Source: Chlamydiota bacterium
GTDB taxonomy: Bacteria; Chlamydiota; Chlamydiia; Chlamydiales; Parachlamydiaceae
Reading direction: 5' to 3'
NCBI GenBank assembly: GCA_013287145.1
Contig: JABDEI010000002.1
Span: forward strand, 1 to 49,185
Length of the DNA stretch: 49,185 bases
Numbering within the stretch: the stretch's first letter is position 1; the number at the start of each line of letters is the position of its first letter. The translations under genes and the position numbers were made by a program. The notes below the pieces were generated by a model. The model had not been told where the DNA came from. It saw nothing but the letters and a program-made list of their open reading frames with translations, and ran no database searches. Shown one piece after another: positions 1 to 49,185 of this stretch.

Positions 1-17107: not shown

Positions 17108-18199
17108 ATGAATAAAAGTATTTTAATAGCTTTTTTTAGTTTACTCCTTTTTGGAAGCATTAGCGGATTTTCTTTGCCAATTGTTGAATCACAAAAAGAT
17201 GGAATTGTCACAACCGAAAGTCTGCAAACCCTGCTTCAAAAATATGCAGAAGATAACAAAGTGGTGGGAGTTGCAGTCGGCTTCATCGATCACGGTGCAG
17301 TGCAGTTCTTCTTTTATGGCAACGCGTCAATGCAAGGAGATCCCATATCCGAAGAGACACTCTTTGAAATAGGTTCTATCACGAAAGTTTTTACGGCGTT
17401 AGCATTGATGGATATGGTCGCTAAAGATGAAGTCAAATTAGACGATGCGATTGAAATTCATTTACCCGGCATCCGAATTCCTGAAATTGAAAACAAAAAA
17501 ATCACCCTGCGTCATTTAGCAACGCATCATTCCGGACTTCCGCGAATGCCCAATAATTTCAATCCAAAAAATCCTTCTAACCCTTATGTCGACTACACCA
17601 TTGAAAATCTTTATGATTTTTTAAACCATTATGACTTGCAAAAGGCTCCAGAAGAGCAGTTTGAATATTCTAATCTAGGAATGGGATTGCTGGGCCATAT
17701 TTTGAGTTTGAAAGCCGGTGAAAGCTATGAAGAACTCATCCAAAAACGCATCTGTAATCTATTAGACATGAGAAATACAGCGATTACTTTAACACCAGAG
17801 ATGCAAAAACGTTTTGCAACTGGCCATGAGGATGGAAAAGCAATGGAACATTGGGATATTCCTTACTTAGCAGGAGCCGGAGCCATTCGTTCCAATGTGA
17901 AAGACATGACATTATTTCTTGCTGCTAATATGGGACTTACAGACTCCCCAATTGAAACTCTATTAAAGCAAAGTCATCAAAAACAGTTTTCGATCTCTCC
18001 TACTTTTGAGATAGGTTTGGGATGGCTTATTTCCCCTAACACCGATGCTGAAGTCATTTGGCATAATGGAGCCACAGGCGGATTTAGAACTTTTATCGGC
18101 TTTAATCAAAAAAATCAAAGAGGAGTTGTCGTCTTATCAAATACCACGGGCAGTTGGATTGAAGAGTTTGCATTCGGCCTGCTTAATCAAGAACCTTGA
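17108..18199 (+). CDS. Secreted serine hydrolase, class C beta-lactamase/PBP4* family
   Basis: The 363-residue protein has a signal peptide (residues 1-21) and the catalytic triad motifs of the beta-lactamase/transpeptidase-like superfamily: SITK (Ser90, Lys93), YSN (Tyr187) and HNG (His319) replacing KTG. HxG in the third motif is typical of esterases and D-aminopeptidases of this family as well as of class C-like enzymes, so antibiotic hydrolysis cannot be assumed. It would act in the periplasm or outside. A role in trimming the thin chlamydial peptidoglycan is a possibility only. Confidence 0.85.
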   Translation: MNKSILIAFFSLLLFGSISGFSLPIVESQKDGIVTTESLQTLLQKYAEDNKVVGVAVGFIDHGAVQFFFYGNASMQGDPISEETLFEIGSITKVFTALALMDMVAKDEVKLDDAIEIHLPGIRIPEIENKKITLRHLATHHSGLPRMPNNFNPKNPSNPYVDYTIENLYDFLNHYDLQKAPEEQFEYSNLGMGLLGHILSLKAGESYEELIQKRICNLLDMRNTAITLTPEMQKRFATGHEDGKAMEHWDIPYLAGAGAIRSNVKDMTLFLAANMGLTDSPIETLLKQSHQKQFSISPTFEIGLGWLISPNTDAEVIWHNGATGGFRTFIGFNQKNQRGVVVLSNTTGSWIEEFAFGLLNQEP

Positions 18200-18227
18200 G
18201 GAAGCAAGTGCATTATATGGAATAGCA

Positions 18228-18266
18228 CCAGGTAGGCAAGGCTGTGAGCAGCGTACGCCTACCTGG
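18228..18266. repeat. Intergenic hairpin between convergent genes
   Basis: CCAGGTAGGC (18228-18237) and GCCTACCTGG (18257-18266) are perfect inverted repeats around a 19-base loop. No T tract follows on either side, so it is not a typical terminator, though its location between convergent genes suggests a transcription-ending or repeat role. Confidence 0.55.
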
Positions 18267-18294
18267 CGCAAATGACCTACAAAAATATCACAGA

Positions 18295-18861
18295 CTATTT
18301 CTTCAGAGAGATACTTATGATTTTTTGTGAGTCAATGGGCTTATCTTGCGCACCTGTGGGTGTCGACTCAATCTTTTGCACAACTTTGTATCCATTAGTC
18401 ACCTCGCCAAAGATGGTATGTTTTTGGTTCAGCCAAGGAGCTGCAGCCGTCGTGATGAAAAATTGACTGCCGTTTGTCTTTGGACCTCTATTGGCCATTG
18501 CGAGCAATCCCTTTTTATCAAATTTGATATCAGGCCGCACTTCATCCTCAAAGGGTTTGCCCCAGATTGATTGACCACCAGTTCCGTTTCCAAGCGGATC
18601 GCCCCCTTGAATCATGAAACCGCGGATGATGCGGTGAAAAACTGTTCCATCGTAATATTTATTTTCAGCAAGTTTCAAGAAGTTTTCCACGGCCTTGGGT
18701 GCTACATCCGGAAATAATGTTACCTCAAATGACCCTTGCGTCGTTTCAAAGACAACGACAGGACGTGCAGCTTTTACTGAGGCCTCATCTTCACTATAGG
18801 AAGAACTAAACAATAAAAAACTAGAAGAAACTAGAGCAACAAGCAATATCCATTTATTCAT
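18295..18861 (-). CDS. Exported cyclophilin-type peptidyl-prolyl isomerase
   Basis: From the ATG at 18861 the product has 188 residues: a signal peptide (MNKWILLVALVSSSFLLFSS) and a cyclophilin domain. The domain carries the active-site segments FHRIIRGFMIQGGDPLGNGTGG, NGSQFFI and WLNQKHTIFGEV. The arginine in FHRI and the FMIQGGD strand are the catalytic core. It should assist protein folding in the periplasm. The longer in-frame ATG at 18927 would add 22 residues before the signal peptide and start inside a repeat, so 18861, preceded by GAGG, is preferred. Confidence 0.9.
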   Translation of the reverse strand: MNKWILLVALVSSSFLLFSSSYSEDEASVKAARPVVVFETTQGSFEVTLFPDVAPKAVENFLKLAENKYYDGTVFHRIIRGFMIQGGDPLGNGTGGQSIWGKPFEDEVRPDIKFDKKGLLAMANRGPKTNGSQFFITTAAAPWLNQKHTIFGEVTNGYKVVQKIESTPTGAQDKPIDSQKIISISLKK

Positions 18862-18926
18862 GACAACCTCACTTTCAATTTTAAATTTCGGCATTTTGTT
18901 CCAGAAATCAAAAAAATTCAAGCCCA

Positions 18927-19020
18927 TTTTTTACCACAGAGTGCACAGAGCCACGGAGAGGGCATTCAACAAAATAGTGCTTTCTTCTCTGTGACTCCCT
19001 TCTTCTCTGTGGTAAAAAAA
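18927..19020. repeat. Inverted ACCACAGAG-type intergenic repeat, copy 2
   Basis: TTTTTTACCACAGAG opens the element and CTCTGTGGTAAAAAAA closes it. Between them are further CACAGAGCC and CTCTGTGAC words. It shares these words with the repeat at 920-985. The element separates two divergently transcribed genes. Confidence 0.65.
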
Positions 19021-19109
19021 ATGTTTTCAATACTTTGCTGAAATCGCATCCATTGTGCTATAATTTCTTCTGCATCAGAAATATCATCTAAAAATAAAGC
19101 GAACTTTTT

Positions 19110-19670
19110 ATGATTGAAATCAAAACAAAAAGACTCCTCTTACGACCTTGGCGAGAAGAAGATTTCACAGCTTTTGCTCAACTTAATGGCGACGTAAAAG
19201 TCATGGAATACTTTCCTTCAACTCTTAGCCGCCAAGAAAGCGACGACCTTGGCAAACGCCTATCTTCGAAATTAGAAGAGCAAGGATGGGGCCTTTGGGC
19301 AGTTTCTATACCAGACATTGCGGATTTTATTGGCTTCATAGGTCTCAATAAAGTTCCTTTCACTGCACCTTTTACGCCGGCAGTTGAAGTGGGTTGGCGG
19401 CTTGCCCATAAATTTTGGGGTCAAGGCTATGCCACCGAAGGTGCGTTAGCCTCTTTAAAATATGGCTTTGAAACACTCGATTTAGAAGAGATCGTTTCTT
19501 TTACGGCCACAGCAAACATGCGTTCAAGAAATGTGATGGAAAAGATCGGCATGCATCGATCATCGCAAGATGACTTCGATCATCCAAGAATTGCTCCAGA
19601 AAATAATCTGCGAAGGCACGTTTTATATCGCATTCACAGCAAAGAATGGCAGAGTTCTACTCACAGTTAA
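19110..19670 (+). CDS. RimJ/RimL-type GNAT acetyltransferase
   Basis: A 186-residue GNAT of the Acetyltransf_3 type. It has the N-terminal TKRLLLRPWREEDF, the strand VEVGWRLAHKFWGQGYATEG with the acetyl-CoA loop, and the C-terminal NMRSRNVMEKIGM helix-strand. This group acetylates protein N-termini or small molecules. There is no signal peptide. The ATG at 19110 lacks a strong ribosome site, but the family N-terminus starts exactly there. Confidence 0.85.
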   Translation: MIEIKTKRLLLRPWREEDFTAFAQLNGDVKVMEYFPSTLSRQESDDLGKRLSSKLEEQGWGLWAVSIPDIADFIGFIGLNKVPFTAPFTPAVEVGWRLAHKFWGQGYATEGALASLKYGFETLDLEEIVSFTATANMRSRNVMEKIGMHRSSQDDFDHPRIAPENNLRRHVLYRIHSKEWQSSTHS

Positions 19671-19806
19671 AAGAGCGGCCGAAATTCTAAAGTCCCTGAT
19701 TTTATTTGTTTGTAGATCTTTGTTTGAATTTTTTATTAAAATAATCTATCAACGTATTATGTAGAATGAAGACCTCGCGAGTGTTTCAACCAAACAATAG
19801 GAGAAC

Positions 19807-20664
19807 ATGATGCAACAAAGTAGCTTCAAAGGACGATTCATCGTAGGTCTCATCATCGCTTTCATCGGATGGATGATTTATATCAACCAGACCGAAGAAA
19901 ATCCTGTTACAGGGCAAAAACAACATCTCACGCTGACACCCTCTCAAGAAATTAGCTTGGGATTAGAATCCGCTCCTGTCATGGCTCGCGAAATGGGCGG
20001 CGAAGTCTCTGCTAGTGATCCGCATGCTCAAGAAGTGCAAAAAATTGGAACTTACCTTGTGGACCATACCATAGCCAAGAAAAGCCCCTGGAAATTCAAA
20101 TTTCACTTGATCGCAGACACCAAAACTATCAACGCGTTTGCATTGCCCGGAGGGCAGATTTTTATTACTCAAGGGCTCTATGACAAGCTTCAAACCGAAG
20201 CTCAGCTCGCTGGCGTGCTAAGCCATGAAATGGGCCATGTGATCGAACGCCATAGCGCTCAGCAGATGGCTAAAAGCCAATTGGGACAAGTTCTCATCGT
20301 CGCTGTCGGGGCAGCAGCCAGTGATCCCAATCATCAGACTTATGGCCCTACCTTAGTTGCTTCTTTAGTCAATCAAATGTTTCAACTGCGCTATAGCCGC
20401 CATGACGAATCGGAAGCTGACACATGGGGCTTGAAGTTGATGTCTGAGGCTGGATATGACCCCAAGGCTATGATCCAAGTCATGGAGATTTTAAAAGCAT
20501 CCGGCAGCAGGGGGCAAACACCTGAAATCTTCCAAACCCATCCCAACCCGGAGCTTAGAATACAACAAATCGAGGCTTATTTAAAGGAACATCCCCCTGA
20601 AGCTAATTTAAGCGAAGGCAAAAAACTAAAAGACCTTTCAAATAGCACTGAAGAAAAATCATAG
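19807..20664 (+). CDS. M48-family zinc metallopeptidase, membrane-anchored
   Basis: The 285-residue protein has an N-terminal anchor or signal segment (FIVGLIIAFIGWMIYI, 11-26), the zinc site HEMGH (His140, Glu141, His144) and the third ligand in ESEAD (Glu201). This is the layout of periplasmic M48 proteases such as LoiP/BepA, which degrade misfolded outer-membrane proteins. The C-terminal QTHPNPELRI motif is also typical. No TPR domain follows, unlike BepA. AGGAGAAC precedes the start. It likely acts in envelope quality control. Confidence 0.9.
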   Translation: MMQQSSFKGRFIVGLIIAFIGWMIYINQTEENPVTGQKQHLTLTPSQEISLGLESAPVMAREMGGEVSASDPHAQEVQKIGTYLVDHTIAKKSPWKFKFHLIADTKTINAFALPGGQIFITQGLYDKLQTEAQLAGVLSHEMGHVIERHSAQQMAKSQLGQVLIVAVGAAASDPNHQTYGPTLVASLVNQMFQLRYSRHDESEADTWGLKLMSEAGYDPKAMIQVMEILKASGSRGQTPEIFQTHPNPELRIQQIEAYLKEHPPEANLSEGKKLKDLSNSTEEKS

Positions 20665-20829
20665 GTTGTTTAAAACGATTTAAAATTTTGAGCGACAAAT
20701 ATCGAAACAAGCGAAAAAGATTTGGAGAACCGATACATGAAGGGGCGAGAACTACTGATTGGTATAGTATCGATGCTGATTAAGATGGCCCAGAAACAAC
20801 GTTAATCCGTTAATCGGGCACGGGCATGG

Positions 20830-21125
20830 GCACGCATCCTATTACCCATAAGTCTAACAGAGGCAACATCATTGCCGCGACAGCGGCTACAGAGGTTAGC
20901 CGGGGGTGACGTAAGGAACCCCCGGTATCGATCATTAACATCTGTAGCCACGACAGTGGCGTCACTGTTTTTTTTCCAAGGAGAACATCTGTCGCCACTG
21001 TCGTGGCTTTCATTTTTTATATATGGCTTTCCGGGGGTTCCTTACGTCACCCCCGGCTAACCTCTGTAGCCGCTGTCGCGGCAATGGTTTCGCCTCTTTG
21101 GATTTATGGGTAATAGGATGCGTGC
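20830..21125. repeat. 296-bp nested palindromic element (REP-like copy 2)
   Basis: Three nested inverted pairs are visible. The outer is GCACGCATCCTATTACCCATAA (20830-20851) with 21104-21125. The middle is a perfect 55-bp pair, 20871-20925 with 21031-21085. The inner is AGCCACGACAGTGGCG (20946-20961) with 20993-21008. The middle arm shares ATTGCCGCGACAGCGG and a GGAACCC(C/A)CGG end with the element at 8481-8648. No coding frame is supported in the 20665-21297 gap, apart from the terminator at its end. Confidence 0.8.
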
Positions 21126-21220
21126 ATGGGCACGGGCAAGGGCAAGGAAAAATGAACTTTTGCAAGACTATTGCAACGATTGCGCTCCAATCTAGATTTA
21201 CTTATATCCTCTTTCATATC

Positions 21221-21252
21221 AAAAAAAAGTGCGCAAGATCGCTCTTGCGCAC
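21221..21252 (-). terminator. Rho-independent terminator of the propeller-protein gene
   Basis: GTGCGCAAGA (21229-21238) pairs perfectly with TCTTGCGCAC (21243-21252) across a 4-base loop. On the minus strand it is followed by eight T residues. It lies 45 bases after the stop codon at 21298. Confidence 0.85.
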
Positions 21253-21297
21253 TGTAAATAAGAGAAAAAAATTTCACCTATAGAATGGTGTACTCAT

Positions 21298-22869
21298 TTA
21301 GGGAAAGCTAATGCTTACGGCTGCACTTTGTGTTTGCTGATTATCAATTGTAGTCACACTGTATGTTACAGCACCGTTTTGGGTTCTATTATCATCGATG
21401 AATTGCAAAACATTAGCTCCCACTTGTGCCAAGAATAACCCATTTCGGAAAATGAGATAGCCAACGGCATTGGGGTCAATGCTTGCATGCCAGCTTAATG
21501 TATTATAGTATTCGGTGAATACACCAAAGTTATGCACGTTCTGTGTGACACTTAGATTCGTCGGAGGAAGAACCAAAGTCTTTGATCCCGACGCGGCTAA
21601 AATCAAGTTATGAGACCCATTAAAATTTGCCCAAACAGCAGCAGCATGAATCACGTTTCCTGTGAGAGTCGCCGCAATTTTAGGAAAGGCATTATCGGTG
21701 CCAAGTGAAATAGTGATTGGCACAGACCAAAAATTATTCAAAAAGCCATTGATATCCGATTCAACTGATTGGATCAGCAAGGAGTTGCCATTATAGAACA
21801 TATAAAGGCTTAACACATCTCCAAAGGAAGTTGCCGACACGTCAACTATATAAGCATATAAATTGGAATTTACAAGATCTAAAGGAGCGCTCCATTGTCC
21901 ATTCACGGGTTTAATGGCCGATTCGACGTTAAACGTCTGATCATCAAATGAGATGGTCCAAAGCGCGATGGCATTCCCAATGCTATCAAGAGCAATGCGT
22001 GCAACGAGTGTTGCCGGATTGCGTATGCCGGGAGCCGATAGGCTGAAAACTTCACCCCAGAGACCAGTTAAGGAAGAACGCTCAGCTGATTGAACAACGA
22101 CATTTGTATTGCTGACGCCTGTGATATCGTAAGCATACCAAATCGCAAGTGCGTTGGCATTGGCATCGACTGCAACAAAGGGTTGAGCGGAATTATGCGT
22201 CGTATCGGAAATCACTTGCGCAGTGCTCCAAGCACCGGAAATCAACTTCGTTGATGAAAACACCACATTTGTCCCACTGACTGTCCCCTGCCATACGACG
22301 GCAGCCCTTGCATTGCTGCCGGATCCTCCGATTGCAACGCTCGGAGTGGCTGCTGCAGTACTAGTAATGGTCACATGCGATTGCCAACTCAGTCCAAAAA
22401 GCTTTGTCGATGTCTCAAGATTGCCGCTTCTCACCCAAGCTGCGACAACATCGCCAGCAGCATCCACACATAGTGATGGAGACGAAGCGCCGGAAGTTGA
22501 TAATGCCGTTGAGCTGCTCCAATTGCCATTAAAGGGCTTTGTTGCCGCTTTAATTACTCCGCTTTCAACCCAAATCACAGTGGCATTTCCATTGAGGTCC
22601 GAGACTAGGCGTGGAGAAGAAGCGTTCGTTGCGGATACGGTTACCTCAGCAGTCCAATTGCCATTGACTATTTTGCTGCTTGATTTCACTAAACTATTTT
22701 CAATCCACGCTGCGACGGCATCGCCATTTGAATCGATGGCTACTTGCGGATCGGAACCATTAAGAGTTACTCCTGAAAGAATTGTAGGAGGGGAAGACCA
22801 GCTAAGATTGTTACTATGTAGATGAGAAAACGTAAGGATTGCAAAAAAGAGGCACAATATTTTTTTCAT
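21298..22869 (-). CDS. Secreted repeat protein, beta-propeller-like (paralogue A)
   Basis: The 523-residue protein has a signal peptide (MKKILCLFFAILTFSHLHS) and then six to eight repeats of about 40 residues. Each repeat has the form (D/S)P.VA(I/V)D..G(N/D)A.A.W......V.S..... W, as in sialidase/BNR-like or other propellers. The last 90 residues resemble an FnIII-like domain (TYSVTTIDNQQTQSAAVSISF). It probably works at the cell surface or outside and may bind ligands. No catalytic residues can be assigned. A tandem paralogue lies immediately upstream in transcription. Confidence 0.8.
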   Translation of the reverse strand: MKKILCLFFAILTFSHLHSNNLSWSSPPTILSGVTLNGSDPQVAIDSNGDAVAAWIENSLVKSSSKIVNGNWTAEVTVSATNASSPRLVSDLNGNATVIWVESGVIKAATKPFNGNWSSSTALSTSGASSPSLCVDAAGDVVAAWVRSGNLETSTKLFGLSWQSHVTITSTAAATPSVAIGGSGSNARAAVVWQGTVSGTNVVFSSTKLISGAWSTAQVISDTTHNSAQPFVAVDANANALAIWYAYDITGVSNTNVVVQSAERSSLTGLWGEVFSLSAPGIRNPATLVARIALDSIGNAIALWTISFDDQTFNVESAIKPVNGQWSAPLDLVNSNLYAYIVDVSATSFGDVLSLYMFYNGNSLLIQSVESDINGFLNNFWSVPITISLGTDNAFPKIAATLTGNVIHAAAVWANFNGSHNLILAASGSKTLVLPPTNLSVTQNVHNFGVFTEYYNTLSWHASIDPNAVGYLIFRNGLFLAQVGANVLQFIDDNRTQNGAVTYSVTTIDNQQTQSAAVSISFP

Positions 22870-22904
22870 ATTTAAAGCCTTGTTAAATAATTTTTAATGC
22901 TTAA

Positions 22905-22933
22905 AGGATGCCCAGTCAAATTCTGGGCATCCT
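22905..22933 (-). terminator. Hairpin after propeller paralogue B
   Basis: AGGATGCCCAG (22905-22915) pairs with CTGGGCATCCT (22923-22933). On the minus strand it is followed by TTTAA. It lies between the two paralogous genes and probably ends or attenuates transcription of the upstream one. Confidence 0.55.
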
Positions 22934-22988
22934 GAGTTATTCAAGAAGCTTTAAACTTCTTGAACCAATGCAAGTGCGTTATTTTTCG

Positions 22989-24566
22989 CTAAAACAGAGT
23001 AAATGTGATAATCGCGCTTTGCCGGTCGTTCCCTGTGAACCCCGCTACCCCATATGTGACATGTCCACTCTGTACTTGATTGTGATCCACGAATTGCAAA
23101 GTGCTAGCAGGTAGTTCAGCGACGATGACGCCATTGCGATAAACATTATATTGAATCACATTGGGATCTGTGCTCGCACTCCAAGTGATCGTATTGATGA
23201 AGTCATCATATACTCCATAATTTATGTTGCTCTGCGTTGCAGATACACTTGAAGGAGGCCCAATCACAGAATCTGTGCCCGATGAAGCATTGATGACAAC
23301 ATTTGAACCGTTGAAATTAAGCCATACAACCACAGCATTCAACGCGCTTCCATTTACGGAAAAACCACATGAAGGATATGCGTTATCACTTCCTGTTGAG
23401 ATCTGGTTAGGGATCGTAAAAAATTGCGAGCCAGGATTTGTTGAATCCGTTTGTATAGATCGAATGTTGATATTGGAAACCCCATCCCATGTCATCTCTA
23501 CCAGCAAGGCATTTGCCGCTGCAATGGCTGAATCGATCCCAAAGGAATATAAACTTGGGCTATCAACCATTGAAGAAAGTTGCCAAACCCCTCCAACTAA
23601 TTTTACGGAAGATTCGATGGTAAATAATTCGCCATCATAAGAATTCGTCCAAAAAATTAATGCATCCCCGCTTGTGTCAAACTTCAGCTTGATTGTTAAA
23701 TCAGCAGGATTGCGGATCCCTTGATTTGAAAGAAAGTTTGGAATACCCCAAGCAGAAGCGCCTTGAGACAAGGCAGAAGTGATAACTTGAACGTTTTGAT
23801 AATTATTACCACCGAAAAAGTTGTATCTAAACCAAGCGACAGCGGCATTTCCGTTGGCATCAATGGCAACTTTTGGGTAATTGTGGTTAAAAGTTGCGGT
23901 GCCGGAAAAGACGTTTTTAGTGGCGGCCCAAGTATTACTGCTGATTGTCAGAATGTCTGTCACTATGAGATCATTACCTGAAACTACACTATGCCATACG
24001 GCCATGGCTGTTCCAAAGCTGCTGATCGCCACATGAGGATTACTAGAGTTTGTTGCAGAAAGCACGGAAACAAGGCTCCAAGTCCCTGAGATTCTCGTTG
24101 AAGACTCTATAAATCCGCTTCGAACCCAAACAGCCACGGCATTTCCGCTGGCATCGACAGCAAATGAGGGATTGGAGGCTCCCGTGCCGGAGATGGGAGA
24201 AGTCTCAGCACCCCAGCTTCCGCCAAAGGGGAGCGTCGCCGATTCGATCTGCGTATTTTCGATCCACAGCGCTGTGACATTTCCACTAGAATCAACGCCA
24301 AGCCTTGGTGTAGAGGACGTATTAGACACGTTAGATAACGTGACCGGTGTGCTCCAGCTGCCTCCAAATGGCAGCGAACTTGCTTTAATTGCATTGTTCT
24401 CCACCCAAGCAGCCGTGGCATTGCCGTTAACATCGATCACAACATGTGGATCAGATGCAGTAGTAAGCGCCGTCGAAATGGCGACAGGAGTCGACCAAGT
24501 GATATCGCTATACACCATTCCTGAAAAGGAAAATAGTGCCAAAAATAAAAACAAAATCTTTTTCAT
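22989..24566 (-). CDS. Secreted repeat protein, beta-propeller-like (paralogue B)
   Basis: From the ATG at 24566 the product has 525 residues: signal peptide MKKILFLFLALFSFSGMVYS, then the same repeats as paralogue A (for example ASDPHVVIDVNGNATAAWVE) and the same C-terminal FnIII-like end. The two proteins align from end to end, so they arose by tandem duplication and then diverged. The ATG at 24578 would add four residues (MMVN) before the signal peptide. The function is unknown; an extracellular binding protein is the simplest reading. Confidence 0.8.
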   Translation of the reverse strand: MKKILFLFLALFSFSGMVYSDITWSTPVAISTALTTASDPHVVIDVNGNATAAWVENNAIKASSLPFGGSWSTPVTLSNVSNTSSTPRLGVDSSGNVTALWIENTQIESATLPFGGSWGAETSPISGTGASNPSFAVDASGNAVAVWVRSGFIESSTRISGTWSLVSVLSATNSSNPHVAISSFGTAMAVWHSVVSGNDLIVTDILTISSNTWAATKNVFSGTATFNHNYPKVAIDANGNAAVAWFRYNFFGGNNYQNVQVITSALSQGASAWGIPNFLSNQGIRNPADLTIKLKFDTSGDALIFWTNSYDGELFTIESSVKLVGGVWQLSSMVDSPSLYSFGIDSAIAAANALLVEMTWDGVSNINIRSIQTDSTNPGSQFFTIPNQISTGSDNAYPSCGFSVNGSALNAVVVWLNFNGSNVVINASSGTDSVIGPPSSVSATQSNINYGVYDDFINTITWSASTDPNVIQYNVYRNGVIVAELPASTLQFVDHNQVQSGHVTYGVAGFTGNDRQSAIITFTLF

Positions 24567-24603
24567 ATTCACCATCATTTACAACCCGATTTATTTTTCT
24601 GCT

Positions 24604-24637
24604 CTCAAAAATTCGCAAAATTGACTTAATTTTTGAG
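24604..24637. promoter_or_regulatory. Inverted repeat in the leader of propeller paralogue B
   Basis: CTCAAAAATT (24604-24613) and AATTTTTGAG (24628-24637) form a hairpin or operator about 40 bases upstream of the start codon. The rest of the 24567-24903 gap is AT-rich and shows no gene. Confidence 0.4.
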
Positions 24638-24903
24638 CGAATTAAACTGTCAGGTTGATATTTTTTTGAGTTTAATTCCTTTTATATTTAGCAGCCTTTT
24701 GATAGTAACAGGTGCTGAGCAATTGATAGTACTGTGCAATGCGCTACAAAGAGAAGACAGAAACAATAAACAAAAAATTTTAATTTTTCTCTATTGAACA
24801 TTCCTTAACCGATCTTGAAAATTTTGAATTTGGCATCCAGAATACCCTGAAGAGCGCTTGTAGATATATAGTCTTTTATTTAATGAAAGCTACCATATTT
24901 AGG

Positions 24904-25836
24904 CTATTTCTGTCCCATCCTTTTCAAAAGCTCAGGGATATGTTGATAAATTGGTCTATCTTGGTCTTCGATCATATATCCCGCTTTCAATAATACAGTT
25001 ATCTCTTTTTCCGACAGGATGCGATTGTCGACGTTAAGCTTATACCCGGCTTTTTTCATAAAGGAGGAATATTCCATATTTCTATTGATGTAATGATTGA
25101 TCCGCAATTCCTGGCGATTCACTGCAATACTCGATTGAGGGTATTTAAAACGACACTGATAAGGGGGCCAAATAAAGCCCTGGCATAGATTAGGCTTAAA
25201 AATCATCTTTGCAACCGCTTCATCTATAATTTGTTTAGGAGGGCTCGCTAGATTTAACGATTGAATGAGTAATTTTCTTTGGGGGATTTTATCATAGATT
25301 GCTGCATCAAAAAAATCTGAAGAAAGCGAAATGCCAGGGTAGTCGTCGTATTGCTTTAAAAGATCCACGATATTTTCCTTAGGACAGACGAGGTATTCAT
25401 CAATATCGACAACCACGAGCCATTTCGTTTGGTCTCTTGCTACAAAATTCACAGCATTTTCATAAGCAGGAATCTGTGTGCTCAACGCCCATTTATAAGC
25501 ATAGTTATCACCCTGATAACTTATCGCTTCGGGCCAATTAATTAACGTAACGATGCCTTTTTCAATATAAGGCATTAAGACGGCCTGATAGAAATCTCTG
25601 CTTCCAATATTGTATAAATAAAAATGATCGACTCCAAAGATGCGATGATATTCAATCCATTCTTTTAAATAGTGAGCTTCATTTTTAAAAATTGCACAGA
25701 TCGAGAGATTGTATTTATATTTTTTGTTATTGTTATTATCAGAAGAAATCTTTAATTCATCTGCTTCAATAAAGCTAATTGATAGATGGCTGCAAATAAA
25801 AACTAAGAATAAAATAACAAAAACTTTCTTTAACAT
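24904..25836 (-). CDS. GT92-like glycosyltransferase with signal peptide
   Basis: The 310-residue protein begins with a signal peptide (MLKKVFVILFLVFICSHLSI). It then matches the GT92/GT2-like fold: AIFKNEAHYLKEWIEYH (about 48-64), the metal-binding DIDEYL (Asp144, Asp146) and INHYINR near the C-terminus. GT92 enzymes include galactosyltransferases acting on fucose in N-glycans. Sugar donors are cytosolic, so the signal peptide is unexpected. The gene lies directly downstream of the collagen-like gene on the same strand, which suggests the collagen or its glycan as substrate (inference). Confidence 0.8.
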   Translation of the reverse strand: MLKKVFVILFLVFICSHLSISFIEADELKISSDNNNNKKYKYNLSICAIFKNEAHYLKEWIEYHRIFGVDHFYLYNIGSRDFYQAVLMPYIEKGIVTLINWPEAISYQGDNYAYKWALSTQIPAYENAVNFVARDQTKWLVVVDIDEYLVCPKENIVDLLKQYDDYPGISLSSDFFDAAIYDKIPQRKLLIQSLNLASPPKQIIDEAVAKMIFKPNLCQGFIWPPYQCRFKYPQSSIAVNRQELRINHYINRNMEYSSFMKKAGYKLNVDNRILSEKEITVLLKAGYMIEDQDRPIYQHIPELLKRMGQK

Positions 25837-25894
25837 CTCACCTCTAAAAAAATATTTTTAATAAACTTGTAAATTCTCTTTTTTAGTTTTAGCC

Positions 25895-28543
<2,649 letters not shown>

Positions 28544-28564
28544 TCATGAGTTTTTGCAGTTTGT

Positions 28565-29245
28565 TTATGGTTTTATCCAAATGCCCCAATCGTTGTTTTC
28601 GCGGAACTCGGCTAATTTGATGCAATTATCATCCAGCCATCTCACTGCTTTGGTATTAGTTCCCCAGGTAATGTCATCAAAAATGATCAACCCGCCTTTT
28701 CTGACTAAAGGAACCCATTTGTTGACGTCTATCCAAGAAGCTTTTTCTGAATGATTGCCATCGATATGCAGCATGTCGATATCGGGTATAAAAGGAGCGC
28801 GTTCTGAAGTTGTCTTGAGGAGTATAATCTGCTCTTCTAGAGCAAATTCTATGATCTTTATTTGGAGGCCTCGCAAAATCCTTTCATGATCGATGCTGCT
28901 CCACCAATCATAATTGACGCTATCCATGCCCTCAGCGGACTCAGCGCTATCCCAGGGATCGATGCCAAAAGCTTTGCCCCTTTGATTGGCTTTAAGGGCA
29001 TAGGCCATGGGAATGAGCGATTTGCCTCCCCACACACCTATTTCGACAATGGTTTGAGGTTTCAGCATAAAAATAAGATCGATCAATACTGACGCTTTGT
29101 TTTTTGAGCACCATCCCTCTAACTGATCCATATAACCAAACGCATTTTGCTTCACAAATTGAATTAAGTCGTGCGTGTCCTTTTTCAACACAACATTTTC
29201 ATAATGAGATTCTGGCTGATGAATTTGATGATCATAGAAATCCAT
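28565..29245 (-). CDS. Class I SAM-dependent methyltransferase (Methyltransf_24 type)
   Basis: The 226-residue protein has the SAM-binding motif IVEIGVWGGKSL (about 66-77), the acidic post-strand motif FGIDPWD and the catalytic-region IDMLHIDGNHSEKASWIDV, which is typical of Methyltransf_24/rhamnosyl O-methyltransferases. It lacks a signal peptide, unlike most neighbours. It is 24 bases upstream of the collagen gene on the same strand. Its closest relatives in the window are the genes at 43923 and 44618. A sugar O-methyltransferase acting on a surface glycan is plausible. Confidence 0.85.
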   Translation of the reverse strand: MDFYDHQIHQPESHYENVVLKKDTHDLIQFVKQNAFGYMDQLEGWCSKNKASVLIDLIFMLKPQTIVEIGVWGGKSLIPMAYALKANQRGKAFGIDPWDSAESAEGMDSVNYDWWSSIDHERILRGLQIKIIEFALEEQIILLKTTSERAPFIPDIDMLHIDGNHSEKASWIDVNKWVPLVRKGGLIIFDDITWGTNTKAVRWLDDNCIKLAEFRENNDWGIWIKP

Positions 29246-29303
29246 GAATCTACTTCCTCTGTGTTGTGTTTAATACTTTTTACAAAATGGAATTTACTAT
29301 TTT

Positions 29304-30332
29304 TTATTTTGCGGAAACCATCGATTTTTTGAGTTCGTTAAGATCTATTGTCGCTATCCAGATCTCGCTATCGTCTTTTCCATAGGCGACGTAGAGTTTG
29401 GAGCCTTTAGCCACAAATCCGCCGGGATAGATCACTCTTTTTTCATAGCTTGAGAAAGTATAAAACCCTGGACTATCTATGGGGGAAGAGCTAATTTTAG
29501 TCATTTCGAAAGGTGGAGTTGCTGAAAAAGTGTAGGCTCCCATGTAATAATGCCACAATTCCCTATTGTCCGAAGAAGGAGAACTTGTCACAATTCCCGA
29601 ATGAAAAAAAGCCAAGTATTCACCATCGATCAACTGGGCAGGAGTTCCGCCCCGAAGAGAACCAAAACCCCAGTCAATTGATTTCTGAGTCTCGTAGCAA
29701 CGCTGACAATACCCATTTTCCAAATCGGGACAAATGATCTCATGAGGGTTTATCATATAGGACAGCAAAAGCATTCCATTCCATTCAAAAGGACTCCAAT
29801 TTTTTTGCCATAAGACATGAGGATATTTTTCTCCGTGGACCAATTTGACTGGATCCGAAAGAAGAAATTGGTCATCAACGAATAAGAGTTCGGCAATATA
29901 CATGTCGCGTCTATCATAAATGGAGGGAAACATCAAATCCGGATTGTCATTGAAGATGACATAAAACTTTCCATTGCATGAAAAGATCCTTGCATCTTCC
30001 GATTGAGATGGGATGCCTTTAAACCTAGTACGCGTATTGAGCAATTCAGCATCGGAAATTGGTTCAAACGATTCATCTAATAAGATGATGCCGATATGAG
30101 AAAGCCATGGTTGAAAAGAGCGACTTGGAAGATATCTAAAGGTCAATAAATAATTATCCTCGAATTTGACAATAGAGGGATTATAGGCACCAGGATAGCT
30201 TGGGATATAGATTCTTTTTGTGGAAGTTACGATCTTTTTTTCACCAAGGGATGCCCGAGATAGCCCAATTCCTGATAATGAACATTGATAAGAGAACAAA
30301 ATCATGAAGCACAATACACATATCTTTTTCAT
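29304..30332 (-). CDS. Exported GH130-like five-bladed propeller protein
   Basis: The 342-residue protein has a signal peptide (residues 1-20) and repeated propeller-blade motifs like those of GH130 beta-mannoside phosphorylases/mannosyltransferases: YNPSIVKFEDNYLLTFR, SEDARIF, KNWSPFEWNG, GGTPAQLIDGEYLAFFHS and YPGGFVAKGSKLYVAYG. The SEDARIF aspartate is where GH130 places its catalytic acid. It could add or cleave mannose-type units on the surface glycan. Similar blades form the C-terminal half of the next protein. Confidence 0.75.
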   Translation of the reverse strand: MKKICVLCFMILFSYQCSLSGIGLSRASLGEKKIVTSTKRIYIPSYPGAYNPSIVKFEDNYLLTFRYLPSRSFQPWLSHIGIILLDESFEPISDAELLNTRTRFKGIPSQSEDARIFSCNGKFYVIFNDNPDLMFPSIYDRRDMYIAELLFVDDQFLLSDPVKLVHGEKYPHVLWQKNWSPFEWNGMLLLSYMINPHEIICPDLENGYCQRCYETQKSIDWGFGSLRGGTPAQLIDGEYLAFFHSGIVTSSPSSDNRELWHYYMGAYTFSATPPFEMTKISSSPIDSPGFYTFSSYEKRVIYPGGFVAKGSKLYVAYGKDDSEIWIATIDLNELKKSMVSAK

Positions 30333-30509
30333 AAAAACCGCTTGTCCTTTAGAGGTGTCCGATTATAGCGAAGAGTAAACTTTTTTTGACTAAATTTGTC
30401 AATTTTTTTATTTGGATAGGAACCTTACAAAATCACAGAGTTTTAAATTTTTTCTTGAAATTCTTCTTTCGAATTTTGTATTCTCCTCTTTGATTACAGG
30501 ATAAGAGAC

Positions 30510-32642
30510 ATGAACTTACAAAAAAAAGCAGCTTTGTTTTTGGCATTAGCGGTGCTAAGCATTCTTTTGTTTCCCAATTCCTTGATGGGAGAAAGAGCCA
30601 AAATCTGTCTGACAATGATTGTCAAAAATGAAGAAAAAATTATCGAGCGCTGTTTAGACAGCGCAAAAGATTGTGTGGATTTCATTTCGATTTGCGATAC
30701 GGGGTCTGATGATCATACAGTGCAAACCATCGAACAATACCTGCAAAAGACAGGTATCCCAGGAAAAGTCCACCGGCATAAATGGAAGAATTTTGGCCAT
30801 AATAGAACCCGTTCTGTTCAAGCAGCCCAAAAAACACTCGATGAACTTGGCTTTCCCTTAGAGAACACCTACTTGCTCCTTCTCGATGCCGACATGATGC
30901 TCACAAAAGATCCTGCTTTCAACAAAGACACTTTGCAGGAAGACTCCTATCTAGTTTCTCAGAATAATCATGATTATTCTTATTACAATACCCGTCTCAT
31001 TCGCGCTTCGTTGCCTTGGCATTGTGTAGGAGTAACGCATGAATATTGGTCGTGCAAGGTTCCCTTTCATGAGTCGAAGCTACAAACCTTAAGCATCGAT
31101 GATCGGGATGACGGCGGTTGCAAGGCAGATAAGTTTGAACGCGACGTCAAGCTGTTAACGCAGGGTCTCCAAGAAGAGCCTGAAAATGTGCGTTATATGT
31201 TTTATTTGGCACAGGCCAATAAAGGTCTTAAAAATTACGATGATTCTATTAAATGGTATAAGGCACGCATCGAGAAGGGTGGATGGAATGAAGAAGTTTG
31301 GTATTCAAAATTTATGATGGGACAGTGTTATGAAGAAAAAGATCAATGGGATCAAGCTCTTCTTTCCTATCTTGATGCTTATCAATTTAATCCAGATCGA
31401 GCAGAACCCCTGCAACAAATTTCCACGCACTATCGCGTAAAGGAACAATATAATCTCGCTTTCTTGTTTGCCAAACAGGGTTCCCGCATTCCCTATCCTC
31501 ATGAACAGATTTTATTTATATCTAATCCCGTTTATGACTACCTATTCGATCAAGATCTTTCCATTGCTGCTTATTACACTCCATACAAAGAAGAAGGCTT
31601 TGCAGCTACCAATCGCTTGGTGTTGAAAAAAAATATCCCCTATTACATCAAAGAGCAGTCATATAAAAATATGCTCTTCTATGTACAAAACTTAAAAAAT
31701 GCTAAATATCAACCTATAGAAATCGATCTACCGCTTATTCGCGAGGGCTTTGCTGCTCATTTCAACCCGATGAATCCCTCCATTCGCAAAACAAAAAAAG
31801 GGTATGACGTCATTTGTCGAACTGTAAACTACATGCAAATAGGTGCTAAACATTTCAAATCACTCGATTTGTTTGATACGACAAATACGGTTAAAACAAG
31901 GAACTTCCTTATCCAATACGATCGAGATTTTAATGTTCTTTCACAAAAAGAAATTATTGAAGAGCTGCCGCGCGAAAGAAAACGATTTCTCAATGTGGAA
32001 GGGCTTGAAGATTGCCGCCTCTTTGCGTTTAAAAATTCTACTTGGTTTACCTGCACTACCCTTGACACAAATCCTACCGGGCAGCCTCAAGTATCTTTAT
32101 GCAGATTGGCAGACGAGAGAGCTGGCCCCATCATTAATGTAGAGGGATTATTTCCTTTATTCGGACCCGATCCTTATAGATGTGAAAAAAATTGGTTGCC
32201 ATTTATTAAAGATAACGCACTCCATCTGATCTACTCCTTCGATCCCTTTATCATTTATAAGCCAAACATAGAAATGGATTCTTTCATGAATCGCGAGATC
32301 ATGGCCCATTATGAAGAACCAAAACATGACTTTTCCCGCTTTTCAGGTTCTGCACCTCCTATAAAATTCGACAATGGTTATTTATTACTTGTTCATGAAA
32401 CCGTTTACAATGAGCAGCGCAATTATATGCATCGTTTCATCTACCTTGATGAAAATTTTAATTTGAAACAGATTTCCAAACCATTCACCTTTTTACATCA
32501 TGGCGTTGAATATTGTTGTGGAATGACCAAAGATCATTCGGCAACGAAACTCATCATGTCTATTGGCATAGAAGATAGAGAGGCTTATTTGTGTACGGTA
32601 GATCTAGATACCGTCCGTTCATTGCTGGAACCTCTTCCTTGA
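30510..32642 (+). CDS. GT2 glycosyltransferase-TPR-GH130-like fusion with signal peptide
   Basis: This 710-residue protein has three modules after a signal peptide (1-27). The first is a GT2 domain with MIVKNEE (36-42), DTGSDD (63-68) and the metal motif LDADMM (125-130). The second is a TPR-like helical region (about 225-335). The third is a GH130-like propeller (about 400-705; VEGLEDCRLF, EKNWLPF, GSAPPIKFDNGYLLLVHE). The fusion pairs a sugar-adding domain with a mannoside phosphorylase-like one. AGGATAAGAG precedes the ATG. It is transcribed against its neighbours and its stop is one base from the stop of the convergent barrel-protein gene. Confidence 0.85.
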   Translation: MNLQKKAALFLALAVLSILLFPNSLMGERAKICLTMIVKNEEKIIERCLDSAKDCVDFISICDTGSDDHTVQTIEQYLQKTGIPGKVHRHKWKNFGHNRTRSVQAAQKTLDELGFPLENTYLLLLDADMMLTKDPAFNKDTLQEDSYLVSQNNHDYSYYNTRLIRASLPWHCVGVTHEYWSCKVPFHESKLQTLSIDDRDDGGCKADKFERDVKLLTQGLQEEPENVRYMFYLAQANKGLKNYDDSIKWYKARIEKGGWNEEVWYSKFMMGQCYEEKDQWDQALLSYLDAYQFNPDRAEPLQQISTHYRVKEQYNLAFLFAKQGSRIPYPHEQILFISNPVYDYLFDQDLSIAAYYTPYKEEGFAATNRLVLKKNIPYYIKEQSYKNMLFYVQNLKNAKYQPIEIDLPLIREGFAAHFNPMNPSIRKTKKGYDVICRTVNYMQIGAKHFKSLDLFDTTNTVKTRNFLIQYDRDFNVLSQKEIIEELPRERKRFLNVEGLEDCRLFAFKNSTWFTCTTLDTNPTGQPQVSLCRLADERAGPIINVEGLFPLFGPDPYRCEKNWLPFIKDNALHLIYSFDPFIIYKPNIEMDSFMNREIMAHYEEPKHDFSRFSGSAPPIKFDNGYLLLVHETVYNEQRNYMHRFIYLDENFNLKQISKPFTFLHHGVEYCCGMTKDHSATKLIMSIGIEDREAYLCTVDLDTVRSLLEPLP

Positions 32643-32643
32643 G

Positions 32644-35469
32644 TTAATTGCAACTCTGGCAAGAGGAAGTGCCAAAATTCGATTTCCAGCGGCTCCTCCT
32701 ATCTAACACAATTATTTCGCGTCTTCGAACAGGTAAAAAGAACGTCTGATCGCAGCAGAAGTTAAAAGGATATGTTAAAGATATTTCACCCTGGATTCTT
32801 GTTTTGAAAGTTGAATCATGGGTGACACTGATGCTAAAAGAAAGATTATCACAATACCGTGACGTTAATCTGTATTCCGTTCCGTAAATGTCTCTACGGC
32901 ACCTATCCTCTTTATAATAATAAGCCCCCATCGCAAGATAAAAATCTATACAACACATTCTCATTAAATGGGACTCTAGTTCAAAATCAACTCCTCTAAG
33001 ACTGTTGAGATAATTTCTCCGACTTATGAAAAAGTCTCCGATAAAATCATCAAAAAAACAAGAGGAAACAAGCACTTTCTTCTTTCCTATAGGCAAATAT
33101 CCATTGATTCGCAAGTTCCAACACTTTCCAAGCATTTCAAATCCCACACCAAGTTGATTGAATTTGACATGATGGGCATTTCTATAATCATAATAGGCAT
33201 TTATTCCAAAGACTTGGTCTGTGAATTGCGGAGCAAATCTACAGCCAACTCCTAAATTGCCCGCATATTTATCACCCTTATCAAAACGATGGGCTCGCAA
33301 GTCCAAAAATGGCCACCAATTTTGATAATGAAAAGGAAAAGAAAGGGCTTCTATCGTCGTATAGCTGGTGTCATTTCCTATTGACTGCCCTTGATTTCGC
33401 CGTAGTGATAAAAAATATTGAGCATTGCTTGGAACCACAAACTCAACAAGCTCATCTGCACTAACGGGTCTCACAGAGACTACTGATCCAACAGGTTCGA
33501 GGGGTTCGACAGGGCCTACTACTTGCTGTACGGAACCTCCGGGATCGATTGAATCCTCAATAACGGGCATCACTGGTAGATTCGATTGATCCTGTTGTTC
33601 TTGTCGAACTTGTTGATCCTTTTGGTCCGCCAGTTGCTCCTGTTGAGTCCCTAGAAGCCGCGCTTCTAGTACCCATGTTGACATTTGCTCCAGTCGAATC
33701 CTCGGGTTCTGTTGAACTCTACTAATGGGTCTCATAGGAACAACTGATCCAACAGATTTGACAGGTTCGACCGGACCTACTTGTTCTTGTCGAATTTGTT
33801 GACCTTTTTGGTCCGCCAGTTGCTCCTGTTGAGTCCCTAGAAGCCGCGCTTCTAGTACCCATGTTGACATTTGCTCCAGTCGAACCCTCGGGTTCTGTTG
33901 AACTCTACTAACGGGTCTCATAGGAACAACTGATCCAACAGATTCAACAGGTTCGACCGGACCTACTAGCTTTACGGAATCCACTAGATCGATTGAACCC
34001 ACAACGGGCATCGCCGGTGGGTTCGATTGATCCTTTTGTTCTTGTCGAACTTGTTGATTCTTTTGGTCCGCCAGTTGGTTCTGGTGAGTCCTTAGGACCC
34101 GCGCTTTTAGTAACATTTGCTCCAGTCGAACCCTGGGGTTCTGGTGAACTCTACTAACGAGTTCTACAGGGGCTACTAATCCAACAGATTCGACAGGTTC
34201 GACCGGACCTATTCGCTGTACGGAATCTACGGGCTCGATTGAACCCATAATGGGCATCACCGCTAGGTTCAATTGATCCTGTTGTTCCTGCCCAACTTGT
34301 TGTTCTTGTTGGTCCGTCAGTTGGCCCTGTTGAGTTTCTAGGATCCGCGCTTTTAGGACCCATGTTGACATTTGTTCGAGTTGAATCCTCGGGTTCTGTT
34401 GAACTCCACTAACAAGTTCCACAGGGGTTACTGATTCAACGGGTTCGAGAGCTTCGACAGGAGCTACTAGCTGTACGGAACCTGCGGGGTCGTTTGAACA
34501 AATAGCAAGCATCATCGGTAAGTTCAATTCCCGTTGATCTTGTCGATCTTTTTGGTAGGCCAGTTTGCCCTGTTGAGTCCTTAAGATCCGCGCTTCAAGG
34601 ACCCGCTTCAGTCGAACCCTTGGGTTCTGTTGAACTCCACTAACAGGTTCCACAGGGGTTACTGATTCAACGGGTTCGAGAGGAGCTATTAGAGGTTCGA
34701 CAGGAGCTACTAGCTGTACGGAACCTGCGGGGTCGTTTGAACAAATAGCAAGCATCATCGGTAAGTTCAATTCCTGTTGATCTTGTTGATCTTTTTGGTA
34801 GGCCAGTTTGCCCTGTTGAGTCCTTAAGATCCGCGCTTCTAGGACCCGCTTCAGTCGAACCCTTGGGTTCTGTTGAACTCCACTAACAGGTTCCACAGGG
34901 GCTACTGATCCAACGGGTTCGAGAGCTTCGAAAGGAGCTATTAGCTGTGCGGAACCTACGGGATCAATTGAACCACTAACAGGCATCACTGGCAAATTCG
35001 ATTCCTGTTGATCTTGTCGATCTTGTTGGTCTTCTTGGTCCGCCAGTGGGTCCTGTTGATTTTCTAGGACCCGCGCTTGTAGGACCCATGCTGACATTTG
35101 CTCGAGTCGAACCCTCGGGTTCTGTTGAATTCCACCAACGGGTTCCACAGGGGGGACTAATCCAACAGATTCAACAGGTTCGACAGAACCTACTAGCTGT
35201 ACGGAATCTATGGGATCGGGATCGATTGAACCCACAACGGGCATCGCTGGTGGGTTCGATTGATCCTTTTGTTCTTGTCGAACTTGTTGATCTTCTTTGT
35301 CCGCCAGTTGCTCCTGTTGATTCCCTAGGAGCCGCGCTTGTAGGACCCATGTTGACATTTGCTCCAGTCGAACCCTCGGGTTCTGTTGAACTCCAAGGGA
35401 ACCTAATATAGTCGCAGAAAATGCTATCGATAGAAGAAAAAAAATAATAAAATTTGAAAAATTGTTCAT
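32644..35469 (-). CDS. Inverse-autotransporter-like barrel protein with eight N-terminal repeats
   Basis: The 941-residue protein has a signal peptide (1-24). Eight degenerate repeats of about 65-90 residues follow (about 26-690), each starting near (G/R)VQQNPRVRLEQM and rich in Gln, Val, Pro and Glu. The C-terminal domain (about 695-941) resembles the inverse autotransporter beta-domain: LSLRRNQGQSIG, WPFLDLRAHRFDKGDKYAGN, GVGCRFAP, FGINAYYDYR. That domain has many cysteines (CRFAP, CCIDF, CQSCN), consistent with the disulfide-linked chlamydial outer membrane. The usual order (barrel before passenger) is reversed here, so the repeats would be periplasmic or exposed by another route. Confidence 0.8.
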   Translation of the reverse strand: MNNFSNFIIFFLLSIAFSATILGSLGVQQNPRVRLEQMSTWVLQARLLGNQQEQLADKEDQQVRQEQKDQSNPPAMPVVGSIDPDPIDSVQLVGSVEPVESVGLVPPVEPVGGIQQNPRVRLEQMSAWVLQARVLENQQDPLADQEDQQDRQDQQESNLPVMPVSGSIDPVGSAQLIAPFEALEPVGSVAPVEPVSGVQQNPRVRLKRVLEARILRTQQGKLAYQKDQQDQQELNLPMMLAICSNDPAGSVQLVAPVEPLIAPLEPVESVTPVEPVSGVQQNPRVRLKRVLEARILRTQQGKLAYQKDRQDQRELNLPMMLAICSNDPAGSVQLVAPVEALEPVESVTPVELVSGVQQNPRIQLEQMSTWVLKARILETQQGQLTDQQEQQVGQEQQDQLNLAVMPIMGSIEPVDSVQRIGPVEPVESVGLVAPVELVSRVHQNPRVRLEQMLLKARVLRTHQNQLADQKNQQVRQEQKDQSNPPAMPVVGSIDLVDSVKLVGPVEPVESVGSVVPMRPVSRVQQNPRVRLEQMSTWVLEARLLGTQQEQLADQKGQQIRQEQVGPVEPVKSVGSVVPMRPISRVQQNPRIRLEQMSTWVLEARLLGTQQEQLADQKDQQVRQEQQDQSNLPVMPVIEDSIDPGGSVQQVVGPVEPLEPVGSVVSVRPVSADELVEFVVPSNAQYFLSLRRNQGQSIGNDTSYTTIEALSFPFHYQNWWPFLDLRAHRFDKGDKYAGNLGVGCRFAPQFTDQVFGINAYYDYRNAHHVKFNQLGVGFEMLGKCWNLRINGYLPIGKKKVLVSSCFFDDFIGDFFISRRNYLNSLRGVDFELESHLMRMCCIDFYLAMGAYYYKEDRCRRDIYGTEYRLTSRYCDNLSFSISVTHDSTFKTRIQGEISLTYPFNFCCDQTFFLPVRRREIIVLDRRSRWKSNFGTSSCQSCN
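33470..35400 (-). repeat. Passenger repeat array of the barrel protein
   Basis: Eight DNA repeats of roughly 190-300 bp encode the (G/R)VQQNPR units. Units 3 and 4 are shortened (KRVLEARIL replaces EQMSTWVLEARLL) and nearly identical to each other. Read one frame off, the DNA gives Gly-rich text such as STGANVNMGPT and ESTGATGG, resembling the collagen gene. Confidence 0.7.
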
Positions 35470-35602
35470 TTAACTACAATTTTTTCACTCTGGGTAAGGG
35501 CATGGTGGTACCTGTTTTCTAGACGGTAAAGTAACTTTTGAAGATTAATATTAAAAGACAAAACTTTTATTCAGGATGATTCGGTTGAATTTCTTTAGAA
35601 GT

Positions 35603-35657
35603 AGCTATTATCATCTTTAACATTATTTTTTTCTGTTTGGTCATATAAATGATATAT
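35603..35657 (-). pseudogene. Relic of a GT25-GT10 gene junction
   Basis: About 50 bases match 38578-38631, where a GT25 gene ends (YDQTGEK) and the GT10 gene begins (MLKMLIAIS). The relic reads YDQTEK, then an ATG and MLKMIIATS before a stop. It shows that the cassette once had another copy here that was deleted. The surrounding 35470-36086 gap contains no other gene. Confidence 0.7.
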
Positions 35658-35800
35658 CAAATCATTTTTGCTCGTCGGTAAAAAAAGAGCACACCATTAT
35701 TGATGTCTTCAACATGCAAAAGCGAGGAAATCCCCGGCCTTTATGTTTCTCTCGAAAAAAATTTTTCCACTCAATTTTTTCACAGACAGCAACCCCTACT

Positions 35801-35850
35801 GCTGGACTTTGCACATCTGGAAGCTAGCTTCCAGATGTGCAAAGTCCAGC
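35801..35850. repeat. Perfect 50-bp palindrome without spacer
   Basis: The two 25-base halves (GCTGGACTTTGCACATCTGG... to the centre AAGCT/AGCTT) are exact reverse complements. Symmetry ends sharply at 35800/35851. It can form a loopless cruciform. No T tract flanks it. Confidence 0.8.
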
Positions 35851-35949
35851 TACCGATGGCAAATTACAAAAGTGACAATAGATTATTTTTTACAGCTTAG
35901 TGGTTTAATCTAGAAATCGATACATTTCGTATCTACGAAGTTCCATAAA

Positions 35950-36003
35950 AAAGCGGTACGGCAAAATATCTTTGCACAAGTATGTGGTTTGCCGTACCGC
36001 TTT
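35950..36003 (-). terminator. Rho-independent terminator of the nine-gene glycan operon
   Basis: AAAGCGGTACGGCAAA (35950-35965) and TTTGCCGTACCGCTTT (35988-36003) pair perfectly over 16 bases. On the minus strand the hairpin runs directly into a T6 tract. It lies 84 bases after the last stop codon of the operon at 36087. Confidence 0.8.
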
Positions 36004-36086
36004 GTTATAGATAGTGAATTTAAGCAGAAATGGCCGACCAGACTAAGAGTTCAAATACTTTTGCAATAGCCTCCGGAATATCATCA

Positions 36087-36848
36087 TTAAAACCCGTCCA
36101 CTGTATGTAGGTCATTTCCAACTTTGGCAAACTCTAGCAAAAGCAGATCGTCATATACTTGTTGATGTTGATTTCGTTCTATTTTGTACTCAACCACTCC
36201 CTCAAGACCAACAATATCGGGTGCATTTACGTCGGTGTATTTGATTAGCACGAGAGTAAAATCTAGGGATGGAAAATAGCGATCGAGTGCGTCTTTTATC
36301 TCTTTAGCCTGCTCTTGGTTTTTTATAAAATGGCTTCCATCTTCACTCCAGAGGCTGCGAATAAAAAAAACTTTTCCGGGATAGTCGCGCAGCTGTCTGA
36401 ATCTGGCAATCCTCCTCGTGTATTTTATTTTAAAAAGTTCTAGTTGCTTTTGAAGTTTATCAATCTCTTCATAGGCATCTAATCCTGCGCCCTCATGGTA
36501 AAAAATGATGTTATAGAAAGTATTTTTGAGGCTATTGGGATTTTGTGTCAGATCTGGAATCTGAATAATGTGGTCTTCTGCTGTAAAATATTGAAAATCG
36601 GTATAAAATAGATTAAGAAAGCCTTCATGGTCTCCTGTGACTAACCAATCAAATGGAAAAGCTGACTGTCTCAGCTGACAATCTCTTAAGGAAAGGGCAA
36701 TTTCACACCAAGATCCCAAGCTAACAAACAAGGGTTTTTGCTCATTTGCGATCTCGCCTTCGAAGTTAAAATCGATGGTGGCTTGTAAAGGAGCGATTAC
36801 AACCGCTAGTCGGACTACAAGAAGTGCTAAAAGCGATGATCTCATCAT
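36087..36848 (-). CDS. DUF1796 papain-like protein with signal peptide (copy 1)
   Basis: The 253-residue protein has a signal peptide (1-23) and the DUF1796 signature LFVSLGSWCEIALSLRDCQL followed by FPFDWL. The conserved Cys48 and later His/Asp residues underlie the proposed papain-like peptidase fold; no activity is proven for the family. It is the last gene of the operon, five bases behind its paralogue. In another frame, 36020-36115 encodes a plausible extra C-terminus (WTGFNDDIPEAIAKVFELL), so the annotated end (DLHTVDGF) may result from a frameshift. Confidence 0.75.
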   Translation of the reverse strand: MMRSSLLALLVVRLAVVIAPLQATIDFNFEGEIANEQKPLFVSLGSWCEIALSLRDCQLRQSAFPFDWLVTGDHEGFLNLFYTDFQYFTAEDHIIQIPDLTQNPNSLKNTFYNIIFYHEGAGLDAYEEIDKLQKQLELFKIKYTRRIARFRQLRDYPGKVFFIRSLWSEDGSHFIKNQEQAKEIKDALDRYFPSLDFTLVLIKYTDVNAPDIVGLEGVVEYKIERNQHQQVYDDLLLLEFAKVGNDLHTVDGF

Positions 36849-36853
36849 GAAGG

Positions 36854-37603
36854 TTAATGTTTATTTTCTAACGCGAGTTTTGGATCATTGACATATTTCA
36901 ATAATTTTTTACTCAATAAACTCTCATGATCTGTACGGGGATATTTCGCTAAATTTATTCTTAAGATGTTATCAGTTAAGATGAGATCGCTCTCGTCATT
37001 TTCATCAAATATATTGGTTATTACCAAGATAAAATCTAAGTTAGGAAAACATTTCTTTAAAACCGAATTTAATCTATTGGCCCAATCGGTGGAAATTTGC
37101 AGGGCCTCTTCATTAGGCCAATAGAGTGTAGGGTTAGTCGCTTCTATATAGGGGATTCGTATGAAAAAAACTTTGCCCTGATATTCATTAAGTTTATAGA
37201 ATCGATCGATTCTCCTTTGATATTTTTCTCGCAATTCCGGCAAAGGCTCAAAATCATGACGAAACTCGATATGGTAATAGCTATTCACCAAAACGTGATT
37301 GTTCCAAGCAAGAAATTCTTCATCCAAGAAGTGCTGAAAACCATTTTCGATTAATTCTATAAATTTGTTCCCATCGATTGTTAGCAGCCAATCCAATGGG
37401 AAAGCGGCATGTCGCAGCCCGGAAAATTCTAGGGAATAGGCGACATCGCAATTTGACCCCAAACTTACAAATAGTGGGGGAAAAGTCTTATCTGTAATAG
37501 CCTCATTTCCATTTAAATCCTGGTGAATGATGACCTCGGCATAGCATGCGTAAACTTGCAAGAAAGCGAGAAAAAAAGAGAAGATACGCCATGAGATGCT
37601 CAT
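36854..37603 (-). CDS. DUF1796 papain-like protein with signal peptide (copy 2)
   Basis: The 249-residue protein has a signal peptide (1-22) and the same core as its downstream paralogue: LFVSLGSNCDVAYSLEFSGL, FPLDWLL, and a second conserved segment YQGKVFFIRIPY. Cys52 is the candidate nucleophile. The family is often encoded beside glycosyltransferases, so a link with glycan assembly is more likely than general proteolysis (inference). It starts two bases after the GT10 gene, in a tightly packed operon. Confidence 0.75.
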   Translation of the reverse strand: MSISWRIFSFFLAFLQVYACYAEVIIHQDLNGNEAITDKTFPPLFVSLGSNCDVAYSLEFSGLRHAAFPLDWLLTIDGNKFIELIENGFQHFLDEEFLAWNNHVLVNSYYHIEFRHDFEPLPELREKYQRRIDRFYKLNEYQGKVFFIRIPYIEATNPTLYWPNEEALQISTDWANRLNSVLKKCFPNLDFILVITNIFDENDESDLILTDNILRINLAKYPRTDHESLLSKKLLKYVNDPKLALENKH

Positions 37604-37605
37604 AA

Positions 37606-38598
37606 TTATTCAGCAATGGCTTCGTATAAAATTTTGCCAAAGTACTCGGGAGAAAAGACTTTTGCTTCCGGGCTTTTGAGGAATGCGCTGATGTTGTCAA
37701 TGTATCGTTGATAGACCTCTTTTGGCATTGTTTTGATAAATTGATAAAGATCTTCTCTTGTTTCAAAATCGCGATAGTCGATAAAACAATCTTTTGGAAT
37801 AAATCGTTCGATATTGTCAGCTCCCCAATAGATCGGAACGCAAGCCGCCGTAAAACATCCAAAGATTTTTTCTGTAATATAACCGTTAAGCCCTTTTGTA
37901 TTTTCAAAGCAGATGCAAAAACGGTAATTTTTGATGATAGAAATTTTCTCGGGGCCGGCATAATCGCCTGGGATAGATCCTCGAAAATCTCTATAATATC
38001 GTTTTATCCAATATCTGCCATAGATCTCAAACTCCCCTAACGGCTTTGTTTCAAAAAACTCTACCATTTTCATTCGCTCTGAATAAAGCTCGTTTTTTCG
38101 TTCGGGATATTCATTATCAGATCCGGAAACCATCACGCACAATTTTTTTTCTTCGAAAGACGGAATGTCATCCACCATCGGCCTCAAATAGGGATAATAG
38201 AGCTTATAAAATTTTTTGCCATCGACCACATCATCGTTCCAAGTATAGACTCGTGAACATGGTTCAAAATAGGCATCTTGCAAAATTAAGGGTTCCAGCA
38301 AAAAAAGAACAAGTTTCTTCTTTGGAAATATTGCTAGATACATAGGGTCCACAGTATTGTTAAACACGATAATTTTCTTCAGATCCCGATCATAGCGAAT
38401 CTCTTCTTCATAGTAGCCTTGATCGTGTCCATTGAAAAACTGATTAGAGACCCGAAGGGAATAGCCTGCTGATTTTACCAAATTTAAATCTATGGGAAAG
38501 TCATAGAAATCCAATCCAGGAAGAATGTCTACTCTGCAGGCATAATCAGCCGCCAGTGAAGAGAAAAAACAAGATATAGCTATTAACATCTTTAACAT
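37606..38598 (-). CDS. GT10 alpha-fucosyltransferase with signal peptide
   Basis: The 330-residue protein has a signal peptide (1-17) and the GT10 donor-binding motif (225-260): FCICFEN, then GYITEKIFGCF and VPIYWGADNI. This motif is diagnostic for alpha-1,3/1,4-fucosyltransferases that use GDP-fucose, as in Helicobacter and animals. A bacterial cytosolic enzyme would not need the signal peptide. It starts one base overlapping the preceding GT25 stop (TAATG), implying translational coupling. GDP-fucose synthesis genes are not in the window. Confidence 0.85.
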   Translation of the reverse strand: MLKMLIAISCFFSSLAADYACRVDILPGLDFYDFPIDLNLVKSAGYSLRVSNQFFNGHDQGYYEEEIRYDRDLKKIIVFNNTVDPMYLAIFPKKKLVLFLLEPLILQDAYFEPCSRVYTWNDDVVDGKKFYKLYYPYLRPMVDDIPSFEEKKLCVMVSGSDNEYPERKNELYSERMKMVEFFETKPLGEFEIYGRYWIKRYYRDFRGSIPGDYAGPEKISIIKNYRFCICFENTKGLNGYITEKIFGCFTAACVPIYWGADNIERFIPKDCFIDYRDFETREDLYQFIKTMPKEVYQRYIDNISAFLKSPEAKVFSPEYFGKILYEAIAE

Positions 38599-39534
38599 TA
38601 TTTTTCTCCTGTTTGGTCATAAAAAGGATGTGCGTTATCCGTGCTGGCATTAAGAAGATTGCTCACTAAATCATATGTCAATGAGTAACGGTTAATATCG
38701 GGTGGGAGATAATTTTCTAGATCATAGGGTAGAAAAATTTGATGAGTGAGCGACCAATCTAATAGTTTCTTAATGCCTGATCTACGGATGATCATGGAAT
38801 GGGTGGCAAATCTAGCGGAGATTCTTTGAAAATCGGGGCTGATTTTTGTTCTGACGGTATAACGGGGGGGCATACCTGGCCTCAAGGCTGCAGTCCATGT
38901 CGGGGCGTTCAGCAGCACCGGAAGCAATGAGATATTCACCTTCAGCCACTCGATAATCTTGGTCGGTAAAGAGGACATCCCAATTTTCTTTGCCGATGAA
39001 CGCATCGAGCTTGTCGATTAAAGCAGGGATAATCCTGGGGTCGCTGATCACTGTGATATCATCTTCCATGACCCATATGGTTTCATAGTTAGAGTCCCAA
39101 GCATCTTTTAGAACAGAAATATGGCTAAGCGCACAGCCCAGAGTCCCTTTAGCCATACCCTGGGTGAAATAAGCTCTGCCAATTTTGCTCATATATTCAT
39201 GAAGAGGCTCTCCATTCATTTCCGTGGGGTAGCAAGTAGCAAAAAGCTGTTCCATGCCCACAGCACACTTTAAGCCTATATCATTGATGGCTTCGAGTGA
39301 CAATTCCCAGCCATTTACTGCTGAAAAGCGATAAGGGAAGATGCCGTAATGATGTAATTCAGCGGATGCTTGCGCAAATTTTTCAGGCCTTTTATCGAGG
39401 TTGATCATATAGATGAAATCGATATTTCGAATCTGATGAATATCGGATTTTCCCTCTGTTTTTTTGAGATGATCAACCAAATCAGCATGCACGAAGTTAC
39501 AAAAAAAGAGCGCCGTTAAAAAAAAACGCATCAT
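38598..39534 (-). CDS. GT25 glycosyltransferase, frame broken at a C7 tract
   Basis: The first frame (39534 to 38812) encodes a signal peptide and most of a GT25 domain: IDFIYMINLDKRPEKF, FSAVNGW, LGCALSHISVL and the metal motif VMEDD. The second frame (to 38598) supplies the end, RFATHSMIIRRSGIKKLLDW and YDQTGEK. The switch falls at seven Cs (G7 on the plus strand, 38864-38870); six or nine would join the frames into a protein of about 311 residues, the length of its paralogues. GT25 covers bacterial LOS galactosyltransferases and animal collagen galactosyltransferases. As written, the product loses its C-terminus. Confidence 0.8.
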
Positions 39535-40472
39535 TACTTATCTAGATATGTGGGTGATCCATTATCAGAGTCTCCCCCGTGAATATTGGTAACGATATCT
39601 TTATTGCACGCATAAATGTTAATTCCGGGCACAAGAAAATAATCGATGTCATAGGGAAAGTAGACTTTATATGTTATAAAGAAGTCTAAAAGCTTCTTTA
39701 TTCCGGATCTGTTAATAATCATGGATGCCGAACCAAAACGCATTCCAATCTTGGTGAGATCGGCATTAAGAGGCGTTCTTCTAAGGTAGTAATCAAGCGG
39801 CTGGAGATGTACAAGCGGTCTTGGACGAATTACTGTGCAAGGAACAGGTTTTCCATCCCCACCTTTGATTTCATTATCAGTGAATAGTATGTCCCAATCG
39901 GGAGCTTGGCGATTCAAGCCATTAAGTAAAAAAGAGAGCTCACGCGGATTGCTGATCACTTTGATATCATCTTCCATGATCCAAATAGTCTTGTACCCGG
40001 AGTCATAGGCATCCTGAAGGATAGACAAATGGCTCAAAAGGCATCCGATTGCACCGCGTGATAGGGAATGGCAATAGTAAGCGACCCCTTCTTCCTTCAT
40101 GATTTCGAAGCTCATATATTCTTTATTGTCAACATGGCGATAAACGGAACAAATAGGGCCCTTTGGCATCCAAGAATCGTAGACGATTCCTAATTCATCG
40201 AGGGCTTCGAATGGCAATTTCCAGCCATTGACGGCAGAAAAGCGATAGGGATGTATGCCAAAAGGCTCAAGAGCCTTCATGGTACGCAGATATCTCTCAG
40301 GCCTCGGATCGAGATTAATCACATAAATGAAATCGATATTTCCGATACCGTTGGGCTCTGGTTTGTTTTCAGCTTTCTTGAAATATTTTTCAATTCCGGC
40401 ATCCAAAGTACAAAAACAGGAAGAAAAAAACAGTAAACAAAGAAATATATTAATTTTCGACAAAGCTTTCAT
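39534..40472 (-). CDS. GT25 glycosyltransferase with signal peptide
   Basis: The intact 312-residue GT25 has a signal peptide (about 1-22), IDFIYVINLDPRPERYLRTM, YRFSAVNGWKLP, GAIGCLLSHLSILQDAY and the donor/metal motif IWIMEDDI. The end GGDSDNGSPTY is shared with the third copy. It is collinear with the GT25 at 41263 and must come from duplication. It abuts the FkbM gene before it and overlaps the next GT25 start by one base. It probably transfers a hexose to a surface glycan or protein. Confidence 0.85.
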   Translation of the reverse strand: MKALSKINIFLCLLFFSSCFCTLDAGIEKYFKKAENKPEPNGIGNIDFIYVINLDPRPERYLRTMKALEPFGIHPYRFSAVNGWKLPFEALDELGIVYDSWMPKGPICSVYRHVDNKEYMSFEIMKEEGVAYYCHSLSRGAIGCLLSHLSILQDAYDSGYKTIWIMEDDIKVISNPRELSFLLNGLNRQAPDWDILFTDNEIKGGDGKPVPCTVIRPRPLVHLQPLDYYLRRTPLNADLTKIGMRFGSASMIINRSGIKKLLDFFITYKVYFPYDIDYFLVPGINIYACNKDIVTNIHGGDSDNGSPTYLDK

Positions 40473-41273
40473 TTAATACTCCAAATACATTCCTAAAGAC
40501 AATTTAAAATAAGCGTCAAATAATTCACGGCTCAAAAAAATCGCATGTCCTATTATTCCAGGTTGATACCGATGGGAAAGCAAGACAAAATTAGATTTTT
40601 CTAGAAATTCTTTTAATGCGGGATAATTCGTCATCCCCAATCGATGTGGATGGATGTAAGTCTTTATATACAGAATTTTTACCTTCTTCAATATATTAGG
40701 AGAGTTCTTAAGCACACCATATTCCGCTCCTTCAACTTCAAGCCGTAAAAGGTCTATTGTGTCGATCTGATTCTCTTTGCACCATGCATCCAAAGTTACG
40801 CAAGGAACCTCTATCTGAGGGCCTTTGCAAAAGATCTCCATCCCCTTTTTAAGAGGTAGCAAGGAACTAGCGTATCCGTACGCGGGTTCATTATTGTTTG
40901 GCCCAAGACAGATATTGAATAACGCCGACCCATTATAACTACTGAGAGCAAGGCTATGAAGTTCGACATTAGTAACTTGAGCTTCAGCGACATTCTTCTC
41001 TAATTCTTTGAAGCCATTCGGATCGGGCTCGAAGGCGATAATGCGGCCATTGGGCCAAATTTTTGCCGCCCTCACCGTATCTTGACCACGAAAAGCCCCT
41101 GCTTCAAGGATGACCGGGTTGTAAGGGAGGAATTGCGGCAGCCAGTTTAAATCGATTGCATTATAGCTACTGAATAAATTGATCCCTTCATAATGATCTG
41201 CTCTTAACAACGCGAAGTTGAAAAGAACGAGATAAAAACAAAAATAAAGCGTTTTTAGGCAATTATTTTTCAT
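40473..41273 (-). CDS. FkbM-type methyltransferase with signal peptide
   Basis: From the ATG at 41273 the product has 266 residues: signal peptide (MKNNCLKTLYFCFYLVLFNF), SAM motif PVILEAGAFRGQDT, post-motif IIAFEPDP and the FkbM signature TIDLLRLEVEGAEYGVL. FkbM proteins O-methylate sugars or polyketides. The chosen start overlaps the GT25 stop by 11 bases and follows GGAAG; a start at 41309 would add 12 residues before the signal peptide. It forms a duplicated FkbM-GT25 cassette with its neighbours. Confidence 0.85.
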   Translation of the reverse strand: MKNNCLKTLYFCFYLVLFNFALLRADHYEGINLFSSYNAIDLNWLPQFLPYNPVILEAGAFRGQDTVRAAKIWPNGRIIAFEPDPNGFKELEKNVAEAQVTNVELHSLALSSYNGSALFNICLGPNNNEPAYGYASSLLPLKKGMEIFCKGPQIEVPCVTLDAWCKENQIDTIDLLRLEVEGAEYGVLKNSPNILKKVKILYIKTYIHPHRLGMTNYPALKEFLEKSNFVLLSHRYQPGIIGHAIFLSRELFDAYFKLSLGMYLEY

Positions 41274-42195
41274 ACGTTGGACTTCCATTATCTGATATGC
41301 CTCCAGCAATAGTTGTTACGATATCTCTTGTACAGGCATATAACTTAATGCCCGGCGGAAAGAAATATTCCATGTCGTAAGGAAAGAAAAGATGATAAGT
41401 CTTAAAGTAGTTCAATAGTTTTTCTACCCCGGATCGCCTTATAATCATTGAATAAGCCCCGAAACGCAGTCCAAGCTTCACAATATCTGCATTGACATAC
41501 TGGCGTTGATAGTAATAATCGAGATCTTGGTATTGAAAATTTGGCCTAGGACGTATCCCCCCACAATAGAAGCGGCTCCCATCTGCACCTTTGGTCTCAT
41601 CATCGGTAAAAAACACATCCCAGCCTGGTGCAAGACGATCTAATTGGTCGATTAAATCTGAGATGATATGAGGATCCTCAACTACTCGGATGTCATCTTC
41701 CATCACCCAAATCGTTTGATAACCCGAGTTATAGGCATCTTGTAATACTGAAATATGACTCAAGAGGCATCCGATAGCGCCGCGCGATAGAGAGTGGCAA
41801 TAATAGGCAATGCCCTCTTCCTTCATCACCTCAAAACTCATGATCTCTTTGCCATTGACGTGGCGGAAGACAGAGCAAATCGGTCCGTGGGGCGTACCTG
41901 GTTGATAATTGGTGCCTAGATCGTCTATCGCATCAAAACTCAATTCCCACCCATTGACCGCAGAAAAGCGATAGGGGTAAACTCCATAGGGCTCAAGAGC
42001 TCTCATGGTATTTGCATACTTTTCTGGACGTTTGTCTAAATTGATCATGTATATAAAATCAATATTAGGCATTTTATGCAGGCCCATTTTATATTCTGCA
42101 GGCTTCAAATATTTTTCCAAAATGCTTGGATAATCTTTTGCTTCTGCAAATTGAAAAAAGGCTAAGGAAAGGATGAAAATCACAGCTTTTATCAT
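41263..42195 (-). CDS. GT25 glycosyltransferase with signal peptide
   Basis: From the ATG at 42195 the 310-residue protein has a signal peptide (MIKAVIFILSLAFFQFAEA) and a complete GT25 domain: IDFIYMINLDKRPEKYANTM, FSAVNGWELS, GAIGCLLSHISVLQDAY, WVMEDDI and the C-terminal RFGAYSMIIRRSGVEKLL. The start overlaps the preceding stop as ATGA, so 42231 (12 more residues) is less likely. It is closest to the GT25 at 39534. The protein would need an activated sugar wherever it acts. Confidence 0.85.
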   Translation of the reverse strand: MIKAVIFILSLAFFQFAEAKDYPSILEKYLKPAEYKMGLHKMPNIDFIYMINLDKRPEKYANTMRALEPYGVYPYRFSAVNGWELSFDAIDDLGTNYQPGTPHGPICSVFRHVNGKEIMSFEVMKEEGIAYYCHSLSRGAIGCLLSHISVLQDAYNSGYQTIWVMEDDIRVVEDPHIISDLIDQLDRLAPGWDVFFTDDETKGADGSRFYCGGIRPRPNFQYQDLDYYYQRQYVNADIVKLGLRFGAYSMIIRRSGVEKLLNYFKTYHLFFPYDMEYFFPPGIKLYACTRDIVTTIAGGISDNGSPTYEK

Positions 42196-42998
42196 GGATA
42201 AATCAAGCCTCCTAAACCTAACCCCAAGCATTTGACAAAGTAGGCATCATACATCTCTTGACTGACATAAACAGCAACTCCTCTTTCACCTTGTTCATAC
42301 CAATGCATAAGAGGAACAAATTGAGACCTTGTAAGGAAGTCTTTTACAAAAAAGTAGTTGCACATATCGACTCGATAGGGTCGAAAGAAACTTTGTAAAA
42401 TAATGATCTTGGTATTTTTTAAAATCCTGGAAGATCCTTCCAGAACTTTCAGTTCGAGTCCTTCAAGCTCTAAACTGAGAATGTCGATGCTCTCGATCTG
42501 ATTTTGCTCACACCAATCATCGAATACCACACAAGGGACTCGAAGCTGGGGTCCCTGATAGTAAGATTGCATCTCCTCTGTAGCAGGAAGCAGAGAACTT
42601 TCTTGCTCATTGGCCTCAGAAAGGTATAGCGTCGCCTTGCCGTTATAATTATTAAGGGCTAAGTTATATAAGTGTACTCTCTCCAACTTTTCATCAATAA
42701 CACGTTGTTGAAGTTCTATGAAAGCCATCGGGTTAGGTTCAAAAGCAATCAGATAGCGGTAGTACGGCCAGACTTTTGTGGCATAGACAGTCTGCTTTCC
42801 TTTATAGGCGCCTGCTTCAACAATGACTGGATTATATGGAAGAAATTGGACTAAAGCATTTAAGTCAACTTTCCCATAATTTTGAAATGTCTGTGTTCCC
42901 TCATAATAGATCACGGCATCTAAACGAAAGGAAAGGGCTACGAGCCCAAGACACAAGCCACAAGCCTTCAACAGAGACATCATCTTATTTTTCTTCAT
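42192..42998 (-). CDS. FkbM-type methyltransferase with signal peptide
   Basis: From the ATG at 42998 the product has 268 residues: hydrophobic leader (MMSLLKACGLCLGLVALSF), SAM motif PVIVEAGAYKGKQT, LIAFEPNP and the FkbM segment SIDILSLELEGLELKVLEG. It aligns over its full length with the FkbM protein at 40473. The start overlaps the previous gene by 14 bases, in the same manner as the other copy. The ATG at 43049 would add a 17-residue segment read inside the upstream gene. Confidence 0.85.
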   Translation of the reverse strand: MKKNKMMSLLKACGLCLGLVALSFRLDAVIYYEGTQTFQNYGKVDLNALVQFLPYNPVIVEAGAYKGKQTVYATKVWPYYRYLIAFEPNPMAFIELQQRVIDEKLERVHLYNLALNNYNGKATLYLSEANEQESSLLPATEEMQSYYQGPQLRVPCVVFDDWCEQNQIESIDILSLELEGLELKVLEGSSRILKNTKIIILQSFFRPYRVDMCNYFFVKDFLTRSQFVPLMHWYEQGERGVAVYVSQEMYDAYFVKCLGLGLGGLIYP

Positions 42999-43689
42999 AA
43001 TACCAAAACCATCCATCTTCATGCACAATGAGATTGTTTTCAAAGGCAAACCGATCCACAGCGCGCTTTACAGAAGACTCATACCCCCAGTTATAATCAT
43101 CTCCGCATAAAACACCATGGCCTTTGACAAAAGGAAACCACAATGTTATGTCCGTATACACTCCGTTATAATCATGGGTGGCATCTATATAAACCAGGTC
43201 GGGGTGAATCGTCAGAGTCGCCGCTGCTTCAGCACTCGACATACGCAATGGTATAATTTTATGGGTTAAACCGGCATGAATCACATTGGAAAGGAATTGA
43301 CGATACAGATTAGCCATATCAAAGGGGCTATTATCTTCATTGGGCGATCCCAGCCAATGATCGACAGCAAACACAATACCATCTTTTGGAATAGTCTCTG
43401 CAATATGCCGCGTGGATAAACCAAGCCATGAACCCACTTCAATGACGACTTTGGCATTTGTGCTTTTGAGCAAGAATTCCATCGATGGTCCATTGGCATA
43501 CCAGCCCTGTCCACTAAAAGGAAGTAGATCCACGGTATCATACGGGGGCGGCAACTTTTCATTTGCCCACGAAAAGCAGGGAACCATCAGACAGATTAGA
43601 AACATTATTTTTTTCAAATGATAATGTTTTGGATAAAAGGTATACGCTTTAAGACTCGTCCTACAGACGGATACAAATATGTTTTTCAT
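42985..43689 (-). CDS. SAM-dependent methyltransferase, first gene of the glycan operon
   Basis: The 234-residue protein has a class I methyltransferase core: KVVIEVGSWLGLSTRHIAE, VFAVDHWLGSP, and PDLVYIDATHDYNGVYTDI. A hydrophobic leader (IMFLICLMVPCFSWA, 28-42) is preceded by a basic 27-residue stretch. AGAGGT six bases before the ATG at 43689 supports the long form; the Met at 43605 would give a standard signal peptide. It resembles the Methyltransf_24 proteins in the window but is more distant. It heads the operon that runs to 36087. Confidence 0.8.
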   Translation of the reverse strand: MKNIFVSVCRTSLKAYTFYPKHYHLKKIMFLICLMVPCFSWANEKLPPPYDTVDLLPFSGQGWYANGPSMEFLLKSTNAKVVIEVGSWLGLSTRHIAETIPKDGIVFAVDHWLGSPNEDNSPFDMANLYRQFLSNVIHAGLTHKIIPLRMSSAEAAATLTIHPDLVYIDATHDYNGVYTDITLWFPFVKGHGVLCGDDYNWGYESSVKRAVDRFAFENNLIVHEDGWFWYYEEK

Positions 43690-43853
43690 CTTATACCTCT
43701 AGCTCTAAATTCAGAATAGGAATGAGATATCAAACTATTTTGTTTTTGGCAAAGAGAATCAAATCAAAACTATAATTATTGAAAAAAAACCTTGCAAAGA
43801 TTTTTTTTAGAACTTATAAAAAGCCCTTTTGTAAATTACTGCAACCTAGAATT

Positions 43854-43897
43854 TATACTGCGGTCGGCTTGTAACTTGGAATTTTGACCGCAGTATA
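43854..43897. promoter_or_regulatory. Inverted repeat between the divergent methylation/glycan operons
   Basis: TATACTGCGGTC (43854-43865) and GACCGCAGTATA (43886-43897) are perfect inverted repeats 25 bases before the rightward gene. It may be an operator or a leader hairpin. Confidence 0.5.
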
Positions 43898-43922
43898 GCC
43901 AAATACTAAGAGAGAAATATAT

Positions 43923-44621
43923 ATGGGAGATGTTTACAAGGAAAGCCCTCAAGCACCGTCACACTTTGAACATCAAATTACCATTGATAAAAGGGAGTTT
44001 CCGTCGTGGGTTAAGCAGAACGCTTTTTATATGATGAATCAGCTTGAAGGTTGGTGCTCTTATGAAAAAGCCGCTGTCCTCATCGATATCATTCTCAAAT
44101 TAAAACCTGAAATCGTCGTTGAAATAGGAGTCTACGGGGGTAAATCGCTTGTGCCGATGGCCTTTGCTCTTGAAGTAAATAATAAGGGCCACATATATGG
44201 TGTAGATCCCTGGGAGACCAGCGAATCTCTCAAAGGAGTAAACAATGCCTCCAGTGAATACTTCTGGGGCGTTTATGTAAATCACATGGCAGTATTTCAA
44301 GGCTTGCGGACTAAGATTCAGCAATTCAACCTTGATCACAGGATTTCTTTAATTAAATCATCTTCTGAACGAGCTTCTCCGATTGCAAATATCGATATTT
44401 TGCATATCGATGGGAATCATTCTGCCGAGGCCTCTTACCTCGATGTTACCAAATGGGCACCTCTTGTAAAAACAGGAGGGCTGATTATTTTAGACGATCT
44501 CACTTGGTTTGAAGGGAACGCTTATACTCAAGCTAAATCTATTGAATGGTTAAATACTCACTGTGCAAAAATCGCAGAATTTCAGGGGTCAAACGTTTGG
44601 GGAATGTGGAGGAAACTATGA
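43923..44621 (+). CDS. Class I SAM methyltransferase (Methyltransf_24 type), no signal peptide
   Basis: The 232-residue protein is a close paralogue of the one at 28565: QNAFYMMNQLEGWCS, IVVEIGVYGGKSL (SAM site), YGVDPWE and ILHIDGNHSAEASYLDV. Like that copy it has no signal peptide, whereas the next gene does. It opens a three-gene rightward operon. The two signal-less copies could act in the cytosol on nucleotide-linked sugars, and the others elsewhere; this is inference. Confidence 0.85.
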   Translation: MGDVYKESPQAPSHFEHQITIDKREFPSWVKQNAFYMMNQLEGWCSYEKAAVLIDIILKLKPEIVVEIGVYGGKSLVPMAFALEVNNKGHIYGVDPWETSESLKGVNNASSEYFWGVYVNHMAVFQGLRTKIQQFNLDHRISLIKSSSERASPIANIDILHIDGNHSAEASYLDVTKWAPLVKTGGLIILDDLTWFEGNAYTQAKSIEWLNTHCAKIAEFQGSNVWGMWRKL

Positions 44622-45295
44622 AAAAAGCAATAACATATTTTTTACTATTTACTGCACTTTCTTCTTTTTCTACTGATTCGGCAGATAAACAATTGAAACA
44701 AACGGTTTGCAATGCTCTTCCGTTAATATCTGGATGGTGCTCCCAAGAAAAAGCTCTAAATTTTGTTGATCTAGTTCTGGAAGTAAAGCCGCAAGTATGT
44801 GTAGACATAGGAACATTCGGAGGCTCCTCGCTTTTTCCTGTCGCCTCAACTTTAAAATTTTTAAAACAGGGTTTCGTTATCGGCATAGATCCTTGGGATA
44901 AGACCGAGAACCTCCGAAATTTTGATCCAGTGTCCGATCAAATCAATGCAATCTGGTGGTCTACTATAAATTTTGATTCTATCTACAATTCTTACAATGC
45001 GATGATAAGTAACTATGGTCTAACAGATTATTGTATTACCTTAAAAATGACTTCAGAAAAAGCTGCCGCCCAAATCGAACATATCGACATATTATACATC
45101 GATGGCGGCCATAGTGAAGCTGCCTTCACGACAGATGTCTTACTTTTCCTTCCTAAAGTGCGCAGGGGTGGTTATATATGGTTGAATGATACTTTATGGG
45201 AACAAGCTCAATACGCTATTGAACTTTTATTGCTTCAATGTGAAGTAATTAAATTAATTGACAACGGAAACTGCATTTTATTTAGAAAGATATAA
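44618..45295 (+). CDS. Class I SAM methyltransferase (Methyltransf_24 type) with signal peptide
   Basis: From the ATG at 44618 the product has 225 residues: signal peptide (MKKAITYFLLFTALSSFS), SAM motif VCVDIGTFGGSSLFP, IGIDPWD, and ILYIDGGHSEAAFTTDV. The start overlaps the previous stop as ATGA and follows GGAGG, so the ORF start at 44546 is rejected. It is a paralogue of the gene just before it, to which a signal peptide has been added or from which it was lost. The NGNCILFRK end matches the family. Confidence 0.85.
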   Translation: MKKAITYFLLFTALSSFSTDSADKQLKQTVCNALPLISGWCSQEKALNFVDLVLEVKPQVCVDIGTFGGSSLFPVASTLKFLKQGFVIGIDPWDKTENLRNFDPVSDQINAIWWSTINFDSIYNSYNAMISNYGLTDYCITLKMTSEKAAAQIEHIDILYIDGGHSEAAFTTDVLLFLPKVRRGGYIWLNDTLWEQAQYAIELLLLQCEVIKLIDNGNCILFRKI

Positions 45296-45303
45296 GGATA
45301 ATT

Positions 45304-46086
45304 ATGACTAAAAAATCATTAATTTCATTTTTATTACTTGCTGTTTATTTATTTTCTTTGTCAGCAGATGAAGTTGATTTAAACGAATACGAATTATCGT
45401 TATATAGTCAAAATGGGGAAGATGGAGTTATTGCTAAAATCATGAATTTGATCGAGCCAACCTCTCGATTTTGCGTCGAATTTGGAGCTTTTGATGGCAT
45501 TACAACCAGCAACACCTATCTTCTTAGATTACAAGGATGGCAAGCGGTTTTATTGGACCGTATGTATGAGATGAAAGAATACAATCTTTTCAAAGAATTT
45601 ATCACCGCTGAGAACATTACAAGTCTCTTCGATAAGTATGCCGTTCCTTTCGATTTGGATTTATTGTCCATCGATATCGACTATAATGACTTTTATGTTT
45701 GGAAAGAACTGGATATGAAATATCAGCCGGCTGTGGTTGTCATAGAGTATAATGCGACTCATCTACCCTCCGAAGATAAAGTTGTGAAATACCAACCCTA
45801 TTTTTGTGGTGGAGGCTCTAATTATTTTGGTGCAAGCATCCTTGCCATGTATAATTTAGGAAGAAGCAAAGGCTACTCTTTAGTTTATGCCGATCAAAAT
45901 GGCGTGAATCTATTCTTTATTCGCGATGATATACTCAGAGATAAGCATCTTCATTTCAAAAATATCAATGATGTCGATAAGTTATATCGTCGACCAACAT
46001 ATGGAAATGGCCCTAACAATGGTCATCCGGCAGATGCTAAAAATCGTAGTTATTTGACCTCTATAGAACTTTTAAATGAACTTTAA
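45304..46086 (+). CDS. FkbM-like methyltransferase with signal peptide
   Basis: The 260-residue protein has a signal peptide (1-21), then YSQNGEDGVIAKIMNLI, the SAM-type motif FCVEFGAFDGITTSNTYLL, GWQAVLLDRMYE, and DLLSIDIDYNDFYVWKEL. This pattern is seen in FkbM-like proteins of uncertain function, and the usual FkbM LEVEG is replaced by DIDYN. It is nine bases behind the previous gene. Its stop overlaps the convergent toxin gene by four bases. Confidence 0.75.
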   Translation: MTKKSLISFLLLAVYLFSLSADEVDLNEYELSLYSQNGEDGVIAKIMNLIEPTSRFCVEFGAFDGITTSNTYLLRLQGWQAVLLDRMYEMKEYNLFKEFITAENITSLFDKYAVPFDLDLLSIDIDYNDFYVWKELDMKYQPAVVVIEYNATHLPSEDKVVKYQPYFCGGGSNYFGASILAMYNLGRSKGYSLVYADQNGVNLFFIRDDILRDKHLHFKNINDVDKLYRRPTYGNGPNNGHPADAKNRSYLTSIELLNEL

Positions 46087-46382
46087 GGATGCAAGACAAT
46101 TGCAACGATTGTAATTTCATTCTTTTTTGGACCATAATACCAGAATATCCGATAAGCGCCTGGAGTTTTATTCTGCGCATATGATTCAAAAACTTTCTCG
46201 CCATCTGGTCCTTCTAAACTACTGAATTCGTGGGTATTCAATGAAGGATGCCGTAAATTCGTTTCCATAAAGGCGAGAGTTTTGCAAATAGCTTTAAAAG
46301 CAGATTGTTTATCTTTAGAACTCTCTAATTTTTGAAATTGCTCTTTCGCGTCATCGTTGAATATCAGTCTAAAGATCATCAT
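46083..46382 (-). CDS. RelE/HigB-like toxin
   Basis: The 99-residue protein fits small RelE-superfamily toxins: an N-terminal FRLIFNDDAKEQFQKLE helix start, a central SLEGPDGEKVFESYAQN and the strand pair PGAYRIFWYYGPKKNEITIVAIVLHP. These ribonucleases cut mRNA at the ribosome. The basic residues usually needed for catalysis cannot be assigned here. It overlaps the antitoxin gene by 14 bases, the standard arrangement. Confidence 0.7.
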   Translation of the reverse strand: MMIFRLIFNDDAKEQFQKLESSKDKQSAFKAICKTLAFMETNLRHPSLNTHEFSSLEGPDGEKVFESYAQNKTPGAYRIFWYYGPKKNEITIVAIVLHP

Positions 46383-46665
46383 TTTTATCTAAGTGTTTTG
46401 CGAATGAACCCAAATAGTGTTTTCCCTTTTTCTTCAACCCCTCTTGTACAGTCTTTAAGGCCTTAGGGTTTTTATGCAACCAGAGCTCATGAGCGGGTAT
46501 TTCTGCCATTGGCTCAAGAATAATTTTATCGCCTTCTGTATACGCTCTAAATGAACAGATTTCATAATCGGGCAATAGTTTAGCTAGACTTATGCGCTTT
46601 CTTGCATCCAGCGTTAATCTGAGTTCATTTTTATGATGTTCTTTTGTCCGCTTGTTTAATGTCAT
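46369..46665 (-). CDS. AbrB-like antitoxin
   Basis: The 98-residue protein has an AbrB/SpoVT-type swapped-hairpin region (LRLTLDARKRISLAKLLPDY, then AYTEGDKIILEPMAEIPAHE), with a C-terminal helical tail (ALKTVQEGLKKKGKHYLGSF) suited to bind the toxin. It should repress its own promoter. The gene precedes the toxin gene and shares its promoter. Confidence 0.7.
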   Translation of the reverse strand: MTLNKRTKEHHKNELRLTLDARKRISLAKLLPDYEICSFRAYTEGDKIILEPMAEIPAHELWLHKNPKALKTVQEGLKKKGKHYLGSFAKHLDKNDDL

Positions 46666-46692
46666 ATAAAACCCTTTGGTTCTGATAATCTT

Positions 46693-46721
46693 ATTATATG
46701 GGAATAAGCTAAATGCGTCAA
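46693..46721 (-). promoter_or_regulatory. Promoter of the toxin-antitoxin operon
   Basis: On the minus strand TTGACG (46716-46721) and a perfect TATAAT (46693-46698) are 17 bases apart. The predicted transcript starts about 20 bases before the antitoxin ATG at 46665. Confidence 0.7.
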
Positions 46722-46760
46722 TGAAACAAATGCTTCATTGAAACAATGGTCTATTGAAAC
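46720..46760. repeat. Three TGAAAC direct repeats beside the toxin-antitoxin promoter
   Basis: A(A/T)TGAAAC occurs at 46720-46727, 46737-46744 and 46753-46760, at 16-17 base spacing. The first copy overlaps the -35 element. This fits a repressor site read on one face of the helix. Confidence 0.45.
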
Positions 46761-46790
46761 GGATTAACCACTTTGCCACTATTTACGAAC

Positions 46791-47051
46791 GACTTTGTTG
46801 CATAAATCTAGTGCCGTTCTTTCAGAACTCAATCCTTCCTCTGGATACCCAGGCCTCTCGCTACGCTTCGGCCTGGGCTATGACATGAAGGCCTTTCAGG
46901 CCATGAAATAGTGCATTAAAAAATGAGGGTTTTAATGGTCTGAAGGACCATCTTAACATAGCCCAGGCCGGAGCGCAGCGAGAGGCCTGGGAAAAAGGAT
47001 AAACAAAAGCTGAGTTCTGAAAGAACGGGATCAGATTTATGCAACAAAGTC
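46791..47051. mobile_element. 261-bp inverted element with IS5/IS903-like ends
   Basis: GACTTTGTTGCATAAATC (46791-46808) and its reverse complement (47034-47051) bound the element. Inside each end lies a copy of the gene tail seen at 13656-13877, arranged head to head (arms about 110 bp). No transposase is present. It looks like a MITE-type derivative of an insertion sequence. No clear target duplication is seen. The rest of the 46666-47129 gap holds the promoter and repeats above. Confidence 0.7.
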
Positions 47052-47129
47052 GAAATAAAATAAGAGTCTTGCAAGAAGTTATCATTTCTCAGTAATATCC
47101 TTGGGCAAAGTTTAAAGAGAGAAGGGTCA

Positions 47130-47612
47130 ATGAAAGTTAATGATCAGGAATTTCACATCGGCTTAAAAGCCTTCATCGAACATCAAAACAAGCTTTTAAT
47201 CCTTCACAGCGACCCAAAAGGTCCTTACGCTTCTTCTTTCTGGGGAATGCCAGGCGGCAAAATTAATACGCAAGAAACGTCGGCTTCATTTGAAACTACC
47301 TTGAAACGCGAAATTCAAGAGGAGCTGGGCGAAGATTTTAAAGTCACCATCGGAGAGGTCTTTTATGCCTGGAAATTTATCCTGCCTGGCAAGCTCCCGA
47401 TCCTTCTTTTAGGAATCTCCTGTAAATACCTGTCGGGGGAAATTTCTTTAAGCCCCGAGTTCGATTCTTATGCTTGGATTGAGGCAGATCAACATCCAAC
47501 CTATTCAATGCTGCCGGGACAGGCAGCTGCCATCGAAAAATGGCAAAAAAATCTAAACTATAGTTGTCAGCGCCTATCCGCTGCTACCTATCGTCGCCTA
47601 TTAAACTTGTAA
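47130..47612 (+). CDS. Nudix hydrolase
   Basis: The 160-residue protein has a Nudix box: Gly43, Glu49 and REIQEELGE from Arg60, preceded by WGMPGG. The gap between Glu49 and Arg60 is three residues longer than the consensus. The family cleaves nucleotide-linked pyrophosphates; the substrate is unknown. GAGAAGGG precedes the ATG. It is unrelated in position to the Nudix gene at 14645. Confidence 0.8.
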   Translation: MKVNDQEFHIGLKAFIEHQNKLLILHSDPKGPYASSFWGMPGGKINTQETSASFETTLKREIQEELGEDFKVTIGEVFYAWKFILPGKLPILLLGISCKYLSGEISLSPEFDSYAWIEADQHPTYSMLPGQAAAIEKWQKNLNYSCQRLSAATYRRLLNL

Positions 47613-47638
47613 AAAAAGCACTCAAAACTTTATTTCAT

Positions 47639-47941
47639 TTACGGAGGAACTTCAGATAAAAAAGCTAAGTAAAAAACGATAGAAGCGCTTATCAGCGCGC
47701 CTGTGATTCCAAGGGTAATGGCTGTGAAACGCTGTAAAATCCAACCGCCTGCGAATCCTATTAACCCTATTCCAAAATAATTCAGAACATAAATTGAGGA
47801 AGAAGCAGTACCTTCTGGATCTACTGCATAAAGACTTGTTGAAAGAGCAATAAGAGTTATGGAAGCCCCCGCAGATGATAGCGAACCCACTATTGCAAGC
47901 AAATAATAAAAAAACGTCTTCTCAGAAGAGTTGGTAGACAT
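47639..47941 (-). pseudogene. N-terminal fragment of an MFS transporter
   Basis: The 100-residue product has three predicted membrane helices (LLAIVGSLSSAGASITLIAL, YVLNYFGIGLIGFAGGWIL, ITLGITGALISASIVFYLAF) with a GGWILQRF loop in the place of the MFS signature between helices 2 and 3. MFS proteins have about 400 residues, so roughly three quarters are missing. It is truncated and probably non-functional. Confidence 0.6.
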
Positions 47942-47950
47942 TTAGAGTTG

Positions 47951-48628
47951 TCATGGTTTGATTACAAGTTTGCTTTTTATTTCTTCAAACCAAGGCAAGG
48001 ATTTAAGATCTTGGGGGATTAAGGCGTATTGTACGCAGGTTCTATCTGGATAGTAACCATTTTGGATCATTTCATATGATGGCTCAGTAAAGTAGTTTCT
48101 AGCTCGTCCTTCAAAAGTAAAATCACATTTTTCGATGACACGGATACTTTTTTCATTAGCCTTATTACATCCAATTTCAACTCGATTACAGCCCATATAA
48201 TCAAAAGCCACAGTTGTCAAGATCTTAGTAATGAGGGTGGCAAATCCTTTGTTACAGTGATTAATGGATGTCCAATAACCTATACTTAAGGCTTTTTTGT
48301 TTGGCGTTCTTGATGGTCCCAGCGTGGCTGACATTAAAAATTCGCCAGTATTCTTATCGAACACAGAAAAATCAAATTCTGTACCCTTTGCATAACCTTC
48401 TTGTGATTTACGAATTCTTTGGAGTTGCCCTTCAACGCTTAACTCTCGATGTGCCCAATCCATAAATGTACGAAAACTATTAAGACTAAGCATAACAGCT
48501 TCGTGAATGACTGCTGCATCTTTTTCTTCTAAAGGACGCAAAAGCAGTGACAACTTGCTGTCTTGGTATGTAATTTCACTGGGCGTTATAAAGCCATCCT
48601 TAGTCATTGGTTCAGCCATTACGAACAT
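47951..48628 (-). CDS. RimJ/RimL-type GNAT acetyltransferase
   Basis: The 225-residue protein belongs to the Acetyltransf_3 group: LLLRPLEEKDAAVIHEAV, SIGYWTSINHCNKGFATLIT (strand 4 and acetyl-CoA loop, with NKGFA in place of GQGYA), and NEKSIRVIEKCDFTFEGRAR. Such enzymes acetylate ribosomal protein N-termini or amino-group substrates. AGGA lies six bases before the ATG at 48628. A signal peptide is not seen. Confidence 0.85.
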   Translation of the reverse strand: MFVMAEPMTKDGFITPSEITYQDSKLSLLLRPLEEKDAAVIHEAVMLSLNSFRTFMDWAHRELSVEGQLQRIRKSQEGYAKGTEFDFSVFDKNTGEFLMSATLGPSRTPNKKALSIGYWTSINHCNKGFATLITKILTTVAFDYMGCNRVEIGCNKANEKSIRVIEKCDFTFEGRARNYFTEPSYEMIQNGYYPDRTCVQYALIPQDLKSLPWFEEIKSKLVIKP

Positions 48629-48652
48629 GTTGTTTCCTGGATAACGAAACGC

Positions 48653-48895
48653 TTATAGATGTAGCACATTGTCGGCTGAAGATCTTACAATTTGAATATC
48701 CCTGCAATTTCGTTGGCTTATCATTTGATGAATGCTGCTTAAAGAAAGTTGATTGACATCACAAATCTGTAGATTGATTGCTCTTGGCTGTACATCAAAC
48801 ACGTTATGTGCCGATGTCTCGGCGTTTGCTGTAGCTGTAAGAGAAACCACTCCAACCCCAACTGCAAAAAAATTGGCAATACGGACTTTTTTCAT
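48653..48895 (-). CDS. Small secreted protein of unknown function
   Basis: The 80-residue protein has a clear signal peptide (MKKVRIANFFAVGVGVVSLT, then ATANAE), giving a mature form of about 55 residues with two cysteines (CDVNQL and NCRDI), possibly disulfide linked. AGGAAG precedes the start. No family is recognised. It is 24 bases upstream of the GNAT gene and could share its transcript. Confidence 0.65.
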   Translation of the reverse strand: MKKVRIANFFAVGVGVVSLTATANAETSAHNVFDVQPRAINLQICDVNQLSLSSIHQMISQRNCRDIQIVRSSADNVLHL

Positions 48896-49014
48896 ACTCT
48901 TTCTTCCTATTTAAGGTGTTAAGTCGTACAGGCTCCAACGATAGTAGAAATATTTATAAATTCGCAAGAAGAATTTAGAAAGCATAACAAAATTTTTGAT
49001 ATGTTAAGGAGACG

Positions 49015-49185
49015 ATGAATCTTAAAAACACGTTCCTCGCGGGAATGGATAGAGCCTTATCAAATCAAGGTAGAGGGATAACGATTTCTCTTTGGCATGG
49101 CATCATGAAATCGTGTATCGAAAGATTTTGCCAAGAGAATGGTGTGCAAAAAATTGCTTATGGGTACCAATTTGAAGACCTTATG
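49015..49185 (+). CDS. Start of an unrecognised gene, cut by window end
   Basis: A perfect AAGGAG lies a few bases before the ATG at 49015, and the frame stays open for 57 codons to the window edge. The text (MNLKNTFLAGMDRALSNQGR, ISLWHGIMKSC) has no signal peptide and no motif I recognise. Confidence 0.55.
   Translation, partial: MNLKNTFLAGMDRALSNQGRGITISLWHGIMKSCIERFCQENGVQKIAYGYQFEDLM

Follow-up and report, generated by a model that had tools for sequence, protein, structure and literature searches.

Introduction

Frameshifts within tandem repeats can generate new protein structures (Osmanli et al., 2025; PMC12871928). That survey of 50 proteomes includes a zebrafish protein whose main frame is predicted to be helical and whose shifted frame spells a perfect collagen pattern. 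Overprinting is also known from viral de novo genes (PMC3744397). New protein segments whose descent from an older repeat in a different frame can still be recognized are rare, as the trace is soon lost. Two further groups of proteins bear on the locus described below, namely the inverse autotransporters (type Ve), such as intimin and invasin, and the bacterial collagen-like proteins, such as Lcl, Scl and BclA.

The locus lies in a 49,185-nt stretch of the genome of a Chlamydiota bacterium (Parachlamydiaceae; contig JABDEI010000002.1), hereafter the window. As in the work of Osmanli et al. (2025), collagen-type and helix-type sequence occupy two frames of one stretch. Whereas the zebrafish case is eukaryotic and confined to one strand, the present one is bacterial, its collagen frame has decayed and its second half is collagen-like on the opposite strand. 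A new reading frame lies over an older one, as in overprinted viral genes (PMC3744397); here, however, the older frame does not persist as an overlapping gene but seems to have been given up after it was copied. The encoded protein shares a homologous barrel (IAT_beta; PDB 4e1t, 4e1s) with intimin and invasin, but it has no C-terminal passenger and carries a long N-terminal repeat region instead. A neighbouring gene is of the Lcl, Scl and BclA kind, whereas the repeats have no Gly-X-Y in their coding frame. On balance, we lean towards the view that these repeats are GXT collagen-type DNA now read in non-collagen frames, that the unit was amplified to eight copies and that the collagen frame has since decayed.

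Results

Architecture of the barrel protein and its repeats

The barrel forms about residues 691-941 of a 941-residue protein, so the end of the protein is the end of the barrel (Table 1). It matches Pfam IAT_beta (E 5e-8), which was found in 14 of 16 members of the barrel alignment, and a profile built from that alignment matched the solved structures of invasin (4e1t, E 4.5e-9) and intimin (4e1s, E 9.5e-8). A single-sequence model of the barrel was discarded (pLDDT 29). The paralogue L002 does have a C-terminal passenger. Upstream of the gene, an intergenic, perfect 50-bp palindrome (25-nt arms, no loop; window 35801-35850) is present as a single copy in the genome at ≤3 mismatches.

The original prediction had extended the repeats over 32644-35400 and called them a passenger. 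The repeats are real and occupy the interval given in Table 1, but 32644-33399 is the barrel. The repeats come before the barrel and are therefore not properly called a passenger; they would lie on the periplasmic side if the topology is intimin-like.

Table 1. Coordinates of features at the locus (window positions)
Feature	Position	Strand	Remarks
Whole gene	32644..35469	-	941 aa: probable signal peptide, eight repeats, barrel
Probable signal peptide, MNNFSNFIIFFLLSIAFSATILG	35401..35469	-	Predicted from sequence; N-terminus of repeat-less orthologues at same position
Eight tandem repeats	33460..35391	-	aa 27-670; probably overprinted on collagen-type DNA
Repeat unit 1	35131..35391	-	First ~131 nt collagen-like on same strand, remainder on opposite strand
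Repeat unit 2	34879..35130	-	
Repeat unit 3	34636..34878	-	More diverged; 98% identity with unit 4
Repeat unit 4	34405..34635	-	More diverged
Repeat unit 5	34150..34404	-	
Repeat unit 6	33904..34149	-	
Repeat unit 7	33718..33903	-	62 aa, middle missing
Repeat unit 8	33460..33717	-	Strongest same-strand collagen likeness among units
Intimin/invasin-type outer-membrane barrel	32644..33399	-	Pfam IAT_beta; profile matches; nothing C-terminal of it
Short inverted repeat, unit 1	35219..35266	.	17-nt arms, 14-nt loop; junction of the unit's two collagen-like halves
Short inverted repeat, unit 6 counterpart	33987-34032		
GXT collagen-like gene, BclA-like head	25895..28540	-	PF01391 E 6e-97; "BclA-like" judged by eye
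Wrong-frame open stretch of collagen gene, Gln/Val-rich	26386..27789	-	Frame corresponding to first half of repeats
Opposite-strand open stretch of collagen gene, GPV/EPV/APV	26577..28037	+	Frame corresponding to second half of repeats

The eight units are 62-87 residues long, typically about 80. The first half of a unit is rich in Gln, Glu and Leu and is predicted to be helical, and the second half is a Pro-Val linker predicted to be disordered. An AlphaFold model of two units, with other unit pairs supplied as the alignment, gave a helix of ~41 residues followed by disorder; in the first modelled unit, the mean pLDDT of the helix was 72-76 over its best part. The segments GPVEPVESVG and QQVRQEQ, to which the original prediction had drawn attention, are indeed in the coding frame, and the collagen-like strings that it had read one frame off are present as well, frame +2 giving SSTEPEGSTGANVNMGPTSAAPRESTGATGG and GGPKGSTSSTRTTGS. 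The Pfam collagen profile found nothing in the repeats at E<=0.001, so a profile search alone would overlook repeats of this type. Weak Pfam matches to Inhibitor_I10 and DUF2264_C were rejected as chance, since no stretch passes alone.

Wrong frames of the collagen-like gene

The 9-nt pattern of the collagen-like gene, GGN NCN ACN, turns into CNA CNG GNN when the same strand is read one base off and into GTN GNN CCN when the opposite strand is read. Stop codons are impossible in either of these, so that GXT collagen DNA gives long open frames at once; in this gene, the two longest-open wrong frames run to 569 codons on the same strand and 555 on the opposite strand. One of these ready-made frames is Gln/Val/Glu-rich, the other Pro/Val/Gly-rich, and both are represented in the repeat unit.

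Similarity of the repeats to collagen DNA

On the same strand, the first ~130 nt of each repeat resemble GXT-collagen DNA, and they do so in a single shifted frame throughout; the remainder resembles it on the opposite strand, again in a single frame. G-x-T counts in the repeats are 21 on the same strand and 25 on the opposite strand. Their sum of 46 was reached in 2 of 3000 codon-column permutations and the TG count in none of 3000; columns were permuted coherently over all repeats, which keeps the pseudo-replication of the repeats in the null. Aligned to the collagen repeat DNA of 25895-28540, the repeats reach a Smith-Waterman score of 47 on either strand, compared with 24.5+-3.5 (same strand) and 23.0+-2.9 (opposite strand) after permutation. 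None of the 150 permutations reached 47, and the maximum among 40 other chunks of the window was 25. The DNA similarity above composition-matched controls on which the original prediction had staked itself is therefore present.

Genome-wide searches agree. When the repeat region was searched against the 2.17-Mb genome, the best non-self matches were all to the collagen gene (E 3e-4 to 2e-3); in the reverse search, the repeat region was the best match of the collagen gene after one short true collagen. In most units, the first ~131 nt are covered in one direction by a cyclic 9-mer profile made from the genome's own collagen; in the other direction the profile runs from the other end of the units, and the two together account for most of each unit. 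All 15 same-strand local alignments share a single frame offset at both ends, although a long gapped one departs from it internally, and all nine opposite-strand alignments fall in one other offset. These two offsets are those of the collagen gene's two long-open wrong frames. Identity between repeats and collagen is only about 70-80%, over short stretches and with gaps needed.

Such a resemblance could arise by convergence, in that two ordinary low-complexity segments, the Gln/Glu-rich helix and the Pro-Val linker, both of three-residue periodicity, might spell GXT out of frame by chance, with no part played by collagen DNA. The 9-nt pattern is simple, Pro-Val repeats yield the opposite-strand signal with any codons, and BLASTP gave no significant match between the first half and the wrong-frame product of the collagen gene. 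(A BLASTP match with the GPV wrong frame, E 2e-14, was discounted as evidence, since composition and the Pro-Val period could suffice.) Against convergence stands the background set of 4001 non-collagen segments of 260 nt from 1.04 Mb of related DNA. Every inspected segment scoring above 30 on the 9-mer profile was in-frame collagen or Gly-rich coding DNA, and no inspected segment lacking Gly-rich sequence scored as high as the repeats. The highest weaker-strand background score was 25.5, at the edge of a collagen gene, compared with 28-39 for the units (23 for unit 4), and no segment equalled seven of the eight units on both strands simultaneously. The two halves, moreover, fall into the collagen gene's two long-open wrong frames, and helices have no reason for a period of three. 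The lag-9 z is 3.1 in the first half and 7.1 in the second. Coiled coils are expected to show a heptad at lag 21; lag 21 is not raised in the repeats, and there is no heptad. Together with the excess over several synonymous nulls described below, these observations make convergence unlikely in our estimation. One high scorer on the 9-mer profile, an intergenic-looking tandem array around position 1040 of L082, reads GRKGRKGRKG and is not collagen.

The original prediction had proposed a comparison of the repeats with the collagen DNA at 25.9-28.5 kb. The collagen gene there is about 5 kb distant and has the top score among 24 collagen stretches from relatives, which makes it the nearest candidate for the source of the repeat DNA, or for a sister of that source. 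A short collagen from another genome scores close to it and, because the collagens of other genomes are nearly as good, the source is best described as GXT collagen DNA rather than as a specific gene.

The amino-acid sequence and the two halves of the unit

The same-strand similarity is not forced by the amino-acid sequence. In units 1, 2, 5, 6, 7 and 8 the observed same-strand score was 24-33, against 15-19 under synonymous codons, and was reached in 0-1 of 300 synonymous replicates; the consensus scored 29, against 16.6+-2.9, and none of 1000 replicates reached 29. The excess persists when the replicates follow genome codon usage, and also when codon choice takes account of the next base. 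Under a null that preserves dinucleotides within units, 0-2 of 300 replicates reached the same-strand score, except for unit 2 (39 of 300). The diverged units 3 and 4 did not convincingly exceed the synonymous null. An older frame is accordingly detectable beyond protein constraint in the same-strand half of six of the eight units and in the consensus. Shifted-frame collagen-type DNA on the same strand, as originally proposed, is borne out by this excess and by the common offset of the alignments, and an origin of the repeats from collagen DNA by a same-strand frameshift is likely.

For the opposite-strand half, the score was about unchanged under synonymous codons because X-Pro-Val is GXT on the other strand with any codons; the Pro-Val pattern is enough to explain the similarity in full, and no older frame was detected beyond protein constraint. 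It may be asked whether only the first half of the unit descends from collagen DNA, with the Pro-Val linker independent or taken from another spacer. The confinement of the synonymous-site evidence to the first half fits such an origin, as does the pattern of self-complementarity, the two halves being significantly self-complementary only in units 1 and 6 and the consensus weakly so. Yet it is the second half that has the cleaner 9-nt array (the z of 7.1 given above), that keeps a single collagen-gene offset in nine alignments and whose consensus outscores every copy on the collagen profile. We consider a collagen origin of the first half alone decidedly improbable. The proposal that the copy was partly inverted thus holds as far as the single offset and the strong 9-nt period, and fails to show an excess at synonymous codons; an inversion of collagen DNA is a plausible origin of the opposite-strand half. 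The inverted repeats in units 1 and 6 are possibly the trace of a fold-back junction. The fold z of unit 1 is -2.9. A hairpin or palindrome as the main feature of the repeats was rejected, since inverted arms reach significance in no units but 1 and 6; the signal is weak or missing in the other units and weak in the consensus.

Probable decay of the collagen frame and history of the repeats

Among units, dN/dS is 0.61 and 0.78 for the coding frame and 1.65 for the collagen-side frame. The coding frame is under mild constraint and the collagen-side frame under none. These values bear on a further possibility, that the collagen-like frame is an overlapping gene still in use or is expressed by frameshifting. 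Although seven of the eight units have a +2 frame that stays open for 50-82 residues, stops occur inside nearly every unit (in unit 4 at residue 12), and these stops, together with the dN/dS of 1.65, led us to reject a functional overlapping frame as hardly credible. The ancestral collagen frame is no longer maintained. On both strands the 9-mer collagen profile gives the consensus unit a higher score than the average copy, as would be expected of an ancestral pattern in decay.

Orthologous barrels lack the repeats. In G012, the orthologue adjoins the same glycosyltransferase gene and its signal peptide is joined directly to the barrel; the orthologue in G027 is built likewise. The repeats were sought in 234 genomes of the order and found in none, nor did these relatives contain the intermediate forms that the original prediction had suggested looking for. 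Given the repeat-less orthologues and this absence, the repeats were gained in this lineage, a reading limited by the 57% completeness of the organism's own genome and by incomplete neighbouring genomes. In G027, a small gene without collagen repeats (L013/L063:113-685) precedes the barrel orthologue, with a gap of about 20 bp between them, and has a BclA_C-like head (E 5e-6, below the family cut-off).

Collagen-like genes beside passenger-less barrels

A collagen-like gene lies within 4.5 kb of 16 of 57 passenger-less barrels, and on the same strand within 300 bp of 13 of the 57, a set that includes the present gene with its collagen gene 4.1 kb away. No such neighbour accompanies any of 31 passenger-bearing barrels (Fisher p 8e-4, from counts that ignore shared ancestry) or any of 40 control stretches. 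Loci that combine the two genes are L078, L079, L080, L082, L115, L121, L126, L127, L133, L149-L151, L153 and window 25895-35469. The association suggests that the barrel and the collagen-like protein work together as a partner system; the literature that we searched held no paper linking collagen-like genes with intimin-type barrels in this group. With collagen genes recurrent beside passenger-less barrels in relatives, collagen DNA was at hand for the present barrel gene.

Other passenger-less barrels of relatives have N-terminal low-complexity extensions of 180-290 residues with unrelated sequences (L080:2227-3852, L084:3189-4526, L085:3419-4873, L096:3888-5255, L129:889-2382), among which the present N-terminus of 690 residues is extreme. 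The wider surroundings (window 22989-45000) hold glycosyltransferase-type genes (GT92, GT2, GT10 fucosyltransferase-like), a methyltransferase and a DUF1796 gene, and resemble a surface-glycan region. Elsewhere in the window, an ORF at 9234-10727 has a sub-threshold NCBIfam match to sphingomyelin phosphodiesterase (E 1e-10), and one at 17108-18199 has a below-cut-off NCBIfam match to class C beta-lactamase/AmpH-like proteins (E 6e-46).

Discussion

The case is a bacterial relative of the frameshifted-repeat idea (PMC12871928), with an opposite-strand half added. We infer a direction of descent from collagen to repeat. The repeat region would have started as DNA of a GXT-type collagen-like gene, and a unit would have been formed from a same-strand stretch read one base off, followed by a reversed collagen stretch. 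This unit would then have been multiplied to eight copies between the signal peptide and the intimin-type barrel, after which the collagen frame would have decayed. For the full account, in which both strands of collagen-gene DNA supplied the repeat unit and its eightfold amplification made an alternating helix/linker spacer on an outer-membrane barrel, we consider the chances to be even. The repeats may serve as an N-terminal, probably periplasmic, spacer or tether in which helices alternate with extended Pro-Val linkers, a location and function that we infer from their architecture.

If the origin of the repeats in collagen-type DNA is true, GXT collagen DNA would be a ready source from which new proteins could emerge, since two of its wrong frames are free of stops. 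The rule of two stop-free frames makes it possible to predict the repetitive genes from which new proteins can arise, and the many bacteria that carry GXT collagens offer a test of it.

What the first reader, a model, noticed from the sequence alone, without database searches (positions are those of the whole stretch)
38864..38870. C7 tract switching a GT25 gene between frames: candidate phase variation
The reading frame breaks exactly at seven Cs (G7 on the plus strand). Removing one or adding two restores a protein that aligns to the two intact GT25 paralogues. Homopolymeric C/G tracts in surface glycosyltransferases are classic phase-variation switches, and chlamydial pmp genes use them.
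Basis: partly seen in the sequence, partly recalled or inferred. Interest (0 to 1): 0.7.

Follow-up and report, generated by a model that had tools for sequence, protein, structure and literature searches.

The report
Frame-broken sugar-transferase gene at C7 tract
One of three neighbouring sugar-transferase genes in a soil chlamydia-like bacterium is broken in this assembly exactly at a run of seven Cs; it looks like a fresh slippage mutation or an amplification error at a chance repeat, and nothing here shows that it is an evolved on/off switch.

Summary
On the minus strand a GT25 gene (39534 to 38598) is split into two open frames. Profiles and close orthologues place the switch inside a 10-nt interval that contains the C7 tract 38864-38870. 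Both halves are equally conserved, so the break is recent. The switch interpretation is only partly supported. None of 34 homologous genes (33 full length) has a G/C run above six. G/C runs of 7 or more are no commoner in this genome than chance, and many lie in intact housekeeping genes. Four of 30 such runs sit at frame breaks, more often the longer the run, including the conserved gene gmhA. Breaks at runs of 8 or more also occur in the nearest relative's assembly, apparently made from amplified cell pools, but not in two near-finished family members. So the cause is slippage at G/C runs, in cells or during amplification and assembly; one consensus sequence cannot separate these. Best reading: an ordinary slippage frameshift at an incidental tract. 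Phase variation remains possible (about 0.2).

The parts
38864..38870 (-). C7 tract (G7 on the plus strand) at which the GT25 reading frame breaks
38812..39534 (-). 5' part of the third GT25 gene ('A'); ATG at 39534, premature TAG at 38812-38814; product lacks about the second half of the PF01755 domain
   Evidence: PF01755 2.2e-13, profile 3-113 of 199
38598..38864 (-). 3' part of gene A in the other frame (88 codons), ending at the natural TAA
   Evidence: profile match 5.7e-33; 64-71% identical to L116/L117
39534..40472 (-). intact GT25 paralogue B
   Evidence: PF01755 1.2e-12; 81% identical to its orthologue in G006
41263..42231 (-). intact GT25 paralogue C
   Evidence: PF01755 1.3e-12
40473..41309 (-). 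FkbM-type methyltransferase gene between C and B
   Evidence: PF05050 3.8e-17
42192..43049 (-). second FkbM-type methyltransferase gene
   Evidence: PF05050 3.6e-15
37606..38598 (-). GT10 (fucosyltransferase family) gene directly downstream of A
   Evidence: PF00852 6.8e-17
36854..37603 (-). DUF1796 gene, same run of genes
   Evidence: PF08795 4.1e-16
36087..36848 (-). DUF1796 gene, same run of genes
   Evidence: PF08795 1.2e-16
39532..39536 (-). TAATG: stop of B overlaps start of A (translational coupling inferred)
   Evidence: sequence
38596..38600 (-). TAATG: stop of the 3' part of A overlaps start of GT10, with AGGAG in front; still intact
   Evidence: sequence

Best explanation
Gene A is a recently intact third member of a GT25 trio in a glycan operon (C - FkbM - B - A - GT10 - DUF1796 x2). 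By chance it carries a C7 run. A slippage event at that run shifted the frame, so translation ends about 16-18 codons past the tract, losing the second half of the GT25 domain and stopping about 215 nt before the GT10 start. It is an ordinary slippage frameshift at an incidental tract, not an evolved contingency switch. Shown: position of the break, conservation of both halves, absence of the tract elsewhere, chance-level tract frequency, and a length-dependent link between G/C runs and frame breaks in this assembly. Inferred: slippage as the cause, loss of enzyme activity, a mild polar effect on GT10. Not decided: whether the slip happened in the cells or in amplification, sequencing or assembly; I hold these about equally likely.
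For: Switch confined to 10 nt around the tract. A versus L117: 66% N-part, 71% C-part; versus L116: 66% and 64%; the same ratio as between intact orthologues, so no decay. TAATG junctions with both neighbours intact. G/C runs of 7 or more: 30 observed, about 45 expected. Broken: 1 of 23 runs of 7, 1 of 5 of 8, 2 of 2 of 9. A/T runs of 8 or more in 448 kb were at background under a mechanical test: 4 of 215 (1.9%) flagged against 1.6% of random sites; three of the four were looked at and none is a clear broken gene. Intact runs lie in ptsI-like, plsX, grpE, hisS, fadJ-like, gatC and other housekeeping genes. Syntenic cluster in G006 lacks A and has no G/C run of 7 or more.
Against: Of the four broken genes, two have glycosyltransferase domains and one is the heptose-pathway gene gmhA, and the intact runs of 8 or more include plsX and grpE, which is what selection on an envelope-variation system would also give; numbers are too small to judge. 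Short tracts can vary in known phase-variable species: C5/C6 at meningococcal NMB1760 (PMC5084427).
Confidence: 0.7

Rival explanations
1. Evolved phase variation: the C7 run is a slipped-strand contingency site that turns a surface-glycan GT25 transferase on and off, perhaps together with other G/C-run genes of this genome (gmhA, a GT-domain protein).
For: Break exactly at the run, gene otherwise intact and undecayed, envelope/glycan context, intact paralogues as backup. Homopolymer phase variation is documented or proposed in Chlamydiaceae pmp genes and upstream of lpxC (PMC6740158, PMC4514472). A relative carries a textbook-looking C11 between a signal peptide and an outer-membrane barrel (L176).
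Against: Tract short and absent from all 34 homologous genes; tracts not enriched genome-wide and present in housekeeping genes; no length variants seen; tracts in known systems are mostly longer (C. jejuni mainly G9-G10, PMC8355987; pmp poly-G 8-19, PMC6740158).
Confidence: 0.2
2. Technical error: the run length is wrong in the consensus (whole-genome amplification, PCR, sequencing or assembly) and the real gene is intact. This is the in-vitro half of the best explanation, listed apart because it changes the biology.
For: gmhA, found in 45 of 49 genomes of the set and mostly full length there, is also broken, at a G9. Two near-finished family genomes have none: broken coding runs 6/13 versus 0/9, Fisher p 0.046. 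G000 is 57% complete in 161 contigs.
Against: How G000 was sequenced is unknown. Illumina indels at a run of seven are rare. Two intact runs of 8 are in essential-type genes (plsX, grpE), against random error. The comparison is small and the lineages may really differ.
Confidence: 0.35
3. Recoding: ribosomes shift forward at the CCC-C site inside the run and make some full-length enzyme, so both a short and a long product come from one sequence.
For: The downstream frame is offset in the direction that tRNA-Pro slippage at CC[C/U]-[C/U] gives; about 1% frameshifting was reported in E. coli at a CCC-C next to the start codon (PMC4519876).
Against: That position is the most shift-prone one and the frequency is low; no conserved run in orthologues, which simply have one frame; no stimulatory element sought or known.
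Confidence: 0.05

Closest known systems
Poly-G/poly-C slipped-strand phase variation of pmpG-type genes in Chlamydia (PMC6740158)
   Same: Frame break located at a G/C homopolymer in a phylum relative; downstream coding part not decayed
   Different: There tracts are mostly 8-19 nt, recur at fixed places in many paralogues and vary between strains; here 7 nt, a single gene, no tract in homologues, no variants seen
Poly-G contingency loci of Campylobacter jejuni (flagellar, capsule and LOS loci; PMC8355987)
   Same: G/C run within a gene whose product probably builds surface glycans
   Different: C. jejuni tracts are mainly G9-G10 and numerous, with measured switching; here tract frequency is at chance level and switching is unmeasured
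Phase-variable glycosyltransferases of Helicobacter, Haemophilus and Neisseria (GT25 and GT10 families among them; from general knowledge, not tested here)
   Same: Same enzyme families (GT25 next to GT10) and repeat-mediated frame change
   Different: No population or strain evidence here, and no tract in the adjacent GT10 gene
Ordinary frameshift pseudogene or homopolymer indel error in a draft genome
   Same: One frameshift at a homopolymer, all else intact, no conservation of the tract
   Different: Nothing found that differs; reads are needed

Membership tests
GT25 glycosyltransferase (PF01755) | Match to the family profile above its cut-off | tested here: met
   upstream frame alone 50.9 bits versus cut-off 24, but only profile positions 3-113 of 199; intact B and C cover 3-194 and 3-196
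Slipped-strand (homopolymer) phase-variable gene | Homopolymer inside the coding region, with the frame break at it | tested here: met
Slipped-strand (homopolymer) phase-variable gene | Tract length varies within a population or between strains | not testable with these tools
   one consensus genome, alone in its genus in the set; no reads or second strain held
Slipped-strand (homopolymer) phase-variable gene | Tract kept at the site in related genes (supporting feature) | tested here: not met
   no G/C run of 7 or more in 34 homologous genes, none at this site in the closest orthologues
Slipped-strand (homopolymer) phase-variable gene | Tracts over-represented in the genome and concentrated in surface genes (supporting feature) | tested here: not met
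   30 seen versus about 45 expected; many in housekeeping genes
Slipped-strand (homopolymer) phase-variable gene | Off-frame part under continuing selection | tested here: inconclusive
   C-part as conserved as N-part, as expected; but a very recent break or an artefact would look the same
Programmed ribosomal frameshifting | Conserved slippery site with the frame offset kept in relatives | tested here: not met
   orthologues are single-frame and lack the run

The most novel reading that the evidence does not exclude
A G/C-run contingency system acting on envelope sugars and other variable functions in environmental Chlamydiota: GT25 (C7), gmhA (G9) and a GT-domain protein (G8) in this genome, an HsdS-like gene (C9) in G006, and a C11-gated outer-membrane barrel in another Parachlamydiales genome.
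Probability: 0.17. Interest if true: 0.55.

Novelty: new member of a known kind. Interest (0 to 1): 0.25.

Why it matters
If the tract does switch, it would extend repeat-driven variation of surface glycans from the human and animal Chlamydiaceae to soil-associated relatives, where immunity of the vertebrate kind is unlikely to be the driver. If not, it is a caution: frame breaks at G/C runs in draft genomes from amplified DNA should not be read as switches without reads.

Tried and rejected
(1) A 13-nt insertion as the lesion: distant homologues have a shorter loop and suggested it, but the closest orthologues share the longer loop, so it was dropped. (2) A conserved G run in gmhA as sign of a conserved switch: only L087 (G042) shares a G9, in frame; the others spell the same glycines with mixed codons. 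(3) Loss of mismatch repair as cause: a MutS with an open frame of 871 aa is present. (4) A/T runs as equal break sites: at background; three of four flagged places were inspected, and the clearest (L103) looks like an ordinary junction of two genes. (5) L173 C7 as a break: natural overlap of a murD-like gene and the next gene. (6) hemF at L045 C7: in frame across the tract; it stops soon after for another reason.

Full report
Setting. The window is contig 2 of a 2.17-Mb, 57%-complete draft genome in 161 contigs, the only one of its genus in the set searched. Relatives found by protein search are mostly Parachlamydiaceae and other Chlamydiae metagenome bins. By its name that bin belongs to the Barre Woods mini-metagenomes, sorted soil particles amplified by MDA (PMC6243002; the link is my inference).

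What is there. The minus strand carries a compact set of genes: FkbM methyltransferase, GT25 (C), FkbM, GT25 (B), the broken GT25 (A), a GT10, and two DUF1796 genes. Gene A begins at 39534 on the stop codon of B (TAATG). Its 3' part ends at 38598 on the start codon of GT10 (TAATG again, with AGGAG in front). G006 keeps the C - FkbM - B order but lacks A.

The break. A profile of 12 intact homologues matches the upstream frame to residue 222 and the other frame from position 38864 on. The closest orthologues L116 and L117 share the residues on both sides, which confines the switch to GCCCCCCCGT. The upstream frame ends in TAG at 38812-38814. Its product keeps PF01755 profile positions 3-113 of 199, so it is most likely inactive (inference).

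Age of the break. A and L117 are 66% identical before and 71% identical after the break; A and L116 66% and 64%; intact orthologue pairs show similar ratios. No other disabling change is seen. The break is therefore recent, or not real.

Is the tract special? No homologous gene has a G/C run longer than six, and at this site the orthologues use other codons. The genome has 30 G/C runs of 7 or more; a Markov model expects about 45. Many are inside intact genes for PtsI-like, PlsX, GrpE, HisS, FadJ-like, GatC and others. The tract by itself is what chance gives.

What else breaks at G/C runs. All 30 were examined. Frame breaks coincide with four: this one (7); C117, a protein with a glycosyltransferase group 1 domain (8), whose paralogues read through the same motif; gmhA on C65 (9), which is full length in most relatives; and, less surely, the start of an unknown gene on C132 (9), judged from its ribosome-binding site only. 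That is 1/23, 1/5 and 2/2 for lengths 7, 8 and 9. A/T runs of 8 or more, in a 448-kb sample, gave no excess. Slippage at G/C runs is therefore the likely cause.

In cells or in the tube? In G006, 3 of 15 runs of 8 or more sit at frame breaks: an HsdS-like gene, a PHP-family gene and a leucine-rich-repeat gene (names read from the sequence, not profiled). In two near-finished genomes (G027, G029) none of 24 does. Counting coding runs only, G000 plus G006 have 6/13 broken versus 0/9, Fisher p 0.046. This favours an artefact of amplified drafts, but lineages could differ, the sample is small, and how G000 was made is not known.

Function. In known chlamydial cases variable poly-G tracts in pmpG genes are mostly 8-19 nt long and differ between strains (PMC6740158); C. 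trachomatis populations also show mixed tract lengths, for instance upstream of lpxC (PMC4514472). C. jejuni tracts are mainly G9-G10 (PMC8355987), though meningococcal C5/C6 changes are recorded (PMC5084427). C7 is thus at the low end but not impossible. Forward slippage of tRNA-Pro at CCC-C exists (PMC4519876) and could give traces of full-length product.

Verdict. The mechanism most likely is a slippage frameshift at an incidental tract (0.7, split about evenly between cells and technique). An evolved switch is possible (about 0.2) but did not meet the two supporting tests that could be run (conservation and enrichment), and the main one (length variation) cannot be run here. I state that intact copies exist and leave out any account of which change would mend the gene.

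Noticed in passing
L050:1542-2045 (G000:C65), tract 2001-2009: gmhA (SIS_2, heptose pathway) ends early at a G9 run, while it is full length (about 195-245 aa) in most of the other genomes in which it was found.
   Followed up: yes
L056:3-3565 (G000:C117), tract 1983-1990: Large protein with a glycosyltransferase group 1 domain splits into two frames at a G8 run; paralogues in the same genome read through the motif.
   Followed up: yes
L061, minus strand, tract 912-920 (G000:C132): A start with a good ribosome-binding site is out of frame with the long proline-rich repeat ORF beyond a C9 run.
   Followed up: partly
L176:6787-7896: Signal-peptide ORF, then a C11 run, then a Legionella_OMP barrel (PF05150) in another frame, next to a GT25 gene: a much better contingency-locus candidate than the one assigned.
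   Followed up: partly
L205:2035-2043 (G006:C11): HsdS-like type I restriction specificity gene (named from sequence) broken at a C9 run.
   Followed up: partly
L207:2059-2067 and L211:2054-2062 (G006): PHP-family and leucine-rich-repeat genes (named from sequence) broken at G9 and C9 runs.
   Followed up: partly
L171:3897-3904: Two same-strand open frames change over at a C8 run; no Pfam match to either part.
   Followed up: partly
L087 (G042 gmhA): gmhA of a genome in another family carries a G9 at the same glycine codons, in frame.
   Followed up: yes
G000, all contigs: Of 30 G/C runs of 7 or more, 22 read G and 8 read C on the contig strand as given (binomial p 0.016), although contig orientation should be arbitrary.
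   Followed up: no
window 25895-28540: 881-aa collagen-like protein of Gly-Pro-Thr-type repeats with a non-repeat C-terminal domain.
   Followed up: no
window 32644-35469: 941-aa protein with repeated 'VQQNPRVRLEQM' modules and an inverse-autotransporter beta-domain (PF11924).
   Followed up: no
window 41557-41562: GT25 paralogue C contains a six-base G/C run, in frame, the next longest in the trio.
   Followed up: no
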